A stretch of 64,000 bases of DNA. Origin: a bacterium (lineage in GTDB: Bacteria; Oederibacteriota; JAAXVQ01; JAUVAV01). How positions within the stretch are numbered: the first letter of the stretch is position 1; each line of letters opens with the position of its first letter. The stretch is taken from positions 1 through 64,000 of the forward strand of contig JAIORK010000045.1 of NCBI GenBank assembly GCA_021108215.1, written 5' to 3'. The position numbers and the translations under genes were made by a program. Of this stretch, positions 1-64,000 are shown piece after piece. The notes under the pieces were generated by a model. It ran no database searches and had not been told where the DNA came from. It saw only the letters and a list, made by a program, of their open reading frames with translations.

Positions 1-706
1 CTTCGGCCTTCTGCTTGGCTGCTGCCTCTTCTTCGGCCTTCTGCTTGGCTGCTGCTGCTTCTTCAGACTTCTGCTTGGCTGCCGCCTCTTCTTCCTCTAA
101 CATTTTTTTCGCATCAGTTTCAGCTTTCTGCGACTGCTCTAAAAGTTGTTCAGAATCGATTTTGGCCTTGCGCCCAACTTCTTCAACCTTTTTAACTGCT
201 TCCTCATTTTGATTTAAACTCCCAGAAAGTGTTTTTATCTCTTCTTCCGATTTTTTCTTGGCTTCTTCATCAGTTAACTTGCCGGCTGCTTCTTGAGCTT
301 GTTTGATTTCTTCAGTTTTTTTCTTTATCGTTTCCCGAAAAGAATTTATTTCCTCGTTTTTTTCCCGGACCAGTTCCGCAGCATTCTTTGACTCTGCGGC
401 CAACTTCCGAGCGTCTGCTTGTTTGAGTTCACCGGGCGTCTGTTTTTTTTCCGGCTGGGAAGGCACAGACGTTGCAGCACTTGCGGTTTTCTGACTAAAG
501 ATATCCGGAACCTTGGGCGCAATCTTCGCTTCTTCTTTTTTGGGTTTGGATTTTTTCATGGCTTTGGCAATCAAAATACTGTAAACCACCACCAAAATAA
601 CCACCAAAAGGAATAAAGAGCCTAAAGAAATAATCTTCAACCCCAGCATGACCAGAAGAATCCCCAAAATCAAAAATAAGGACATTATAATATTGGAAAC
701 TTTCAC
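1..706 (-). CDS. Membrane-anchored coiled-coil protein, partial
   Basis: The minus-strand frame is open from a GTG at 706 to the window edge, so the C-terminus is missing; about 235 residues are visible. A GAGAGGGG stretch lies shortly before the GTG. Residues about 1-45 are strongly hydrophobic and probably form one or two membrane segments. A Lys/Glu-rich linker follows, then a long charged Ala/Glu/Lys/Gln region with heptad character. The last visible part is a tandem repeat with unit EEAAAKQKAE (at least three units), which explains the repeated DNA at 1-100. The design (membrane anchor plus long helical rod) resembles TolA-like or other envelope-spanning proteins, but no specific family is recognised. 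The short plus-strand frames opposite it are shadows. Confidence 0.75.
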   Translation of the reverse strand, partial: MKVSNIIMSLFLILGILLVMLGLKIISLGSLFLLVVILVVVYSILIAKAMKKSKPKKEEAKIAPKVPDIFSQKTASAATSVPSQPEKKQTPGELKQADARKLAAESKNAAELVREKNEEINSFRETIKKKTEEIKQAQEAAGKLTDEEAKKKSEEEIKTLSGSLNQNEEAVKKVEEVGRKAKIDSEQLLEQSQKAETDAKKMLEEEEAAAKQKSEEAAAAKQKAEEEAAAKQKAE

Positions 707-948
707 GTCGACATCCCCTCTCGCTCCAAAAAAATACATTTCAAATGATAATTCAATCAATCCCAAGTAATAATTTAAATTTTAGATTTATTATTATATA
801 ATTTTCAGTCAAGAATTGTAAGGAGAATATTTAGTAAGATAAAAATCCGGCAGATTGTAACTCATATTGCAACATTATTAATTTTTAGAAAAAAGAATAT
901 TTTTCTTCTCTCTAAAGACTTTATCATAGCATTAATAGCACAAAAAAT

Positions 949-1045
949 CGTCACCCCGGACTCTTGCCCGGCGTATGCCGGGTGATCACTTTGTTTATTA
1001 GCAAAGTCCTGGATCCCGGCTTAATGATTGCCGGGATAACAACGC
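949..1045. repeat. Dispersed palindromic repeat with two small hairpins
   Basis: In the gene-free stretch 707-1295 this segment contains two GC-rich hairpins: CCCGGC-GTAT-GCCGGG at its left end, and a second CCCGGC/GCCGGG pair around 1009-1036. It resembles the short mobile or REP-type intergenic palindromes common in genomes rich in such elements. No open frame crosses it convincingly. The rest of 707-948 is AT-rich and shows nothing else I can name. Confidence 0.5.
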
Positions 1046-1123
1046 AAGGAGCCTCCTTTTAATAACAAGACCTCTATTACCTTTTCGTCAAACTGTTGCA
1101 CTTGTGGTTACAATTCACCAGTA

Positions 1124-1279
1124 AGATAAAAATCCCCAGGCTTACCCGACATTCGCCCCCGCATACGCGGGGCAGGCGTAAAACGAAAAGGGTCTGCTGT
1201 AATCATTGCGCATTCGCCCCCGCATACGCGGGGCAGGCTGGGCAAGTGCGCCGGGCAGACTGCCTGGGGGTTTTTATTC
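1124..1279. repeat. REP-like palindromic element, family A (double copy)
   Basis: Outer arms (about 1125-1141 and 1262-1279, AAAAATCCCCAGGC-type) pair with each other, and two inner copies of the core ATTCGCCCCCGCATACGCGG lie between them. The same core recurs near 10466, 23620, 32030, 32220 and 34200. The inner core is itself a hairpin (CCCCGC-ATAC-GCGGGG). No transposase is present, so this is probably a non-autonomous REP/BIME-like family. Short frames in it are translation artefacts of the palindrome. Confidence 0.75.
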
Positions 1280-1295
1280 TTTTGGTATCCATTCC

Positions 1296-1351
1296 TTGAC
1301 AAACCCGGACACTTACCTTATTATACTGACTCGCCAGTCAGTATAATAAGG
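1296..1351 (+). promoter_or_regulatory. Promoter with overlapping 36-bp TetR-type operator
   Basis: A strong sigma-70-like promoter is visible: TTGACA at 1296-1301, a 17-base spacer, and TATTAT at 1319-1324. A perfect inverted repeat with 16-base arms around CGCC covers 1316-1351 (left arm CCTTATTATACTGACT). It overlaps the -10 box and the transcription start and ends in the AAGGAG ribosome-binding site of the TetR gene that starts at 1359. A bound repressor would block both the promoter and the initial transcript, so autoregulation of the two-gene operon is a strong inference. Confidence 0.85.
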
Positions 1352-1358
1352 AGTTTTC

Positions 1359-1967
1359 ATGCAAAGTGTCCAAACGCGCGGACGTCCACGCCAGAACCCC
1401 GCCATACGAAAAAATCAAATTTTAACCGCTGCCATCAAACTTTTTGCGGAAAAAGGCTACCACCCGGCTGATTTGCAGGAACTCGCAAATAATCTCGCGA
1501 TTGCCAAAGGTACGATTTATCTTTATTTCCCTTCTAAATATGATCTGTTTCTGGCCGCCGTGGAACATGCGGTAAAAAAACTTGCGCTACAAATTACTAC
1601 CGAAGTTGATAACGTTGATGCACCGGATGATAAAATCCAGGCCATGGTGCGGGCGTATTTCAGTTTTTTTGATCATGATTCTCTCTTGGCCGAAATTATG
1701 GTAATCGGAAGAGGCGAAGTGCTCAGACATGCGGAAGCGGTTTATATACGTATTTTTAGAAAAAATCTCCAATATATTGAATCCATTGTCGAAGCAGGAA
1801 TTCAACAGGGTTGCTTTCGTACCGGCAATCCCAAGGAAACCGCCGTCATCATTTCCAACCTCCTGCATGGTACCATGTATATTCATGTTTTAAATAAACG
1901 AACAATCCATTCCAACGCAACCATTGAAGCAACCATTGCTTTCCTGCTTCAGGGTATTTTGAAATAA
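1359..1967 (+). CDS. TetR/AcrR-family transcriptional regulator
   Basis: A 202-residue protein with an N-terminal TetR DNA-binding domain (residues about 17-65). The helix-turn-helix ends in the family signature KGTIYLYFPSK. The C-terminal alpha-helical part is the variable ligand-binding domain. The start is set by AAGGAG eight bases upstream. It is the first gene of an operon with the nitronate-monooxygenase-like gene 14 bases downstream, and its own promoter carries a perfect 36-bp palindrome, so it probably represses itself and that enzyme. The ligand is unknown; a lipid, nitro compound or xenobiotic would fit the partner. Confidence 0.93.
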   Translation: MQSVQTRGRPRQNPAIRKNQILTAAIKLFAEKGYHPADLQELANNLAIAKGTIYLYFPSKYDLFLAAVEHAVKKLALQITTEVDNVDAPDDKIQAMVRAYFSFFDHDSLLAEIMVIGRGEVLRHAEAVYIRIFRKNLQYIESIVEAGIQQGCFRTGNPKETAVIISNLLHGTMYIHVLNKRTIHSNATIEATIAFLLQGILK

Positions 1968-1981
1968 CAAGGAGTACTTTT

Positions 1982-3157
1982 ATGCTGTTTTCAAAACTTC
2001 CCCGTCTTACCATCGGTCGTATCAAAGCCAAAATCCCGATCATCCAAGGTGGTATGGGGGTCGGCATTTCCCTGGCAAACCTCGCTTCCGCTGTTGCCAA
2101 TTGCGGAGGTATCGGGGTCATTTCCGCCACCGGAATCGGTCTCTTGCATCCTGATGCTTCCCGCAACTACCGTAAAGTAAACCTCATTGCGCTGCAAGAT
2201 GAAATCCGCAAAGCCCGCTTAAAAACCAAAGGAATTTTGGGCGTCAATATTCTCATCGCCGCATCTGACTTTGCGGAACTGGCGATGACAGCCTTGAAAG
2301 AATCGATTGATCTCATTTTTTTAGGTGCCGGTTTGCCCCTCAAAAAACCCGATACCCTTTCCCGAACAAACTGGATAAAAATTCTTCAAAAAACCGTTCC
2401 GATTATATCCTCCGCCAGAGCTGTACGCCTTATTTGTAAACACTGGCAAAAACAGTATGGATTTATTCCGGACGCTTTTGTGGTGGAAGGACCCCAGGCA
2501 GGCGGACATTTGGGCTTTCGTAAAGAACAGATCGATCTCCCTCATTTCCAGCTGGAAAATATTTTAACCGAGGTCATCTCCGCCATCAAACCTTTTGAAA
2601 CGGAATCCAAAAAACCCATTTCGATTATCACTGCCGGGGGTATTTATTCCGGCTCAGATATTTTCCGCCATATTCAATTAGGGGCACAAGGCGTTCAGAT
2701 GGCAACGCGTTTTATCGCAACACAAGAATGTGATGCGTCGCTTTCTTTCAAAGAAGCATTCTTACAGTGCAAAAAAGAAGATTTGGTTCTCATCGACAGT
2801 CCGGTCGGATTACCGGGCCGGGCCATTCAAAATTCTTTTCTGCACAATGTTTCGCAGGGTAACCTGAATCCTATAAAATGTTCCTGGAAATGTTTGCGGA
2901 CTTGCGACTATAAAAAGGCGCCATATTGCATCGCTCAAGCACTCCAGAATGCACAAGGCGGTCATTTAAATCGGGGTTTTGCGTTCGCTGGAACAAATGC
3001 CTACCGATTGGAAAAAATCACAACCGTCAAAGAACTGATCGACTCGTTGACAAAGGAATATGCACAAGAATTGGTTTATTTTCGCAAAAAGAAAAAAAGC
3101 GTCAAGCGTCCACGGCGTTTATCCAACCGCTATGTCACGCAAACGCCCGTAGTTTAG
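1982..3157 (+). CDS. FMN-dependent nitronate monooxygenase / 2-nitropropane dioxygenase family
   Basis: A 391-residue TIM-barrel flavoprotein. Visible family motifs are the N-terminal IIQGGMGVGIS and the GGIGVIS turn, the EGPQAGGHLG loop with the conserved active-site His, and the FMN-phosphate-binding part ITAGGIYSGSDI followed by LGAQGVQMATRF. The C-terminus has a Cys cluster (CSWKCLRTCDYKKAPYC) seen in a bacterial subgroup often annotated as nitronate monooxygenase. Members oxidise nitronates or act as enoyl-ACP reductases (FabK); which reaction applies here cannot be read from sequence. It follows the TetR gene by 14 bases with its own AAGGAG site and faces the hyp cluster, ending 8 bases before hypE. 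Confidence 0.88.
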   Translation: MLFSKLPRLTIGRIKAKIPIIQGGMGVGISLANLASAVANCGGIGVISATGIGLLHPDASRNYRKVNLIALQDEIRKARLKTKGILGVNILIAASDFAELAMTALKESIDLIFLGAGLPLKKPDTLSRTNWIKILQKTVPIISSARAVRLICKHWQKQYGFIPDAFVVEGPQAGGHLGFRKEQIDLPHFQLENILTEVISAIKPFETESKKPISIITAGGIYSGSDIFRHIQLGAQGVQMATRFIATQECDASLSFKEAFLQCKKEDLVLIDSPVGLPGRAIQNSFLHNVSQGNLNPIKCSWKCLRTCDYKKAPYCIAQALQNAQGGHLNRGFAFAGTNAYRLEKITTVKELIDSLTKEYAQELVYFRKKKKSVKRPRRLSNRYVTQTPVV

Positions 3158-3165
3158 TAACTATT

Positions 3166-4176
3166 TCAACAAATCCGCGGCAGCATTTCCCCTTGGGGCA
3201 TTTCTACCGCCCGTAACCCGCCGACCTGTGTTTGCAAAGAGACAAAACCAGGGTCCACCGCCTGAACACGACCTATCACCACAGCCTCTTTCCCCAGAGG
3301 ATGTTGCTTAAGCTGAGTCACTACCCACGATGCTTCCTGCTCGGAGCAAATCACCAGGGCCTTTCCCTCATTGGCAACCATCAATGGATCAATCCCGAGA
3401 AGATCACACATACCGTGGACCGCTTTGCGAACCGGTAAGGCTTGCTCCATCAACTCGACACCCACTTGCGAGGCTTGTGCAATATCACACAGGGCGGCCG
3501 CCACCCCGCCACGGGTGGGATCACGCAGCACATGGACCGCATCTTTTTTTTCCAACACCGGCTTGATGAGATCCCAAAGCGGTGCCACATCGCTTTGCAA
3601 CTCTGTTTTCAGGTTCAGACCCTCCCGCTGTCCCATCACCGCCATGCCATGGTCACCCATGGTCCCGGTCAGAATCACCACATCGCCCGGCCGGGCACAA
3701 TGGGCACCCGGATTATCCGCGGTCACCGGCACACCAATACCCGATGTATTAATATACAATCCCTTGGCCTGACCTTTGCCCACCACTTTGGTGTCCCCGG
3801 TAACCAAGGTCACACCGGTTTGCTGCAGCACTTCAGAAAAAGACCGTATAATTTTTTCCAACTCAGAAATCAACATGCCTTCTTCAAGAATCAACCCTAA
3901 GCTCATATGCCGGGGTTGCGCCCCTTGCATCACCAGATCATTGATGGTGCCGCAGGCCGCCAACCGGCCGATATCCCCGCCCGGGAAAAAAATCGGGTCC
4001 ACCACATAGGAATCAGTTGTAAAAACCAAGTCTTTGCCGGGCAATGTCAAACAGGCGCTGTCATCCATCTTATGCAGAATCGGATTATCATTATATTTGA
4101 AAATCAAATCCTTGATGAGACGCTGCGTCTGAACCCCGCCCCCGCCATGCGCCAACAAAATCATTTCATCCGGCAT
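3166..4176 (-). CDS. hypE: HypE, carbamoyl-phosphate-derived CN ligand dehydratase
   Basis: HypE takes the carbamoyl group delivered by HypF to its C-terminal Cys and dehydrates it to thiocyanate, the source of the active-site CN ligands of [NiFe] hydrogenase. The protein (about 336 residues, usual length) shows the PurM-like ATP-binding fold: a Gly-rich N-terminus (LLAHGGGG), TDSYVVDPIFFPGGDIG, and the diagnostic C-terminus PRIC with the terminal acceptor Cys. ATG at 4176 is preferred over the upstream GTG at 4188 because the AAGGGG site then has normal spacing. It is the last gene of the hypABFCDE group, separated from hypD by 270 bases that hold a mobile-type repeat. Confidence 0.96.
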   Translation of the reverse strand: MPDEMILLAHGGGGVQTQRLIKDLIFKYNDNPILHKMDDSACLTLPGKDLVFTTDSYVVDPIFFPGGDIGRLAACGTINDLVMQGAQPRHMSLGLILEEGMLISELEKIIRSFSEVLQQTGVTLVTGDTKVVGKGQAKGLYINTSGIGVPVTADNPGAHCARPGDVVILTGTMGDHGMAVMGQREGLNLKTELQSDVAPLWDLIKPVLEKKDAVHVLRDPTRGGVAAALCDIAQASQVGVELMEQALPVRKAVHGMCDLLGIDPLMVANEGKALVICSEQEASWVVTQLKQHPLGKEAVVIGRVQAVDPGFVSLQTQVGGLRAVEMPQGEMLPRIC

Positions 4177-4251
4177 ACTTCCGTTCACCCCTTACAGTTA
4201 TTATTTTATTTTGGCCCACGCGTGTAGTGTTTCTTAAATAATGGAACCTTT

Positions 4252-4385
4252 GTCATTACGAGCAAAACGAAGCCCCGACCGGATGGAGGATCGTATGGGA
4301 CTTCCGTTGGTCGCAATCCCGGTTTTCCAAACACTTCAAGTTCAAAACAGATTGCTTCGTTGTAAAAATCGCTCCTCGCAATGAC
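4252..4385. repeat. MITE-like element with GTCATTRCGAG termini
   Basis: This 134-base segment between hypD and hypE begins with GTCATTACGAGC and ends with the inverse GCTCCTCGCAATGAC. It contains no gene. Elements of this form (terminal GTCATTGCGAGG-type inverted repeats, internal AAGCAATCT-type motif) are dispersed in many bacterial genomes. A degraded relative is seen near 39331. It probably inserted into the hyp operon between hypD and hypE. Confidence 0.6.
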
Positions 4386-4446
4386 TTTTGTAAAGCACAA
4401 ACAGGGCAAGACAATTCATTATCATATTTTTTATCTTGAAAACATA

Positions 4447-5517
4447 TTATTTCCGTCCATATTTAAAATACGCCGCACAAGTTCCCTCGCTGGAAACCAT
4501 GCAAGCACCGACTGGATTTTCCGGTGTACAGGCTTTCCCGAAAAGCACACAGTCCGGAGGCAACCGGGTCCCGCGCAGGATATCGCCGCATTTACACCCG
4601 ACAGGTTCCGCAGCTGATAAATCTCTACCCAGACCGAATTTTTTCCGGCTGTCAAAATCAGCGTAGTTTTCTTTGATATCCAAACCGCTCCCCGGGATCA
4701 TCCCCAGTCCCCGCCAGACAGCATCGACAGGGTGGAAAACATCTGTCATCAATTCCTGGGCCGCAGTGTTGCCTTCTTGAGTAACACTGCGCGAGTACAC
4801 ATTTTCAACCTCAGCCTTATTCTCTGCGACCTGTAAAACCAGCCGCTCGATTGCAGCCACCATGTCTTCCGGTTCAAAACCTGCCACCACGCAAGGGATA
4901 TGATATTCCCGGCTCAGTGGCAGGTACGCGTCATACCCAATGATCACACTCACGTGCCCGGGACAGATAAATCCATCCACCCGGACATCCTGGTCTTTTA
5001 AAAGCGCTGTCATGGCCGGCGGCATTGTCTTGTGCGCGGGAAAAACCGTGAAATTCGTAATCCCGTTTTGTTCCGCCAGTTTGATCGTACCCGCAATCGC
5101 AGGTGTGGTGGTTTCAAACCCAACTCCCAGAAAAACCACTTCCCGTTTTGTTTCTTGCTTTGCCAGCGCCAATGCATCCAGCGGTGAATACACCACACGA
5201 ATATCTCCGCCCCGGGCGCGCGCTTTTTCCAGAGATCCGTTTTGTCCCGGAACCCGCAAGAGATCCCCAAACGTTGTGATGATAACATCCTTATTTTCAG
5301 AAAGTGCCACCGCCTGTTCCACATAGCCCGATGGGGTGACACAGACCGGACACCCCGGGCCCGAGAGCAGCGAAATGCCGGACGGCAGAATTGACCGCAA
5401 CCCGGAACGAAAAGCGCTCATGGTATGTGTCCCGCAAACTTCCATAAACGCCGGAGGTTTGTCAATACGGGCAAGGGTTACCCGAATGGTTTCCAGACAC
5501 ATTTTCATTGATCGCAT
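4447..5517 (-). CDS. hypD: HypD, Fe(CN)2CO assembly scaffold
   Basis: HypD, with HypC, is the scaffold on which the Fe(CN)2CO group of [NiFe] hydrogenases is assembled; it carries a [4Fe-4S] cluster and redox-active thiols. The 356-residue length is normal. Visible motifs are FMEVCGTHT near the N-terminus, SGPGCPVCVTP, FICPGHVSVIIG, and the C-terminal Cys-rich region with GCKCGDILRG and CVLFGKACTPENPVGACMVSSEGTCAAYF that binds the cluster. The start at 5517 has GGGGAT at good spacing. A second ATG at 5508 overlaps the hypC stop as ATGA, so the true start could be either. Confidence 0.96.
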   Translation of the reverse strand: MRSMKMCLETIRVTLARIDKPPAFMEVCGTHTMSAFRSGLRSILPSGISLLSGPGCPVCVTPSGYVEQAVALSENKDVIITTFGDLLRVPGQNGSLEKARARGGDIRVVYSPLDALALAKQETKREVVFLGVGFETTTPAIAGTIKLAEQNGITNFTVFPAHKTMPPAMTALLKDQDVRVDGFICPGHVSVIIGYDAYLPLSREYHIPCVVAGFEPEDMVAAIERLVLQVAENKAEVENVYSRSVTQEGNTAAQELMTDVFHPVDAVWRGLGMIPGSGLDIKENYADFDSRKKFGLGRDLSAAEPVGCKCGDILRGTRLPPDCVLFGKACTPENPVGACMVSSEGTCAAYFKYGRK

Positions 5518-5735
5518 ATTTTTACATCCCCGCGCTGAGATTGGATCTCCTGAAATTCACGCATATCTTCCTCTGTCCATTTCTGAATGGCAAAACCCGC
5601 ATGAATCAATACCGTCTCACCGATTTTAGGATTTTTAATTAAACTCACGATCACCGTCCGTTGGACGCCGTCCGCTTCCACCAGCGCTTCATCACCTGTC
5701 AATGCGATAATTTTTACAGGCACTGCCAAACACAT
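5505..5735 (-). CDS. hypC: HypC/HybG-family hydrogenase maturation chaperone
   Basis: A small chaperone (76 residues) that partners HypD and hands the iron-ligand group to the hydrogenase large subunit. The start is fixed by the invariant N-terminus MCLAVPVK, whose Cys2 is essential in the family, and by AGGAG nine bases upstream; the longer frame reaching 5843 is not real. The internal part shows the usual small beta-barrel pattern ending in VLIHAGFAIQKW. It overlaps hypD, which implies translational coupling. The 220 bases between it and hypF contain no gene. Confidence 0.95.
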   Translation of the reverse strand: MCLAVPVKIIALTGDEALVEADGVQRTVIVSLIKNPKIGETVLIHAGFAIQKWTEEDMREFQEIQSQRGDVKICDQ

Positions 5736-5955
5736 CGTCCGTCTCCTTTCACAACTCTCCTCATCAATAAAACTCCCGGTTATTGAGCTGCTCAGACTGC
5801 TCGTTTTTAAAAAAAAACTGATACCGTCTCCAACCGATAGCACCGGCGTTGACGATACGGTTTCCTTTTACCCAACCTGTCCGTGTCGATGCGTTTTTTT
5901 CTTTAAAAATGAGTAATCTGAGCGGCGATACCCCTGCACCAAAATACTTCCCGAT

Positions 5956-8259
5956 TTATTTCTGCAAACTCGCCAATGCAATCGCCGCCTGCCCCAGTGC
6001 AATCCCACCATCATTTGAAGGAACCAGCCGGTTGCCATACACAGTAAATCCCTTTTGCTCCAAATTTATCCGAAGCTTTTTAGAAAGCAGATCATTTTGA
6101 AAAACACCTCCGGATAAAACCACTGACGAAATCTCTGTATCTGATTTTATCCGGCAACAAGCATCACACAAAACACTTGCCAGCATATTATGAAATTTAG
6201 CCGCCATTTTTTCACGTTTTGCCCCGCTGCTGATATCCACCAATAATTGCCGAAACATCCTTTCAAATGAAATATTCAACACGCCGTCATGATCTTCAAG
6301 CGTTCCTGTATAAGCTTGTTCTTCATCCGGATCAGCTAAAAATTGCAGACCCATCGCCGCCTGCGCTTCATAAGTAATGGGATCATGCAACCCAATCAAT
6401 CCGGCGACTGCATCAAAGAGTCTCCCGGCACTGGATGTCAAGGATGTCTGCACACCTTGCTCTAACATGGTGGTAAGCATCGCCATATCATCCTTGCGAA
6501 TAGAGGTTAAATGACGATGCGCCGCCGCAAGCCCTTCTGCCTTTAAATAGGTATACAGATATGCCAATGCCATTCGCTGAGGATGGCGTACTGCCTGGTC
6601 ACCACCGGGCATGGGAATAGGCTGAAAATGGGCCAATCGCTCAAAACCATGGTAATTCGCAAGCAAAATCTCTCCGCCCCAGATGGTACGGTCCGGTCCA
6701 TATCCTGTGCCATCCATCACCACCCCAATCACTTTTTCATTCAAACCATTCTCCACCATGGCAGAAGCAATATGGGAGTGATGGTGCTGCACCTCAAAAA
6801 TTTGTTTTTCCCGGCCGGCCCGTACATATTGGGATGAACGATAATCGGGATGAAGATCGCAAACCGCCACATCCGCCTGAATATTGAGTAAGCGGCTGAA
6901 ATCTTTTATCTGCTCGCGGTAAAAATCATAAGCGTACTTATCGGTAAGATCGCCGATATGTTGTGATAAAAATGCCAAATTTCCTTTGGTGAAGCAAAAG
7001 GTATTCTTCAGATCAGCACCTGCGGCAAAAACCCTCGGTCCCTCAAAGGGCAGCTCAATCGGCTCCGGGACATACCCCCGGGACCGGCGCAACACCGTCG
7101 ATGTCGTCCCCACCACACGCATCACCGAATCATCACAGCGCCGCACGATCGGCCGATCATGGTCCAATGCAGCATCCGCAATTGTCCCTAAAATTTTTCC
7201 CAACCCGGCGATATCCTGGGCAATCGGTTCTTCCGCTAAATTTCCGCTGGTCATGACCAAGGGACTCTGTCTGGCCGCCAGGAGGTGATGAACCGGTGAA
7301 TACGGTAAAAACACACCCAATTCATCTGTATCAGGCGCCAGATTCTCCGGCAGATCAAATCCGGGGACTTTTCTTAGCAATACAATCGGTGCTGCACAAT
7401 CCCGCAGTAAGTGCTCTTCTTGCGGCGAACACACACAGACCCTGCGAACAGCCTCAATGGTGGCAAACATCACTGCTAAAGCCTTGTCAGGCCGATGTTT
7501 TCTCTTTCGCAATGCTGCAATGGCGGTATGATTGGTTGCATCACAAGCCAGATGGTACCCGCCGATTCCTTTGAGTGCAAGAATTTTCCCCTGTCCGAGA
7601 AATGTATTTGCCGTCTCCAGGGGATTCCCCGGCAAAGGTTGTCCGTTTGCGCCAACACATTGAAGTGCGGGCCCGCATTGAGAACAAGCATTGGGTTGCG
7701 CATGAAACCGCCGATCATGGACACTCCCATATTCCTGCTGACAGGCAGGGCACATTACAAACTGCCGCATGGCGGTCCGTTGACGATCATACGGCAGTGA
7801 ATGAATAATGGTAAACCGGGGTCCGCAATGAATGCAGTTGGTAAAAGCATAGTCAAAACGCCGGTCCGTGGGTTGCTTGATTTCCTTTTGGCACTCAGAA
7901 CAGGTCGCTAAATCAGGCGGAAAAGCCGGTACGGTTTCTCCGGTCGCTTCGCTGGTTGTTATCAAAAAACCCTGTTCCAAAACCAGATCAATTTCCCGGA
8001 GCTGCATGGTTTCAACATGCGATATCCGGGGCGGCTCGATTTCCAATTGCCTGAAAAATTGCGCCAGCATATTTCGGTTTCCCTGAACTTCCAACACAAC
8101 ACCGGAGGCGGTGTTATTCACAAATCCACTCAACCCGGCCTGGGTCGCATAGCGATACACCAGAGGTCTAAACCCAACTCCTTGGACACGGCCGCTGATC
8201 TCCGCCCGAATCCGTATCATCTGATCCGGCAATTTTTTGTTTAAAATCGCATCTATCAT
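5956..8259 (-). CDS. hypF: HypF carbamoyltransferase
   Basis: HypF makes carbamoyl-adenylate from carbamoyl phosphate and ATP and transfers the carbamoyl group to HypE. The 767-residue protein has the complete four-part order: an acylphosphatase-like domain (GRVQGVGFRPLVYR, about residues 18-90), paired zinc-finger Cys motifs (CSECQKEI, CIHCGPRFT, CPACQQEY, CSQCGPAL, about 105-185), a YrdC-like domain, and a Kae1/carbamoyltransferase-like domain with VQHHHSHIASAM and the C-terminal VLSGGVFQND. ATG at 8259 is chosen because GGGA lies seven bases upstream. It ends 220 bases before hypC and begins 16 bases after hypB. Confidence 0.96.
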   Translation of the reverse strand: MIDAILNKKLPDQMIRIRAEISGRVQGVGFRPLVYRYATQAGLSGFVNNTASGVVLEVQGNRNMLAQFFRQLEIEPPRISHVETMQLREIDLVLEQGFLITTSEATGETVPAFPPDLATCSECQKEIKQPTDRRFDYAFTNCIHCGPRFTIIHSLPYDRQRTAMRQFVMCPACQQEYGSVHDRRFHAQPNACSQCGPALQCVGANGQPLPGNPLETANTFLGQGKILALKGIGGYHLACDATNHTAIAALRKRKHRPDKALAVMFATIEAVRRVCVCSPQEEHLLRDCAAPIVLLRKVPGFDLPENLAPDTDELGVFLPYSPVHHLLAARQSPLVMTSGNLAEEPIAQDIAGLGKILGTIADAALDHDRPIVRRCDDSVMRVVGTTSTVLRRSRGYVPEPIELPFEGPRVFAAGADLKNTFCFTKGNLAFLSQHIGDLTDKYAYDFYREQIKDFSRLLNIQADVAVCDLHPDYRSSQYVRAGREKQIFEVQHHHSHIASAMVENGLNEKVIGVVMDGTGYGPDRTIWGGEILLANYHGFERLAHFQPIPMPGGDQAVRHPQRMALAYLYTYLKAEGLAAAHRHLTSIRKDDMAMLTTMLEQGVQTSLTSSAGRLFDAVAGLIGLHDPITYEAQAAMGLQFLADPDEEQAYTGTLEDHDGVLNISFERMFRQLLVDISSGAKREKMAAKFHNMLASVLCDACCRIKSDTEISSVVLSGGVFQNDLLSKKLRINLEQKGFTVYGNRLVPSNDGGIALGQAAIALASLQK

Positions 8260-8275
8260 ACTATTTCCCACACAC

Positions 8276-8932
8276 TTATTTTTTTTCCGAAAACGTCAAC
8301 AGCCAGTCCACCCAGGCTTGCATCCCTTCACTCTTATAAGCGGAAAGCGCAAAAACCGGAACATCACCATTGATCTGTTTAACCGCCGCAAGACAAACAT
8401 CCATCTGAAAAGGCAAATACGGCAGAAGATCAATCTTCGATAAAATCACTGCCTTGGATTCACGAAAGAGCAAAGGATATTTCAAGGCCTTGTCTTCACC
8501 CTCGGTCACACTTAAGACTGCGATCTTGGCATGCTCACCAATGTCAAATTCAGCCGGACATACCAAGTTCCCGACATTCTCCACAATCACCAGGTCCAAT
8601 TCATCCAACGGCAGATCAAGCAGCGCATAATGGACAAGTTTGGCTTCCAAATGACAGGCACCGTCAGTCAACAACTGACTAACCGGAATCTGCAAAGTCG
8701 CCAGCCGCTCTGCATCCCGGGTTGTTTCCACATCCCCTTCCAAAACACCAAATCGCAGCCGACCCTTCAAAAACGTCTGGATTTTTTCCAATAGCGCAGT
8801 TTTTCCCGCACCCGGAGAACCGATAATATTAATCATGGTAATTTTTTTTTCTTTGAGGACCTCTCGGGTCTTAGCCGCCCATTCCTCGTTGGCCCCCATC
8901 AAATTTCGATAGACTTTAATTTCCTGTTTCAT
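8276..8932 (-). CDS. hypB: HypB, nickel-insertion GTPase
   Basis: HypB is the SIMIBI-class GTPase that works with HypA to insert nickel into the large subunit. The 218-residue protein shows the P-loop GSPGAGKTALLEK, the switch region EGDVETTRDAERL, TDGACHLEAKLV with the Cys and His that form the GTPase-domain metal site, and ENVGNLVCPAEFDIG. It has no N-terminal His-rich or CxxCGC nickel-storage extension, so nickel sequestration is not its job here. The nearby His-rich transporter at 9756 may serve that need. Its ATG overlaps the end of hypA, indicating translational coupling. Confidence 0.96.
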   Translation of the reverse strand: MKQEIKVYRNLMGANEEWAAKTREVLKEKKITMINIIGSPGAGKTALLEKIQTFLKGRLRFGVLEGDVETTRDAERLATLQIPVSQLLTDGACHLEAKLVHYALLDLPLDELDLVIVENVGNLVCPAEFDIGEHAKIAVLSVTEGEDKALKYPLLFRESKAVILSKIDLLPYLPFQMDVCLAAVKQINGDVPVFALSAYKSEGMQAWVDWLLTFSEKK

Positions 8933-9284
8933 TCTCCACCTCAACTTCCAGATGATCTAAATACAATTCCATACCACTGATTGTATCGAGTGATTGCGAC
9001 TGACACCCTTGGCAGGCAAAACTCGGCGGGGTAATCTCACTGACCTGACCGCACACCAAACACTTGGCTTTGATGGGTGCTTCTATAATATTCAGCTTTG
9101 AGCCCGCCGCCGGTGTATCCTGGATCAAAGCTTCATACGCCGATTCTAAAAATTGCGGAACAATTTGGCGCATACGCCCTGCAACAACGTGTGCACTTAG
9201 CAAACGTTTGGGCCGGGGTTGCATCGTCTTGATGGCATCTAAAATAGCTTCAACCAAATTCTGACAAATAGAAAATTCATGCAT
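8916..9284 (-). CDS. hypA: HypA/HybF nickel chaperone
   Basis: HypA delivers nickel to the hydrogenase precursor with HypB. The 122-residue protein starts with the essential MHEFSI motif (His2 is part of the nickel site) and has a zinc ribbon made of CLVCG and CQGCQS (residues about 73-93). ATG at 9284 is used because the family requires Met-His at the start. It is the first gene of the minus-strand hypABFCDE cluster. A truncated, degenerate copy of this gene lies at 10541-10812. Confidence 0.95.
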   Translation of the reverse strand: MHEFSICQNLVEAILDAIKTMQPRPKRLLSAHVVAGRMRQIVPQFLESAYEALIQDTPAAGSKLNIIEAPIKAKCLVCGQVSEITPPSFACQGCQSQSLDTISGMELYLDHLEVEVENETGN

Positions 9285-9755
9285 CAATGTCTCTTTTCCA
9301 ATTCATAGAAATCAACCGGTGATCATAGGCGACTCCGCGATAACACATGTTCTAGTTCAGGCGGATATCCTGCAGACTTGCACTCACAAACCAACTCAGG
9401 GAATTTTATTCTATTTTGATGGATTTGCCAATGGTTTTCAGAGACGCTGAGGTTTTATTTTCTCTCACGTTTATTTATTCACACGGTATCTTCTTACCTG
9501 GTTTTTAGGCAACACACAGTGGTCGCGCCTCGTTGCCACCCTGCCGAGGCACAAGCATGTCAATTGATATACTCCTCACAATTACATAATAACCGCTTTT
9601 TTTATACCCAACGGGCCATTTTTCGTTCTTTTATCCAGCTTGCCTTCCCATGCCTTTCATGTTAGTATCATCCGGTTTTCAGACCACGCGCAATTCAAAT
9701 CCGTCGATTTGCAGCCTAAACAGCAGATTTGATTGTTTATTTCAAGGAGTTAACA
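9285..9755. other. Gene-free divergent region between hypA and the nickel transporter
   Basis: About 470 bases separate the divergent hypA and transporter genes, and no open frame here looks real. A hairpin GCCTCG (9527-9532) / CGAGGC (9545-9550) lies in a GC-richer island. The segment around 9398-9470 is repeated, partly deleted, near 10830-10900 as part of the hypA duplication. Promoters for both directions must lie here, but no box is good enough to call. A metal-sensing leader is conceivable; I do not see a riboswitch consensus. Confidence 0.5.
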
Positions 9756-10469
9756 ATGTCTCATACAATAATTCTTTTGGCAGGCACCGCCGCATCCATC
9801 GGCTTTTTCCATACTCTTTTAGGACCTGATCATTATGTTCCTTTTATTGTCATGGGACGCGCCAGAAACTGGTCTCTTTTAAAAACCCTTTGGATTACTT
9901 TTCTTTGTGGACTCGGACACGTTTTCAGCTCAGTACTGCTTGGATTTAGCGGAATTGCTTTGGGACTTTTGGTGACAAAATTGGAAATTTTTGAGGGATT
10001 TCGGGGAAATCTGGCTGCCTGGGCATTCATTGCCTTTGGTTTCGCGTACTTCATCTGGGGTGTCCGCCAAGCTGTTTTGAATAAATCACATACTCATTTG
10101 CACACCCATGCCGACGGAACCCAACATGTGCATACTCATAAGCACCGGCAAGAACACGCCCATGTGCATCCTGCATCCCGCAAGCCTTCCCTTACGCCTT
10201 GGGTTCTATTCACAATTTTTGTGCTGGGTCCGTGCGAACCTTTGATCCCGATCCTGATGTATCCGGCTGCAAACGCCGGCTTGGCCGGTCTTATTTTTAT
10301 CACTGGAGTTTTTATGGCGACAACCATCACAACCATGCTGGCTGTTGTGACAATTGCATCCCTGGGCGTTAACCTGTTTCCACTCAAACGCATTGAACGC
10401 TACATGCATGCCATTGCCGGTGCCACCATCTGCATTTGTGGTTTGAGCATTCAATTCCTTGGTTTATAA
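9756..10469 (+). CDS. Nickel/cobalt transporter-like membrane protein with His-rich loop
   Basis: A 237-residue membrane protein of the sulfite-exporter/UreH/NicO type, with about six membrane segments. Residues near 20-26 read TLLGPDHYVPF, the HxxxxDH-like metal site in the first helix of this superfamily. A cytoplasmic or periplasmic loop at about 111-138 carries eleven His in a Thr/His alternation, as in nickel and cobalt carriers. ATG at 9756 is chosen for CAAGGAG six bases upstream. Its place next to hypA-E, for an enzyme that needs nickel, makes nickel uptake the most likely role; cobalt or export roles are possible. A family A repeat abuts the stop codon. Confidence 0.8.
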   Translation: MSHTIILLAGTAASIGFFHTLLGPDHYVPFIVMGRARNWSLLKTLWITFLCGLGHVFSSVLLGFSGIALGLLVTKLEIFEGFRGNLAAWAFIAFGFAYFIWGVRQAVLNKSHTHLHTHADGTQHVHTHKHRQEHAHVHPASRKPSLTPWVLFTIFVLGPCEPLIPILMYPAANAGLAGLIFITGVFMATTITTMLAVVTIASLGVNLFPLKRIERYMHAIAGATICICGLSIQFLGL

Positions 10470-10534
10470 AAACCCACAGGCTTACCCGGCATTCGCCCCC
10501 GCATACGCGGGGCAAGCTGGGCAAGTGCGCCGGA
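10466..10534. repeat. REP-like family A element
   Basis: This copy reads ATAAAAACCCACAGGC and continues into the core with CCCCGCATACGCGGGG. It starts inside the stop region of the transporter gene and ends at the edge of the duplicated hypA fragment, which suggests it marks a recombination junction. The outer right arm is missing here. Confidence 0.75.
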
Positions 10535-10540
10535 CAAACA

Positions 10541-10812
10541 AAGTTCGGCGATGTAATCCCACTGACCTAACCGTACGCTAAACATTTGGCAGTGATCGGT
10601 ACTTCTGTGATTTTCAGCTTGAAGCCCGCCGCCGGTGTATCCTGAATTAAAGCCGCATACGCTGATTCCAAAAATTGCGAAATAATCCGGCGCATACGCC
10701 CTGTAACAACGTGTGCACTTGGCAAACGTTTGGGCCGGGGCTGCATCGTCTTGATGGCATCCAAAATAGCTTCAACCGAATTCTGACAAATGGAAAACTT
10801 GTGCATCAGCAA
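10541..10812 (-). pseudogene. hypA: Decayed duplicate of hypA
   Basis: The minus-strand frame encodes about 80 residues that track HypA from its N-terminus (MHKFSICQN versus MHEFSICQN) through AKCL, then stop exactly where the zinc ribbon begins: CLVCGQ has become CLAYG-stop. The second ribbon pair is absent because homology ends at the adjacent repeat near 10541. Homology extends beyond the start into 10830-10900, which matches 9395-9470 upstream of the real hypA, with an intervening stretch deleted. Loss of the conserved Glu3, one ribbon Cys and the whole ribbon makes function unlikely. This is a local duplication that has diverged. Confidence 0.85.
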
Positions 10813-11079
10813 ACTCTTTTCGAATTAATAACTCAGGAAATTTTATTCTATTTTAATCAATTTGCCAATGATTTCCAGGAATGCAGCTGTTTTATTTCTA
10901 AAAATTGTACGGATTATATTATTTGGAATTATAGTATGGAAAAACTTTTAAAAATCCTACGTCAATGACAAAATAAGGAGTTGTTTATTATTTATTCGAT
11001 CTAACAAAATCATTGCTTTTTACCGGTTTATCCGTTATCTTTCTTTTGTAATATAAAAAATATTTCCAGGAGGGACTTT
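10813..11079. other. Intergenic leader of the secreted-protein operon
   Basis: The left part (to about 10900) is the duplicated hypA upstream DNA. The right part is AT-rich and should contain the promoter of the gene at 11080; AGGAGGG lies directly upstream of that start at about 11069-11075. No gene is seen. Confidence 0.5.
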
Positions 11080-13086
11080 ATGAGAAAAATCGCAACATGG
11101 CTTTTCTGTGCATTGCTCATTACTGCAATAAGTGATGTCGGCTCAGCCACCCAGGTCTTAGGTGGTCAGGCAGGTAATGCCGATGACACCAGTGACGCAA
11201 CTTACCATTTTGATTCACAAAATGAAGATTTTCAAATAACCATGCCGGATGGGACGTCACTCACCAATGCTGACATACCTTATCATTATGGTACTGACTT
11301 CAAAATCTTACAAAACAACAAAGATTTAATTGCAGAAAAAAATCTTGCCGTTGAAGGCGGTAATTTAACCAGCTCTAACTTAAGCAATGATAATTATCCC
11401 CTTGCAAATACCGTGGCCATTGATCCGGCTCTTGGGTTAATCAAATTTTCCCCGGTTGGTACCTGGTCAGGTGCAGAACGTAAGGATAATGGCGCACAAA
11501 TGCCGACTGATACCCCGACACTGGCACTCAATAATAACGGCGAAGCATTTTTAGCTTTTTGGCAACCTGATGCCTTCTCAGGTCTTCCTTTTATCTGGGC
11601 TCGTCGTTATACTCAACAAAACGGTTGGTATAATCCTGTTTCATTCACAGTTGCTACAGACGCAACTAATCCCAGAATAGTCATGAATGATAGTGGTCAA
11701 GCTATTTGTATTTATCATACTAATAACGATATCTATGCGAATTGGTATGTTCCCGGAACAGGCTGGTATGGTTCTGTAACATTGCAGGCCAACAATAACA
11801 ATGTAATAGGCATTCCGGTTGTTGATTTAAATGCCAATGGTCAGGCAGTTATGATTTTTGCCCAAACAACCGGCTCATACGATATCCTTTATGCCCGCAG
11901 ATTCAACTTTAACAATCAATATTGGTCTGATCCTGTTCAAATTGATGTTACCGGCTATTCAACTTATCGTAATTATTCAGTTGATATTAATAATACCGGT
12001 AGAATTGCTGCTGCTTTCAGACAAGATATGGGCAGCCCTGACTACCGTATTTATGTTGCGCAATATAATGGCAGTTCCTGGTTAACACCGGATCGAATTG
12101 ACCCTGAGTTTAGTACTGATGATGATGATATGCCATCAGTATCCATCAATGATTCCAATCGTGTGCTTGTAACCTATCTTCACAGTTTACCTGGAACTGA
12201 TCGTGTTTTTGCCCGTGAATATGATCCAACCACAACCTGGTATGACAATGTAACGATAAGTGCTCATTCAACAATAGAAAGTGCCCGTAACCCACAATCT
12301 AAAATGGATAATAACAATCAGGGTTTTTGTGTGTTCGAACAAGATGTTGACGGTACATCAACCATCCAGGCAGCCCGCTTTCAAAGCGGTACTGGTACCG
12401 GTTGGGATCAAGCTGTTACCATAAGTCCAAACGTAGCAGCAAATGCCGAATCAGCATCATTGGATATCAATGATAATGGACATGCCATGGTGGCATTTGC
12501 TATTCAAGGAGCATCTACATCTGATATTTATTATAATACATACAATCCTCATACGGGCGGTTGGCAGGATATCGTTGAATATGAAGGTTTATTGAACTCC
12601 AAAATCGGTGATTTACAGAATACATATATTCCGGTGGCAAGCATTAACAATCAAGGCAAAGCCATGGTTGCTTTTCTGCAAGATACGCTTACGAGCTCTC
12701 AAATACACCTCAATATGTTCGACAATGCTGTTCCAACCGGCACTTTGGAAGTTAATTATTATAAAACTGATCCAACACCCACAGCTACACCGGCGACAAC
12801 AGTTAATGAAGCCTCAATTGTTAATCGCAAATTATTACCCGGCAGCGGTGAATCAAGCACTATTAATTATTCCACAACCAAAGCCGGCCTAATCACCATC
12901 AAGGTTTATAACTTAAAAGGTAAATTGGTTAAAACTTTGGTTGAAGGTTATCATCAGGCAGGTACTTACTCAATTACCTGGGCTGCTCAAAACGTGAATG
13001 GCAACCTGGTAGCCAGTGGTATTTATATTGTACATATTAAAACACCTAAAATAACCAAAACGCTTAAAATTGCGGTAGTAAAATAA
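11080..13086 (+). CDS. Secreted repeat protein with C-terminal FlgD-like Ig domain
   Basis: A 668-residue exported protein with a clean signal peptide (residues 1 to about 23). From about 140 to 560 it consists of repeated beta-rich units with recurring phrases such as DLNANGQAVMIF, DINNTGRIAAAF and DINDNGHAMVAF, each followed by a Trp-containing strand; this pattern suggests a beta-propeller-like fold. After a Thr/Pro-rich linker near 565-580 comes a C-terminal domain of about 70 residues (VYNLKGKLVKTLVEG, NGNLVASGIYIVHI) of the FlgD-like Ig type that many candidate-phylum bacteria use as a surface-sorting tail. The next gene, a PorV-like barrel, starts 28 bases downstream and may be part of its export. 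No enzymatic motif was recognised. Confidence 0.8.
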   Translation: MRKIATWLFCALLITAISDVGSATQVLGGQAGNADDTSDATYHFDSQNEDFQITMPDGTSLTNADIPYHYGTDFKILQNNKDLIAEKNLAVEGGNLTSSNLSNDNYPLANTVAIDPALGLIKFSPVGTWSGAERKDNGAQMPTDTPTLALNNNGEAFLAFWQPDAFSGLPFIWARRYTQQNGWYNPVSFTVATDATNPRIVMNDSGQAICIYHTNNDIYANWYVPGTGWYGSVTLQANNNNVIGIPVVDLNANGQAVMIFAQTTGSYDILYARRFNFNNQYWSDPVQIDVTGYSTYRNYSVDINNTGRIAAAFRQDMGSPDYRIYVAQYNGSSWLTPDRIDPEFSTDDDDMPSVSINDSNRVLVTYLHSLPGTDRVFAREYDPTTTWYDNVTISAHSTIESARNPQSKMDNNNQGFCVFEQDVDGTSTIQAARFQSGTGTGWDQAVTISPNVAANAESASLDINDNGHAMVAFAIQGASTSDIYYNTYNPHTGGWQDIVEYEGLLNSKIGDLQNTYIPVASINNQGKAMVAFLQDTLTSSQIHLNMFDNAVPTGTLEVNYYKTDPTPTATPATTVNEASIVNRKLLPGSGESSTINYSTTKAGLITIKVYNLKGKLVKTLVEGYHQAGTYSITWAAQNVNGNLVASGIYIVHIKTPKITKTLKIAVVK

Positions 13087-13114
13087 TAAATAAAAGAATG
13101 GAGGAAAAATCAGT

Positions 13115-14017
13115 ATGAAAATTAACCAAGCGCTGGTTTCAATCGCTTTAACTTGTCTTATCGGTCTTGGTACAACTTCAGCCATGGCCGGCAGTTCATC
13201 CACATCCGGTGGTCTGGTATTGGAACAAGCTGTCGGCACACGCAGCCTGGGTATGGGTGAAGCTTTTGTTGGTATTGCCAATGACAGCAGCACCCTTTAC
13301 TGGAATGCCGCCGGTCTTACTAATGTGAAAGGCGTGCAAATCAGTGCAACCTACTTGATGGGTCTGGCTGAAACCACTTACGAACAAATCCTTTACACTC
13401 AAAATCTTGAAAAAAACGGCGGTTTTGGTATTGGCATCATCATGCTCCAGGGTGGTGCTTTTGAACTGGATGACGGCAGTGAGGTTGAAGCTCAAAACGA
13501 TCTGGTCATCATGGGTGGTTATGGTTACACCTTAACTAAAAAATTGAGTGTTGGTGCCAGCCTAAAATACTATAGTAGTACCTTGATCGATGAATATACT
13601 GCTACTGCCTTTGCCGGAGACTTAGGACTTCTACTTGCTCTTGATAAAGACTTGTCAATTGGTCTTAGTGTTCAAAACATTGGTACTGAAATTAAGTACA
13701 TTGACGAAGGTGACAGCCTGCCTTTAACCATACGTTTGGGCGCCGGTTATAAAGCTGCCATTGCCGACCTGCATTCAACTCTATTTTCAGTTGATTTGGT
13801 CAAGGTTAATGATGCCGATCTTAATGTTCACATGGGCGCTGAATATGTATTCAACAACATAACGGCCGTTCGTTTAGGTTACAAAACAGGTTACGATTTG
13901 GAAGGCTTAACCGCCGGTCTGGGCTTTAGCTGGAATATCTTCCAACTTGATTATGCGTTTGGTTTGGTTCAGGAATTGGATTCCACCCACAAGTTCACTG
14001 TTTCCGCCAAGTTCTAA
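13115..14017 (+). CDS. PorV/PorQ-like outer-membrane beta-barrel protein
   Basis: A 300-residue protein with a signal peptide (about 25 residues, ending in AMA) and the family signature GTRSLGMGEAFVGIANDSSTLYWNAAGL right after it. The rest is amphipathic beta strands, ending in an aromatic C-terminal strand as in outer-membrane barrels. In Bacteroidota, PorV shuttles type IX secretion substrates to the surface; the same family occurs in other phyla beside proteins with FlgD-like tails. It is co-transcribed with such a protein here, and a strong terminator follows at 14033. GGAGG lies upstream of the start. Confidence 0.85.
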   Translation: MKINQALVSIALTCLIGLGTTSAMAGSSSTSGGLVLEQAVGTRSLGMGEAFVGIANDSSTLYWNAAGLTNVKGVQISATYLMGLAETTYEQILYTQNLEKNGGFGIGIIMLQGGAFELDDGSEVEAQNDLVIMGGYGYTLTKKLSVGASLKYYSSTLIDEYTATAFAGDLGLLLALDKDLSIGLSVQNIGTEIKYIDEGDSLPLTIRLGAGYKAAIADLHSTLFSVDLVKVNDADLNVHMGAEYVFNNITAVRLGYKTGYDLEGLTAGLGFSWNIFQLDYAFGLVQELDSTHKFTVSAKF

Positions 14018-14032
14018 TTTCGGTTATTCATC

Positions 14033-14066
14033 AAAAGGGCGGCCAAGATTGGCCGCCCTTTTTTTT
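14033..14066 (+). terminator. Intrinsic terminator after the PorV-like gene
   Basis: A 14-base perfect stem (AAAAGGGCGGCCAA, a GA loop, then its complement) is followed by a run of T. It lies 16 bases after the stop of the gene ending at 14017 and closes the two-gene operon. Confidence 0.93.
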
Positions 14067-14243
14067 ATACCTACTTTTAACGCCCCACTCTCGGCATTAA
14101 TCCGACCAAAAAAAAATATTCCGCCGTTTTTTCTGTTATACTTAATGAATATTTCAGGTTGCTTAATGATTTTTAATATTTTTCATCCTAAATTATTTAT
14201 TGCCAGCCTGCAAACATCTCCACCAAGGGGGGGCCGATACGGC

Positions 14244-14786
14244 ATGCCGAACACCAAGGGCACTGATGTTGTTACTTTAAAAAAAATACTTAAAAATCGC
14301 GGCGAAGAAACTTATCGGGATTTCTTGAAAAAACTTGACGAAGAAACCACTGAAGCTTTCCTAAAAATAATCACTACCACCTGGACGCCCATCCACCTCC
14401 AGGCAAAAATTTATGAAGTTGCCGCCGCAACCCTATTTCCCGGGCACAACCGGGGTATCCTGCAACTTCACCGTGAATTGGCGAAAAGCTCCTATTCCAG
14501 TATATACAAAATCTTTTTACGCATCCCGACTATTCCTTTTATTGCCCGCCGGGCCGCCGCTGTTTGGAGAAGTTATTATGACACCGGCAATGCTTCTGTT
14601 GAAAATATCGAAAATAAATCTTTAGATTTTATTGTCCGTGCTTTTCCGCAGCTTCCCTTTACACTGCGCGAAGCTGCCAATGCCCACATTGCCGTCCTGG
14701 TTGAGGCCACCGGTGCAAAAAATGTCCGCGTCGTGCATCATGATAGTGATCCCCAACAATGGACATGGAAAATTACCTGGGAATAA
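14244..14786 (+). CDS. Unknown protein, DUF2378/TIGR02265-like pattern
   Basis: A 180-residue soluble protein with no signal peptide or membrane segment. ATG at 14244 is preferred over the longer frame from 13947, which would run through the terminator and shows no protein-like composition; GGGGGG lies about ten bases upstream. The layout (helical N-terminus, then VWRSYYDTGNASVENIENKS, a sandwich-like C-terminus ending in WTWKITWE) recalls the DUF2378 family known mainly from myxobacteria, but this is a weak resemblance. It is converging with the hydrogenase protease gene and has no clear partner. Confidence 0.6.
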   Translation: MPNTKGTDVVTLKKILKNRGEETYRDFLKKLDEETTEAFLKIITTTWTPIHLQAKIYEVAAATLFPGHNRGILQLHRELAKSSYSSIYKIFLRIPTIPFIARRAAAVWRSYYDTGNASVENIENKSLDFIVRAFPQLPFTLREAANAHIAVLVEATGAKNVRVVHHDSDPQQWTWKITWE

Positions 14787-14822
14787 TCTCTAGAAGCGGC
14801 AGCTTGCCTCCGTCGATTTTTT

Positions 14823-15266
14823 TTAAAGCTCGGGAATTTGGCTGAATGTGTCGCTGCGGATCATTTCAATAACACGGTCTGCGGAGTCTCTGACAACCGG
14901 TGTGAGTTCCTGCCCATCTTCCACCTTTGCCGGCTGAATACCGATAAAAACCACCTCTTTTTGAACAGACTGGCGCATATAATTAATCACAATATATAAT
15001 GGCAGTGAATGGGTTCCCCCGCCCATGTCCTGTATTTCTTCATAGTCGACTCGCCGAAACTCGCCTGCTTTAATATCCATTTGAGCGGCATCGACGATCA
15101 CAAGGTAATCCGGTTGATGTTTTTTTACCACAGACGTATAATTTTCCGGGAGCGTAGCGCAATCCAGTGCCAGCCACCCTTCCGCCTGAAAGTTTTGCGC
15201 AATGTAATTCCCCACGCCATCATCACCGCGCAATTGATTACCAATACCCATTAAAAGTTTCTTCAT
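14823..15266 (-). CDS. hycI: [NiFe] hydrogenase maturation endopeptidase (HycI/HyaD family)
   Basis: This 147-residue protease removes the C-terminal extension of a nickel-loaded large subunit. The family signature GIGNQLRGDDGVG is at the N-terminus (the second Asp position binds nickel), followed by VIVDAAQMD with the second acidic ligand and GGGTHSLPL with the conserved His. ATG at 15266 is chosen for its fit to the family start and AAGGACG upstream. Its substrate is almost certainly MbhL at 16782-18020, which ends in the cleavable DPCISCMDR|VAIVRKGK form. An intrinsic terminator separates it from mbhN, so it may have its own promoter or depend on read-through. Confidence 0.93.
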   Translation of the reverse strand: MKKLLMGIGNQLRGDDGVGNYIAQNFQAEGWLALDCATLPENYTSVVKKHQPDYLVIVDAAQMDIKAGEFRRVDYEEIQDMGGGTHSLPLYIVINYMRQSVQKEVVFIGIQPAKVEDGQELTPVVRDSADRVIEMIRSDTFSQIPEL

Positions 15267-15326
15267 TTTAATTATCGTCCTTCTTTCCAGTCTTTGCCTG
15301 ATGGCCGGCATCACGAATAGTGTATA

Positions 15327-15355
15327 AAAAAGGCGACGCGAAAGCGCCGCCTTTT
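15327..15355 (-). terminator. Intrinsic terminator of the mbh operon
   Basis: On the minus strand AAAAGGCGGCGC, a TTTC loop and GCGTCGCCTTTT form a stem followed by T-rich sequence. It lies 15 bases after the mbhN stop, in the direction of hydrogenase transcription. Confidence 0.88.
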
Positions 15356-15369
15356 AGCATCAACCGGTT

Positions 15370-15774
15370 TTACTCCAGCACATTCGCTTGATCATAGCGG
15401 TTTGTTGTGGCTGTTAAAAATTCATCTGTCATGGAAAGTAAGTTTTTAGGACAAACTTCGGTGCACTGTCCGCACTGGATACACTGGACGGCAAAAACGA
15501 CGATTCGTTTTTCTTCCCGATAAAGATCAATCGCATGTGACGGGCAAACGCGCGAACACATTCCGCAACCGGTGCACCCTTCACTTTTATACGCGATCTT
15601 CCCACGGAAACCTGCGGGTATTGCTATCGGCGGATTGATGGTCTCCGTACCTTCGCCGACTGATTTTAAAAAACCAGTCACGGAACCGGGCAAATATTTT
15701 GAAGGGAACAGATTGGTGACGGGCTTTTTAAATAGTTGTTTAAAAACCCGACGCACCATCGGTAAACTGAACAT
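15370..15774 (-). CDS. mbhN: MbhN, 2x[4Fe-4S] ferredoxin-like hydrogenase subunit
   Basis: A 134-residue subunit homologous to NuoI that carries electrons from ferredoxin toward the small subunit. Two classical cluster motifs are visible: CTGCGMCSRVCP and CIQCGQCTEVCP (residues about 69-110). An N-terminal amphipathic part probably docks to the membrane arm. CAGGAG lies upstream of the start, 15 bases after mbhM. It is the last of the 14 mbh genes. Confidence 0.92.
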   Translation of the reverse strand: MFSLPMVRRVFKQLFKKPVTNLFPSKYLPGSVTGFLKSVGEGTETINPPIAIPAGFRGKIAYKSEGCTGCGMCSRVCPSHAIDLYREEKRIVVFAVQCIQCGQCTEVCPKNLLSMTDEFLTATTNRYDQANVLE

Positions 15775-15789
15775 AGTCCAACTCCTGTT

Positions 15790-16785
15790 TTACTTTATAA
15801 GGCTGTCCAACATCAGCAGCAGCAGCCCCAAAATAGTCAACGTTCCGCCAAATTTCCAATAAACTTCCACCACTTGGGTAATCCGGAAGCGTGCCATGGA
15901 TGCGCGCATCAGTGTGATGGAGAAAAACATAACCACGAATATTTTCAATACAAAAAATGCGATATCGATGATCGCCGCCAAATCCGAGCTCACATGCAGG
16001 CAGCCGGAAATAGTGTAAGGAAAAAACAAAGCAATGGTCAGCGCGGACATGACAATCATTTTGGTGCCCAACGCCAGATAAAACATGGCCAGATTTCTTC
16101 CCGAGTATTCAACCATCAATCCATCGGCCAATTCGGACTTGGCTTCCGGAGAATCAAACGGCACCTTGGAAAGCTCTCCGGGGGTCACAATAATCTGAGC
16201 AAATAATAACAGAACAAAACCGATCACACCAAAAGGACCGACAATATTCCAAACAGGATTTTCAGCAATGGTTTTGAGCGAGAAAGGATTGTCCAAACCA
16301 ACCTGGGAAAGCTTCCAGGCAAAGGAAATCACAATCGCACCCAGCGGCGCTTCATAGGCAATCATGGTTACCATTTCACGCTGGGCGCCAATCGCGGAAT
16401 AGGGGGACGCAGCGGAAAACCCACCGATCACCATGGCCAGGGCTGACATGACCAACAGGTACATCACCAGGATCAGGTCACCGTAGCCCTCCAAAACAGG
16501 GCCGAACCCGGCAAATGGAATATACAGCATGATGGAAACCGCTGCGGCAAAGGCGATCACCGGCGCGGCATTAAAAACCCAGGCCACCGCATGTTCGGGA
16601 ACAATATTTTCCTTTTGCATGAGTTTAAGAAAGTCCCAATAGGGCTGGCGCAGCTTCGGTCCGATTCTGGCTTGCATCATTGCCACCAGTTTGCGGTCAA
16701 CACCTTGTGCAATAAACCCGCCGACAACTGCCAGCGCAGTCATACCGAACACACCCAAAATAATTTTCAATAAAAGTGCCGTCAT
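15790..16785 (-). CDS. mbhM: MbhM, NuoH-like membrane subunit
   Basis: A 331-residue integral membrane protein with about eight helices, related to NuoH. It joins the hydrogenase arm to the ion-pumping arm. The family motif MMQARIGPKLRQPYWDFLKLMQKE and the E/D-rich segment DSPEAKSELADGLMVEYSG are visible. The start at 16785 overlaps the mbhL stop as ATGA, which excludes the longer frame to 16896 that lies inside mbhL. Confidence 0.94.
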   Translation of the reverse strand: MTALLLKIILGVFGMTALAVVGGFIAQGVDRKLVAMMQARIGPKLRQPYWDFLKLMQKENIVPEHAVAWVFNAAPVIAFAAAVSIMLYIPFAGFGPVLEGYGDLILVMYLLVMSALAMVIGGFSAASPYSAIGAQREMVTMIAYEAPLGAIVISFAWKLSQVGLDNPFSLKTIAENPVWNIVGPFGVIGFVLLLFAQIIVTPGELSKVPFDSPEAKSELADGLMVEYSGRNLAMFYLALGTKMIVMSALTIALFFPYTISGCLHVSSDLAAIIDIAFFVLKIFVVMFFSITLMRASMARFRITQVVEVYWKFGGTLTILGLLLLMLDSLIK

Positions 16786-18020
16786 TTCCGCAACTCCCTG
16801 GTCTTTTCCCGGGATAATTCTCTCAGCTCCAACTGAGTCAGTATATTCGTCTTGCCTTTCCTCACAATGGCAACCCGATCCATACATGAAATACACGGAT
16901 CAAGCGATGCAATAATAATTGGAATATCGGCAATCTGCTCACCTTTGAGTATTTCCAGCCATCCCATAAGATTACTATAGGTCGATGCCTTGACCTTCCA
17001 GGCTTCCGGACTCTCATCACCCGCTTTTAATTTCACATAATGAAAAACCTCTCCACGCGGGGCTTCATGCCGGCCAACTCCTTCGCCTTCTGCTTTTTTT
17101 AAATTGTTAAGCAATACCATCATCCGTTTTTCCGTGATGATCTCGCCGCCGGGCATTTCATCGACACTCCGCCTAATAATCTCAACCGACTGCTTCACTT
17201 CCAGTAAGCGGACAATAATCCGGTCAAAAACATCTCCATGCACTTCGCCACCAAGCATATCCGGCGTCATTGCTTTGACATCCAAATCACCATAGGCACA
17301 ATAGGGATCATCTTGACGCACATCATGCGCGACCCCGGAGGAACGAATCGTCGGTCCAACCGTGCTTAGTTTTAACGCCATGTCCTTGGAAAGCACCCCG
17401 GTATCACGGCAACGCATCCGAATAACCGAGTCTTCCAAAAACATGTCTGCCAGTTGAAAAAACAGGTCTTCATAATATTTAAGTGATTTTTTAATGCGGG
17501 GAATCTGATCTGATGTAATATCGCGACGCATACCACCGACCTGCATAACACCGTAATTCACCCGATTACCCGAAAGATACTCAAGCAAATCCATCACATC
17601 TTCACGCACTTCCCAAGCTTTGTAAAACAAGGTATCAAACCCGAGCTCCATGGCTGCCACGCCGGCCCATAGCAAGTGCGAATGCATCCGTTCCAGTTCA
17701 GCATAAATGGTACGCAAATAATCTGCACGCGGCGGCACCTGAATACCGGCCGCCTGTTCAACCGCACGACAAAAAGTCATCGAATGCGCAACGCCGCAAA
17801 TACCGCAGACACGATCCGCCAAGTGAATAATTTGAATACAGTTCCGGCGCCAAGCCATCCATTCCAACCCGCGATGCGCATGACCCGGCGCAATATCCAC
17901 TTTGCATATTTTTTCACCCTCCATCTCAAAAATAAACTTTACCGGTTCTTTGAGTGCCGGATGATTAGGGCCTATAACTGTTTTGATATTATGCTTTAAT
18001 TTATTTTCTGATTGATTCAT
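16782..18020 (-). CDS. mbhL: MbhL, [NiFe] hydrogenase large (catalytic) subunit
   Basis: The 412-residue group 4 large subunit that binds the NiFe(CN)2CO site. Both ligand pairs are intact: RVCGICGVAHS (Cys72, Cys75) and DPCISCMDR (Cys376, Cys379). This distinguishes it from NuoD of complex I, which has lost them. Thirty residues follow the Arg of DPCISCMDR, matching the extension that HycI-type proteases cleave in HycE-like subunits. It overlaps mbhK by 4 bases on one side and mbhM on the other. Confidence 0.96.
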   Translation of the reverse strand: MNQSENKLKHNIKTVIGPNHPALKEPVKFIFEMEGEKICKVDIAPGHAHRGLEWMAWRRNCIQIIHLADRVCGICGVAHSMTFCRAVEQAAGIQVPPRADYLRTIYAELERMHSHLLWAGVAAMELGFDTLFYKAWEVREDVMDLLEYLSGNRVNYGVMQVGGMRRDITSDQIPRIKKSLKYYEDLFFQLADMFLEDSVIRMRCRDTGVLSKDMALKLSTVGPTIRSSGVAHDVRQDDPYCAYGDLDVKAMTPDMLGGEVHGDVFDRIIVRLLEVKQSVEIIRRSVDEMPGGEIITEKRMMVLLNNLKKAEGEGVGRHEAPRGEVFHYVKLKAGDESPEAWKVKASTYSNLMGWLEILKGEQIADIPIIIASLDPCISCMDRVAIVRKGKTNILTQLELRELSREKTRELRK

Positions 18021-18607
18021 GGTGCCTTTTCCTCATGCCCTGGTTGTTTATTGTCATCGCGTTTTCGCATCCCGCATTCACCTTTTCCAACTTCGTAGAG
18101 CTTTTTCACCATATCTTCCGGAATACCGGTCTCATCCTTACGCCACGGATAAACACCCTCAGGAAAATCTTCCGGCAAAAAGAGCCGCCGGCTGTCCGGA
18201 ATATCAATCACTTTGATACCGAAAAATTCCTGCTTTTCACGTTCGCTCACCAATGCGCCGGGCAAAATATCTGTAATTGTCCGGACCGTCAGATCCGTTT
18301 TCGGGAGCAGCACCTTGATCGTGACATTAACTTCCCCATTCGGGACTTCATAATAAATGAAAAAATGATAATTCAATTCAATGACGTCACCAACATCACA
18401 TCCGGAAATAACCGCCAAATGCGGATAATGAATATCCGCCAATTGCTTCACCGCAGAATGCAGCAATGACTTATCCAGGGTCAGCCAAACCTGTACACTT
18501 TCCCTGGTTTGTTTACCTTCGCTGCGCTTCACAATACGCGAGTTGCGCAATCCCTCACCAAGTAACTTTTGAAAACGCTCAATAATTTCTGCAGGTGTCA
18601 ATGTCAT
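18017..18607 (-). CDS. mbhK: MbhK, NuoC-like (30 kDa) hydrogenase subunit
   Basis: A 196-residue soluble subunit of the NuoC/30-kDa type that supports assembly of the large subunit. The motif ISDILPGALVSEREKQEFFGI-like stretch (residues about 115-137, with the ERE..EFFGI pattern) and LPEDFPEGVYPWRKD are characteristic. The C-terminal tail is charged and variable. Four-base overlaps with mbhJ and mbhL show tight translational coupling. Confidence 0.92.
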   Translation of the reverse strand: MTLTPAEIIERFQKLLGEGLRNSRIVKRSEGKQTRESVQVWLTLDKSLLHSAVKQLADIHYPHLAVISGCDVGDVIELNYHFFIYYEVPNGEVNVTIKVLLPKTDLTVRTITDILPGALVSEREKQEFFGIKVIDIPDSRRLFLPEDFPEGVYPWRKDETGIPEDMVKKLYEVGKGECGMRKRDDNKQPGHEEKAP

Positions 18608-19035
18608 ATTTTTTTCTGCAATTCCTCAAGTTTTTTTAGTGCCAATACAACACCATACGTAATTGCTTCCGGTCGCGGCGGACATCCGGGAACATACACA
18701 TCCACCGGAATCACATCATCAATCGGTCCTGCCAAGGTATAGGATTCATAAAACGGGCCGCCGGTTGAACCACACGCACCAACCGCCATCACCAATTTCG
18801 GATCAGGTGTTTGCTGATGAACCAGGATTAGTTTTTCTTTCATCTTCCTGGTAACCGGACCGGTCACCATCAACACATCGGCATGCCGGGGTGATCCGAC
18901 CAGCTTGATCCCGAACCGCTCGGGGTCATAACGGGGGGTAATCGCGCCAACGATTTCAATATCACAACCATTGCACGATCCCGCATTTATATGAAAAACC
19001 CATAATGATTTATTTAACGCCTTTGAAATACTCAT
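18604..19035 (-). CDS. mbhJ: MbhJ, NuoB-like small subunit with proximal [4Fe-4S] cluster
   Basis: A 143-residue small subunit that holds the [4Fe-4S] cluster next to the NiFe site. The Cys ligands are in NAGSCNGCDIE, AVGACGSTGG and VPGCPPRPEAI, the NuoB pattern. ATG at 19035 overlaps the mbhI stop (ATGA), so the longer frame to 19083 is rejected. No twin-arginine signal is present, as expected for a cytoplasm-facing group 4 enzyme. Confidence 0.95.
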   Translation of the reverse strand: MSISKALNKSLWVFHINAGSCNGCDIEIVGAITPRYDPERFGIKLVGSPRHADVLMVTGPVTRKMKEKLILVHQQTPDPKLVMAVGACGSTGGPFYESYTLAGPIDDVIPVDVYVPGCPPRPEAITYGVVLALKKLEELQKKI

Positions 19036-19376
19036 AAATAAATTCCAATAACAAGAATAATCGCCATGGTGGCGAACAACCACAATAAGTAATCACTGAT
19101 CATCCCGGAATGAATTCGCACAACATGTTTATAATAACTCTTCATGCTCTCCAAAAAACCCCAGTATAAATTACCGGCCCGCACATGCAATTGCTCGATA
19201 TTTTCTTCACGATTTCCGGATATAAACGGCTTCGTTTGCGGTGTCCCCGGTTTATATTTTTTTGTTCCCAGTCCCCTGATCAGCAGGGCAATCAGCATTG
19301 TTAAAAGAAAAACCCCAAGCCAGACAAACGGATTCCAAAAACCAAACCCGCTCTGAAGTGTTTCAAACGCACCCAT
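19032..19376 (-). CDS. mbhI: MbhI, membrane linker subunit
   Basis: A 114-residue protein with two membrane helices (about 15-35 and 94-114) flanking a hydrophilic middle with the recognisable phrase NLYWGFLESMKSYYK. In Pyrococcus Mbh, MbhI lies between the antiporter-like and hydrogenase modules, and its position here, between mbhH and mbhJ, is identical. Confidence 0.88.
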   Translation of the reverse strand: MGAFETLQSGFGFWNPFVWLGVFLLTMLIALLIRGLGTKKYKPGTPQTKPFISGNREENIEQLHVRAGNLYWGFLESMKSYYKHVVRIHSGMISDYLLWLFATMAIILVIGIYL

Positions 19377-19378
19377 GT

Positions 19379-20953
19379 CTACTGCCCCCCCAAAACCATG
19401 CCAATGTAATCTCCTTGCGCAAGCAAAGCATTCACTGCCGGCTCAATGACCGATTTAATAATGATATCGGGAAACAACCCGCCGAGTACCACCAAGACCG
19501 CCAGAACACCCATGGAAACCAGCATGGGCTTGGGTACTTCCCTGACCTCGCCTACGCTGGGAAGTTTGGGTCCCATAAACATAGAATGAAATACCTTCAT
19601 AAAGGATGCCAGCGTTAAAATACTCACAATAATGGCCACAATGGCCAGCAAAGGATTAAATTTAAAGACCGACTCATAAATCATAAATTTGGATGCATAT
19701 CCATTAAACGGCGGCATTCCGGCAATGGCAAAGGCACCGACCAGGAAAAAAACCATGGTATATTTCATGGTATGTCCCAAACCGCCCAACTCATTTAAAT
19801 TACGCTTGCCGGTCGCATAAATCACAGCACCGGCCGTCAGAAAAAGGAGTCCCTTATACAGCGCATGATTAATAATATGGAAAACACCCCCAACCATCGC
19901 GGTCTTTCCATACGCATTCAACGCTTCCGGGTTGCCCAGGGTTGCCAGACCCACACCCACACCCAGCAGCATATAGCCGGTCTGCGAAACAGCATGATAA
20001 GACATAAGCCGCTTAACGGTTTTCTGCGGTAATGCCATGGTCACACCCACAAACATGGAGAGGACCCCAAAGATAATCACAATCCAACCGAACACCTGCG
20101 TATTCATAGTGATGTTAAACAGGGAGAAACAAACCCGAAACAAAACATAAAGACTGGCCTGACTGGATACAACCAAAAATGCGGTAACCCCCGCCGGTGC
20201 CCGGGAATAAGCATCCGGTGTCCATAAATGCATGGGGACAGACCCACATTTCATTGCCATGGGTACAATAAGAAAAACCAAGGCAAACATATCCAACTGC
20301 GTGAACTGGATTTTATCTGCAATCACAGCCATGTTCAGGCTGCCATACTGACTGTAAAATATCCCGACAGCCAAAAGCACAAACAACCCTGCGGTCGTGC
20401 TGATCATCGCGTATTTCAATCCCGCTTCAACCGCAATCCCCTTGTCAATTCTATACGCCACCAACGCAGCGCCGGACAGGGATGCGATCTCCAGAAAAAC
20501 AAACAGGTTGAACAAATCGCCGGTTGAAACCATACCGATCACACCGGTAATCAAGAGAAGCAATAGCGAAAAAAAACCATCCTGACCCGTACGCATTTTC
20601 TCACTTGAAAGTGAGTAAAGCGTACTCACCATACCGACAATCGAAACAATCAGCACCATAAAGGCGCTGAAAGCATCGATTGAAAAAATAATTCTAATCG
20701 GAATGCCGCCGGAATCCGGTGGAACTGTCAACTCCGGTGAAACAGCACCAAAAGCATAGGTCAGACTGCCCTGGGTAAAAACCAGATATGCCAAAAATAA
20801 TCCTGCCGCTGATGTAAGCACCGTCCCCAATACCACGAGAATATTGCGCAGCTTAACATTGAACCGCCCGACAACCGGAACGGAAAAAGCCGTCAAAAGC
20901 GGGATGGCAACCGTCAATGCCGGAATGTGTTTTGCGATGGAATGCAGCATCAA
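19379..20953 (-). CDS. mbhH: MbhH, MrpD/NuoN-like antiporter subunit
   Basis: A 524-residue membrane protein with about 14 helices of the proton/Na+-conducting antiporter family. The conserved core appears as FLEIASLSGAALVAYR (Glu of the ion channel), GSVPMHLWTPDAYSRAPAGVTAFL and MSYHAVSQTGYMLLG. It is the main ion-translocating part of the complex. It starts by overlapping mbhG and ends two bases before mbhI. Confidence 0.94.
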   Translation of the reverse strand: MMLHSIAKHIPALTVAIPLLTAFSVPVVGRFNVKLRNILVVLGTVLTSAAGLFLAYLVFTQGSLTYAFGAVSPELTVPPDSGGIPIRIIFSIDAFSAFMVLIVSIVGMVSTLYSLSSEKMRTGQDGFFSLLLLLITGVIGMVSTGDLFNLFVFLEIASLSGAALVAYRIDKGIAVEAGLKYAMISTTAGLFVLLAVGIFYSQYGSLNMAVIADKIQFTQLDMFALVFLIVPMAMKCGSVPMHLWTPDAYSRAPAGVTAFLVVSSQASLYVLFRVCFSLFNITMNTQVFGWIVIIFGVLSMFVGVTMALPQKTVKRLMSYHAVSQTGYMLLGVGVGLATLGNPEALNAYGKTAMVGGVFHIINHALYKGLLFLTAGAVIYATGKRNLNELGGLGHTMKYTMVFFLVGAFAIAGMPPFNGYASKFMIYESVFKFNPLLAIVAIIVSILTLASFMKVFHSMFMGPKLPSVGEVREVPKPMLVSMGVLAVLVVLGGLFPDIIIKSVIEPAVNALLAQGDYIGMVLGGQ

Positions 20954-21294
20954 CCTTTTAACCTTTTTATCATTTCACTGTTGAGTGTGCCGTATTTTTT
21001 ATAAATAATCATGGCAAAAGAAAGCAACAAGGCCATGGTGGCAACGCCGATAACGATCGAAGTCAGGGTCAGTGCCTGTACGGTCGGCAGCACCATCTGC
21101 GTAGAAGGTGCGTCCGTAAAGATTGGCGCCACACTGTCGTGACGATAACCCAGGGTGACTAAAAACAGATTCACCGCCGCTTCTAAAAGCGCTATGCCCA
21201 TAATAATTTTAATAATATTTTTTTTAAAAACCAAGGTCGCGATGCCGATAATTGCAATTACACCGACCATGATAAAAGGCAGATTAGCGTACAT
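20950..21294 (-). CDS. mbhG: MbhG, MrpC/NuoK-like subunit
   Basis: A 114-residue, three-helix membrane protein of the MnhC/NuoK family, with GIALLEAAVNLFLVTLGYR carrying the conserved Glu in helix 2. ATG at 21294 (MYANLPF) matches the family start and has GGAG upstream; the start at 21324 lies inside mbhF and is less likely. Confidence 0.9.
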   Translation of the reverse strand: MYANLPFIMVGVIAIIGIATLVFKKNIIKIIMGIALLEAAVNLFLVTLGYRHDSVAPIFTDAPSTQMVLPTVQALTLTSIVIGVATMALLLSFAMIIYKKYGTLNSEMIKRLKG

Positions 21295-21763
21295 TTTCTT
21301 CTCTTTCTCCGTATTCTGCGGCATGGGACAGCAGATAAAAAATCACCATCGATAAGGCGCCTAGAACTTCAACCCCGACAGCAATATTCAACAAGGGAAT
21401 AATACCGCCGGTATTTAAATTTCCGGCATTCGGGCCAAAACCGACCACATCGCCGAACAAGCCCCGGGCATTGACCATCCAGTTATAAAAAAAACTTTTT
21501 CCCTGAAACATCCCGATAAATCCAACACTGGCAAACAAAAGCAGACCGACGATTTCACAGGTATGGAAAACAGATTTTTTAAAATATTTTAAAATCTCTT
21601 GATAGTGATTCGCCACAAACATCAATGCGATACCGGTCGCAATCACCGCGCCGCCCTGAAAACCGCCTCCCGGGGTGAGATGCCCATGCAAAACAATATA
21701 AAAGCCAAATATCAAGACAAAGGGATAAAGAAAATCAGCTGCCGCTCTTACAATTTTACTCAT
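21284..21763 (-). CDS. mbhF: MbhF, MrpB-like subunit
   Basis: A 159-residue, four-helix protein of the MnhB family with the signature HGHLTPGGGFQGGAV at about residues 25-40. In Mrp antiporters and Mbh it forms part of the Na+/H+ exchange unit. It overlaps mbhE by 4 bases and mbhG by about 11. Confidence 0.93.
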   Translation of the reverse strand: MSKIVRAAADFLYPFVLIFGFYIVLHGHLTPGGGFQGGAVIATGIALMFVANHYQEILKYFKKSVFHTCEIVGLLLFASVGFIGMFQGKSFFYNWMVNARGLFGDVVGFGPNAGNLNTGGIIPLLNIAVGVEVLGALSMVIFYLLSHAAEYGEREENVR

Positions 21764-22053
21764 GCCGAGTCCTCTTCTTCATCCTCTTTTAAACGCCGAA
21801 ACATAAGCCCGACACCCAAGACAACTACAAAAAGCACCGTAGCCTCCCCCAGGGTATCAAACGCACGGTAATCAAAGACCACTGCGGTCACAATATTATT
21901 TGCCCCGGTTTGTTCCTGTCCATGGGCAATAAAATAATCATCCATGGCGGTTTGATCAGGTGTTCCGAATTTCAATTGGCTCCCGGTTGTCATATAGACA
22001 AAGACGCCTCCGAACACAACCAAAACAACCGCAATCCACAGCCCCTTTTTCAT
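21760..22053 (-). CDS. mbhE: MbhE, MrpA C-terminal-like subunit
   Basis: A 97-residue protein with two membrane helices. The phrase NNIVTAVVFDYRAFDTLGEATVLF is the hallmark of the MrpA C-terminal/MbhE domain (residues about 54-75). It is encoded separately from MbhD, as in archaeal Mbh. Four-base overlaps link it to both neighbours. Confidence 0.92.
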   Translation of the reverse strand: MKKGLWIAVVLVVFGGVFVYMTTGSQLKFGTPDQTAMDDYFIAHGQEQTGANNIVTAVVFDYRAFDTLGEATVLFVVVLGVGLMFRRLKEDEEEDSA

Positions 22054-22304
22054 GAGACATCGATCTCCCTTCGGTTCGTGCTGCGGGCGGCAATAATCAA
22101 AATGGCGGTCGTCAGCCCGGCGCCAATCCCCGCTTCTGCAATGGCCACATCCGGCGCCTGCAGAATATAAAACTCAACCGACAATAGAAAGCTGAATGCT
22201 GCAAAAGCAATGGCGGCATGGACCAAATCCTTCAGATAAAAAACCAGCAATCCCATCAGAACCATGCCGGATAAAATTGCAATTTGAATATAGGTCTCGA
22301 TCAT
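22050..22304 (-). CDS. mbhD: MbhD, DUF4040-type subunit
   Basis: An 84-residue, three-helix protein. VEFYILQAPDVAIAEAGIG is the MbhD/DUF4040 signature, equivalent to helices near the end of MrpA. It overlaps mbhC and mbhE by 4 bases. Confidence 0.92.
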   Translation of the reverse strand: MIETYIQIAILSGMVLMGLLVFYLKDLVHAAIAFAAFSFLLSVEFYILQAPDVAIAEAGIGAGLTTAILIIAARSTNRREIDVS

Positions 22305-22684
22305 ACCTGCTCCTCACTTTCCGGAGGCAAGGGTGTCTGGTCCAGATGATCTACCACCGCCTGAACCGGTTTTTGCCCGCGATTGTAAGCCGCATGGGCA
22401 ATCGCATGCGATCCGGTCGCATTGGTAAATGCCAGCACCACAATGGCAATCACCACATGGATGCACAAAGCGAGCCCGGCATGGTCAGCCCCGGTCAAAT
22501 ATTGATGAAGACCGTAGATGGCGACCGAAAGCGCCACAAAAATCGTCCCAAATGTGGTGGTCTTGGTCTCAGCATGCAGACGCGTATAAACATCAGGAAA
22601 CCTAAGCAGTCCGATAACGCCGATAATATTAAAAAACACGCCGATACCGAGCAAAATGAATAAAATCAAGGTTAAGGTATTCAT
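22301..22684 (-). CDS. mbhC: MbhC, MrpG-like subunit
   Basis: A 127-residue protein with three helices and the MnhG motif IGLLRFPDVYTRLHAETK (residues about 25-42). The C-terminal tail of about 35 residues is hydrophilic. Its start shares a base with the stop of mbhB. Confidence 0.93.
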   Translation of the reverse strand: MNTLTLILFILLGIGVFFNIIGVIGLLRFPDVYTRLHAETKTTTFGTIFVALSVAIYGLHQYLTGADHAGLALCIHVVIAIVVLAFTNATGSHAIAHAAYNRGQKPVQAVVDHLDQTPLPPESEEQV

Positions 22685-22944
22685 TATCTGTAATCTTTCC
22701 CAAGAAATCTGGCAATAAACAGGGTCCCGACAAATGAGAGTAATGCATAAACAATTGCAACATCTACAAAAATCGTCTGGCGGTAGACTGCACTCAACAT
22801 AATCAATATTGCGACCACCAGTGTATTGATTGCATCCAACGCAACCACCCGGTCCGGTGCTGTGGGACCGAGCATAAGCCGAAAGGCTGCGCCAAAAATT
22901 AAAATACTCAGGATGAGAACACCGATGTTCCAGGCTGTAATCAT
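22684..22944 (-). CDS. mbhB: MbhB, MrpF-like subunit
   Basis: An 86-residue, three-helix protein of the MnhF family, with GPTAPDRVVALDAINTL near residues 28-44. ATG at 22944 overlaps the mbhA stop as ATGA and is preferred over 22965. Confidence 0.92.
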   Translation of the reverse strand: MITAWNIGVLILSILIFGAAFRLMLGPTAPDRVVALDAINTLVVAILIMLSAVYRQTIFVDVAIVYALLSFVGTLFIARFLGKDYR

Positions 22945-23474
22945 TCTGAAATTTTCCTTATCCATTTGGACAGATCAAAAAAGGAGAAAAGTTCACTTCC
23001 CTCCCAAATCGGTTTTTTTTCCATGCCCGGTTTGATATTTAATATATGAACATACAAGTCATTGGTGGATTCATCGACATTGACTGTCAGTGTTCCCGGG
23101 GTCAATGTAATTGAATTGGCAAGCAGCATGATCCCAAAATCAGTTTTAAGACCGGTAGTATATTTAATAATCCCCGGCCGAATACGGCCGGTCACCACGC
23201 GCACTGCAACCTCAATGTTGGCTTTGGTCAACTCTATAAAAAAAGGAAAAACAGCATAGACGATAAACAGGAGCGTCCGCAGCGGAGTCCTTTTCATGCC
23301 TGTATCCCGAAAATGAAAACTGGTCGTGATGGCCGCAACAACAACTGCAAGAAACGCACCCGCGACGAGTTCCTGGATGGACCAAGTCCCGGCGGTAAAA
23401 AAAAGATAAAACATATAGGCGGAAACAGCAGTGATGCTGAATGCAACAATATTTTTATGCATACTCAAATCCAT
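22941..23474 (-). CDS. mbhA: MbhA, MrpE-like subunit
   Basis: The first gene of the hydrogenase operon, 177 residues, MnhE family: N-terminal helices, then TLLFIVYAVFPFFIELTKANIEV-type sequence and the C-terminal SITLTPGTLTVNVD motif. The start is uncertain: ATG at 23474, 23462 or 23516 are all possible and none has an ideal ribosome-binding site. The operon promoter should lie within 23475-23690, where a REP-like repeat also sits. Confidence 0.9.
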   Translation of the reverse strand: MDLSMHKNIVAFSITAVSAYMFYLFFTAGTWSIQELVAGAFLAVVVAAITTSFHFRDTGMKRTPLRTLLFIVYAVFPFFIELTKANIEVAVRVVTGRIRPGIIKYTTGLKTDFGIMLLANSITLTPGTLTVNVDESTNDLYVHILNIKPGMEKKPIWEGSELFSFFDLSKWIRKISE

Positions 23475-23596
23475 TCCTATTTTAAAATCCCGATTCAACC
23501 AGGAGGTACTGTCCAACCACTAGGGAGGGGGTCTTAAAGCAAATCTTGACCACATATTCGCGACACGTTATCAAAAACCATAATACTTGTCAACTG

Positions 23597-23692
23597 ATAA
23601 AAACCCACTGTGTCGCAGCAAAATGATAAAAACCCACAGGCTTACCCGGCATTCGCCGGGCAAGCTGTTCATTGTGTTCGCGCTGGCACGAT
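23597..23692. repeat. REP-like family A element, variant
   Basis: ATAAAAACCCACAGGC, then a shortened core (GCTTACCCGGCATTCGCCGG), then GTTCGCGCTGGCACGATAAAA, a tail shared with the copy near 32273-32300. It lies between the mbh operon and the response-regulator gene, directly next to a terminator whose stem partly repeats the outer arm. Confidence 0.7.
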
Positions 23693-23741
23693 AAAAAACC
23701 ACGGGCTGCCTGCCAGGGCGCGACACTGTCCGTGGTTTTTT
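23693..23741 (-). terminator. Long-stem intrinsic terminator
   Basis: AAAAAACCACGG (23693-23704) and CCGTGGTTTTTT (23730-23741) form a stem with A and T runs at the two ends, so it can act in both directions. It overlaps the stop codon of the response-regulator gene read leftward, and probably isolates that gene from the mbh operon. The stem resembles the outer arm of the family A repeats. Confidence 0.75.
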
Positions 23742-24106
23742 CAAACCAGGAGTTGCTCAACGGCTTGGATGAGGTCATCCTTGCAGAACGGTTTTTCAAT
23801 CACCCGGTCTGCCCCGAGGTGTTTGGTCACAACCAAATAATTCGGATCACCTGCCGAGACTACCACGCTTTTAATTTGAGGATTATTTTTTTTAATATGG
23901 TCGATAAGTTCAATCCCATCCATCTCCGGCATAAGAATATCTGTAATCACCAAATCCACTTTGATGCATTCAAGTTTCCGCAGTGCATCCTTCCCATCTT
24001 TGGCGGTAATCACGGTATAACCTGAATCAACCAACAGAAAATCCACGGCTTCCCGAATCGCCTGCTCATCGTCTACAATCATGAGAATTTTATTTTCAAG
24101 TGTCAT
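23741..24106 (-). CDS. Single-domain response regulator (CheY-like)
   Basis: A 121-residue receiver domain with no output domain. The acidic pair is in MIVDDEQ, the phospho-acceptor Asp in DLVITDILMPEMDG, and the conserved Lys in VIEKPF. ATG at 24106 (MTLENKIL) is the sensible start; the frame to 24163 adds unlike sequence. It is a phosphorelay or signalling adaptor. No histidine kinase is nearby, so its partner is unknown. Confidence 0.93.
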   Translation of the reverse strand: MTLENKILMIVDDEQAIREAVDFLLVDSGYTVITAKDGKDALRKLECIKVDLVITDILMPEMDGIELIDHIKKNNPQIKSVVVSAGDPNYLVVTKHLGADRVIEKPFCKDDLIQAVEQLLV

Positions 24107-24237
24107 TGCGGTCCGTTTCCCCAAAAAAGTAATCCTACAATGATTATTAACGGAACCTCCCAAACAGACTTAACACCCAATATTCTTAAAGTCCCCTCCT
24201 GCCGGATGTCCGCAGCACGCTGCGCCGATTGTACAAA

Positions 24238-25566
24238 CTAAAAAAAATCTGGAGCGGCCGCTTGACGCAGCGCTTCCAACCAAACCATTGCAGAAGCCTC
24301 CTCACCTTGTTCGGGCAACCTTCGGTTTAGAAGAACAGAAGGATGTCCCCCGGCTGCAACAACATCCGCCACTGCTTCAAACAGCTCCTGCTTGCCATGG
24401 TCTGCTGTATAACGATGAATAAACCGAATACTGCGCAATCCGTCAAACCACTGCATAAACGCTTTTGAAAAATGCTCCGGCGTGGGATAAATCCGCCGCA
24501 TTTTTTCCGCTTCAACCACAGCCTGCTCCGTCTGAAGAAAGGACCGCAAACAAGCATCGCCTGACGATACCATGGCTTCAGGATGCGTATAAAATTTCGG
24601 TATCGCTTCAAAAAAATCCCTCAATACAAAAAAGGCTTTCGCAGGATCTACCCGGCGAAACGCCCCACGTTCTTGATGCATGGCATGATAGAGCGCCCGG
24701 CTGGTGCCAAAAGGCATTCTGTCCGAAATACGCGCACTGGGAAACACCCCGACCCGGGTGAGCCGCTTCAACTGATTCGGCCTGCTTATCTTCACTAGTT
24801 TCTGCCAAAAATAAAAATCCTCGCCCGCCTTGCGAACAACCATCCCATCGGCAGCAGCATAACCGCCGGCAGACACAACAATACAAGACCCGATGGGTGT
24901 TGCTGCAAAATGCGACCGGGCCAGGGTCAATCCCAGTTCAAAATAGCGCAGTCCCATTTCATATAGAATCATGGCCGTTTTCCATTCCGGTTCATCCGGC
25001 AGCTGATGGGCATAAGCACACAATCCGGCGAGCGGTGGCAGGGGCGAAGCAAAACACGCCAAAAGTTGATCAATATAGCCGGGACTTACCGGTGAATCCG
25101 CATCCAAACAAGCAATGGCGCCATCCATCACATGTCCGCTTTGCGACAGCCGCTGCAAAGCCAGATCCATCCCCAACCGCCGCGCCATGCCCACACCCGC
25201 AGTTTTTCGTGCCAATCCCTTTCCCGGCGAGGCACAATCCACAGCATGAACGTTTAACCCGGCAACGGGTCGATTCGCCAACATGACGAGGGTTGTTTGA
25301 TTGTCAACAACTGTTTTTTCATCTGAACCGGCCGGGTTGTTTACCAGCACAATGACTTCCGCCTCTGCCAAGCGGGAACTGCCGATGGTCAATGAATCCA
25401 GTACGCGAGTGATATAGGCCGATTCTGCCATGGCAGGTATAACAACACATAATTTCAACAAAGACAGTGGTTTGGGAAGTTGTTCCGCCGACTCGGGCGG
25501 CATGGCATGTTTAACTAAATAGCGTTGTACACCGGCATGACTGGATGAAGCAGTTTGTGGAATCAT
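24238..25566 (-). CDS. Family 2-like glycosyltransferase
   Basis: A 442-residue protein with a GT-A fold. LCVVIPAMAESAYITRVLDSL opens the nucleotide-binding domain, and CLDADSPV is the DxD-type metal/sugar-nucleotide motif (residues about 157-164). GEDFYFWQKL follows in the acceptor region. The C-terminal 150 residues are helical and lack a named domain. ATG at 25566 has GGGATGG at proper spacing; a TTG at 25599 is an alternative. It follows the KamA-family gene by about 50 bases. The product is unknown; the pattern resembles glucosyl-phosphoglycerate or mannosyl-transfer enzymes only loosely. Confidence 0.75.
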   Translation of the reverse strand: MIPQTASSSHAGVQRYLVKHAMPPESAEQLPKPLSLLKLCVVIPAMAESAYITRVLDSLTIGSSRLAEAEVIVLVNNPAGSDEKTVVDNQTTLVMLANRPVAGLNVHAVDCASPGKGLARKTAGVGMARRLGMDLALQRLSQSGHVMDGAIACLDADSPVSPGYIDQLLACFASPLPPLAGLCAYAHQLPDEPEWKTAMILYEMGLRYFELGLTLARSHFAATPIGSCIVVSAGGYAAADGMVVRKAGEDFYFWQKLVKISRPNQLKRLTRVGVFPSARISDRMPFGTSRALYHAMHQERGAFRRVDPAKAFFVLRDFFEAIPKFYTHPEAMVSSGDACLRSFLQTEQAVVEAEKMRRIYPTPEHFSKAFMQWFDGLRSIRFIHRYTADHGKQELFEAVADVVAAGGHPSVLLNRRLPEQGEEASAMVWLEALRQAAAPDFF

Positions 25567-25614
25567 CTGGAATCCATCCCGGCGTTTAGCGTTACGCAAC
25601 AGCTCTCATTACTT

Positions 25615-26739
25615 TTATAAAACCGAGGTCGGACACCGTTCCGACAGATCATCCAACCAGGCAGCCTCACTGTGCAGGGGGCGGCGTATCAGTTTGCCGT
25701 GATTGGCGAAATCTTGCGCCTGATGATATTTCAAAAGAATTTCATCCCCCAACAAACCGAGAATTTCGATCTTACCGCTCCTATGTGACATTATATATTT
25801 AAACCGCTTGGAATGACCGTCCAAGCGTGCACGTGTCTGCTCCACAACTTCAATCCCCTGTTGCAGGGTTACCTGGAAGTTTTTTTTCACCCTTTTTACC
25901 GGCCTGCATTGAAAAACATAATAGGGATTCACGCCAATCCGTATCAATCCCCGCAGCAATGCTTCCAGCACCTGAGGCGTATCATTGATTCCTTTCATCA
26001 ACACAGCTTGATTATTGATAATCAAACCCGCATTACGCAGTTTGGCGATTGCAGCTGTTGATTGGTCGGTAATTTCTTTGGGGTGATTGAAATGGGTCAC
26101 AATATAAATCTGTTTAAAACGGTTGGCATACTGTGAAAACATCGCCACCATTTCATCATCCTCTAAAATCCGTTGTGGAAACACCACAGGAATTTTCGTG
26201 CCAAAACGAATAAAATCCAACGAATCAATCGACGCGAAGGCATCTAAAATATAGCGTAACAGCCCATTGTCCAACACCATGGGATCCCCGCCGCTGACCA
26301 ACACATTGTGAATCACAGGTGTTTCACGAACATACTCGGCAATGGTTTTTATCTTCGTCTTAATGTTCTCATCCGGTAACCCCACGACGCGTTTCCGGAA
26401 ACAATAGCGGCAGTACGCGGTGCACTGATTGGTGGTGGTAATCAAAGCAGTATTTTTGTATTTATGCTGCAACCCATTAACAACCGTGTTATCCAACTCC
26501 CCGCTGGTATCATAGGACCCGTCCATGTCAAATTCATACATGGACGGAATAATCATTTTCATAATAGGATCGTTGGGATCATTTTTATCAATCAATGACA
26601 TATAATACCGGGGAATACTCATCGGATGGATGTCGATAATTTTCTGCAAATCATCCACATGCAAATCGGGAACATGAATATACTTTTTCACTGCTTCAAT
26701 CGTATGAATATTATGTTGTAATTCTTCTTGCCAGCGCAT
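25615..26739 (-). CDS. KamA-family radical SAM protein (lysine 2,3-aminomutase-like)
   Basis: A 374-residue radical SAM enzyme with CTAYCRYC binding the [4Fe-4S]-SAM cluster (CxxxCxxC, residues about 106-113), LVSGGDPMVLDNG, RFGTKIPVVFP and the C-terminal MSHRSGKIEILG, where the Lys would bind PLP. Lysine 2,3-aminomutase makes beta-lysine for catabolism or for a compatible solute; EpmB relatives modify EF-P. The SGK form fits the KamA side better. No beta-lysine acetyltransferase or efp gene is nearby, so the exact substrate is open. Confidence 0.85.
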   Translation of the reverse strand: MRWQEELQHNIHTIEAVKKYIHVPDLHVDDLQKIIDIHPMSIPRYYMSLIDKNDPNDPIMKMIIPSMYEFDMDGSYDTSGELDNTVVNGLQHKYKNTALITTTNQCTAYCRYCFRKRVVGLPDENIKTKIKTIAEYVRETPVIHNVLVSGGDPMVLDNGLLRYILDAFASIDSLDFIRFGTKIPVVFPQRILEDDEMVAMFSQYANRFKQIYIVTHFNHPKEITDQSTAAIAKLRNAGLIINNQAVLMKGINDTPQVLEALLRGLIRIGVNPYYVFQCRPVKRVKKNFQVTLQQGIEVVEQTRARLDGHSKRFKYIMSHRSGKIEILGLLGDEILLKYHQAQDFANHGKLIRRPLHSEAAWLDDLSERCPTSVL

Positions 26740-27010
26740 ACACGCCCCCTAATTTTCAGATGCCTACAAGTTCGCAACACCGACTACATCGCTTTCAAAG
26801 CCAAAACCGCCCTCGCAGACACTGTATCGTCCGCCGACTACGATACTCTTATTGTGAGTATTGTATTTTGTTGCCAGAAGGGGAATTTATGAGCATAACA
26901 ATAATGCTTCATAAGTCAAGTCTATTCGACATACTTCCGGAACATCAACCACCCCCTCCGAAAACAGTCATTCCCTGTAACCCCCGTTTAATGCAAAACC
27001 GCGATCCGTA

Positions 27011-27778
27011 TCAATCAAAACCTAAATCCTGATGTTTCACTTTAAAATCGGTGGTAATCCATTCCGCGCCTTGCGCAACAAAGTGCCGGGCCAAAGCAGG
27101 ATCATTGACAGTCCAGATGGCAATTTTAATTCCCGCCTTATGGATGGTATAAAAGAAAGTGTCCAAAACACCATATTGTTTCTCAAATACCTGGAGCCAT
27201 TTCTGATTCATAAAAATACCGTCAATAACAACTTGCTGATGATACTCCAAAATTTTATTCACAAACACATTCACCGCTTTTTTATTCGGCGGCATAAGGG
27301 TGCCGTAATCTTCATCATACAAAACACCCAATTTTATTTTTTTGGATAATTTCCTGAAATGACGCAGAAATGCCCCGGCCACGGCTGTGATGATCACTTT
27401 TTCAGTAAGTTGTTTTTCTTCCAGCAAGGCAAAAAGTTGTTCGCTATCGGCAGCAGCCTGCCATTTCCCCTTAGATTCATTGGCCTTAACATCCAGATGT
27501 AAAATAATTGTTTTTCCCCGGATAGCGTCTAAAAGCCCATCCAGAGAAAGTATTTCACCCTGCAAATCAGCCGCAACCGTTTCGGCAATCACCTGTCCTT
27601 GATAGACCGGATCATGATGCGCCACCAAAACTTTGTCCGCCGTTGTGCGCACATCACACTCCATATAGAACAGTTGCCCGCCCTTGGCCTGTTCAACAAC
27701 CTGAGTGACTGACGTCAGATCATTGCAACGGTGGGCAATAATCCGGGGAATCGCCTGATACCGAAATGGCTCCGTCAT
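27011..27778 (-). CDS. Glycerophosphodiester phosphodiesterase-like protein
   Basis: A 255-residue TIM-barrel protein of the GDPD family. It has IIAHRCND in place of the usual HRG, then ECDVRTTADKVLVAHHDP with the metal-binding Glu/Asp and catalytic His, HLDVKANE, and WTVNDPALARHFVAQGAEWITTD near the C-terminus. It lacks a signal peptide and so is probably cytoplasmic. It begins 6 bases after the GH99-like lipoprotein gene, so the two are probably one transcript. Gly to Cys in the HRG motif is unusual and may change activity. Confidence 0.83.
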   Translation of the reverse strand: MTEPFRYQAIPRIIAHRCNDLTSVTQVVEQAKGGQLFYMECDVRTTADKVLVAHHDPVYQGQVIAETVAADLQGEILSLDGLLDAIRGKTIILHLDVKANESKGKWQAAADSEQLFALLEEKQLTEKVIITAVAGAFLRHFRKLSKKIKLGVLYDEDYGTLMPPNKKAVNVFVNKILEYHQQVVIDGIFMNQKWLQVFEKQYGVLDTFFYTIHKAGIKIAIWTVNDPALARHFVAQGAEWITTDFKVKHQDLGFD

Positions 27779-27784
27779 GCCGTT

Positions 27785-30565
27785 TTAGCGAACCGCCTCT
27801 TTCCAATCGCCTTTGCCCGTCATATACTCAAGCTTAAACCGCTTGCTCTTCCCCGGTTTTACTGAAAACTCTTTAAATATTAATTCCATGGTATAAAAAT
27901 CATTCCCCTGCCAAACCCCGATTTTTTTAACCGGGTTTCCATGCCACCGCTGGGCAAAGTATTCCTGAGAATCCTTGTCCAGGGCAAGACACCAATTTTT
28001 TGAAGGTTTGTAATGCAGTTTATCGAGCAATGCTGAAAACGGTTCTTTGACCAAACCACTTTTCGTGGGCACAATAATTTGATTACTCGAATCCGCCATT
28101 GTTGAAGGACCGACGGCCAGATCCGGATGATTGCTCCAGGAAAAACGCTTTATGCCACTGGATTTATTGGCCACAACATACTGAAGTCCAACAGCGGATT
28201 CATCAGATTTCAATATCAATGTCCTTTGAAGATAAAGTCCATTCCTGGATTTGGAGGACATCAACAATGATCGGGAATGGTTGGTTGATTTCAAGATCCT
28301 GAATTTCCATTGATCGTTCCAAATATCACCCGGCCAATTTTTCGGAAAAGTATCATTGATCCCGCCATACTCCGCCCACTCACCTGTCGCGCTCGCGACC
28401 GGAATGTCGCCGCAGGGATAACCCATGTACAATTGATTGCTCCCGCTCTCATTGAAAAAAAAGCCAATAATCCGTCCGCCCAGGTTCGTCGCAACCTGGA
28501 CCTCAATACGGTCATTAGCCAAAACAAAATCCCTCGCGCCGTCATTGTTCAAATCGCCGTGAAAAAGCACAACCTGGCCCGGTTGTGTGGTCTGAAACGG
28601 CTCCGCAATGATATGATTGCCGTAATGCTTGCTCTTGATTTTTGCCTGAATAACACCTTTTTGTGTGTCGGTTGCGGTGATATAAAAATCCATGACGCTT
28701 CGATATGCATCACCGAAATCATAGCTGATTTTTTCCGGGCGGACCTTCCATTGCCGGGGTGCTTCCAGCAAAATTTCACCAAAATCATGCTTACCGTTTT
28801 GCAGGGTCAAAGACACCTTGATTTCTTTGTTGAGCGTCAGCACATTTCTAGGACCCAAATCTGCATGAAAAAAACGTGATACCACACGGACTTTTGAAAC
28901 CGGTGACCGTTTAAAGTCACCGCCGCAATACAATTGTGCTTCAAGCAATGCTTGACGGTTCCCGGCCTCTGCCGGTGCTTTAAGCGTGAATGAAACTGTC
29001 TGGCGGCCCCCGGCCGCCAGGCTGATTTTCGCAACCGTGCTGTTAAACCACTGTTTGGGAATCACGCGATCTGTATCCAAAACAATTCGGCCTTCCACAG
29101 GTTCTGTATTGTTATTGACTGCTGTTACCGTAAATATCCTGGATTCTCCCGCCTCCATTTCCAACTCAGCCGGTTCGATGCTAATCGTCAGAGCATCTTC
29201 CGCCTCAATTTTCGCGTACTCAACAGCCACCCGGTTGCTCAGCGTCTCCACCAGCTTGGCGGCCGATCCATACGATTTTTGCAAAAACATCCCAACGGCA
29301 AGCTGGCGGTCCCGCCGTAAGGATGCCAACAAAGATGCTTCCATATCATAATCACTCAATTCCGTCAGCTGTTGATGAATACGGTAAATTTTTTCAGGAA
29401 TCCGCAAAGCCCTGTAATTCGCTGTCTGTTTGTTCATACCCGCAATAATATTGCTGGTCAATTCCAGATAATCATATCCATAGTCACGCGTCGGCTCGAT
29501 CGTCGTGCCTTCAGCAAAATCATTCCAGCTGATAATCTGGATCCATTTCACTCCATTGGTAAAACACTCTTCCCACAAAGATTTATAACGTTCACCGTCT
29601 TTGCGCGAGATCCGGACCCGGCCTTCACCCCATCCCCACGTACCGTAACTGTCAAAACCCGGACAAACCTGGCCGCTCACCATTTTTAGCCGGCCCCGCA
29701 TCTGTGCCCGCGCGGAATCTTTATAAAAACCCAGACGCGGAGCCGACCCACCTGAAACCCAGGGATAAATGCTTTCCGCCACATTCAAAAAACCTGTTTC
29801 AAAAATCCTTTTCCCCCAGTGCCAGTGATGGTTCGCTATAAAATAGGGTTTCCGGCTGCCCGACTTATTTAAAATGGTCTTCCATTCTGATGCCGAAAAA
29901 GATGTCCGCCTTTCATTTTTAAGATTAGGATCCTGCCAGCCAAAATTTGTAACCACCGGACGGCTGTTAATTTTGAAATACGCCGGACTGCTCCCATATT
30001 TGGAACAAATTTTCCTAACCGATTTTTTGGCTGCGGCAACACTCTCTTTCCGGTTCGCATGCCGCTGAAACGGCGGAAACATGCTCTTATCCTCAAAATT
30101 GATACATACCTGAAATTTATACTGTTCCGCGATTTTTAACAGCTTCCGAAAATTAACATCTTCATAACGCGGATTGCCGAATTCATCCTTCGCCCCGTAC
30201 CAGTTCACCATAAAACCATCGATGCCGGCAGCCTTGGCCAGCAGAATGTGATATTCCAACAGCGCTTCATCCGACGAGTCATACGGTCCGATCACAGGAT
30301 AATGAACACCCGCGATGTCGCGACGACCGTCAGGAAACGTTCTTTCCGGGTAACGCCGATGCGGTTTTTTATTCCATTCCCAATGGCGCCAATTATGCGC
30401 AAAATCGGGTGTACCGTACCAAATCACATAATGGGCAAACACATACCGTTTCTCCGTATCCGCCGGGTAAGAAAGCTTGATCGGGTCTACTTTCACCGGC
30501 ACACTCTGACAGCCTGCCAGCCATACCAAAGAGAGCAAGAAAAAAATCCGGACAAAATTTCTCAT
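27785..30565 (-). CDS. Lipoprotein with GH99-like catalytic domain
   Basis: A 926-residue exported lipoprotein; the signal peptide ends in the lipobox LAGC (Cys19). Residues about 40-400 form a GH99/WbsX-like TIM barrel: FAHYVIWYGTPDF, ARKAAGIDGFMVNWYG-like segment, NFEDKSM and ISWNDFAEGTTIEPTRDYGYDYLE near its end. A helical linker, an Ig-like segment (about 455-560) and a C-terminal sandwich-type domain (about 660-926) follow. GH99 enzymes are endo-acting mannosidases, but distant relatives have unknown targets. The gene 130 bases upstream encodes a second protein with the same catalytic layout. AAGGAG precedes the start. Confidence 0.8.
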   Translation of the reverse strand: MRNFVRIFFLLSLVWLAGCQSVPVKVDPIKLSYPADTEKRYVFAHYVIWYGTPDFAHNWRHWEWNKKPHRRYPERTFPDGRRDIAGVHYPVIGPYDSSDEALLEYHILLAKAAGIDGFMVNWYGAKDEFGNPRYEDVNFRKLLKIAEQYKFQVCINFEDKSMFPPFQRHANRKESVAAAKKSVRKICSKYGSSPAYFKINSRPVVTNFGWQDPNLKNERRTSFSASEWKTILNKSGSRKPYFIANHHWHWGKRIFETGFLNVAESIYPWVSGGSAPRLGFYKDSARAQMRGRLKMVSGQVCPGFDSYGTWGWGEGRVRISRKDGERYKSLWEECFTNGVKWIQIISWNDFAEGTTIEPTRDYGYDYLELTSNIIAGMNKQTANYRALRIPEKIYRIHQQLTELSDYDMEASLLASLRRDRQLAVGMFLQKSYGSAAKLVETLSNRVAVEYAKIEAEDALTISIEPAELEMEAGESRIFTVTAVNNNTEPVEGRIVLDTDRVIPKQWFNSTVAKISLAAGGRQTVSFTLKAPAEAGNRQALLEAQLYCGGDFKRSPVSKVRVVSRFFHADLGPRNVLTLNKEIKVSLTLQNGKHDFGEILLEAPRQWKVRPEKISYDFGDAYRSVMDFYITATDTQKGVIQAKIKSKHYGNHIIAEPFQTTQPGQVVLFHGDLNNDGARDFVLANDRIEVQVATNLGGRIIGFFFNESGSNQLYMGYPCGDIPVASATGEWAEYGGINDTFPKNWPGDIWNDQWKFRILKSTNHSRSLLMSSKSRNGLYLQRTLILKSDESAVGLQYVVANKSSGIKRFSWSNHPDLAVGPSTMADSSNQIIVPTKSGLVKEPFSALLDKLHYKPSKNWCLALDKDSQEYFAQRWHGNPVKKIGVWQGNDFYTMELIFKEFSVKPGKSKRFKLEYMTGKGDWKEAVR

Positions 30566-30696
30566 AAATCAATTCTCCTTAAGAGGATTATCCCATACCG
30601 CATATTTTAAACAGGACTACCCGATTTTTCGAGTCTTTTATTCCTATTTAAGATTTTTTTTGGTAGACGTCCGGCACACAGGGGGGGCGTCTTGCA

Positions 30697-32055
30697 TCAA
30701 AAGACCGTTTTATCCAAAGATAATTTTTCCACATACGGTTTGATCAACGCTTCCGCCTTTTTATAATCACCCTCGGCAATCGCGGTGCCGGCTTTGGCGG
30801 CTTTACGCAAAATACGTTTGTTCCGGCTTTGTTTCCGGATTTTATAAATCCACTCCGGAACTTTCAAGTTGCCTTCCGGTATCTCTTCACGCCGCCATTG
30901 CGCGGCATACGCGCGGGTCATTTCCAGATATTGGTAGCCGAATTCATGCGTCGGTTCAATCACCGTCCCTTCGTACCAATCATTCCAGGTCGCAACCTGG
31001 ACCACGGGATAATCGGACTGAATCATCCTTTTCCAATGATAAGTATAAATTTTACCGTCAAACCGCGGAATAATACGGTTCCCCTTACCCCAACCGCAGC
31101 ATCCGCTGTCCTCAAAACCGGGCCATACGCCGCCGGCCACAAATTGATAATTGCCATTAGAGAGATTGACGTACATCTCTTCATGCCGGGCTTCCCAGAT
31201 GGAAACTTCTTTTGCATAATCATTATACCGGCGGCAGACAACCCCCTCGGGTGGCTTTCCGGAAATAAACGGCCATTCAAAATAACCGTCCAACGCCCCG
31301 ACATACGAGGTACTAAACCATTGGGCCACAAAAACCGGCTGCGCTTCCGCTTCTAAACCCTGCTTCCATTGATTCAGTTCCGTGGGTGAAAAACGGCTCT
31401 CTCCGCGCCCCGGGATCTTGGTGCCGTAACTAAAAAGAAACACCAACGGACGGCCTGCGATCCGGTACTGGACCGGTTCAAATGATTCTATCCATTGTTC
31501 CAAATCATGAAATGCCGCCCAGACCGTCTCGGTCCGGTTTTTCAGTTTTGAATTCCATAGCCAGTTGGCTTTATCCTCAAAGAGCAGCGCTCCTTTTAAA
31601 CCGTACTGTTCCATCTGGGTCAAATAATTAGTCATCACCTTTTGATGATAGTTGCCCCGTTTATTGTTGCCGTGATTGGGGTCTTTGTAAAAACCCAGGG
31701 TAAAAACCGCACCGTCAATTCCGCTCATTTTCATCAATTGACAGTGATAGGCTGCCAAATCAGGATCAGTCATATCATAAATCCCGATCACTGGATAATA
31801 GCAGGATGCGATGTCCCGTCTGCCGGCAGCATCTTTTGTCTCAGGATTATGCCGGACCTTGTCATTGCTGTAATTCCAGCCTTTCCAAAATCCCGCACCT
31901 TCCGGGGTCGCAAAATCCACCATAAAATTAACAAACAACGCTTTTTCGGCATCTTGCATAACGCCTGCAGACGCTGTATGGATAACCGCTAAGAAAAAAA
32001 ATGAAATCAATAAAAAACAAATACCGCCATAAAAATCCACGAGCTTACCCGGCAT
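30697..32055 (-). CDS. Secreted GH99-like domain protein
   Basis: About 452 residues from ATG 32055, with a signal peptide (GGICFLLISFFFLAVIHTASA). The catalytic part resembles that of the neighbouring lipoprotein: ASCYYPVIGIYDMTDPD, MSGIDGAVFTLGFYKD, LFEDKANW and VATWNDWYEGTVIEPTHEFGYQYLEM. It ends in a Lys-rich helical tail. The open frame continues to 32325 but that extra part is REP-like repeat DNA translated by chance. The start codon itself (ATG at 32055, or 32067) lies inside the repeat, so the element seems to have replaced the original 5' end. It is probably a paralogue of the 27785-30565 product. Confidence 0.75.
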   Translation of the reverse strand: MPGKLVDFYGGICFLLISFFFLAVIHTASAGVMQDAEKALFVNFMVDFATPEGAGFWKGWNYSNDKVRHNPETKDAAGRRDIASCYYPVIGIYDMTDPDLAAYHCQLMKMSGIDGAVFTLGFYKDPNHGNNKRGNYHQKVMTNYLTQMEQYGLKGALLFEDKANWLWNSKLKNRTETVWAAFHDLEQWIESFEPVQYRIAGRPLVFLFSYGTKIPGRGESRFSPTELNQWKQGLEAEAQPVFVAQWFSTSYVGALDGYFEWPFISGKPPEGVVCRRYNDYAKEVSIWEARHEEMYVNLSNGNYQFVAGGVWPGFEDSGCCGWGKGNRIIPRFDGKIYTYHWKRMIQSDYPVVQVATWNDWYEGTVIEPTHEFGYQYLEMTRAYAAQWRREEIPEGNLKVPEWIYKIRKQSRNKRILRKAAKAGTAIAEGDYKKAEALIKPYVEKLSLDKTVF

Positions 32056-32136
32056 TCGCCCCCGCATACGCGGGGCAAGCCGGGCAAGTCCGCCGGACGC
32101 AGTACGCCGGGCAGGATGCCCGTGGTATTTTTGTCG
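32029..32136. repeat. REP-like family A element overlapping a gene start
   Basis: A full-length copy: outer arms AAAAATCCACGAGC and GCCCGTGGTATTTTT pair, with the CCCCGCATACGCGGGG core inside. The left arm overlaps the first codons of the GH99-like gene that starts at 32055 on the minus strand. Confidence 0.8.
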
Positions 32137-32215
32137 GGAGGTGTTCGCCTTGTGCGAATCCTCCCGATGCTTGTATATCTCTTCCGGTCGGGGCGGCGAT
32201 ATTTTTACTCGCTTC

Positions 32216-32300
32216 ATCGATGGACTTACCCGACATTCGCCCCCGCATACGCAGGGCAAGCTGGGCAGGCTGTCCATCGTGTTCGCGCTGGCACGATAAA
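32216..32300. repeat. REP-like family A element, second copy
   Basis: GATGGACTTACCCGACATTC opens the copy, the core has one change (GCATACGCAGGG), and it closes with CTGTCCATC, which pairs with the opening. It ends with GTTCGCGCTGGCACGATAAAA, shared with the copy near 23677. The 80 bases between this copy and the one at 32029 include another imperfect palindrome around TCTTCCGGTCGGGGCGG. Confidence 0.75.
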
Positions 32301-32325
32301 AGGACAATTTCATAAAAAACCTCAA

Positions 32326-32657
32326 TGCTTGAAATACTTATCCAGCTTATTGGACGCCTATGGTAGCATGTTTCTTACAAATTTAATGAGTATTTATCAA
32401 ATTCAAAACCGTTATCCACAGATTACACCTTACTCGCTGATATTAAAACATTTGATTTGCAGGACCGGCGGATTACACAGATGAAAAAACACAAGCGCAG
32501 AGAACATCCCCGGGCTAAAACCATTACGAACTCAATCCAAGAAATTAGATGCTCTGATACTTTTTCCCTAAATTTTGTATTTTTAAGTTCTTAATCCGGG
32601 CAATTTGTGGATGAAGCTTTATATTTTTACTTTCCTATCTTACATTTATCCTACGGA
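32326..32657. repeat. Gene-free region holding a dispersed repeat
   Basis: About 32405-32480 contains TTATCCACAGATTACAC and ACATTTGATTTGCAGGACCGG. The complement of 43940-44035 has the same order of motifs (TATCCACAGATTGCACAG, GTATTTGATTTGTAGGACCAG). The ATTACACAGATG phrase is typical of degraded intergenic repeat families. No gene is visible. Confidence 0.5.
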
Positions 32658-32849
32658 TCAAACCTTGACTTTAAGCTGAATGGCTCTCATGGCGCAGACT
32701 GCCACACAGTTCCCACAGTCCATGCACAATTTCTCATCAACCCGGGGTGCTTCATATCTGTCCTGCATGAGCGCATTGACCGGGCATACCCGCACTGCCG
32801 GGCAAGGATGATTCTGCGGGCATTTGTAAGCGGTAATTTCAACGGACAT
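32658..32849 (-). CDS. Small [4Fe-4S] ferredoxin-like protein
   Basis: A 63-residue ferredoxin-type protein. The C-terminal cluster motif is canonical, CMDCGNCVAVC, completed by a Cys of the N-terminal half (CPQNHPCPAVRVCP). The N-terminal half has an unusual CxxxxxCxxxxxCP spacing, so probably only one or one-and-a-half clusters form. GGAG lies upstream of the start. It stands alone, divergent from lgt. Its role is likely electron transfer in an anaerobic redox reaction not encoded nearby. Confidence 0.85.
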   Translation of the reverse strand: MSVEITAYKCPQNHPCPAVRVCPVNALMQDRYEAPRVDEKLCMDCGNCVAVCAMRAIQLKVKV

Positions 32850-32976
32850 AAAAACAATCTCCTTTTTTTATAACATAGTTTTTTTTATTATATTACGTTT
32901 TGTTTATATGTCTGGGTTTATTTCTTCATGGACTTTTTGAAAAAAACAGTTATGATGCTGCACTAAAGGAGCAAGT

Positions 32977-33810
32977 ATGGAATCAACCCATTATTGGATA
33001 CATACCCTCAACCCCGTGCTGCTGCCACTCTGGGGTCCGCTTGCCATCCGCTATTATGGATTGGCCTACCTGACGGCCTTTCTCATCGGATACTTGCTGC
33101 TTAAAAAATTCCAAAAAAAAGGCCGGTTGCCGCTGGACAACGACCAACTCTCCTGGATGCTTTGGAGCTTGATTCTCGGTACTTTCATTGGCGGACGGTT
33201 GGGATATATTATACTTTACGCACTTCCCCAGACCCTGAACGATCCGGGTTTGATACTCAAAATCTGGGAAGGCGGCATGGCAAGCCATGGCGGCTTCATA
33301 GGTGTTCTGATCGCGGTTTTGATTTTAGCAAAACGGTTCCGTATCCCGGCTTTAAAGCTGGCTGACATGATCAGCACCCTGGTCCCGCCAGGGCTGCTCT
33401 TGGGACGGATTGCCAACTTTATCAATGGTGAGTTATGGGGAAAAATCACCTCAGTTCCCTGGGCGGTGATTTTTCCCCAGAGTATGCCGGCCGGGACGCC
33501 CATCACGGCTGTTTTGCCCCGGCATCCTTCCCAAATTTATGAGGCCCTCTTGGAAGGTCTCGTCCTGTTGATATGGACACAATGGCGTTGTTTTAAAACC
33601 AATGCTTTGAATTCTCCAGGCCGCTTAAGCGGAGAATTTCTGATCGCTTATACCCTGCTGCGGTTACTCGGCGAGCAATTCCGCGAACCGGATGCAGCTT
33701 TGATCCTGGGTCTGAGCCGGGGCGTTTTTTACAGCGTCTTCCTGCTGCTTTTAGGCGCTTGGTTTTACCGGCAATCGTTTCTCCCCCACAAAAACCGTAT
33801 AACGCTCTAG
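32977..33810 (+). CDS. lgt: Prolipoprotein diacylglyceryl transferase (Lgt)
   Basis: Lgt transfers diacylglycerol from phosphatidylglycerol to the lipobox Cys of exported prolipoproteins in the inner membrane. This 277-residue protein has about seven helices, the invariant LLGRIANFINGELWG signature (residues about 142-156) with the essential Arg, GGMASHGGFIGV with the conserved His, and RHPSQIYEALLEG. AAGGAG lies upstream of the start. The last four bases are shared with the convergent gene at 33807. It would process the lipoproteins of this window (27785, 35629). Confidence 0.95.
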   Translation: MESTHYWIHTLNPVLLPLWGPLAIRYYGLAYLTAFLIGYLLLKKFQKKGRLPLDNDQLSWMLWSLILGTFIGGRLGYIILYALPQTLNDPGLILKIWEGGMASHGGFIGVLIAVLILAKRFRIPALKLADMISTLVPPGLLLGRIANFINGELWGKITSVPWAVIFPQSMPAGTPITAVLPRHPSQIYEALLEGLVLLIWTQWRCFKTNALNSPGRLSGEFLIAYTLLRLLGEQFREPDAALILGLSRGVFYSVFLLLLGAWFYRQSFLPHKNRITL

Positions 33811-34037
33811 CGGCGCCGCCGCCAATGTCCCGGCACCCAAACCCAGCGTTTGCCGCGCGGCTTCCATTGCCAATGCCCTGCCACCCAGACGGCACGCGGC
33901 GCCGGACGGACCGATTTCATCTCCACCCGCATTGCGGGCCGGGGCGGCCGTTTGACCACCACCATGCAGCTGGTCATCGCCATTGTCAAACCACCTAAAA
34001 ATACTGCGATCAAAAATAAAGATAAATACCGTCTCAT
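33807..34037 (-). CDS. Small WxxGxW-repeat envelope protein
   Basis: A 76-residue exported protein. The N-terminal signal reads as a lipoprotein-like leader (MAMTSC) and is followed by a proline-rich linker. Two repeats, WVAGHWQWKPRGKRW and WVWVPGHW, match the YXWGXW/WxxGxW family. The function of that family is unknown; it is exported and very basic. GGAGG six bases upstream fixes the start over longer frames. Its stop codon and the lgt stop share the palindrome CTAG (33807-33810). Confidence 0.8.
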   Translation of the reverse strand: MRRYLSLFLIAVFLGGLTMAMTSCMVVVKRPPRPAMRVEMKSVRPAPRAVWVAGHWQWKPRGKRWVWVPGHWRRRR

Positions 34038-34198
34038 GCCTGACCTCCATTTTTTTTGTAAAATCCGCTTGATTTCTTTTCCGGCGTACTATTCCTCCGA
34101 CCGGGGCTTTCGCCCGACAGACACAAACCCTACTTTAACTACAACACACAACAAGGTAAAAGGTTTCATTTTTTTTTGAAAAAAATTACAGCGGTTTA

Positions 34199-34246
34199 AA
34201 AGTCCAGCTCGCCCCGCGTATGCGAGGACGAATGCGAGATGCCGGG
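34199..34246. repeat. REP-like family A fragment, inverted
   Basis: AGCTCGCCCCGCGTATGCGAG followed by GACGAATGC is the inverse of the family A core with several changes. Only the inner part is preserved. It lies in the 290-base gap before the fusion protein gene. Confidence 0.6.
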
Positions 34247-34330
34247 AATTCACGACTAACCTATTAAATACGTTTGACGCCTCCGGCGTTTTACGGTTAT
34301 GATCGTACTACATTCTAAAAAGGACGTCTC

Positions 34331-35626
34331 ATGGCCCATTCCGAAAAAAAACAACGCATCATCACCCACTGGATCACCCCACTTTTTGTAGGCGCTGCGT
34401 TTATTGTTCTCTACTTGAAGCTCCCCATTTCGCCCGGCATCCTCTGGACAGGTCTGCTCCTGCCGGAACGCATAGCCGGACATCGTGAACCCACTGCCGA
34501 GACTTCACTCCTTTTTTTACTTTACTTACTGATGCGACTGGTTGGCTATACCGACCCTTTCCTTCTCTTTCTCCCGCTCATGATCGCGCTGCTGATCTGG
34601 GCTAGCTGGCAAACCCGACACCGCTTCATCCAGCCGATTCTCCTCGCCCTGGCAATTATCTGGTTTTCCCGGTCAAATCTGTCTCTGATACACTCCCCCG
34701 GCATTGTAGGCTGGCTCCTCTGGGGGCTTGTCGCCACAGCCGGAATACTCCACTGGATAACTTTCTTTCAAAAAACCACACCGGGCATCAAACAATTGGA
34801 TATTCTGCTCTGCTCCTTTTCCGGTCACACGGCCCATTATACGGAGCACTTCATCACAGGCGCCAAACAGCAAGGCACCCGTTGTGTGACTCACCGATTT
34901 CACTATGCAGATACATTTCAACCCATGCTCACGGGAGACGGACTGGCCGTGGCCTTCCCGGTCATCTGCTGGAAACCGCCCTGGACCCTGATAGCCTATC
35001 TGTGGAAAAAACTCCCGGCAGGCGCAGGCAAACCCGCGTTTATTCTCTATACATCCATGGGTGGCCCGGACAATGCCGGCATTGTTGTTTGGTTATTACT
35101 CACGCTCAAAGGATACCGGGTCCGCGGACGGCACTGGGCATTTTATCCAAACAATGTCCCGACGCTCCGTCTTGGATTCAATGCCGTTTGGAAATGGCTG
35201 GACCGGCTTGTACCCTTCCAAAAAACACTCGAAGCTGTACAGCATGCCGGTGCAGAATTTGTGTGCGGCAACAGAGCCGGCCATCCGTTGATTCTATGGC
35301 CCTCACCTTTTACATTTGCCGGTATGCTCCTGGACAACCGCTGGATCGATATCGCGCTGTATCGTAACTATGTCAGGAAAAAACGGTGTATCCAATGCGG
35401 TCTCTGTGTCCGGCACTGTCCCACCCAACGTCTTTTTATACACAAGGGTTTTCCCAAAGCCAAAGGGACCTGTGTGCTATGCCTGGGCTGTGTGAATCTC
35501 TGCCCGCAACGCGCCATGCAGTTGGCTGCCTGGACTGAATACGGGCATGCCTATCATTCCCGCTGGCCTGAATTCATTGTAAAAAATCATCAGGACGCAC
35601 TTTTAAAAAGCAAAGAAGATAACTAG
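34331..35626 (+). CDS. Membrane-flavodoxin-ferredoxin fusion, EFR1-like
   Basis: A 431-residue protein in three parts. Residues about 12-145 hold four to five membrane helices. Residues about 155-340 look like a flavodoxin-type domain (DILLCSFSGHTAHYTEHF in place of the usual FSGTGNT loop, then YTSMGGPDNAGIVVW). Residues about 350-400 hold two ferredoxin motifs, CIQCGLCVRHCP and CVLCLGCVNLCP. Soluble EFR1-family proteins combine the last two; the N-terminal membrane unit is extra. It is probably a membrane-bound electron carrier. The degenerate phosphate loop leaves flavin binding uncertain. No partner gene is nearby. Confidence 0.75.
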   Translation: MAHSEKKQRIITHWITPLFVGAAFIVLYLKLPISPGILWTGLLLPERIAGHREPTAETSLLFLLYLLMRLVGYTDPFLLFLPLMIALLIWASWQTRHRFIQPILLALAIIWFSRSNLSLIHSPGIVGWLLWGLVATAGILHWITFFQKTTPGIKQLDILLCSFSGHTAHYTEHFITGAKQQGTRCVTHRFHYADTFQPMLTGDGLAVAFPVICWKPPWTLIAYLWKKLPAGAGKPAFILYTSMGGPDNAGIVVWLLLTLKGYRVRGRHWAFYPNNVPTLRLGFNAVWKWLDRLVPFQKTLEAVQHAGAEFVCGNRAGHPLILWPSPFTFAGMLLDNRWIDIALYRNYVRKKRCIQCGLCVRHCPTQRLFIHKGFPKAKGTCVLCLGCVNLCPQRAMQLAAWTEYGHAYHSRWPEFIVKNHQDALLKSKEDN

Positions 35627-35628
35627 CC

Positions 35629-35817
35629 CTATTCCGGTCCAGACTCGGTGCCGCTACCGCCGTCAACCCCAACCCCGATCTCAACCGAATCCAGTACCAC
35701 CGGTGTGGGCAACGGCGTCGCATCCCCAGGATCACCTTGAATCCACCGTTTAGGACCACAGCATGCTGCCAGCGCGATACAGCTGAAAATCCCCATCACC
35801 AAAACAACTCTTTTCAT
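35629..35817 (-). CDS. Small lipoprotein
   Basis: A 62-residue predicted lipoprotein: signal peptide MKRVVLVMGIFSCI followed by the lipobox LAAC (Cys19 or Cys20). The mature part is short, acidic and Gly/Pro-rich, with no recognised domain. ATG at 35817 is preceded by GGTGGG. It is convergent with the fusion gene, two bases apart. Confidence 0.65.
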   Translation of the reverse strand: MKRVVLVMGIFSCIALAACCGPKRWIQGDPGDATPLPTPVVLDSVEIGVGVDGGSGTESGPE

Positions 35818-35950
35818 TTCCCACCCCCACAAATTTTTAAAAATCGCATAACCGAACTCATCATAACCAAATCCCCATCAACCGACAATTCTATTTTTCA
35901 AAAAAAAGCAGCACCTTTGCGGCACCGCTTTTTCCTCATCAAAAACCACC

Positions 35951-37153
35951 CTATTTCCGTAATGCTTCGGCAGGTTGCAATTTCTCAGCATAACGAGCCG
36001 GCAGCATCGCCGCCAAAGCTGGAACAATAATTGAAATAACCACCGCCATGATCAGAGCAAACGCTGATAATTTAGGATGAAGAATGTATTCGATCGGCAT
36101 ATCCATAGAACTCAAAGCAGATTCTAAATTAACCCCTGTAACCGACATGACGGCAATAATCCCATAACCTGCCAATGCGCCGGGAATACCACCCATCGCC
36201 CCAATGATGCCACCTTCGAGGGTAAAATTCACAAACAATTCTTTATCTGTCATCCCCATGGCCTTTAACGTCCCGATTTCATGCAACCGCTCGAAAATAG
36301 CCATCATCATGGTGTTGATGACAATAAAAGACGCCAAAAACAGAATCAACGCCTCAACAAACATATACACAATTTTCATAGACGCCATGTAGGAATACAT
36401 TGGTCCGATTTGTTGTTTGTACGTTTGGGCAACCATCGCTTCCGGTAACATCCCATTAATACTGTCCGCAACCAAATCGGTTAATTTTTCTTCATTAGTA
36501 TAAACATATAATTCAGTTGTGCCCTCATATATCTTCAACAGCTTTTTTGCGTCAACCAGGTTGATGAAAAACATTTTTCTATCATACATGGTAATACCCA
36601 TATGAAAAATCCCCTGCACCTTGACCTTGATGCCGTTCAACCCGCCTTCCGATGTTTTGGTTGCCAACAAAAGATCATCACCAAGTGAAATCCCCAGTTT
36701 TTTCGCCAAGACAGCGCCAATATAAAGCCCATCTTGCCCCAGCACACCTTCAATGAGCTTATCTTTAATTTTTATCTTGGTATTCTCAAGATCCAATCCA
36801 ATACCCAGCGCTTGTTCGGTCAACTCTCGGTGGCCCAACAATATGCCAAAACGAATCCGCTCTTCAATCTGCGCGACACCGGGAATGATCTGAACCTTTT
36901 TCTTAATCGCCGAACCACCCGGCATCAGAGCATCCACCGGCATGAAGCGCTCGCGTTCGATATAGTCCGAACTTGTAATCCTTACATTGCCGGTTTGATA
37001 GACAATATAATTGTCCATCATGAGATCAATCATGCCATTAATCCAGCCCTGGGCCAAACCGACGATTAAAGCACCGAAAAAAATGGCCAAGGCGGTTAAA
37101 AAGCTGCGCCGTTTATTTCGAAGCACATTGCGAAATGCAAATTTGAACAACAT
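35951..37153 (-). CDS. FtsX-like ABC transporter permease (second)
   Basis: A 400-residue permease of the MacB/LolC/FtsX type: one N-terminal helix (RNVLRNKRRSFLTALAIFFG), a periplasmic domain of about 220 residues, and three C-terminal helices with FERLHEIGTLKAMGMTDKELF. ATG at 37153 has GGAGGG upstream. It works with the permease at 37359 and the ATPase at 38576. The trio is the final part of a TetR-headed minus-strand operon and probably moves lipids, lipoproteins or another envelope substrate. Confidence 0.88.
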   Translation of the reverse strand: MLFKFAFRNVLRNKRRSFLTALAIFFGALIVGLAQGWINGMIDLMMDNYIVYQTGNVRITSSDYIERERFMPVDALMPGGSAIKKKVQIIPGVAQIEERIRFGILLGHRELTEQALGIGLDLENTKIKIKDKLIEGVLGQDGLYIGAVLAKKLGISLGDDLLLATKTSEGGLNGIKVKVQGIFHMGITMYDRKMFFINLVDAKKLLKIYEGTTELYVYTNEEKLTDLVADSINGMLPEAMVAQTYKQQIGPMYSYMASMKIVYMFVEALILFLASFIVINTMMMAIFERLHEIGTLKAMGMTDKELFVNFTLEGGIIGAMGGIPGALAGYGIIAVMSVTGVNLESALSSMDMPIEYILHPKLSAFALIMAVVISIIVPALAAMLPARYAEKLQPAEALRK

Positions 37154-37178
37154 GGTCAAACCCTCCAATCTTCAACCC

Positions 37179-37352
37179 TTCACCGCAGAGGCGCAAAGGG
37201 CGCAGAAAATATTTGATAATTAAAACCTTTAATCATTTCCATGCCTTCAACAATTGGTTTTCTCTGCGTTCTCTGCGGTGAACGTAGGAGCCGACCCATG
37301 TGTCGGCCCAAATCCGTGCCCATCAGGGCGGACACATGGGTCCGCCCCTACA
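37179..37352. repeat. Inverted and palindromic intergenic repeats within the ABC operon
   Basis: TTCACCGCAGAGGCGCAAAG (about 37180) and the inverse TTTTCTCTGCGTTCTCTGCG (about 37257) pair, and a second palindrome runs from GTAGGAGCCGACCCATGTGT to GACACATGGGTCCGCCCCTAC (37284-37351). Both types (CTCTGCG-type and GGGCGGACACATGGG-type) are familiar dispersed intergenic repeats. A further CTCTGCG run is at 39443-39480. Confidence 0.65.
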
Positions 37353-37358
37353 AAAATA

Positions 37359-38579
37359 TCATTGCACGGTTCTCAGACATTCCATGGCCTGCATTTTGGT
37401 TACTTTCTTCGCAGGATAATAACTGGCAATCAAGCTGGCCGCGAGCGTAAAGATCATGGCCTTAACATAAGCGCTGAGCATCCAGGTAGACTTAATAACG
37501 CCCATGACAGGCATCCCCCAATCCTGATCACCCAGCATGGCATCCATATTCATTCCCTTAAACGCAAAATAAGCATTGAACAGAGTCCCCAGCACCAAAC
37601 CGATAATGCCACCCGCCACCCCAATCAAAGTTCCTTCGACAAGAAATAATTTCTGAACCTCTTTGTCCGTAAAACCCAAGGCCTTCATGGTCCCGATCTC
37701 ACGTTTTTTCTCATATACCGACATGAGCATGGTATTGACAATACCCACAATGGCAATCACCATAATCATAAGAACAAATATATTTTGGAATTTTTTCTTC
37801 ATGGTCATCATGGCCCGAAAATCTTCAGATAGCTTTTTCCAACTAAATACGCCGACATCCAACCCCTCAAGGGTATCGCGAAGCCTGGCGGTATATTCCT
37901 CGGCTTTAAAAAAATCATTGGTTTTAATGGTGATTTCCGCAGCATCGCGGGTCATCATTAATTGACGCGCCTCATCGAGCTTGATAAAGACTGCGGAAGA
38001 ATTCACTTGCGGATTGGCTGACTGAATCAGTCCGGTAATCATGACTTCCGCCGAGGTCATCATGCCTTGTTGGTTACGAAAGGTTAAATACGCCATATCC
38101 CCTTTTTGTAATCCCAAATCCTTGGCCAACGGTTTACCAATAATAGCGCCGTTTTCTTCCAATGCACCCTCAACAATATATTTTTCCATATTGAAAACAG
38201 CGTTGTCTGCCGGTCCAATCCCAACTGCAATAACCGGCATGGCATCCATACCATTATCCAATTCCGCTGAAAATTGGAGTCGCTCCGTCACACCGGTAAC
38301 GAATCCCAAGGTCTTTATTTTCCCGATGACGATTTTAGAATTCTTGATGAAATTTTCCGTTTCATAGGGGCGATCTTCATCAAACATCGCGCTCCGGACT
38401 TTGACATGCCCGGTTTCAAAATCAATCACATTTTTTATGGAGTCTTTGTCAAAACCATCCATGAGACAGGAAAAAAAAATATAAATCCCAACGCCAAACG
38501 ATAATATGAGAAAAGTCAACACGGTCCGGATTTTAGAACGCTGAATATTTTTCAAGGCGAGTTTAAACAAATAACTCAC
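37359..38579 (-). CDS. FtsX-like ABC transporter permease (first)
   Basis: A 406-residue permease with the same plan as the one at 35951: an N-terminal helix after KNIQRSKIRTVLTFLILSFG, a periplasmic domain, and C-terminal helices containing YEKKREIGTMKALGFTDKEV. Its start overlaps the end of the ATPase gene by 4 bases. The two permeases would form the heterodimeric membrane part of one exporter or lipoprotein-release complex. Confidence 0.9.
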   Translation of the reverse strand: MSYLFKLALKNIQRSKIRTVLTFLILSFGVGIYIFFSCLMDGFDKDSIKNVIDFETGHVKVRSAMFDEDRPYETENFIKNSKIVIGKIKTLGFVTGVTERLQFSAELDNGMDAMPVIAVGIGPADNAVFNMEKYIVEGALEENGAIIGKPLAKDLGLQKGDMAYLTFRNQQGMMTSAEVMITGLIQSANPQVNSSAVFIKLDEARQLMMTRDAAEITIKTNDFFKAEEYTARLRDTLEGLDVGVFSWKKLSEDFRAMMTMKKKFQNIFVLMIMVIAIVGIVNTMLMSVYEKKREIGTMKALGFTDKEVQKLFLVEGTLIGVAGGIIGLVLGTLFNAYFAFKGMNMDAMLGDQDWGMPVMGVIKSTWMLSAYVKAMIFTLAASLIASYYPAKKVTKMQAMECLRTVQ

Positions 38580-39247
38580 GACGCGATCCTCCCGTCACGA
38601 ATTTCAATCAGCCGCTTGGCATGCCGCATAATCAAGGGATCATGGGTTGAAAAAACAAATGTCACGCCCTCATTTTTATTCAAATCCTGCATCAATCCAA
38701 CAATGTCTTCACCGGTCTTGGAATCCAAATTGGCGGTGGGTTCATCCGCCAAAACCATTTTCGGTTTTTTTACCAAGGCCCGGGCAATCGAGACCCGCTG
38801 CTGCTGGCCGCCGGAAAGTTCCAAAGGTCGGCGTTTGGCCAATCCCCGCAGACCGACTTTTTCAAGCATCGTCATGACTTTTTTTCCCAAAACATCTGCA
38901 CCATCCTGACGAAGAAGTTTGAGCGGCATTTCAATGTTTTCGTAAACAGTTAATACCGGAATTAAATTATACGTCTGAAAAATAAAACCAAAATATTCTT
39001 TGCGCAGCTTGGCCAGTTGATCGGATGTTTTGCCGATGAGATCAATCCCATCCAAAAGAAGTTGCCCGCTATCCGCGCTGTCAATTGTGCCGATACAATT
39101 GAGCAACGTGGTCTTGCCAGATCCGGAAGGACCGGCAATGGCTGTAAACTCGCCTTTGTCAATGCTTACCGTAACATCATGTAATGCTTGAAAATGTACT
39201 TTGCCTGAGCGATAAGTTTTGTTGAGATTTTTCACTTCCAATAGCAT
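38576..39247 (-). CDS. ABC transporter ATP-binding protein, LolD/MacB type
   Basis: A 223-residue ATPase with all motifs: Walker A GPSGSGKTTLL, Q-loop FIFQTYNLIP, signature LSGGQQQRVSIARAL, Walker B KMVLADEPTANLD, and the H-loop STHD. The sequence pattern is that of the LolD/MacB/FtsE group that pairs with FtsX-like permeases. ATG at 39247 gives AAGGAG a proper distance; the ATG at 39259 would touch the site. Confidence 0.94.
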   Translation of the reverse strand: MLLEVKNLNKTYRSGKVHFQALHDVTVSIDKGEFTAIAGPSGSGKTTLLNCIGTIDSADSGQLLLDGIDLIGKTSDQLAKLRKEYFGFIFQTYNLIPVLTVYENIEMPLKLLRQDGADVLGKKVMTMLEKVGLRGLAKRRPLELSGGQQQRVSIARALVKKPKMVLADEPTANLDSKTGEDIVGLMQDLNKNEGVTFVFSTHDPLIMRHAKRLIEIRDGRIAS

Positions 39248-39330
39248 GATTGCAATCATCTCCTTTTGTTTGCATATACCTTGTTTTTCAGTAATCTAAC
39301 AAACGAACATCACATTTTCCTTGCCCGTCA

Positions 39331-39484
39331 TATCCTTACGAGCGAAGCAAAGTAATCGCTATGATTTTCCTAAAATTTCTTCATCACATCTTCACACGTG
39401 GTATCGCTCCCCAATGACCGGACTTTTTAGTTCCCCAATATTTCTCTGCGTTCTCTGCGTTCTCTGCGTCTCAGCGATGAACAC
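39331..39484. repeat. Degraded dispersed repeats
   Basis: TTACGAGCGAAGCAAAGTAA at the left resembles the terminus of the 4252-4385 element, and three tandem CTCTGCGTT-type units lie at 39443-39480. No gene is present between the ATPase gene and the barrel gene. Confidence 0.45.
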
Positions 39485-39486
39485 TT

Positions 39487-40563
39487 TTATAATTTCGCTT
39501 CCAGCCGAACCAACGCAATCGCATTACCATAGGCCTCGTGGCCGTAGACCGAGTCGCTGGTGCCAGTCGGGAAAATGCACTGCACAGATAAGGTCAATCC
39601 GTCCGCCACAACAGTCTGCACAGATGGGATCACCAGGCCGCTGGCATCATAATTATGGAAGAAACCATCTATGCGCCACTGGATAAATTCATCGGGTGCA
39701 TAGGTCAGGTTGGCATAAAGATGTGCATTTTCCAGCGGATCAAAACTGCCCACCAATATGCTCCCATAGGTAAACATGGTTCCGGGAATTCTAATCCAAT
39801 TGTCTGAAACACACCCCTGAATCGCAGCCGTCACTTTGCCGTCAAAAAAACTGTAATCCAAGCCCAGCGTTGTTTCAAAATACTGATATTGCCCGTCGTC
39901 ATCCAAGTGTATTGCCCAGCTTCCCTGCACCCCCAGTTCCAGGTCTCCTTGCAGAAAAAGGCCAGCCACATTGTCATCCCAACCAAGACGATTCATCACC
40001 ATTCCCATATCAAAGCTGCCTATGTTGGTGGAAAGCATGCCGCCGGCTAAAACACTGCCTTCACTGGCTTCCGGGCTCACATAGAGTTTGCCAATGGTCA
40101 TGTCACTGAAATCAAAATCATATGCCACAGCCAGAATACCGGATTTGGTGGCATTGAGGTCTGAAATATTGAGTTTTTGGTCCAGCTCAAAGGAATTGAA
40201 CACACCCGGAATCCCGAAATTCACATAGGTCTTACCCACCGTGATATCTCCATACTCCGAGTAAACCTTGATAAAGGCACGCAACAAATCCGCAGTGACC
40301 ATATCTGTGCCCGCAGGCATTCCGAATTCCGCTGCCAGTTGATCGCTGTACATCACATCCACTTTGAGGTCTGAATAAAATTTCCAATCCGGTGTTTTAC
40401 GCATGAAACGCAGTCGGTTCTCCAGAAGGTTCACAAACACGGCATCCGAATCCTGAAAGAACCAGACCGCATCATTGCGAACCGTGCCGCTCAGATCAAG
40501 CCCGGCCAGTGCCGACGAAGTTAAAAAACAACTAAAAATGAAAACCAAAACCGCTTTTTTCAT
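39487..40563 (-). CDS. Putative outer-membrane beta-barrel protein
   Basis: A 358-residue exported protein with signal peptide MKKAVLVFIFSCFLTSSALA. The mature part is almost entirely alternating amphipathic strands with aromatic girdles, and it ends in a strand finishing VRLEAKL. The layout resembles porin-like proteins of about 16 strands, but no specific family is recognised. ATG at 40563 has GGAGCGCG upstream. Its place between the LolA-like protein and the ABC genes suggests it is the outer-membrane part of the same transport system. Confidence 0.75.
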   Translation of the reverse strand: MKKAVLVFIFSCFLTSSALAGLDLSGTVRNDAVWFFQDSDAVFVNLLENRLRFMRKTPDWKFYSDLKVDVMYSDQLAAEFGMPAGTDMVTADLLRAFIKVYSEYGDITVGKTYVNFGIPGVFNSFELDQKLNISDLNATKSGILAVAYDFDFSDMTIGKLYVSPEASEGSVLAGGMLSTNIGSFDMGMVMNRLGWDDNVAGLFLQGDLELGVQGSWAIHLDDDGQYQYFETTLGLDYSFFDGKVTAAIQGCVSDNWIRIPGTMFTYGSILVGSFDPLENAHLYANLTYAPDEFIQWRIDGFFHNYDASGLVIPSVQTVVADGLTLSVQCIFPTGTSDSVYGHEAYGNAIALVRLEAKL

Positions 40564-40608
40564 TTTACGCGCTCCTGATGGCAATGGGCAGATCCAGAAC
40601 CTTCCCAT

Positions 40609-40643
40609 GCACTTATGTTGGGCGCGGGAACCACGCCCCTACA
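40609..40643. repeat. Small palindromic repeat
   Basis: GGGCGCGGGAACCACGCCCC plus flanking ATGT/ACAT matches the GTAGGGGCGxxxTTCCCGCGCCC-type intergenic repeat. It sits between the LolA-like gene and the barrel gene. Confidence 0.45.
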
Positions 40644-40656
40644 TGTGCATTTAAAC

Positions 40657-41400
40657 CTATCGTTTTAAATTCTGTTTGGTAAAAATCTTTTTCGGCAAAG
40701 GCTTGTCAAATTCAATTTCAGTAAACTTAAAGGTCGTCATGGAATTACGCTTCCGCTTGTCCTGAATACTGCCTTCCATGGCCACCCAGCGGTTGCCGTT
40801 TTTTTCGATCTTCGATTGTATCATTTCTTTCAAGAGCCTGCCGCCCCGGGCATACATCTCGATCTTCACCGGAAGATACCATTGCTTATCCACAAATAAT
40901 ATCTGCTTGGCATAACTCACATCCGGCACTTTGGCAATCAGCTCAACCACATAACAAGGCCGGTCATTGATCATCACATCCTCTTTCAGCTGACTGGCAT
41001 ACTGTTCATCCAGGCTGTCATTTTCCAACATGTCTTCATACGACAAATCACTGCCCATCATCCCCTGGCGCAGCATGTGCCCGGATATTTTCATCACGTC
41101 ATCGGCATCCGGAAAATAGATCCAAAGTTCGTCATCCATCTTTAAATACTTCACCCCTTTGTCCTCCGGATTGGTGAATTCCATAAAAGATTTCCCGCCC
41201 TCTTTTTTTCCATAACCGTAAAAGGTTTTGGTTAAAGTCCGTTTGCCTTTTTGAATAATCATTTGGGCTTTAAAAGCTTGGCTGTCAAAAACCTGATTGT
41301 CATCAATCTTCTGAATAATCTCCTTGGCTGTCATCTGCGCCCAAGACATCCCCGGAAGCAGCATGCACAGCACACTGATCATCAATACGCGTTTCATCAT
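40657..41400 (-). CDS. LolA-like outer-membrane lipoprotein-sorting protein
   Basis: A 247-residue periplasmic protein with a signal peptide ending in SWA. The half-barrel LolA/LppX-like fold of the COG2834 group fits its motifs: FMEFTNPEDKGVKYLKMDDELWIYFP, the segment SYEDMLENDS and DRPCYVVELIAK. Such proteins usually accompany RND or ABC exporters and carry lipids or lipoproteins across the periplasm. GGAGG precedes the start. It is the second gene of the operon, 15 bases after the TetR gene. Confidence 0.88.
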   Translation of the reverse strand: MMKRVLMISVLCMLLPGMSWAQMTAKEIIQKIDDNQVFDSQAFKAQMIIQKGKRTLTKTFYGYGKKEGGKSFMEFTNPEDKGVKYLKMDDELWIYFPDADDVMKISGHMLRQGMMGSDLSYEDMLENDSLDEQYASQLKEDVMINDRPCYVVELIAKVPDVSYAKQILFVDKQWYLPVKIEMYARGGRLLKEMIQSKIEKNGNRWVAMEGSIQDKRKRNSMTTFKFTEIEFDKPLPKKIFTKQNLKR

Positions 41401-41415
41401 CTTGCCTCCTCACGA

Positions 41416-41991
41416 TTAACCCCTGGCATCAAACATGCCGTAAAACCAGAATTTCATCAATTCTTCACTCCGTTTGCGTGTATCCGGAAAAATCGCCTTC
41501 AGGTGTTCGTCCTTCAACATCTCATTGACATGCCGGAGCATAAACATATAAAACTGCGGATCCAAATCCTGCCGGATCACACCTTCTTTTTTCCCCTGTT
41601 CAAGCATTTCCATGGCAGATTGAAAGCTTCGTTTTTGCTGCTTTTGAAGATACCAGCAGATCTCCGGATCCGCTTCCACCAATTCCCGGATAAGCTCTCC
41701 ACTGAATTCCCGGGCTGTTTTAATCTTGAATAATAACACCTGTTCCACTTTTTCCCGAAAAGGAACCGGCGATGCCATAATACGATCATATTTCTCATAT
41801 GATTCATTCACAATCCCATCCAGCACCTTCTTGCTGATATCAATCTTGTTCTTGAAAAACTTGTAGAATGTGACCTTACTCACCTTGGCAGTCCGGCAGA
41901 TCTCCTCAATCGTAATGCGTCTGAACCCGTGCTTGATAAAGAGTTTGCGCGCGGTTTCGAGAATTTGTTGATATTTGGGATTTTGCTCCAT
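41416..41991 (-). CDS. TetR-family regulator of the ABC/LolA operon
   Basis: A 191-residue regulator. The DNA-binding domain covers residues about 8-55, with FRRITIEEICRTAKVSKVTFYKFFKNK as the helix-turn-helix. The ligand domain is helical and rich in charged residues. As the first gene of a six-gene minus-strand group it probably controls its own transcription and the exporter. An AT-rich promoter with an imperfect palindrome lies upstream. Confidence 0.92.
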   Translation of the reverse strand: MEQNPKYQQILETARKLFIKHGFRRITIEEICRTAKVSKVTFYKFFKNKIDISKKVLDGIVNESYEKYDRIMASPVPFREKVEQVLLFKIKTAREFSGELIRELVEADPEICWYLQKQQKRSFQSAMEMLEQGKKEGVIRQDLDPQFYMFMLRHVNEMLKDEHLKAIFPDTRKRSEELMKFWFYGMFDARG

Positions 41992-42031
41992 AATGACTTT
42001 ACCTTTTTATATCAAATTAACGTTATTTGTA

Positions 42032-42077
42032 ATATTATACCTTATTCGTTCATTTGTCAAATATAAGTTAACCTTTC
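42032..42077 (-). promoter_or_regulatory. Promoter and probable operator of the TetR operon
   Basis: On the minus strand TTGACA (42055-42060) is followed, after 17 bases, by TAATAT (42032-42037); TATAAT two bases earlier is an alternative. Flanking sequences GTTAACTTATATTTG and CAAATAACGTTAA form an imperfect inverted repeat around the promoter, which is a candidate operator for the TetR protein starting at 41991. Confidence 0.6.
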
Positions 42078-42123
42078 TTTTGCAATAAAATATGCAATAA
42101 TAGTATTTATTTTAAAGGATAAT

Positions 42124-42163
42124 TCGGTGCCTGGCACCAATCACCGATGGGGACGTATTCCAC
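42124..42163. repeat. Dispersed repeat with GGTGCCTGGCACC palindrome
   Basis: GGTGCCTGGCACC followed by AATCACCGATGGGGACGT is a familiar intergenic motif in genomes with REP-associated transposases. It is a single isolated copy here, between the TetR promoter and the end of the nickel transporter gene. Confidence 0.45.
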
Positions 42164-42169
42164 ACACAC

Positions 42170-43078
42170 CTAACCAACCAGCATGAATATCGCTATTAAA
42201 ATAATGGCGGATGCACCGACACATGAAAATGATGTGTACGCTATTTTAAAATGACCGGTACTTTTCCGGACTATTTTTAAAAACGTCCGGCGCGACACAA
42301 TGGAAAACAATGCAATCGACGATGTGGTGAGTCCCATGCCCAGCGATACCGCGATCATTGCCAGCAATCCCTGCACAACAATACCGGTTAAAATGGCATA
42401 GGACAGTATGATCGCGGCTCCCGGACAGGGTATCAGTCCGGTCACCAAGGACGTCATGACCAGGCTTTTTATATCCGGCACTTTCCGGCCGTCTTCTTCC
42501 ACCGCAAAAGACCAGTGTCTGTATTCATGAATACTATGGCCGATTAAATACACCCCAACGCCCATCAGTAATACTGCGCTAAGCACTTTGATATAGCCGC
42601 TGAACTGATCGAACGCGGTTAATCCACTGACTTTAAAAACAAAATAGAATATCATGACGAGCACGACTGCTGAAAATACATGACTAAACGTCAGTAAATT
42701 CCCCATCATAAATCCGTGAACAATTTTTCCCGGACGACTCAAAAAATATGAAATCGCAATCGACTTGCCATGACCGGGACCCAATGCATGAAAAATACCG
42801 TACAAAAAAGCGAACCACAAAAAAAGCCAAAACGCCTTCCCAAAGGGCTTTTCTTTCATCTGCTTGGCAAAACTGATCAGCTTTTGTTTGAATGTTTTTT
42901 GATGTTTTTGACTGAAAGTGACAATCGGCTGTATCCAGGGATTGACCTTGCCTTTTGTCTGGAGCATACTTTTTTTCTGCAAAGCGCCTTTTCCTGTAAA
43001 CGGATTGGTCGCATAGGCACAGGCTGCCAGACTTGCCGTCAGAAGAACCATCACCAGCAATATTACTATCTGCTTCAT
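42170..43078 (-). CDS. RcnA/NicO-family nickel/cobalt transporter
   Basis: A 302-residue membrane protein with an N-terminal signal-like helix, a basic soluble segment of about 60 residues, then about six helices. The family signature FHALGPGHGKSIAISYF (HxxxxGH-type metal site) is at about residue 98, and VTGLIPCPGAAII marks the second half. It is in an operon with a DUF1007 gene, an arrangement common for nickel or cobalt uptake in this family. A nickel role is supported by the hydrogenase genes of the window. It overlaps the DUF1007 gene by 4 bases. Confidence 0.88.
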   Translation of the reverse strand: MKQIVILLVMVLLTASLAACAYATNPFTGKGALQKKSMLQTKGKVNPWIQPIVTFSQKHQKTFKQKLISFAKQMKEKPFGKAFWLFLWFAFLYGIFHALGPGHGKSIAISYFLSRPGKIVHGFMMGNLLTFSHVFSAVVLVMIFYFVFKVSGLTAFDQFSGYIKVLSAVLLMGVGVYLIGHSIHEYRHWSFAVEEDGRKVPDIKSLVMTSLVTGLIPCPGAAIILSYAILTGIVVQGLLAMIAVSLGMGLTTSSIALFSIVSRRTFLKIVRKSTGHFKIAYTSFSCVGASAIILIAIFMLVG

Positions 43079-43665
43079 TTTTTATTCCTTAATTTTATTG
43101 TCAGTGTTTCAGGAAACCCATCCCGTCCCAGAAACACAAAATCTTTGTTACGGTACATTAACGTGGATACTTCAAAAGCATCCGGCGTACCTTGCAATGC
43201 CGGTTTTTCATCCAGCATCGTCACAGCTGTAAAATAACTGGTATCAAATATGGAAACCTCAATTTTTTTGTTCGCAACAGATGCGCTTACATGACAGGGT
43301 ACATAAAAATTATAAACCAGTTTGTCTTTTTCAATCGACGGCTTAAAACCCTTAACATATTCCGGAGCAAACGGCTCGCCATTAATCCGGATATAGGTAA
43401 AATAATCAAAATCTTTTAAATTATCAAATGCTTCTTCTTTGATCACCGCAGTTTCCGCTTCATCAAATTTCCCGTCTTGATTTTTATCCTGATCGTCAAT
43501 AACCGACGCGCTGAACATTTCATCAAAAACCCAGGTTTCCTCAATACCGGCCAAACCCTTTTCATCAAAATGAATTATTAAGGAAGATTCTATAAACAGA
43601 TGCGGATGAGCGGATAATCCGTTCACCAGCAGCATCAATAAAAACACCCAACACACAATCCGCAC
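43075..43665 (-). CDS. DUF1007-family periplasmic protein
   Basis: A 196-residue exported protein with a signal peptide directly followed by AHPHLFIESSL, the usual N-terminus of DUF1007. An EF-hand-like loop DKNQDGKFDEAE is at residues about 60-71. DUF1007 proteins usually accompany NicO-type transporters and may present metal ions to them; the terminal His pair could bind nickel. The start has no strong ribosome-binding site. Confidence 0.85.
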   Translation of the reverse strand: MRIVCWVFLLMLLVNGLSAHPHLFIESSLIIHFDEKGLAGIEETWVFDEMFSASVIDDQDKNQDGKFDEAETAVIKEEAFDNLKDFDYFTYIRINGEPFAPEYVKGFKPSIEKDKLVYNFYVPCHVSASVANKKIEVSIFDTSYFTAVTMLDEKPALQGTPDAFEVSTLMYRNKDFVFLGRDGFPETLTIKLRNKK

Positions 43666-44050
43666 ACACCACCGCCTGTTTTATTGGTTCAGACAGAAAA
43701 ACACAAACTTTTAATATAAAATTCCCATCTACTGAAAAAAACCTTAAAACCTTCATCCACAGATTTCGCAAATTCCACAGATTCAATCTCCCAAGAATAA
43801 AACCACAAAAGCTTTTATGACAAAAGTATAATCACCTGTTTTTCCAAAATCAAGATTCAAACCATTTGAGGGTTAAGACCTAAATATTTTTAAAATTTTT
43901 CCTATTTGCCTTTACCTCTTTAACCCGATTTATTTTTAAGTTTTTAATCCGCGGAACCTGCTGGTCCTACAAATCAAATACTTTAACATCATAGCGCAGG
44001 GCATAATCCGTGTGATCTGTGCAATCTGTGGATAGCGCCTTTTAAAGTTT
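43666..44050. repeat. Gene-free region holding dispersed repeats
   Basis: 43740-43800 contains CCACAGATT-type motifs and 43930-44035 is the counterpart, in inverse orientation, of the repeat at 32405-32480 (GGTCCTACAAATCAAATACT, ATCTGTGCAATCTGTGGATA). AT-rich sequence lies between. No gene is seen. Confidence 0.5.
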
Positions 44051-46303
44051 TTAAAAATTCCACCGAATGCCGCCGATGATCAGGCGCGGCAACTGGTTAA
44101 TCTCGCGTTTATCCGAGTAATCATTTTTATACTGATAGGAATTGACATTGGCATTGCCAAATAAATTGGTAACCTGGATATAAGAACGCCAGTTTGCCAA
44201 TCCAAAAAACGGCATGCTCAGTTTAATATCGGTTGATAAATAATCCGGATAACGCTCGCTGTTATATTTTCCATACACGGGTGTCCATTCATTGATCGCT
44301 GCTTGGTATTCCCCGCTCACAATGGGGGTGTAGAGACTGCCGGATGAATATTTCTGGGTCAATGCCAGTTTCCACGTCTCAGTAAAATTATAATTTACCA
44401 CCAAATTCAGGGTATGCGGCTGTTCCGTGATAGGTGTATACCATTCATTGACCGGCGTGGCGCTCTCAGGCCGGCCCAGGGTCTCAGGATCGGTGCGGCC
44501 GTTGATGCGGCGTTGGGTCTTGATCCAGCTGTAACTCAGCCAGCCGTCCCACTTGCCGCCAATCTCACGTTTAAGCATCACATCCAGGCCGTAGGCATAA
44601 CCATCACCATTGTTGGTGTAATTGATGTCAGGATCAGCATCAGAGACAATCAATCCGCTGTAATCCTTGTAATAACCATCCACCACAATGGAAACATCTT
44701 CCATAATAGTAACCTTGGTTCCTGCAACATAGTGCAAGGCCTCTTCGGCCAGTAAATCCGGATTCCCCAGTGAATCATCAATCTGCTGTCCGGAGATCGG
44801 ATACTGGCTGTATAAACCGGTTGCAAGATTCACTTCCCACACCGGCAGCGGCTGCACTTTGAGCATGATGCGCGGGTTGGCAATATATTGTTCGTTGGGG
44901 GTGTAATACTGCACATTGATACTCGGATTGATATAGAACAGATCGCGCAAGAGCATGATCTCATCTTGTAGAAAAACTCCTGCAAAAGATACCCCGCCGG
45001 TCTGCATTCGTTCATCAATCGTATCCACATAGTAACTATTATTCCCGGTCGGCAACCGGACCGAATTTACAATGCTTACTTCACCCCAGGCAGGAAACAA
45101 ATATACGCCGGCCCGGACATGTTGACTTTCCGAAATATCCCATTGCCAGACATGCCGCAACTGAATGATCACCTGGTCTTTTTCCATATTAAACGGCGTG
45201 AAAGCATCCGTGAAACTATATTCCCCCTGATTATAATACGCCCCCAACAAGGTCAAGGCGGAAAGGGTCTCGGAAAATTTATAATCCGATGCCAGACTGA
45301 GATTAAAATTCACATCCCAAAACATAAATTCCCTTTCTCCCGTGTTTTCAGATGAATAGCCCTCTTCCGGGCTTCTTTTCATATGCATGCCTTCAAAGGA
45401 AAAAATCGAATTAAGTGTCACCATATTTTTGTCAAAAGGAAACGCCAATTTGAGCTGCCCATCATAAAAATAAGGAAAAACCAGGCTTTCATCCGCATAA
45501 AGCAGATTGATTAATAAATCATAATGAGTACGCCGCAATCCGAACATAAATGAACTGTCTGCCGGACCAAGCGAAGGCCCCTCAACAAAAACATCAAGCG
45601 TTGTCGCTGAGAGATCGATAAACCCCTTGAATTTCTCGGGATTGCCAATTTTATTTTTGACATTCAAAATCCCGGACATGGCTTGAGGCCACTGGGCGGA
45701 AAAACCACCGGATTGAAACTCAAGCTTTTCCACCATATTGGGGTTAAACACCGAAATCATCCCGCCCCACATGTAGGGATCAATAATCACCATATCATCC
45801 AGGATGGCCAACATCTCATCCGGGTCGCCGCCGCGGATAAACAGCAGACTCGACATCTCGTGATTGGTGGCAACACCGGGCAGCAGCTGCACCACCTTCA
45901 TGACATCCGGAAAAAGCGAGGCTGTAGTCTGATTGATGATCTCTGCACTTAAATCCTGTTTACTTATCTGGATCACAGCTTCATCCTGATCTGCTTTGAC
46001 CACAAACCGGCTCATTTCGTAAACATTAAAATCATACAACTCAATCCGGGTATTGCCGGAATCGAGTTCGAGTGTTTTCTTGCGGTATCCCGGTGCAGAT
46101 ACTTCCACCTGAGCAGTATCTGCCTCAAGTATGAAATAACCGGCTTGGTCGGTTGTGACCACAACGCCCTTGGCCCCGAAAATCTTCGCTCCGCCGATTG
46201 CCGCAGCAGTGCTCCCGTCAACCACCTGACCGGTATAGACCTGAGCCATAAGCGCATTGGGGATTAAAAACAGCATAAACATGATAACCGTTTTTTTCAA
46301 CAT
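44051..46303 (-). CDS. TonB-dependent receptor with carboxypeptidase-regulatory-like N-terminus
   Basis: A 750-residue outer-membrane protein: signal peptide (about 20 residues), a carboxypeptidase-regulatory-like domain (VYTGQVVDGSTAAAIGGAKI, residues 22-95), a plug domain with VMKVVQLLPGVATNHEMSS and LFIRGGDPDEMLAILDDMVI, then a barrel of about 22 strands ending in LIIGGIRWNF with a C-terminal Phe. It resembles receptors for metal chelates, cobamides or other large ligands. No TonB, ExbB or ExbD is in the window, and no riboswitch indicates the ligand. The nickel transporter operon downstream is suggestive but not proof. Confidence 0.88.
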   Translation of the reverse strand: MLKKTVIMFMLFLIPNALMAQVYTGQVVDGSTAAAIGGAKIFGAKGVVVTTDQAGYFILEADTAQVEVSAPGYRKKTLELDSGNTRIELYDFNVYEMSRFVVKADQDEAVIQISKQDLSAEIINQTTASLFPDVMKVVQLLPGVATNHEMSSLLFIRGGDPDEMLAILDDMVIIDPYMWGGMISVFNPNMVEKLEFQSGGFSAQWPQAMSGILNVKNKIGNPEKFKGFIDLSATTLDVFVEGPSLGPADSSFMFGLRRTHYDLLINLLYADESLVFPYFYDGQLKLAFPFDKNMVTLNSIFSFEGMHMKRSPEEGYSSENTGEREFMFWDVNFNLSLASDYKFSETLSALTLLGAYYNQGEYSFTDAFTPFNMEKDQVIIQLRHVWQWDISESQHVRAGVYLFPAWGEVSIVNSVRLPTGNNSYYVDTIDERMQTGGVSFAGVFLQDEIMLLRDLFYINPSINVQYYTPNEQYIANPRIMLKVQPLPVWEVNLATGLYSQYPISGQQIDDSLGNPDLLAEEALHYVAGTKVTIMEDVSIVVDGYYKDYSGLIVSDADPDINYTNNGDGYAYGLDVMLKREIGGKWDGWLSYSWIKTQRRINGRTDPETLGRPESATPVNEWYTPITEQPHTLNLVVNYNFTETWKLALTQKYSSGSLYTPIVSGEYQAAINEWTPVYGKYNSERYPDYLSTDIKLSMPFFGLANWRSYIQVTNLFGNANVNSYQYKNDYSDKREINQLPRLIIGGIRWNF

Positions 46304-46355
46304 TCCCTCCCTGATATACTCAACTTATGAAAATTATGGTAAATATTTACTTCGC

Positions 46356-46500
46356 TTAAGTCCCTGCGAGTATTTGTTTTGTTTATACGAAAACGCAAAC
46401 CCGCTTAATTCACAGTACTGTCTGTTTGGCAATATTTTTTGCCATATCCTTTATAGCGTAGCTCGTATAAACAAAACAAATACTCGCAGGAACTACTTAA
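46356..46500. repeat. Long inverted repeat, 28-base perfect arms
   Basis: Arms at 46356-46390 and 46463-46500 share a perfect stretch starting CCTGCGAGTATTTG and ending TTTATACGA, with the outer ends TTAAG also matching. About 72 bases lie between, including a small hairpin GGCAA-TATTTT-TTGCC. A perfect 12-base palindrome (GTAAATATTTAC) sits just outside at 46339-46350. It lies upstream of the TonB receptor gene. The plus-strand frame through it is not protein-like. Confidence 0.85.
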
Positions 46501-46529
46501 CCATTGTCCTAATGATTAATAAACTTCAC

Positions 46530-46645
46530 CCCGATGATGTTTTCAGCGTTGGAAAAAAATTTGCCCGCCAAAAACCATTAGCCCAACAGCACCCCATGAA
46601 TATTTCCGGAGATTTTTCACTTTCCAATGCTGAAAACACCACGGG
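46530..46645. repeat. Second inverted repeat, about 26-base arms
   Basis: Arms CCCGATGATGTTTTCAGC and onward (46530-46556) and the complement at 46621-46645 match with a few differences. Sixty-five bases lie between. It follows the ApbE stop (46680) on the minus strand and might terminate that operon or encode a structured RNA. Confidence 0.75.
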
Positions 46646-46679
46646 TGAAACGCAAAACCCGGTATATCCTTACCAATAG

Positions 46680-47693
46680 TCATTCCACCTCAAGCCTGCC
46701 AAATCCGGTGGAACGGGCCAATTGACCCTCCGAATATATCAAACCTTCCACCATAGGTAAAGTTTCAATCATGTCCAGGGCAGCTTCCGGGCCCAGCAGA
46801 AAAACCACAATCGAGGGCATGGGATCAGGATAATTGGCAGGCATCACCAGAGTTGCGGCATTAATCGTCCGTACGGGATAGCCGCTTTTCGCATCAAGAA
46901 TATGGTGAAAACGCCGGCCCTCAACCTCATAGTGCCTGAAGTAGTCGCCGGAAGTAAGCACCAGGCTGTCTTCCAATTCCAAACGTGTGATAATCGCTGT
47001 GGGATCATCGGGATCGGAAATGCCGACTTTCCATTTAACCAATTCACCCCGTTGTCCGGTCAGGACATCCCCACCTAAATTGACCAGATACTTGTATTGG
47101 CCCGCTGCCTGAAAATAGTCCCGGAGTTTGCGAAGAATCTCGAGTTTGGCAATCCCGCCCACATCGAGTTGAACATCTGCGTGGCCCAGTCGAATGGTTT
47201 TGGATGATGGGTCCCACTGGATTTTATCCATGCCCAAATGCTCGGTCACCTGGCGAATCGCAGCTTGGCCCGGCGGCGTTGAGATGCGCGCACCTTTGAA
47301 TCCCCACAGCCGCCCCAGCGACCCGACGGTAATATCAAACCGGCTGCCGGACCGCTCATACCAGTAAAAAGCATGGTCCAGGGTTGCGCCCATTTCATCT
47401 GAAACACGCATTGGCTTTAAATACGCGCTGCGGTTGATACGGCTTAATTCACTGTTCTCCAGCCGATCGCTATAGATCAGTTCCAACCGACTGATCTCAG
47501 CAAACGCCCCCGCAATCATTTTTTTTGCCAGAGGCTGATTTTTCACGATCACAGTAATCGTGACCCGGGTACCGATTGCCTTGCGCGTCTCAGTCACTTT
47601 GATGCTGCGCGCTGCGAAAAATACTCCGGTGATCACCATCCCAGCCAACAGCAACAGCATCAATCTGCGGACTTTCATCTTCACCATCGCCAT
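46680..47693 (-). CDS. apbE: ApbE, FAD:protein FMN transferase
   Basis: ApbE covalently attaches FMN from FAD to a Thr of target proteins, outside the cytoplasmic membrane. About 337 residues from ATG 47693: an N-terminal membrane anchor (LMLLLLAGMVITGVFFAA), then the ApbE fold with FDITVGSLGRLWGF, DVGGIAKLEILRKL, LVNLGGDVLTGQ, LTSGDYFRHYE and HHILDAKSGYPV carrying the Mg/FAD-site residues. The usual GxxAKGY is replaced by GGIAKLE, a small deviation. It is the last gene of the hgcAB-linked operon and overlaps the upstream barrel gene. No clear flavinylation target (SGAT motif) is seen in the window. Confidence 0.9.
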   Translation of the reverse strand: MAMVKMKVRRLMLLLLAGMVITGVFFAARSIKVTETRKAIGTRVTITVIVKNQPLAKKMIAGAFAEISRLELIYSDRLENSELSRINRSAYLKPMRVSDEMGATLDHAFYWYERSGSRFDITVGSLGRLWGFKGARISTPPGQAAIRQVTEHLGMDKIQWDPSSKTIRLGHADVQLDVGGIAKLEILRKLRDYFQAAGQYKYLVNLGGDVLTGQRGELVKWKVGISDPDDPTAIITRLELEDSLVLTSGDYFRHYEVEGRRFHHILDAKSGYPVRTINAATLVMPANYPDPMPSIVVFLLGPEAALDMIETLPMVEGLIYSEGQLARSTGFGRLEVE

Positions 47694-48844
47694 ACTACCC
47701 CAACCTGATTCTGAATTTCTTTCCAATCAAAAAAACCATCAAACGTCTTAGACCACGTGTAATCCAGCACGAATGATTCTGTCATCATCCAGACCACCTT
47801 GATCCGGGAATATTCATAATGACCGTAAGCACCCCAGTCGCCCTGCGGTTGTTCGGCTGCCAGCAGTGCGCTGATCCAAATCACATCACACAAACTACTT
47901 TCCAGCTTGATCCCCGGCATCCAATAGTCTTGTTCCGGCGTATGCTTCACACCAAATTGGGGTGCAATAATAAACTGTTCAGAATAAAAATCCCAGGGGA
48001 AACGCAGCAAAAAAGATGTCTGCTTCCCGCTGTCCCGGGAATACATTCCCAGCAACGGCGCAAACCCCTCATCTTGATAACGTATCCGCGTCTGCCAGGA
48101 TAAAAACGGGAACAAAGGCATATCCAGGCCCGCCAAAACCGAGCCCGCCTGATTTCCGTAGGCAGCCTCTCCCTGCAAAAACCATTTATTTTCAAATTCC
48201 CAGTCACCGGACAGGCTGGAATAAAACCCCGGATCACTCATCGCACGGGATGCGTCCGCAAACGGCGTTGACGCATCATAGACCAACAGCGCGCACAATT
48301 TCCCGCCTGCCATGTGGATGGTTTCGCTATAGCCGGAAAAATATACCGCCTTTTTTTGAAATGCCGACGGTTCCATCAGTCCGAAATAAAACACCTCATG
48401 CTCCCAATGGAAAAAACGATTTACATACGCAACACCTGCCACCGGACTATCCGCAATCAGCAAACCACTCCCCCGGACACCGGGACGAAACCGGCCTGCC
48501 TGGAATTTATGGCTGCGATTTTGATAGATTACTTGCGGAATTACAATGGCATGAAACGAAGCCCCGGCATACTCAAGTACCCTGGCAAAAACACCCACCC
48601 CCAGCGTCCCTTTCAGGAATTCAAAATCATAGATTGCTTCGATTTCTGTAAAAGGTCCGGCTTCATCCATGGTGCGCGTCGCACTACTCACCGTATCATC
48701 CAGCCAGGGCCTAACCTTGGTTGGTTCAAAAAACTGTTGCTGTGATTGATACCCCTGCTTTACGCGGCCATCCCAGGCGCACCAGGTATTACCGGCATAA
48801 ATCAACAACACCCCCATGACCCCGCTGAATAATATCCCTTTCAT
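47681..48844 (-). CDS. Exported protein, probably an outer-membrane barrel
   Basis: A 387-residue exported protein with an N-terminal signal (MKGILFSGVMGVLLIYAGNTWCAW). The mature part is rich in aromatic residues and alternating strands typical of outer-membrane proteins, ending in NQVGVVWRW. No family is recognised. ATG at 48844 overlaps the upstream stop (ATGA), which rules out the frame extending to 49045. Its link to ApbE and hgcAB by overlap suggests a shared transcript. Confidence 0.7.
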   Translation of the reverse strand: MKGILFSGVMGVLLIYAGNTWCAWDGRVKQGYQSQQQFFEPTKVRPWLDDTVSSATRTMDEAGPFTEIEAIYDFEFLKGTLGVGVFARVLEYAGASFHAIVIPQVIYQNRSHKFQAGRFRPGVRGSGLLIADSPVAGVAYVNRFFHWEHEVFYFGLMEPSAFQKKAVYFSGYSETIHMAGGKLCALLVYDASTPFADASRAMSDPGFYSSLSGDWEFENKWFLQGEAAYGNQAGSVLAGLDMPLFPFLSWQTRIRYQDEGFAPLLGMYSRDSGKQTSFLLRFPWDFYSEQFIIAPQFGVKHTPEQDYWMPGIKLESSLCDVIWISALLAAEQPQGDWGAYGHYEYSRIKVVWMMTESFVLDYTWSKTFDGFFDWKEIQNQVGVVWRW

Positions 48845-49347
48845 GGCGTCGCCTGCCCCAGCGTATCCACACGATAAATATTCATTCGTACACGTTTTAT
48901 AAATGCCGGCCAGTGACCCGCCAAATTCCGCCGCAACAGTTCCAATACTTCCGGATACACATTTCCCAAAGGTCCGTCTTTTAGGATTGCGGAATACCGG
49001 TGGGCCTGCATGTCCGTTCGTTCCCCCCCGGGAAAAACCAGCCATTCCACCAGTTGACCCTGCTTGTCCAGTACCGCCCAGACATGGGTATCACCTTCCC
49101 CGGTTTCCCAACCTGAAAACACACGAAAAACCCGATGACGCCGGACAAGAATATAATAGGTTTGGGTTTTAAAAATAAAACGCAGGATATGGTCATCCGC
49201 AGGATAGGCCTGACGAATTTCCCTGGCATCCCTGTGTGCGGGTGTTTTCGATCCCACACAGGCACACTGACTATTTTGATAATCAACCGCACTGCTTGCA
49301 GGACCGGCGATGAAACAAGCGGTCAACAGAAAGAAAAATTTTCGCAT
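48841..49347 (-). CDS. Exported protein of unknown function
   Basis: A 168-residue protein with signal peptide MRKFFFLLTACFIAGPASSA. The mature part begins with a small Cys pair (QCACVG) and contains a compact alpha/beta segment with VWAVLDKQGQLVEWLVFPGG, loosely like FMN-binding (NqrC-like) domains but lacking the SGAT flavinylation motif. The start is uncertain: ATG 49347 has the proper signal peptide but no good ribosome-binding site; GTG 49395 is an alternative. It sits between hgcB and the barrel gene. Confidence 0.65.
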   Translation of the reverse strand: MRKFFFLLTACFIAGPASSAVDYQNSQCACVGSKTPAHRDAREIRQAYPADDHILRFIFKTQTYYILVRRHRVFRVFSGWETGEGDTHVWAVLDKQGQLVEWLVFPGGERTDMQAHRYSAILKDGPLGNVYPEVLELLRRNLAGHWPAFIKRVRMNIYRVDTLGQATP

Positions 49348-49413
49348 GACGTTTATTGTAACGTTGATCGATTCAGGAGAAAAGCTGTTTTTCACAATGG
49401 CGCCAACAATACC

Positions 49414-49722
49414 TCAGCAACATGAAGACGATTTTTTCCCGTCCTGGACACAGTCACAGGTCGGTTCGCTATTGGTTAAAAATCCTTTGATAACCCCTGA
49501 AGCACACCCCACCCCGGCACGGACCGTGATGGCTTGAGACGGACAATTACGCGCACAGGCGCCGCATTCCATGCAGTCATCTTTTTCCACCAAGACCGCT
49601 TTGCTCCCTTCCATGCGAAAGACGGCATGCGGACATACTTGAACGCACATTTTACAACCAATACATTTTTCACGATCATACTTAAGTGTGACAACATTTT
49701 TTAAGTAGTGATTCCCCAGCAC
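49414..49722 (-). CDS. hgcB: HgcB, ferredoxin partner for mercury methylation
   Basis: A 102-residue [4Fe-4S] protein with all HgcB features: two cluster motifs (CIGCKMCVQVCP, residues 20-31; CMECGACARNCP, residues 50-61), the extra Cys73 in VGCASG, and a C-terminal vicinal Cys pair (SSCC, residues 101-102). HgcB reduces the HgcA cobalt so it can take a methyl group, and its Cys residues are thought to bind and pass Hg(II). The GTG start at 49722 has AGGAGG six bases upstream. It lies 13 bases after hgcA. A typical ferredoxin lacks Cys73 and the terminal pair. Confidence 0.95.
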   Translation of the reverse strand: MLGNHYLKNVVTLKYDREKCIGCKMCVQVCPHAVFRMEGSKAVLVEKDDCMECGACARNCPSQAITVRAGVGCASGVIKGFLTNSEPTCDCVQDGKKSSSCC

Positions 49723-49735
49723 GGCTTCCTCCTGT

Positions 49736-50779
49736 TTAAGTAAATTGACCCACGGTCCATATCACCACACCAATCACAAATACGGCGATCTGAATCGGAA
49801 CGGCAATTTTCATCTCTTTGAGCACACCGGACAAAGATGTATAGGTTGATGTCCCGGTAAAATTCATAGCTGAAAAAGAGGCCAATGAAACCACCATCAG
49901 ACTCCAAGCCAAATCATCCCAGATCACCCAAGCGGCCATCGCCGGCACGGTCATTTTTAAAACACCATAGACCAGCACCCCCATCAGCGCCCCTTTGCCT
50001 GCAAAAGCGCGTCCGGGGATAAACGGCAACAGCAGCGGGGTTAAAATCGTCCCGGCGGCCAAGCCGGCAAACAAAAATACCGCCGCGATAATCCCGCCGG
50101 CCAGTGCGGCATTCAAAGAAAATGCATAACGATGGACACTGGACAGCAGCATAAAGTAAAGCAATGCCCAAAAAACATATTTCATGTGCCCAATGACTTC
50201 AACGGGAATTAAAACCGCCCGGTCAAATACCGTAAAATAGATACGCCGCATTTTTTCAGTTGTCTTAAATTCATTCTCAATAAATGCCGGAATATTTTTG
50301 GCGCGGACAGGTCCATAGATAACCTGAAACCCGCCGGCCTGCCTCACCTGATGGGCCGCCACACCCGGCGCACCCAACTGGGGCACAATTAATTTGCGAT
50401 GCGTCACAATTTCATCCAAGCGCACCGACTTGACGCGCGCAATCATTTCCCCGGTTCCGAACGTCCCTTTGCCGGCTGCACACCAAACATTGATCCCGTG
50501 GGTATCCAGCACCAAAATCCAGGCACTGATTTTTTTTAACCGGCTGCGCAATGCATCAAAGCTCATTTTGTAATTGGCTGACACAAATACCGGTGAATTC
50601 GCATCCGGCTGATTCAACCCATAGATCCCCGGTGCTACTGTATAATCCATACGCCCAATATCAAACCGCGCCAGAAATCCGCCCCAATGATCGGCTGCGC
50701 ACAAACCCGACGTTGTCAGCATCACCGGACCGGCCGCGGTTTCAATATTTCCAAACAGATACTTTTTCTTTTCAGACAT
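49736..50779 (-). CDS. hgcA: HgcA, corrinoid-dependent mercury methyltransferase
   Basis: HgcA carries a methylcobamide and donates its methyl group, as a carbanion, to Hg(II), giving methylmercury. The 347-residue protein has a cytoplasmic corrinoid domain with the diagnostic cap helix NVWCAAGK at residues 97-104 (Cys100 is the lower cobalt ligand), then five membrane helices (about 220-347). The related CO-dehydrogenase corrinoid protein lacks both the cap motif and the membrane part. ATG at 50779 has GGGGCGG upstream; the longer frame to 50914 lies within arsC. It overlaps arsC by 8 bases and precedes hgcB by 13. This indicates the organism can methylate mercury. Confidence 0.95.
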   Translation of the reverse strand: MSEKKKYLFGNIETAAGPVMLTTSGLCAADHWGGFLARFDIGRMDYTVAPGIYGLNQPDANSPVFVSANYKMSFDALRSRLKKISAWILVLDTHGINVWCAAGKGTFGTGEMIARVKSVRLDEIVTHRKLIVPQLGAPGVAAHQVRQAGGFQVIYGPVRAKNIPAFIENEFKTTEKMRRIYFTVFDRAVLIPVEVIGHMKYVFWALLYFMLLSSVHRYAFSLNAALAGGIIAAVFLFAGLAAGTILTPLLLPFIPGRAFAGKGALMGVLVYGVLKMTVPAMAAWVIWDDLAWSLMVVSLASFSAMNFTGTSTYTSLSGVLKEMKIAVPIQIAVFVIGVVIWTVGQFT

Positions 50780-51233
50780 GATCCGCCCCGCCCTTGACAA
50801 TGTTTTCCGACATGGCCTGGATAAATATTTTAATTTCATCGCGAACCCTGCGATAATGCACCAGCGCGTCTTCTTCCGAATCCGCATCGCGCGCCAATTG
50901 GGGAGGATCGTCAAAACCCTGATGAATCACCTTAGCTGAACCCGGAAAAACCGGACAATTTTCCCGGGCATGCCCGCATACCGTGATAACATAATCAAAC
51001 GCAACATCCAAAAGTATATTCACCAACTTTGACTGGTGCCGGGATATGTCGACACCCGCTTCAGCCATCACCTTCACCGCACGCGGATTGAGTCCATGCG
51101 TTTCAATCCCAGCTGAATAAACATCCAGATGATTATTTTTCAAAAAACGGGCCCAGCCCTCGGCCATCTGGCTGCGGCAGGAATTCCCCGTACACAAAAA
51201 AAGTATTTTAAATTTTTCTTTTACAGACGGCAT
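50772..51233 (-). CDS. arsC: Arsenate reductase, thioredoxin-coupled ArsC
   Basis: A 153-residue low-molecular-weight-phosphatase-fold protein. The catalytic loop is CTGNSCR (Cys14), and the two further Cys at 86 and 93 keep exactly the spacing of the thioredoxin-coupled ArsC family (Cys10, 82 and 89 in the best-known member). It reduces arsenate to arsenite. The stop overlaps hgcA, so arsC and hgcA are translationally coupled. No arsenite pump or ArsR is in the window. An AAAGAAAAA-rich stretch, not a strong ribosome site, precedes the start. Confidence 0.92.
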   Translation of the reverse strand: MPSVKEKFKILFLCTGNSCRSQMAEGWARFLKNNHLDVYSAGIETHGLNPRAVKVMAEAGVDISRHQSKLVNILLDVAFDYVITVCGHARENCPVFPGSAKVIHQGFDDPPQLARDADSEEDALVHYRRVRDEIKIFIQAMSENIVKGGADHV

Positions 51234-51309
51234 AGTATCTCCGGGTTGATTTTCTGTATGGTCCCGGCAAACGATTCCCAGGCACCGACTATTTCACATG
51301 TCAGGTCAA

Positions 51310-52311
51310 TTATTTCCAGGCCAGCACACCCAGCGACTTGAGCGCCTGGGCGATACCCTGTTGAAGATTTCCATAGAGTGGCTCCCACGCAAACGCCTGA
51401 CGGACCTTGCTCGTATCCACCGCATAACCGGCTATTTTGTGTTCTGATGCCATGATCCCGCGCCGGATTTTCTCCCACCACAATGATGTTTTTTTCAGAT
51501 GAAACGCCAGCCCCATCAACCCTGTGACCATTTCTAAAAAATCATGATAAACCACTGCCGGGCCGCCAAAAATATAATCCTCATTACTCTTCCCTTGCAG
51601 CAGTGTCACCAAAACCGCTCCGGCCGCATCCTCCACATGCAAAGGTGGAATCCGATTGCCACCTTCCCCGATGACAGGAACATGCCCGGTATACTTAAGC
51701 GGCTCCACAATCTTCGTTTGCAGCCACCCGCCGGGACCATAAATTTCCGCCGGATGAACACGCATCACATTTCCGGCTTCCCGGCACTGCTGCAGGTAAT
51801 CATCCCAAATAAGGGAATAGGCCCTGCCGAACCCAATTTTATTGATTGCATGCGTCTCCCGGGCGACGGATGATTCTCCCGGCGCAGCGAAGAGCGCCGC
51901 CTGATCAACCATCACAATCTTTTTCACATCCGCTTCTTTTCCCCAACGCAGCAGGCGTGTTTTATGCGCCTGCAAACTTTCTGCATATTTTTCAACATTG
52001 CGTTCAAGGGATACGAACTCCGGTGTGGTGGCATCAATGACGGCATCATAGCCTGTCAGAGAGACCCTGGCGGCATCGGCGGTTAAAAAATTTTCCGACA
52101 CAATACACGAAATTCCATCTTCTTCCTGAAACGTATTTTCTTTTTCCTTAGAGACCACCACGCCAACCCGGTGCCCCCGGGCCAAAGCCTGCCGGGCAAG
52201 GGTGTCCCGAAGCATCGCATTTTTGCCCACCACCATAATCGTCATCACGTGCTCATCCGATGCCGTATGCTGCGCAGCGATTTTCTCTACCCCGAATTTT
52301 TCATCCCTCAT
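51310..52311 (-). CDS. NAD-binding epimerase-like (extended SDR) protein
   Basis: A 333-residue protein. After a 22-residue lead it shows a Rossmann start (MTIMVVGKNAMLRDTL, with GxxxxxxD-type loop variation) and typical extended-SDR phrases RVHPAEIYGPGGWLQTKIV and PPLHVEDAAGAVLVTLLQG. The catalytic Tyr/Lys pair of true epimerases is not obvious. It could be a quinone- or NADH-binding reductase. The start at 52311 has GGTGATG upstream and lies just after the PP-loop gene. Confidence 0.78.
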   Translation of the reverse strand: MRDEKFGVEKIAAQHTASDEHVMTIMVVGKNAMLRDTLARQALARGHRVGVVVSKEKENTFQEEDGISCIVSENFLTADAARVSLTGYDAVIDATTPEFVSLERNVEKYAESLQAHKTRLLRWGKEADVKKIVMVDQAALFAAPGESSVARETHAINKIGFGRAYSLIWDDYLQQCREAGNVMRVHPAEIYGPGGWLQTKIVEPLKYTGHVPVIGEGGNRIPPLHVEDAAGAVLVTLLQGKSNEDYIFGGPAVVYHDFLEMVTGLMGLAFHLKKTSLWWEKIRRGIMASEHKIAGYAVDTSKVRQAFAWEPLYGNLQQGIAQALKSLGVLAWK

Positions 52312-52312
52312 A

Positions 52313-53305
52313 TTACATCACCAGCCATTGCTTGACCTCCGCCTCATCGGCTGCAGCCACCGTCACAATACGTTCCGGTGCCTGACCATGCTTGATCACC
52401 AGATCAAGGGGGCCGTCATGCTTGCAGTAATAAGCCACAATTGCATTTGCCAGCCCGGCATGATCCTCGCTCCCTACTCCGCGCAACAGCGCGGTCGGCC
52501 CCTTGCCCTCTCGGGGCTCTATAATATAATCCTCTGTCCGGGAATGTTTGACAAGTAATTTACACTCTTTTTCATTCCGTGCCACGACCAGTTTACATTT
52601 CTCACTCAGATTAAAAAAACGCCCTAATTGGATCCAATGACAATTTTCAATATCCAGCATATCCGATTCCAGAAGATTTTTCAATTTACGCGAGTAACCT
52701 GAATCTGTTAACAAACAGCCGCCTGCCGGTGTGCTGTAATCTTGCAGACCCCATTCCTGGGCCAGCGCCATCTGCCGCTTCCTCCCACGGCCGCCAATAT
52801 CCAATAAAAACTCCTCAGCAACCCACCCCTCGGTCTGAGGTATTGTTGGCGGCAGCAATTTGGCTGAGAGCGGTCTTACCACCAGCCCATCCAAACCTGA
52901 CTTACGTGCAATCAAGTCCAACGCCTGCTTATGCTGGCTCATGGGCCTCTGTCCCAACACCTCGCCGGTCACAATAAAATCAGCCTGCCATGTCTGCATG
53001 AGCTGTTTGGCCGTTTGCAGCATCAATAAATGGCAATCGATGCAGGGATTAATGTTTTTTCCCCGGCCGTGTTTGGGGTCGCGGATCACGTCAAGCAGAT
53101 CATCGGTCAAAGGAACTTCACGCAATGTCACTGAAAATTGATCCTGTACGACTTTCCCGTAATTAATCATCCCTGATTTGCTATAAGGATTGTGAAACGG
53201 GGTTTGAAACATGACAGGAATGACCTCGACCCCCGCCCGCTGCATCAAACCGATCACCAACATACTGTCCAACCCTCCGGAATAAAGGACGATTGCTTTT
53301 TTCAT
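52313..53305 (-). CDS. PP-loop ATPase, probable tRNA thiolation enzyme (ThiI-like)
   Basis: A 330-residue protein beginning with the PP-loop SGGLDSML (residues 9-16). Conserved Cys in INPCIDC and GGCLLTD lie in the central part. The C-terminal about 110 residues resemble an NFACT-type RNA-binding domain seen in ThiI-like relatives. Such proteins adenylate a base of tRNA for sulfur transfer. A role in delivering sulfur elsewhere is possible. It is the first gene of the long operon that includes hgcAB. Confidence 0.8.
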   Translation of the reverse strand: MKKAIVLYSGGLDSMLVIGLMQRAGVEVIPVMFQTPFHNPYSKSGMINYGKVVQDQFSVTLREVPLTDDLLDVIRDPKHGRGKNINPCIDCHLLMLQTAKQLMQTWQADFIVTGEVLGQRPMSQHKQALDLIARKSGLDGLVVRPLSAKLLPPTIPQTEGWVAEEFLLDIGGRGRKRQMALAQEWGLQDYSTPAGGCLLTDSGYSRKLKNLLESDMLDIENCHWIQLGRFFNLSEKCKLVVARNEKECKLLVKHSRTEDYIIEPREGKGPTALLRGVGSEDHAGLANAIVAYYCKHDGPLDLVIKHGQAPERIVTVAAADEAEVKQWLVM

Positions 53306-53330
53306 AGCCGCATCCTATCTTTATCGTGAC

Positions 53331-53354
53331 TGTCTAAATAACAAGCGTTAGACA
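53331..53354. promoter_or_regulatory. 24-bp inverted repeat upstream of the hgcAB-linked operon
   Basis: TGTCTAA (53331-53337) and TTAGACA (53348-53354) form a perfect 7-base inverted repeat with a 10-base centre, about 25 bases upstream of the first gene of the operon (start 53305). It is placed where a repressor would act. Which regulator binds it is unknown; no regulator gene is adjacent. Confidence 0.5.
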
Positions 53355-53419
53355 CTTTTGGATTGATAAACCTATTGTAAAATATTGCTGTCCAAATAAA
53401 CGTTATCCACTGTCACTGA

Positions 53420-53558
53420 ATCGCCATGGATGCCGGTTTTTTCAGGAAAACCGACACTGTGTCCACACGCTAGAGCCGGCAATGCCGATAAGGTCTAACC
53501 ATGTCCCCTGAACACTTGGGGTGCGTTTTTTCCTGGAAAAATCAGCATCCATGGTGAT
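53420..53558. repeat. Inverted repeat, about 30-base arms
   Basis: Arms starting ATCGCCATGGATGC (53420-53450) and its complement (53525-53558) match with a few differences (CGGTTTTTTCAGG against TGATTTTTCCAGG). About 75 bases lie between. It is in the 500-base gap between the long operon and metY and is not part of any gene. Confidence 0.8.
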
Positions 53559-53620
53559 CTCGATTGACCACTGATTCTTCAATTTTGACGCGCATGATTG
53601 TAAAATAAACATATTTTGAC

Positions 53621-53758
53621 AGACATCCGAAGGGTCTTTTGAAAAAATATTGAAGCGGAAATCGTTTTCACAATTTGCCCAGCCGAACAAGGCTTTAAAA
53701 ACCACCATATTTTTGCAGTTGCCGCGCAATGTTTTTCCAAAAGACCCTTCGGATGTCT
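53621..53758. repeat. Inverted repeat, 27-base arms with one mismatch
   Basis: AGACATCCGAAGGGTCTTTT at 53621-53640 and its complement ending at 53758, extended by A-runs, match at 26 of 27 positions. About 84 bases lie between. It is 50 bases after the metY stop and could form a very stable hairpin. Confidence 0.85.
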
Positions 53759-53807
53759 TATCTCAACAGTGTTATGCCAAATTATGGTTTCCACTTTTTT
53801 TCCAAGC

Positions 53808-55100
53808 TTAAACTGTTCTATTCAGCGCCTGTTTTATATCATCAATAATATCTTCCACATTTTCAATCCCAATCGAAAGCCGGACAAGATCAGGTGTAAT
53901 CCCGCCTTCCTGCTGCTGTTGGGCAGTCAATTGAGAATGTGTGGTCGATGCCGGATGAATGGCCAGACTCTTGGCATCCCCGACATTGGCCAAATGAGAA
54001 ATCAATTCCAGCGACTCAATAAATTTCTGACCCTTGGTGCCGCCGCCTTTGATCCCAAATACTACCATACCGCCAAAACCCTTAGTTAAATACTTGGCAG
54101 CTGTCGCATGCCCCGGATCGGATTGCAGACCCGGATAGCGAACCCAGCTGACCTGATCATGCTTTGCCAGAAACTCGGCCACGGCCTGCGCATTTTCACA
54201 ATGCCGCTGCATCCGTAAAGGCAATGTCTCGATCCCCTGCAAAAACTGCCAGGCATTGTCCGGAGCAATACACGCCCCCAGATTGCGCAAGGGAACAAGA
54301 CGCATACGCAAAATAAAGGCCAGGGGCTGCAAAGGACCCAAATCCAGTCCAAACCGCAAATCATGATAACTTGGTTCCGGTTCGGTATAAAGGGAGAATT
54401 TTTTATCCGTCCAGTCAAATTTACCACTGTCCACAACAATACCGCCGATGCCGGTCCCGTGTCCGCCCAGCCATTTGGTCAGTGAATGAATCACAACATC
54501 TGCACCGTGTTCCAGCGGCCGGAGCAGATAAGGTGTGGCAAAAGTCGAATCCACCACCAGGGGCAAATGATGCTCCCGGGCCACAGCCGCGATAGCTGCA
54601 ATATCCGTCACTTCCAGCGCCGGATTACCGATGCTTTCAATAAATAACATCCGGGTGCGCTCATTGACAGCTGCTTTAAATTCTTCCGGCTTACCCGGAT
54701 CCACCAGATGGACCTTAATTCCAAATTTCGGCAAAATAGCGTCAAACATGGTGTAGGTCCCGCCATATAAATTGCGGGCCGCCACCACCTCATCCCCCTG
54801 CTGACATATATTAATCACCGTGTTAAAAACAGCAGCTGTGCCTGAAGCATGTGCCAGTGCTGCCGTACCGCCTTCCAACGCGGCAATTCTTTTTTCCAGC
54901 ACGTCCTGAGTGGGATTCATCAGGCGCGTGTAAATATTGCCCAACTCCTTCAACCCGAATAGATTGGCTGCATGCTCGGTATCACGAAAAACAAAACTGC
55001 TGGTCCGGTGCAGCGGAACCGCCCGGGAAAGTGTTACCGAATCCGGCACATGCCCGGCATGTAAAACCTGGGTCTCAAAACGATAGTTTTTATCACTCAT
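53808..55100 (-). CDS. metY: O-acetylhomoserine sulfhydrylase (MetY)
   Basis: A 430-residue PLP enzyme of the Cys/Met metabolism family. It makes homocysteine from O-acetylhomoserine and sulfide. Visible motifs are the N-terminal FETQVLHAGHVPDSVTLSRA, NPTQDVLEKRIAALEGG, VVDSTFATPYLLRPLEHGAD and the PLP Lys in HSLTKWLGGHG. The long insertion and DWTDKKFSLYTEPEPSYHD region mark MetY rather than MetB/MetZ. ATG at 55100 is chosen for AAGGAG upstream. It follows cysK and is the last gene of the Rrf2-headed operon. Confidence 0.93.
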   Translation of the reverse strand: MSDKNYRFETQVLHAGHVPDSVTLSRAVPLHRTSSFVFRDTEHAANLFGLKELGNIYTRLMNPTQDVLEKRIAALEGGTAALAHASGTAAVFNTVINICQQGDEVVAARNLYGGTYTMFDAILPKFGIKVHLVDPGKPEEFKAAVNERTRMLFIESIGNPALEVTDIAAIAAVAREHHLPLVVDSTFATPYLLRPLEHGADVVIHSLTKWLGGHGTGIGGIVVDSGKFDWTDKKFSLYTEPEPSYHDLRFGLDLGPLQPLAFILRMRLVPLRNLGACIAPDNAWQFLQGIETLPLRMQRHCENAQAVAEFLAKHDQVSWVRYPGLQSDPGHATAAKYLTKGFGGMVVFGIKGGGTKGQKFIESLELISHLANVGDAKSLAIHPASTTHSQLTAQQQQEGGITPDLVRLSIGIENVEDIIDDIKQALNRTV

Positions 55101-55205
55101 TTTCCAAATCTCCTTTACTAGTGTTTTTGCTTTCAATTCTCTGCTGTCAAAATTATTTGCTAGTCGCTCTAAGTGCTGTATTTTTAAAGTCAGACAAAAA
55201 TATTT

Positions 55206-56126
55206 TTAATTAAAAACCCAGGTAGAAAGATAGCGTTCACCTGTGTCACAACCAATTGTCACAATTGTCTTGCCGGCATTTTCCGGGCGGCGTGCCGTCA
55301 CCAGCGCAGCATGAACATTGGCCCCGGTAGAAATCCCTGCTAAGATACCTTCCTCCCGTGCCAACCGCCTGGCTGCTTCACCGGCCTCTTCATCCACCAC
55401 AGTGATCACCTCATCAATAATATCACGATTAAGCACGTCCGGAATAAACCCGGCACCGATCCCTTGAATTTTATGCGGTCCCGGTTTCCCGCCGGATAAA
55501 ACCGGCGAGGTGGCGGGTTCCACGGCCACCACATTCACTTCCGGTTTACGTGATTTTAAAACCTCACCGACCCCGGTAATAGTTCCGCCGGTTCCCACAC
55601 CTGCCACAAAAATATCCACTTTGCCATCCGTATCATCCCATATCTCCACTGCGGTTGTTTTGCGATGGATCTCAGGATTAGCCGAATTTTTAAATTGCTG
55701 GGGTATGTGGGCCCCGGGCATCTCGGCCGCGAGTTTTTCCGCCCGGGAAATCGCCCCGCGCATACCTTCTGCGCCGGGTGTGAGAATAATCTCCGCACCC
55801 AGGGCATTCAATATCTGCCTCCGTTCCATGCTCATCGTATCCGGCATGGTCAATATCAAGCGATATCCCTTAACCGCACAAACCATGGCCAGGCCAATAC
55901 CCGTATTCCCGCTGGTGGGTTCAATAATAACCCCACCCGGGCGCAATACGCCTTGCTGCTCCGCTGCAGCAATCATTGACAGCGTAATACGGTCCTTCAC
56001 ACTGGCACCGGGGTTAAACGACTCTAACTTCACCAAAACCTCAGCCTTCAAATCCTTGGCCATATTTTTCAAGCGTACCAAAGGTGTCTTCCCGACTAAA
56101 TCCAAAATACTATTACTGATTTTCAT
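55206..56126 (-). CDS. cysK: Cysteine synthase (CysK)
   Basis: A 306-residue O-acetylserine sulfhydrylase that makes cysteine from O-acetylserine and sulfide. It shows [10 protein letters not shown] with the PLP Lys, the [14 protein letters not shown] substrate loop, [14 protein letters not shown], and [11 protein letters not shown] near the C-terminus. ATG at 56126 gives AAGAG a good distance; ATG 56132 is an alternative. It lies 52 bases after the Rrf2 regulator and 105 bases before metY. Confidence 0.95.
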
Positions 56127-56177
56127 GTTCATCACTCTTTCTTGTTTTTGTGGATATGATCCCTTTATTGATTTTTT

Positions 56178-56624
56178 TCAGATTGAATAATTCCCTTCAA
56201 CATTTTCCTTTTCTTTGCGAAACATGATTTGCATCTGGGCCAGCGTCATATTCTCAAAAACAACTTTCACCTCTTGATTAACCTTCTCCCAAATCGACCG
56301 GGTCGCACAAAAAGACAACCGGTTGCAATTCTCATACTGATTTTGCAGACAGTCCAATAGTTGTACCGGACCTTCGGCTGCGTCGAGAACATCTGCCAGA
56401 GAAATATCCTTGGGTTGTCGGGCCAATTGAAATCCGCCTTTAGCGCCACGATAGCTATTCACAATCCCTGCCTTGCGCAGCGCCCCAAAAATATGAATCA
56501 AATACCTCTCAGGAATCGCCTGCCGGTTGGCAATATACGATAAAAAAATCGGTTTTCCCGAGTTATTTTCCGCCATTTCCAGCAACGCTCTCAGTGCATA
56601 CCGCCCTTTGGTAGAAACCTTCAT
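56178..56624 (-). CDS. Rrf2-family regulator (CymR/IscR-like)
   Basis: A 148-residue winged-helix regulator: MKVSTKGRYALRALLEMA, then the recognition helix (IPERYLIHIFGALRKAGIVNSYRGAKGGFQLAR). Three Cys in the C-terminal half (DCLQNQYENCNRLSFC) might bind an Fe-S cluster as in IscR. Its link to cysK and metY argues for a CymR-like role in sulfur amino-acid control. A palindrome over its promoter indicates autoregulation. Confidence 0.92.
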   Translation of the reverse strand: MKVSTKGRYALRALLEMAENNSGKPIFLSYIANRQAIPERYLIHIFGALRKAGIVNSYRGAKGGFQLARQPKDISLADVLDAAEGPVQLLDCLQNQYENCNRLSFCATRSIWEKVNQEVKVVFENMTLAQMQIMFRKEKENVEGNYSI

Positions 56625-56639
56625 TATTCCAACACCTTT

Positions 56640-56686
56640 CTAATCATTACTAAGATGATGGTATTGGTAATGATTAGAAAGGTCAA
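56640..56686 (-). promoter_or_regulatory. Promoter with Rrf2 operator
   Basis: A 38-base imperfect palindrome (56640-56677) has arms CTAATCATTACTAA and TTGGTAATGATTAG, matching at 13 of 14 positions. On the minus strand TTGACC (56681-56686), a 17-base spacer and TACCAT (56658-56663) form the promoter, so the palindrome covers the spacer, the -10 box and the start region. It is 16 bases upstream of the Rrf2 gene. Confidence 0.8.
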
Positions 56687-56799
56687 TAAAAAAATTTTTT
56701 TTTTAATCTTTTTCGTATTCCGGTGGCCGGCGCCCTATGGAATTGATTTTTCCCTTTTTTTCCTATAGGATACTTCCAACCTAACCAAAGGAGTCTTTC

Positions 56800-57105
56800 A
56801 TGTCTGATCCGGATTACGAACTCGTCTACTCTGACCTTCCCCCAAAAGCAACCCCGGGTAAAAAGGCACCAGGGTTGGGAAAAGCGCTTTTACGCATCGA
56901 AAAAAAAGGACGTGGCGGAAAATCAGTGACCATCATTGAAAGGTTGGCACTATCAGACGACGCGCTAAAAAAGGTATGCAAAGAGTTCAAACAAAAATGC
57001 GGCACCGGCGGCACGGTCAAAGATCACCATATTGAAATCCAGGGGGATTTCCGGGAAAAACTCCGGCCCCTGCTGGTTTTGAAAGGTTACAAAGTCTCCG
57101 GCTGA
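56800..57105 (+). CDS. yciH: SUI1/eIF1-like translation factor (YciH family)
   Basis: A 101-residue protein of the SUI1 family, which acts in start-codon selection in eukaryotes and archaea. The motif KGRGGKSVTIIERL (residues about 36-49), CGTGGTVKDHHIEIQGD and a C-terminal LLVLKGYKVSG match bacterial YciH. AAAGGAG precedes the start. It converges with msrB, four bases apart. Confidence 0.92.
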   Translation: MSDPDYELVYSDLPPKATPGKKAPGLGKALLRIEKKGRGGKSVTIIERLALSDDALKKVCKEFKQKCGTGGTVKDHHIEIQGDFREKLRPLLVLKGYKVSG

Positions 57106-57109
57106 TTTT

Positions 57110-57640
57110 TTACTTCGCTACAAACTTCAAAGATTCCGAATTGATGCAGTAGCGTTTTCCCGTGGGTTTAGGCCCATCATCAAAAACATGCCCCAGATGG
57201 GCTTGACAGCGACTGCATAATACTTCGGTGCGCGGAGCACCCAATGTACGATCCGGGGCGAGTGAGATATTCGCCATAGCAATCGCCTGCCAAAAACTGG
57301 GCCAGCCGGTCCCGGAATTATATTTGGTCGTTGAACTAAACAGGTCATTACCGCAGGCAACACACTGGTAAATACCACTTTCATGATGGTTCCAGAACGC
57401 ACCGCCAAATGCCGGTTCCGTTCCCTTCAAACGAATAATCTTATATTGCTCAGGGGTCAACGCCGCTTTCCATTGTGCCTCGGTTTTTTCAACTTTGTCT
57501 GTCATGACGTACCCCTTCTTCGCTTCTGAAAACACCTTCATTTGCTGATTCCCCACGGCATCCGCCGCGAATCCGCTGCCAACTGCCATACCGCCCAGCA
57601 TCCACACCGCTAAAAAAAGAGCCGAATTGATTGTTTTCAT
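57110..57640 (-). CDS. msrB: Exported peptide-methionine (R)-S-oxide reductase (MsrB)
   Basis: A 176-residue protein with a signal peptide (about 27 residues, ending in GFAADA). The MsrB domain has two zinc CxxC pairs (CVACG and CSRCQ), [21 protein letters not shown] and a resolving pattern with the catalytic Cys in RYCINS. It repairs oxidised Met in the periplasm. ATG at 57640 has AGGAGG upstream; the TTG at 57646 is not needed. Confidence 0.93.
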
Positions 57641-57707
57641 ATGCAACCTCCTAAAATGTTCACATCCTTGTTTTACGCTCCCGGACGCTTTTTAGCAATC
57701 ATTTATT

Positions 57708-58322
57708 TTAGCGGACCGGAATCCAATGCTCAATGCTCTTACGATTATCCAACCGTACTTTCACCTCAAAGCGCCCGCCATCATCCGGCGCCAGCCCCAT
57801 GGGACGCAATGCTTTGACCGCCGCCTTGTAGGCTTTGTTCCCGGTAAAATTCCCATGCCCGCTTACCCGCACCACCAACCGTTTGCCGGGATGAATGGTC
57901 TCCTGGACCACGCCTGATGGAAGGTTCTCCAAAGAATAATCCAACGGCAGAATATAACCGACCCGGCAGACAATATCAATCGGCCGCATTCGAAACGGGC
58001 TCTGAGCAAAAAGTGTAATCGGGGTCCCTTGCGCAATGCCCAACTCGCGAATCGCTGTGCGAACAATCCTACGCTGCTTTTCCAAACCGACCAGTGTCCC
58101 TTGGTAGTCGGTCAGTACCACTGATATTTCCGACAACTCAGACGGCGCCACCACCTCAATCCCGCGAAAGGGACCTGAAACAAAAAGATAAATACTCCCT
58201 ACTAAAAAAAAGACCAGCAACAACCCGGCCGCAACCAGAACAACACGGGGCGGACCGTCCATTTCCTCAAACAGATCATCACTTTTATCTGAGCGAAATT
58301 TTTCTTTCCAAATCGTTTTCAT
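57708..58322 (-). CDS. Membrane-anchored protein of unknown function, possible GyrI-like
   Basis: A 204-residue protein: an N-terminal cytoplasmic part of about 28 residues, one membrane helix (VVLVAAGLLLVFFLVGSIYLF), then an alpha/beta domain of about 150 residues. The repeated strand-helix units and Ile/Val-rich turns loosely recall GyrI-like effector-binding domains, but the match is weak. ATG at 58322 is chosen over 58358 because GGTGAG lies upstream. It is the only gene in its transcript as far as can be seen. Confidence 0.6.
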   Translation of the reverse strand: MKTIWKEKFRSDKSDDLFEEMDGPPRVVLVAAGLLLVFFLVGSIYLFVSGPFRGIEVVAPSELSEISVVLTDYQGTLVGLEKQRRIVRTAIRELGIAQGTPITLFAQSPFRMRPIDIVCRVGYILPLDYSLENLPSGVVQETIHPGKRLVVRVSGHGNFTGNKAYKAAVKALRPMGLAPDDGGRFEVKVRLDNRKSIEHWIPVR

Positions 58323-58497
58323 CAATGACTCACCGACTCCCGGTTGGGATTCAATCATCTTTTTTTGTTATGAAATTCCCATGCACTGTCCGGCTATTCA
58401 ACCCTATAAGGGTCAAAAAAAAATTCAAGTTTTTGCACTAAAAGTCCGATATTCTTTTAGTACACATTACCGTCATTCATTCGGGGGGATCCACCAA

Positions 58498-58821
58498 ATG
58501 CAAAGCACTTATCTTGTCCGTCCTTCTTCAGATCTTATTCAAAAGTGGTGGCTTACTTACAGCTCCACCGCCTGTTCACTGCCTCCCGAATACTCCCATG
58601 CCTGGATTAATCTTATCAGCGAGGTGGTTCGCCACTATCGATTATTGCTGCACTGCACCCATCCGTCGGACCAGCGTTTTTACCGCAAATTATGCCTGCA
58701 GGCCATGGCCAAATCCCGCTGGGAACTGATGCTCACATCGATGTACGGTCATCTGGCGCCGCAGCAAACACAGAAGCTCGAGCACCTGCAGTCATCCCTT
58801 GAGCAGTCAGTACAAAACTAA
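58498..58821 (+). CDS. Small hypothetical protein
   Basis: A 107-residue, mostly helical protein with many Trp, His and Leu residues and no signal peptide. GGGGGG lies ten bases before the ATG at 58498, which rules out the longer frame from 58381. It matches no family I know. Confidence 0.5.
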   Translation: MQSTYLVRPSSDLIQKWWLTYSSTACSLPPEYSHAWINLISEVVRHYRLLLHCTHPSDQRFYRKLCLQAMAKSRWELMLTSMYGHLAPQQTQKLEHLQSSLEQSVQN

Positions 58822-58859
58822 CCATACTACCAATATCTTTTTCGACAAAGGAAAAAAAC

Positions 58860-58985
58860 ATGTTTTTCAATACACAGAGTATTTTTATTTCCCTGAAATT
58901 TTTTCTGCAACTATTCCCGCTCAAACACTTTACTGAAGAGGCCGACACGGATCACAAAAACCATCCCTGGAAGCAAGACATCTAA
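58860..58985 (+). CDS. Possible 41-residue small protein
   Basis: An ATG at 58860 with AAAGGAAAA upstream opens a 41-residue frame (begins MFFNTQSIFISLKFFLQLF, ends HPWKQDI). A hydrophobic N-terminal half and a charged C-terminal half give a small membrane-peptide look. It lies 38 bases after the preceding gene and could share its transcript. Its reality is uncertain. Confidence 0.3.
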   Translation: MFFNTQSIFISLKFFLQLFPLKHFTEEADTDHKNHPWKQDI

Positions 58986-59072
58986 ATCCCATCCCAACGG
59001 CGACGCTGCTGTGCCGGCAAGCGATCCGTTACAGTACTAAAATCGCAATGTGCTGAAAATAAAAAATTGACC

Positions 59073-59108
59073 GTATTTGAATCTTAACGATCGTTAAAGT
59101 TCAAATAC
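59073..59108. promoter_or_regulatory. 36-bp palindrome upstream of the HD-domain gene
   Basis: A nearly perfect palindrome covers these bases: GTATTTGAA at the left, TTAACGATCGTTAA perfect in the centre, TTCAAATAC at the right, with a mismatched pair of bases at each side of the centre. It lies 85 bases upstream of the HD gene start (59193) and follows TTGACC at 59068. It is a likely operator or a strong terminator; there is no T-run. Confidence 0.6.
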
Positions 59109-59192
59109 TTCGTAACCTATGCCGCCGGTTTTCCCTTGCATGTCCGGTTCGCATTTGCAAGTATGTTTAAAAACCATTGCAGGGGGATTACC

Positions 59193-60410
59193 ATGGTACC
59201 ACATAAACCTTCCATCCAAAAATCGATGCTTATGAAATTATTTGATGCGGCATTCATTCAGCGCTGGAATGACAAAGTGCGACCTGTCGATTTGACAGAA
59301 TTGGACAAACAGGCCCACAAAATGGTGATTGCCTACTGCCTGGGAAAATCAGAAGAAACAACCCCGGGGTTCAACTGGATCGAAATCATTGAGGGCGGTA
59401 TTTTCGAATTATTGCAACGAATTGTCCTGACAGACCTCAAACCCCCGGTTTTTCATAAAATCAGGTCCGACGCTGATAAATACCGGCGGCTTAACAATTG
59501 GGTCTACGAGGAGCATCTCAAAGATATCCTGGCGCCCTTGGGAAAAGATTTTTGCGAGCGTTTCCAGAACTACTTCACCCAAACCGATGAGAACATCAAC
59601 CGCCAAATTTTAAGCGCCGCCCATTTTTATGCCACCAAATGGGAATTTGATATCATCGAAAAGGCCAACCCCAACAGCTATGACATCGAAGAAATCAAAG
59701 CCGACATCCAAAGCAAACAGGCCAAATACAGCAACCTCCCCGGATTCCAACGGTTGGTGAAGGATAAAAATATAACCCGTTTTATCAACCTTTGCGGCGA
59801 GCTTCGTTTCCAGATCCGCTGGTCCAATATCTACCGCATTCCCAAAACATCGGTGATGGGACACATGCTTTTTGTGGCCATCGTCTCTTACCTTTTTTCC
59901 CTGGAAATCAACGCCTGCCCGCAACGGGCCATCAACAATTTTTTTACCGGACTTTTCCATGATCTCCCTGAAGTGCTCACCCGGGATATCATCTCACCGG
60001 TCAAGCGCGCGGTCGAAGGGCTGGATGACCTCATCAAAGACTATGAAGTCGAGATGATGCAAAAAGAGGTTTACAGTATCTTGCCCAGTGCCTGGCACAC
60101 GGACATCAAAATGTTTACTGAACATGAATTTTCCAACACGGTGGTGATTAATAATAAAATCAATGATAAGGTGGACAATGACACTATTAATCAAAAATAC
60201 AACCACGACCGGTTCAATCCCCGCGATGGAAAATTAATCAAGGCCGCAGACATGCTGGCAGCGTTTATCGAGGCACATGTGGCCACCCTCAATGGCAGCG
60301 CCAGCCAGGACCTGCATGATGCCAAGAAAAACATCAAGTATATCTATCAAAGCGAGCACAAGCATATCGCCGGTATCGACTTCGGCCGCCTCTATCACAA
60401 TCTGGACTAA
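59193..60410 (+). CDS. HD-domain hydrolase
   Basis: A 405-residue protein of the HD superfamily. The metal motif appears as H in SVMGHMLFV, HD in GLFHDLPEV, and a later Asp in KLIKAADMLAAFIEA, which matches the YfbR-like/HD_3 group that hydrolyses nucleotides. Residues about 1-205 form an extra N-terminal helical part without known function. AGGGGG lies upstream of ATG 59193; the frame to 59136 is not supported. A palindrome upstream suggests specific regulation. The natural substrate is unknown. Confidence 0.8.
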   Translation: MVPHKPSIQKSMLMKLFDAAFIQRWNDKVRPVDLTELDKQAHKMVIAYCLGKSEETTPGFNWIEIIEGGIFELLQRIVLTDLKPPVFHKIRSDADKYRRLNNWVYEEHLKDILAPLGKDFCERFQNYFTQTDENINRQILSAAHFYATKWEFDIIEKANPNSYDIEEIKADIQSKQAKYSNLPGFQRLVKDKNITRFINLCGELRFQIRWSNIYRIPKTSVMGHMLFVAIVSYLFSLEINACPQRAINNFFTGLFHDLPEVLTRDIISPVKRAVEGLDDLIKDYEVEMMQKEVYSILPSAWHTDIKMFTEHEFSNTVVINNKINDKVDNDTINQKYNHDRFNPRDGKLIKAADMLAAFIEAHVATLNGSASQDLHDAKKNIKYIYQSEHKHIAGIDFGRLYHNLD

Positions 60411-60541
60411 AAAAACAACATTATTTCATTTTTGTATTTATTTTTTTTATTCCTACTTTTTTGTATTTTTATGCAAACTTAATTTTTCGCGTTTTATTCA
60501 ACTCCCCCTTTAAAAACAGGCGTTTTTTCCTGTCCTGCCGT

Positions 60542-60558
60542 TTGGCACGACATTTGCA
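60542..60558 (+). promoter_or_regulatory. Sigma-54 promoter
   Basis: TTGGCACGACATTTGCA matches the -24/-12 consensus (TGGCACG, four bases, TTGCA) with the GG and GC in the required positions. It is 98 bases upstream of the TorF-like gene and should drive that gene, amtB and the PII gene in response to nitrogen limitation through an NtrC-type activator. No activator site could be identified with confidence. Confidence 0.9.
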
Positions 60559-60655
60559 TTATCTAATGTCATGAATATGAGACTAAACTATTTAGCAAGG
60601 AGGGATGAACATAGAAGTACGGCAGTCTCAAAAAAAAATTCCAGGAGAAAATAAA

Positions 60656-61414
60656 ATGAAAACATTCATGAAAAAGCTAACCGTATTCACAGTTGCACTA
60701 CTCATCACCGCCTCAATCATCACGCCCGCCGTTTATGCCGCGGATGTCACCTTGGACATCCCGGTGGTATCACAGTATGTATGGCGCGGCATTTTAGCCA
60801 ATGAAGAGCCGGTCTTGCAGCCTTCATTGACTGTCGCAGGTTCCAACGGACTGAGCTTCAACCTTTGGGGCAATATGGACATAACCGGTTTTGGCGAAGA
60901 AGCCGGTTACGGCAATCGCTCCGGCGAATTCACTGAAGTTGATTTGACACTGGACTATAGTTACTCTTTTGGAAAAGTGGGTCTTAGCGCCGGAATCATC
61001 TCGTATATTTTCCCCGGCCTGGGATCAACCACCCACGAATTATACGCCTCGGTCTCAGGCGATGTAATTGCCAGTCCAACCCTGGCTGTATATTCAGATG
61101 TTGATGAGGTCAAAGGCTCCTATTTTATGCTAAGCCTCGGACACAGCTTCTCCTTGACCGCAGGACCCTTGACCGGGATTGATCTCGGTCTGTCCGCCGG
61201 TTATGGCAGCGGTTCTTATAATCGGGGTTACTTCGGGATCGATGAAGCCAAACCGGTTGATCTGGTTGTTTCCCTGGGATTACCCCTTTCGATTTCCGGC
61301 ATCAGTGTGACACCCGGTGTTGTCTACAGTTATTTGCTCGACAGCGATATCAGTGAAGCGCTTGACAAATCCAGTTATGCGCTGTTTTCACTGACTGTCT
61401 CGCTAACTCTCTAA
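60656..61414 (+). CDS. TorF-family putative porin
   Basis: A 252-residue exported protein with a signal peptide (ending in AVYA). The family pattern SQYVWRGILANEEPVLQPSLT occurs right after it, then amphipathic strands that end with YALFSLTVSLTL. TorF-like porins are outer-membrane channels of unclear specificity. ATG at 60656 has CAGGAG at good spacing. Its place between the sigma-54 promoter and amtB suggests passage of ammonium or an amine across the outer membrane. Confidence 0.85.
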   Translation: MKTFMKKLTVFTVALLITASIITPAVYAADVTLDIPVVSQYVWRGILANEEPVLQPSLTVAGSNGLSFNLWGNMDITGFGEEAGYGNRSGEFTEVDLTLDYSYSFGKVGLSAGIISYIFPGLGSTTHELYASVSGDVIASPTLAVYSDVDEVKGSYFMLSLGHSFSLTAGPLTGIDLGLSAGYGSGSYNRGYFGIDEAKPVDLVVSLGLPLSISGISVTPGVVYSYLLDSDISEALDKSSYALFSLTVSLTL

Positions 61415-61430
61415 AGAAAGATAGGTGATA

Positions 61431-62864
61431 ATGATGAAATTTCTCAAGAGTTTTTTAATCACACTGCTTTTAACCACCGCAGGATGGGTCGCAATCGCCG
61501 GGGCTGAAGATGCCCCGATCCTGGAAACCACAACCATAGCAAGCGATGCCGTTGTTAAAGCACCGGCGGCAAACATCGCTTCCCTCATTATGGAAGCTAA
61601 AGATGCCGCCAGCGCTGCCCAGGACTCAGCCAATTGGGTCTGGATCCTCATTGCAGCCATTCTGGTCATGTTCATGCAACCGGGTTTTGCCATGCTGGAA
61701 GCCGGACTCACCCGCTCTAAAAACGCCGGTAATATCATGATGAAAAATTTGATGGATTTCTCGATCGGCTCAATCTCTTTTTTCGTCCTCGGTTTCGGGA
61801 TTATGTTTGGCGCAGATAAAATGGGCTTCTTTGGTAGTGATGGTTTTTTTCTTTCTTCCGCCAACACTGCCGGCAAAGACGGCATGTGGCAGTACGCCTT
61901 CTGGATGTTCCAGGTGGTTTTCGCAGCCACGGCAGCCACCATTGTTTCCGGTGCCATGGCGGAACGCACCAAATTCGTCGGCTACCTTATCTTTAGTGTT
62001 TTTATCACCTTGATAATCTACCCGGTGTCCGGACATTGGATATGGGGCGGAGGATGGCTCAGTAAGCTGGCAACACCCATGGTCGATTTTGCCGGATCAA
62101 CCGTTGTCCACTCAGTGGGTGGATGGCTTGCCTTGACAGGCGCCATCATCATCGGACCGCGTTTGGGTAAATACGGACCAAAAGGCGAATCAAAAGCCAT
62201 TATGGGTCACAATATTCCTCTGGCAGCCTTGGGTGTTTTTATCCTCTGGTTCAGCTGGTTTGGATTTAATGCCGGCAGCACCACAGAAGCAAGCCAGAAC
62301 ATCGGTCTGATTGCGGTCACGACCAATCTGGCTGCTGCGGCAGGTGCCATTGGTGCCCTCATCACGGTCTGGATCAAAGATAAAAAACCGGAACCGACCA
62401 TGGCTTTAAATGGTGTCCTCGCCGGTCTGGTAGCCATCACAGCCGGATGCGCCAATGTTTCGCCCATGGCGGCAATTATTATCGGTCTGTCTGCCGGCAT
62501 CTTGGTGGTCCTCTCGGTTGAGTTTATTGACAAAGTGCTCAAAATTGATGATCCGGTCGGTGCGATCAGCGTACACGGTGTCTGCGGTGCTTTCGGAACC
62601 CTGGCAGTCGGTATTTTCGCTTCCAGAGAATTTGGCGGCATTTCCGGTTTGCTGGATGGCGGCGGCCTGTCTCTGCTCGTCAGCCAGTTTATCGGTGTTG
62701 TGGCTGTATTTGCCTGGTGCATGGCAACCGGGTTGATTCTCTTTGGCGCGATCAAGGCAAGCAAGGTACTTCGGGTCAGCAAAGAAGACGAACTGCGGGG
62801 TCTGGACATCACCGAACATGGTGTGGAATCATATAGTGGATTCCAGATCTTCACAACGGAATAA
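61431..62864 (+). CDS. amtB: Ammonium transporter (Amt)
   Basis: A 477-residue membrane transporter. An N-terminal signal and a linker of about 60 residues precede eleven helices. The pore signature appears as [20 protein letters not shown] with the first His and [16 protein letters not shown] with the second; the outer Phe gate and [18 protein letters not shown] are also present. ATG at 61431 has GATAGG upstream. It is 14 bases before the PII gene, the usual pairing for AmtB and GlnK. Confidence 0.96.
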
Positions 62865-62878
62865 GGGAGGAACAAATC

Positions 62879-63220
62879 ATGAAACTCGTTATTGCTTATA
62901 TTCAACCTCAGAAGCTAACCGAGGTCAAAGACGCCCTTGCAGCCGCCGGTGTCGGCAAAATGTCGGTCACCAATGCCTTGGGATGCGGCCAGCAGATGGG
63001 CTTCGAGGAAAACTATCGCGGAAATAAAATCACTATTAATCTTCTGAAAAAAGTACGTCTGGAAATTGCAGTCAACGACGCCTTCCTTAAAACCGTCATT
63101 GACACCATTATGGAAAGTGCTTGTACAGATACCATCGGTGACGGCAAAATTTTCGTTACTGAGCTGGTAGATTGCTACCGCATCCGTACTGGTGAAAAAG
63201 GCAAGGAAGCCATTGGCTAA
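62879..63220 (+). CDS. glnK: PII nitrogen regulatory protein lacking Tyr51
   Basis: A 113-residue PII protein that senses 2-oxoglutarate and ADP/ATP and would block the adjacent transporter. The B-loop [10 protein letters not shown] and C-loop YRIRTGEKG are intact. In the T-loop the sequence is [14 protein letters not shown]: the Tyr46 position and RG are kept, but the uridylylated Tyr51 of GlnB/GlnK is Ile. Uridylylation at that site is therefore impossible and control must depend on effector binding alone. GGGAGG precedes the start. The gene is 14 bases after amtB. Confidence 0.95.
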
Positions 63221-63224
63221 CCAC

Positions 63225-63299
63225 ACAGGAGAATGATGCGGGTACGCCGACAAAATGTCGGTCCTGCGGTGTCCCTCCGTTACCCCATCATTCTCCTGT
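63225..63299 (+). terminator. Long-stem structure after the nitrogen operon
   Basis: ACAGGAGAATGATG (63225-63238) pairs with CATCATTCTCCTGT (63286-63299). An inner hairpin CCGACA-AAA-TGTCGG is at 63247-63261. The inner part contains further GC-rich pairs. It lies directly after the PII stop and before the convergent gene at 63322. There is only a weak T-run, so it could equally be an RNA-stabilising structure. Confidence 0.6.
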
Positions 63300-63321
63300 T
63301 ACTTGCGTAAACCCCGGACCA

Positions 63322-64000
63322 TTAGTATGCGCTTTTCACCTTAATGTTCACTTCAGAGCCTTCATCCGAGGGAGCATTGCTCCTCAACCCTTTGAGATGT
63401 TGGTCCATAAAATAGTTAAACGATTTCACTATCTCACCGGCTCTTTTCTGTGCCTCGGGCAAGGGTCTGATCCCATAGTCGCCGGGAAACCCCAGAATCG
63501 GCGCAATCACAATCGGGCCCAAAGCCACAACACTTCCCCGGCCGGCCTGTACCTTGACTTCAATGGAATTGCCGCCAACCGTATCATCGTCATCCCGGGC
63601 TTCTTCCGCTTCAGCATCACGTATCCGGTATACCGGCACTGCTTTTGCCGTGACCCGGGTCCGATTGCCATAGGGTTTGAGCTTCACTTTTAAAATAAAA
63701 CGGTAATTCTCGTCAATCAGATCAAATTCCGCCTGACGAACCACTTCTTCCGGCAGCACTGTATCGGGGGTGGTTTCCGCGTCCATTTGATGCCGTGTGG
63801 TATGATACTGGGCGAGCGCCATATACAGTTCATCCGTCATAATACGTTTGACCACTGCCAGCGTCTGCGCCTCGCTCATAGGCACTACCCGCAAATATTG
63901 GGATTTACGCAGCACATCGTTTGAAGAAACTCTTTTGTCTTCCACCCACTTGTAAATACGCGGTTTGGCAAAAGCACCTGCCGCCATTCCCAATAAAAAA
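63322..64000 (-). CDS. Exported protein of unknown function, 5' end outside window
   Basis: The minus-strand frame is open to the window edge, so the start lies beyond position 64000. The visible 226 residues begin in a signal-peptide core (FLLGMAAGAFA) and continue with a mixed alpha/beta periplasmic domain. Basic and acidic stretches (EAEEARDDDD) and a Gly-rich segment near GPIVIAPILGFPGDYG occur; a small Arg-rich C-terminus follows. No family is recognised. It converges with the nitrogen operon. Confidence 0.7.
   Translation of the reverse strand, partial: FLLGMAAGAFAKPRIYKWVEDKRVSSNDVLRKSQYLRVVPMSEAQTLAVVKRIMTDELYMALAQYHTTRHQMDAETTPDTVLPEEVVRQAEFDLIDENYRFILKVKLKPYGNRTRVTAKAVPVYRIRDAEAEEARDDDDTVGGNSIEVKVQAGRGSVVALGPIVIAPILGFPGDYGIRPLPEAQKRAGEIVKSFNYFMDQHLKGLRSNAPSDEGSEVNIKVKSAY

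Follow-up and report, generated by a model that had tools for sequence, protein, structure and literature searches.

Methylmercury is a major neurotoxin; Hg(II) is methylated by the corrinoid protein HgcA, for which HgcB provides electrons and the relay of Hg(II). In arsenic metabolism, ArsC reduces arsenate with thioredoxin and normally has the Acr3 pump as its partner. The two gene sets have already been reported together, with arsC, acr3, arsM or arsR on the flanks of hgcAB or a few ORFs away from it (McDaniel et al. 2020, Fig. 6; PMC7438021), and the scattered phylogeny of HgcAB has been taken as horizontal transfer, with Ca. Firestonebacteria already placed among the putative methylators (PMC7438021). 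In Pseudodesulfovibrio, control of hgcAB by ArsR is cited as demonstrated (Goni-Urriza 2020; Gionfriddo 2023; cited in PMC7438021 and PMC10349881). Extracytosolic flavinylation clusters with ApbE have likewise been described, and 'orphan' apbE genes without FMN_bind were used there in a search for substrates (Meheust et al. 2021; PMC8238504).

The hgcAB locus analysed here lies in the window, that is, the whole stretch of 64,000 nucleotides (contig 45) from a genome of 3.56 Mb that is 97% complete. Its eight genes most likely combine three blocks with different histories, in which a block consisting of a short-chain dehydrogenase-like (SDR) gene, arsC, hgcA and hgcB stands at the junction of two resident clusters. 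An ars-hgc island is the probable source of this block, whether taken up in that form or as a derivative.

Gene organization of the locus

The original prediction of eight co-directional ORFs with short gaps or overlaps at 46680-53305 was confirmed on the minus strand (Table 1), the order of transcription being PP-loop, SDR, arsC, hgcA, hgcB, exported protein, outer-membrane protein (OMP) and apbE. The gaps measure 1 nt between PP-loop and SDR, 76 nt between SDR and arsC, and 13 nt between hgcA and hgcB, while the predicted 8-nt overlap of arsC and hgcA is indeed present (hgcA ATG at 50779, arsC end at 50772). Behind hgcB, the exported-protein gene begins after 18 nt if read from GTG 49395 or after 69 nt from ATG 49344, the start common to relatives and the likelier of the two; it overlaps the OMP gene by 4 nt (ATGA), which in turn overlaps apbE by 13 nt. 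Terminator-like sites showed no excess (7 seen versus 9.9 expected from shuffles), and a search of the region for RNA families returned none. The eight co-directional genes may share a transcript.

Table 1. Coordinates and supporting matches of the eight genes and their immediate neighbours in the window
Feature	Position	Strand	Match or remark
CysK cysteine synthase, resident upstream cluster	55206..56135	-	TIGR01139 469 bits
MetY, O-acetylhomoserine sulfhydrylase, resident upstream cluster	53808..55103	-	TIGR01326 626 bits
PP-loop ATPase	52313..53305	-	ThiI-like domain + NFACT-R_2; PF02568 39 bits, PF18297 61 bits
SDR protein (extended-SDR / NAD-epimerase-like, orphan)	51310..52311	-	PF01370 34 bits
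ArsC, predicted thioredoxin-coupled arsenate reductase	50772..51233	-	TIGR02691 159.7 bits; PDB 1jl3 E=1e-36
HgcA, predicted corrinoid Hg(II) methyltransferase	49736..50779	-	NF040863 415 bits
HgcB ferredoxin	49414..49722	-	NF040864 131 bits; CMECGAC motif, C-terminal CC
Small exported protein, 167 aa, signal peptide	48841..49344	-	Orthologues in G003, G004 only
OMP, outer-membrane beta-barrel-like protein	47681..48844	-	Orthologues in G003, G004
ApbE FAD:protein FMN transferase	46680..47693	-	PF02424 203 bits
TonB-dependent receptor, resident envelope cluster, next after apbE	44051..46303	-	PF07715 match

HgcA and HgcB

Membership in HgcA was judged by a corrinoid domain, a cap helix of the form N(V/I)WCA(A/G)GK and a C-terminal membrane part; the protein encoded here qualifies by its cap helix, which reads NVWCAAGK, and by a score above the curated cut-off of NF040863 (275 bits). 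HgcB was recognized by two 4Fe-4S motifs and C-terminal cysteines, and the adjacent ferredoxin ends in SSSCC and also passes its curated cut-off (NF040864, 99 bits). The predicted activities are methyl transfer from the corrinoid to Hg(II) for HgcA, and for HgcB reduction of the corrinoid together with the relay of Hg(II). The nearest HgcA (63% identity) belongs to G006, a genome of the same family. In the HgcA tree, the window sequence pairs with that of G006 (SH-aLRT 99), followed by L003 and sequences from Omnitrophota/Desantisbacteria, and stands apart from f2, a family of the same order, and from most phylum mates.

Resident clusters on both sides of the block

Both flanks recur in genomes of the same family that lack hgcA (G003, G004, G005 and G007). 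On the upstream side, the PP-loop gene follows cysK-metY in G003, G004 and G005 and metY in G007, and it follows cysK-metY even in G002, a member of family f2; it belongs to a resident cysK-metY-PP-loop cluster of sulfur metabolism, of which it is the last gene. A general link of cysK or metY with hgcAB was considered but is not claimed: such genes lie near a few of 80 other, broadly sampled hgcA loci, but these gene families are common.

On the downstream side, the block of exported protein, OMP and apbE is present in G003 and G004, where each orthologue of the exported protein stands directly upstream of OMP-apbE, and the 4-nt (ATGA) and 13-nt overlaps in G004 are identical to those of the window. 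In G004, apbE is followed directly by a TonB receptor 61% identical to the window gene and then by a LolA-like gene, a second OMP and an ABC ATPase, while ApbE orthologues with 45-48% identity occur in G003, G004 and G007. The three genes thus form the start of a resident envelope cluster (TonB receptor, LolA-like, OMP, ABC/FtsX) that needs no hgcAB.

These observations bear directly on the proposal that all eight genes form one functional operon, in which the exported protein, OMP and ApbE would provide a flavin path serving or protecting mercury methylation, and arsC and the PP-loop gene a thiol- or metalloid-stress response. The common direction, the short gaps and the lack of a clear terminator speak for such an operon, as do the presence of a real ApbE and a C-terminus of the exported protein that resembles an ApbE target motif. 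However, the same flanking blocks occur in same-family genomes without hgcA, and the flanks of the 80 other hgcA loci from a genome-wide scan, some of them incomplete because many contigs are short, contained no homologue (E <= 1e-3) of the PP-loop, SDR, exported-protein, OMP or apbE gene. No relative shows the order of all eight genes, neither at these 80 loci nor at the hgcA loci of the phylum; only its arsC-hgcAB portion recurs. The refuting outcome named with the original prediction, an order conserved in no relative, therefore applies to the eight genes together but not to arsC-hgcAB. A single functional operon is consequently a very improbable reading, the predicted functional unit was not upheld, and the flavin-based electron path from the exported proteins and ApbE to the envelope was rejected as the main explanation of their position beside the mercury-methylation genes. 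The apparent link of hgcAB with flavin/ApbE and PP-loop functions is explained by resident neighbours and should be kept out of models of mercury methylation.

The exported protein and OMP match no Pfam or NCBIfam family, and the structural model of OMP is strand-rich, with a confidence (pLDDT 43) too low for any structural reading. The exported protein contains an invariant CACVGSK motif and, in three genomes, ends in D[TA][LVI][GST]QATP, whose QAT(P) resembles but does not meet the ApbE target motif [S/T]GA[S/T]; its last codons are possibly constrained because they overlap the OMP start. Identification as an FMN_bind protein was rejected after Pfam, PDB profile, hhalign and Foldseek comparisons gave no significant match, the hhalign probability against an FMN_bind protein being 1.3 and the Foldseek search with the protein model (pLDDT 67) placing NqrC only at rank 22 (E 1.5). 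Among the families by which flavinylation substrates were recognized, no match to FMN_bind, DUF2271 or DUF3570 was obtained for this protein; the lack of FMN_bind similarity and the QAT motif also count against the eight-gene operon. The source genome contains two apbE genes and no Pfam FMN_bind protein, so that the apbE of this locus can be called an 'orphan' as PMC8238504 uses the term. Judging from sequence features, the exported protein is possibly a new ApbE substrate of the resident envelope cluster, outside mercury methylation.

Junction and origin of the hgc block

The SDR-arsC-hgcA-hgcB block stands in the window exactly at the junction between the PP-loop gene and the envelope cluster. 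In G007, PP-loop and apbE are only 49 bp apart on one contig (PP-loop end 2021, apbE start 2071). The contigs of G003 and G004 break off in the very gap that separates PP-loop from the exported-protein gene, without reading through the junction, and an unassembled insert may be present there; few genomes of the family are available for this comparison. The tight junction of G007 would be explained equally well if that genome had lost the block.

Since the flanks are kept in relatives lacking hgcA, SDR-arsC-hgcA-hgcB is most likely an acquired block between resident clusters. The different location of hgcAB in G006, together with the HgcA tree, suggests horizontal movement, and trees and gene context jointly argue for horizontal acquisition of the four genes. 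The GC and GC3 contents of the block match those of its flanks and thus give no compositional sign of recent transfer, which counts against acquisition. For the SDR protein, a comparison with 45 genomes of the phylum detected no close homologue, identities reaching 26-27% at best; the canonical GxxGxxG and YxxxK motifs are not evident by eye, and the epimerase-like match is weak.

An alternative history places hgcAB, arsC and SDR between the PP-loop and envelope genes already in the family ancestor, with later loss in G003, G004, G005 and G007 and relocation of hgcAB in G006. The sister relationship of the two HgcA proteins of the family is consistent with this history, and the short G007 junction holds SQAT and MEWRW*-like tails that resemble a deletion scar. 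Nevertheless, several losses and one relocation would be required, an SDR homologue is found in no same-family genome, and the hgcAB of G006 has a different, ars-operon context, all of which make an ancestral block unlikely. Acquisition between two resident clusters is therefore preferred.

Arsenic genes beside hgcAB

The catalytic residues of ArsC are kept, including CX5R (CTGNSCR), CX6C (CGHARENC) and Asp-Pro (DDPP). Its TIGR02691 score lies below the equivalog cut-off (174.3 bits), and the type was therefore assigned by motif and similarity to PDB 1jl3; on this basis, ArsC resembles the thioredoxin-coupled pI258 type and would reduce arsenate with thioredoxin. No arsenite efflux gene occurs among the eight genes and no Acr3 (TIGR00832) in the whole source genome, so that ArsC would form part of an incomplete standard detoxification circuit unless another exporter, such as ArsB, exists. 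Acr3 is otherwise sparse as well, being present in 3 of 8 genomes of the class.

Arsenic genes recur near hgcA in several HgcA lineages, bearing out the predicted link of an arsenate reductase with hgcAB. In G006, the genomic row reads arsR, an arsC remnant (38 residues, interrupted by a stop), acr3, hgcA and hgcB. An arsC gene ends 3 nt before hgcA in two genomes of f4 and one of Ignavibacteriota, and arsC directly upstream of hgcA, with 3-nt gaps or an overlap, is found in three HgcA lineages. Clostridium liquoris and Acetivibrio mesophilus carry arsC-like genes downstream of hgcB, the Clostridium copy looking broken. Within the phylum, arsC or acr3 lies within ~6 kb of hgcA at 12 of 18 loci, by a hand count that ignores relatedness, and one further locus has an arsR-like gene only. 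The ArsC tree, on which co-inheritance with HgcA was tried, left the placement of the window sequence unresolved.

That arsC stands beside hgcA by chance alone might be argued from the few cases of arsC within 10 kb at the 80 broadly sampled loci and from the missing Acr3, the usual partner of ArsC, in the source genome. Such a coincidence is nonetheless scarcely credible in view of the tight upstream placement in three lineages, the arsC remnant and acr3 at hgcAB of the nearest relative, the frequency of arsenic genes at the phylum loci and independent published reports of an ars-hgcAB association. Gene order across these genomes thus shows the arsC-hgcAB link to be recurrent and real. Because the flanking clusters exist without hgcAB, the arsenic-mercury pairing looks like the only meaningful association among the eight genes, and it was already published in 2020 (PMC7438021).

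Mechanistically, the 8-nt overlap would couple translation of ArsC and HgcA, and the coupled proteins would answer the same thiophilic-metal signal. A more far-reaching proposal is that hgcAB serves arsenic metabolism here: ArsC, synthesized in concert with HgcA and without an Acr3 pump, would supply the corrinoid system of HgcAB with As(III) or thiol adducts of it, and the natural role of HgcAB would then be to handle metalloids, not to methylate mercury in itself. This proposal is regarded as highly improbable. Because the tight arsC-hgcA pairing recurs among HgcA lineages that are not related, it gives the arsenic-mercury hypothesis a sharper form and points to loci at which it can be tested.

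Comparison with known systems

Compared with the flavinylation clusters of Meheust et al. 2021, the locus is similar in that apbE is coupled to a small exported protein with a TonB receptor nearby, whereas the exported protein differs in its family matches and in its QAT rather than [S/T]GA[S/T] C-terminus, and the apbE cluster of the window has no known transmembrane electron donor (PMC8238504). Arsenic genes are tied to hgcA here as in the ArsR-regulated Pseudodesulfovibrio system in the form in which it is cited (PMC7438021, PMC10349881), although the ars gene of the window is a reductase instead of a regulator and no arsR occurs among the eight genes. A block between a cysK-metY-PP-loop cluster and an apbE envelope cluster was not found in the literature compared. 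The loci of McDaniel et al. 2020 differ from the present one in its 8-nt arsC/hgcA overlap and its Acr3-free genome, but share with it the placement of ars genes beside hgcAB (PMC7438021).

Gene content at related hgcA loci

In the nearest hgcA-bearing relative of the window genome (contig L002), the genes immediately preceding hgcAB are arsR and acr3, with a remnant of arsC between the two. At another hgcA locus, L003, the gene is preceded by a MarR-like regulator gene, and its product carries an N-terminal extension rich in cysteine. The divergent HgcA-like protein of L177 scores 165.7 bits, below the family model cut-off of 275 bits (NF040863); its gene is accompanied by an HgcB-like ferredoxin, with an arsR-like gene downstream and arsC approximately 2 kb away, and with cysK and a PP-loop gene on the opposite side.

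Flanking clusters

The metY/PP-loop intergenic stretch of the window contains two stem-loop elements in tandem, with inverted arms of 31 and 32 nt, and represents a dispersed repeat, as it matches approximately 25 further sites in the same genome. At the matching position of the envelope cluster in G004, a same-family genome lacking hgcA, there is no DUF1007 or NicO gene, and this pair is apparently a further insertion into the window's cluster. In G007, likewise without hgcA, one can make out ...PSQATT... and MEWRW followed by a stop in the 49-bp gap between PP-loop and apbE, resembling the tails of the exported and outer-membrane proteins; the gap is perhaps a deletion scar, although its shortness precludes proof. 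The exported protein itself occurs in only three genomes of the phylum, with OMP-apbE next in every case, and is a candidate new ApbE substrate.

Coordinates and characteristics of the features compared
Feature	Location	Characteristics
arsC remnant	L002:2440-2550	38 aa, in-frame TGA
HgcA	L003:908-2068	cap helix NVWCDAGK
HgcA-like protein	L177:4606-5855	motif NVWCSSGK
Stem-loop stretch	window 53410-53770	
DUF1007 and NicO (nickel/cobalt transporter-like) genes	window 42170-43665	between TonB receptor and TetR/LolA-like genes
PP-loop/apbE gap	G007, L132:2021-2071	
Exported protein	window 48841-49344	invariant CACVGSK, C-terminal QATP

Follow-up and report, generated by a model that had tools for sequence, protein, structure and literature searches.

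A complete-looking hgcAB gene pair overlapped by an arsC-like gene in the draft genome of an uncultured bacterium

Introduction

The neurotoxin methylmercury is formed almost exclusively by carriers of the gene pair hgcAB, and therefore the list of carriers matters for predicting the sites at which it is formed. Some published carriers are poor methylators, and we know of no native substrate of HgcAB. In Pseudodesulfovibrio mercurii ND132, HgcA works as a cobalamin methyltransferase in which a thiolate ligates the cobalt, and the methyl donor for the pair was found in 2024 to be S-adenosylmethionine (SAM), not methyl-THF (PMC11588087). For the hgcAB of ND132, PMC10349881 describes an ArsR-like regulator in a passage that cites the original work, and an association of hgcAB with arsenic genes, arsC included, has already been published (PMC7438021; PMC10349881). 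Horizontal transfer and loss have also been inferred for hgcAB generally (PMC7438021).

Two other kinds of protein resemble HgcA. The gamma subunit of CFeSP, the Wood-Ljungdahl corrinoid protein of CODH/ACS (2h9a, 4djd), has the Rossmann-like corrinoid domain in common with HgcA over about 125 residues, but has no cap-helix cysteine, membrane domain or HgcB partner. The HgcAB-like fusion family (NF043039) combines an HgcA-like corrinoid domain and a ferredoxin, both of which the pair described here also has, in one chain.

The stretch of DNA analysed here (the window) comprises 64,000 nucleotides of a draft genome, in which an earlier note had recognized an hgcAB pair at positions 49414–50779 from the sequence. 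With a probability of about 0.9, we regard the pair as a genuine, complete-looking and intact hgcAB that would methylate mercury by analogy with the complex of P. mercurii.

The hgcAB Gene Pair

The pair was recovered at the same coordinates on the minus strand, and both genes are intact. The gene of the mercury-methylation corrinoid protein, hgcA (49736–50779, minus strand), runs from an ATG at 50779 to a TAA at 49736 and encodes 347 amino acids. A longer listed open reading frame from 50914 adds only codons that overlap the arsC-like gene, and the profile match of the protein begins at residue 20 counted from the ATG. The gene hgcB (49414–49722, minus strand) follows in tandem, with 13 nt between the hgcA stop and the hgcB start, and runs from a GTG at 49722, preceded by an AGGAGG ribosome-binding site, to a TGA at 49414, encoding a dicluster ferredoxin of 102 amino acids. 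In the profile searches that the earlier note had proposed, HgcA scored 415.7 bits against NCBIfam NF040863 (profile positions 2–324 of 325; curated equivalog cut-off, 275 bits), and HgcB scored 131 bits against NF040864 (curated equivalog cut-off, 99 bits).

The cap helix of HgcA is GINVWCAAGKGTF, which carries the signature G(I/V)NVWCAAGK as GINVWCAAGK. The motif NVWCAAGK, residues 97–104 (50468–50491, minus strand), contains Cys100, the codon of which is located at 50480–50482, in agreement with the earlier reading. As seen in the alignment of 51 HgcA proteins, N97, V98, W99, C100, A102, G103 and K104 are invariant, and Cys100 is kept in 98 other HgcA-like proteins. NVWCA occurs once in the six frames of the 64-kb window, and therefore it is not a chance motif. 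Failure of the cap helix to align to HgcA, which the earlier note had named first as an outcome that would speak against the assignment, did not occur, since the alignment is strongly supported.

The AlphaFold2 model of HgcA, calculated with 51 homologues, has a mean pLDDT of 90.6 and consists of a Rossmann-like corrinoid domain followed by five long helices. The helices, predicted at residues 191–213, 222–249, 259–277, 286–305 and 316–346, form the C-terminal membrane domain (residues 191–346; 49739–50209, minus strand), so that the predicted structure bears out the five membrane helices noticed before. The top match to the model in the PDB, over the whole length, is the HgcA of ND132 in the deposited HgcAB model 9a0b, with 44% identity and an E value of 1.5e-21.

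HgcB contains two [4Fe-4S] motifs of the form CxxCxxCxxxCP, spanning Cys20–Cys30 (49633–49665, minus strand) and Cys50–Cys60 (49543–49575, minus strand), as well as Cys73 in VGCASG (49504–49506, minus strand) and the C-terminal pair Cys101–Cys102 (49417–49422, minus strand), all as previously read. In an alignment of about 95 HgcB proteins, nearly all have GC at the position of Cys73. The cysteines of the protein are located at positions 20, 23, 26, 30, 50, 53, 56, 60, 73, 89, 91, 101 and 102, and the published numbering of the ND132 HgcB corresponds to the first nine of these, that is, the eight cluster cysteines and Cys73 (PMC7305189). The two systems thus have in common the domain order, the cap-helix cysteine and the five membrane helices of HgcA, together with the cluster cysteines and Cys73 of HgcB at identical numbers and its C-terminal cysteine pair. 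The window's HgcB differs in having two further cysteines in the tail, Cys89 and Cys91, and Thr60 and Thr66, which contact B12 in the HgcA of ND132, are replaced by Ser in the window's HgcA when a simple offset is applied, which is a conservative change.

The Adjoining arsC-like Gene

A gene for an arsC-like, thioredoxin-type arsenate reductase (LMWPc) is located at 50772–51233 on the minus strand, and its stop overlaps the start of hgcA by 8 nt (ATGTCTGA), whereas for ND132 it is the above ArsR-like regulator that is described in the citing passage. The encoded protein scored 159.7 bits against TIGR02691, just below the curated cut-off of 174.3, and keeps the P-loop CX5R (Cys14-X5-Arg20) and the redox pair Cys86/Cys93. 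The arsC-like gene and hgcA are likely to be on one transcript.

This arrangement bears on an alternative in which the pair is a genuine hgcAB whose role in the cell relates, in this lineage, to arsenic or another thiophilic element, with mercury methylation as a side reaction; the arsC product would reduce arsenate, and HgcAB would methylate the product or respond to it. In support of this alternative, the overlapping gene is the only convincing arsC of the genome, the second match reaching 52 bits, and searches of the genome for the arsenite exporters Acr3 and ArsB gave no match. Further support comes from a survey of hgcAB loci covering 84 upstream and 85 downstream neighbours, in which ArsR-type regulators stand immediately upstream in 10 of 84 cases. 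MarR-type regulators were found upstream in 16 of 84 cases, SBF proteins in four upstream and two downstream positions, and ArsP in two upstream positions; SBF is the Pfam family that we take to include Acr3. LMWPc proteins adjoin hgcAB in four upstream and two downstream positions, representing about four independent lineages (the window, family f12, Clostridia and Ignavibacteriae), compared with a rough expectation of about 0.17 among the 169 neighbours, a value that rests on our own assumed rate of 3 LMWPc genes per 3000.

However, the nearest relative, CSMAG_1793, has hgcAB without an adjoining arsC, and the link between arsC and hgcAB is patchy, so that it could reflect shared metal-stress regulation only. 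Furthermore, mercury methylation by HgcAB has been demonstrated, whereas no arsenic methylation by HgcAB was found in the literature examined. Considering both sides, we regard an arsenic-related primary function as unlikely. A more specific form, in which hgcAB belongs to an arsenic-linked operon and an orphan arsC is translationally coupled to an HgcAB that would natively methylate or dispose of a reduced metalloid, with mercury methylation incidental, appears slightly less probable again. The arsenic-linked reading is unproven, and a surprise at this locus could come only from it. The arsC overlap itself is a neat instance of the published association of hgcAB with arsenic genes, not a new phenomenon, and it provides a concrete locus for the suspected arsenic connection of HgcAB.

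Relation to HgcAB-like and Other Corrinoid Proteins

The pair could also be an HgcAB-like paralogue without mercury-methylating activity, for example a member of the fusion family. The window's HgcA does match the fusion profile NF043039, but with 185 bits against a cut-off of 285, while the genes are separate and their products score well above the cut-offs of the HgcA and HgcB profiles. The cap motif of the fusion protein L099 reads NVWCAAADG instead of NVWCAAGK, and in this protein the counterparts of Cys73 and of the C-terminal cysteine pair of the window's HgcB are absent or altered. The scores, the residues and the fold rule out the fusion family as the identity of the pair, and a paralogue of this kind is in general very improbable. 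L099 itself, from genome G045, scored 468 bits against NF043039.

That the first protein might be the CODH/ACS corrinoid subunit or another CFeSP-like methyl carrier, as the corrinoid-binding domain common to both (PF03599, 47 bits) and the CFeSP matches in the PDB would allow, has a negligible chance and is ruled out as an identity by scores, residues and fold, because the CFeSP gamma model NF003195 gives 76 bits, below its cut-off of 306, against 415 bits for HgcA, the aligned position of the cap-helix cysteine in 2h9a is Thr, the CODH/ACS protein ranks after 9a0b with only about 125–130 residues aligned and not the full-length fold, and the window's HgcA has a membrane domain and an adjoining HgcB in a genome without another CFeSP subunit. 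Grouping with the CODH corrinoid family was the second outcome that the earlier note had set against its assignment, and the identification of HgcA is supported because neither outcome occurred.

A separate observation concerns a divergent, unfused HgcA/HgcB-like pair, L100, in a genome of the host's phylum (HgcA-like open reading frame at G011:C124:4687-5619). Both of its proteins score below the cut-offs, with 165.6 of 275 bits and 78 of 99 bits, although they keep NVWCSSGKG, the TGCLY cysteine and the CC tail. This pair may represent a separate HgcAB-like branch.

Host and Descent of hgcA

The host is an uncultured bacterium represented by a draft genome of 3.56 Mb (G000; 97.4% complete, 0.7% contamination). 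It is placed in Candidatus Firestonebacteria at the family level, as far as the name of a database record is right, because it has its GTDB family in common with genome G005, which matches the record L001 (Candidatus Firestonebacteria bacterium CSMAG_1793) at each of 3987 bases. This group was already named among the hgcA-positive candidate phyla by McDaniel et al. in 2020 (PMC7438021), and no further publications on hgcA in Candidatus Firestonebacteria were found in the literature searched. The earlier suggestion that the range of methylating organisms may be extended is thus weak: a genus is added, with many relatives inside the phylum, but the extension stays within a phylum already known to carry hgcA. 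The result is a well-supported hgcAB carrier in a poorly known phylum.

HgcA proteins scoring over the cut-off were found in 16 of the 45 phylum genomes examined, the host included, and in only two of the six genomes of the host's family, G000 and G005. The phylum genome G020 contains two such proteins (G020:C84:1580-2542, L092; G020:C85:4483-5460, L108). The HgcA and HgcB of CSMAG_1793 are 62.6% and 64.1% identical to those of the window; apart from the missing arsC, the window's other flanking genes were not found at that locus, and no conserved hgcAB neighbourhood is common to the two relatives.

In the phylogenetic tree, which was calculated from HgcA sequences without a CFeSP outgroup and with the long rows L099 and L100 left out, the window's protein falls inside HgcA next to L001, and the two are sisters with bootstrap/SH-aLRT values of 100/99. 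They adjoin L002 and a group from Omnitrophota and Desantisbacteria (95/94 for the set of six rows), and the HgcA of the neighbouring family f2 lies elsewhere in the tree. A single HgcA clade for the phylum was rejected (AU test, p=0.012), whereas a single clade for the order was not rejected (p=0.13). The RpoB proteins of the phylum's genomes form one supported group (SH-aLRT 99, G009 set aside). The non-monophyly of HgcA in the phylum fits what repeated transfer would give and agrees with the transfer and loss inferred for hgcAB generally. The gene pair is common in the phylum yet not inherited as one lineage.

The composition of hgcA (GC 0.497, GC3 0.543) is similar to that of the neighbouring genes, and therefore any acquisition into the host was probably not recent. 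We considered that the host might have gained hgcAB by transfer only recently and set this aside, as it has no compositional sign and the nearest HgcA comes from the host's own family.

Proposed Mechanism and Methyl Donor

Following the purified ND132 complex, the membrane-anchored HgcA would hold a corrinoid, with Cys100 in the cap helix as the ligand of the cobalt, and HgcB would pass electrons through its two [4Fe-4S] clusters to give Co(I). SAM would methylate the cobalt of HgcA, and the methyl group would then go from the corrinoid to Hg(II), where Cys73 and the C-terminal cysteine pair of HgcB would handle Hg(II) or CH3Hg+. By the same analogy, we infer that the pair is expressed and supplied with corrinoid, that it acts on mercury, and that this organism forms methylmercury.

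HgcA is the only PF03599 protein over the cut-off in G000, and therefore no CFeSP is evident in the genome. Only two pterin-binding proteins were found in G000, a DHPS-like protein and a MetH of 806 amino acids, and no AcsE-type methyltransferase was found there. The missing CFeSP is consistent with SAM as the donor and with an hgcAB that works without a Wood-Ljungdahl methyl carrier, although MetH may also be the source. A carrier genome without the Wood-Ljungdahl corrinoid protein is thus consistent with the newer view of the methyl donor.

Other Genes near the Pair

Downstream of hgcB, the region 46680–49395 (minus strand) encodes a secreted protein without a family assignment, a protein of 454 amino acids that has no family match and is beta-barrel-like, and an ApbE flavin transferase, beyond which a TonB-receptor-like gene lies at 44051–46303. 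These genes possibly form an extracytosolic flavin-based redox set. A NicO-type nickel/cobalt transporter stands beside a DUF1007 protein at 42170–43665 (minus strand), a combination that is typical of metal uptake or efflux. On the other side of the pair, a sulfur-amino-acid cluster at 53808–57646 (minus strand) contains an Rrf2 regulator, a cysteine-synthase-like PALP protein and a Cys/Met PLP enzyme, and a gene for SelR (methionine sulfoxide reductase) is located near it. Outside the window, about 19 kb from hgcAB, a metal efflux permease of the SO_0444 type is encoded at G000:C45:70302-71582 (L145:8303-9583); it scored 306.5 bits against a cut-off of 300, also matches PF03773, and ends in a CopZ-like metal-binding domain with the motif GMTCxxC.
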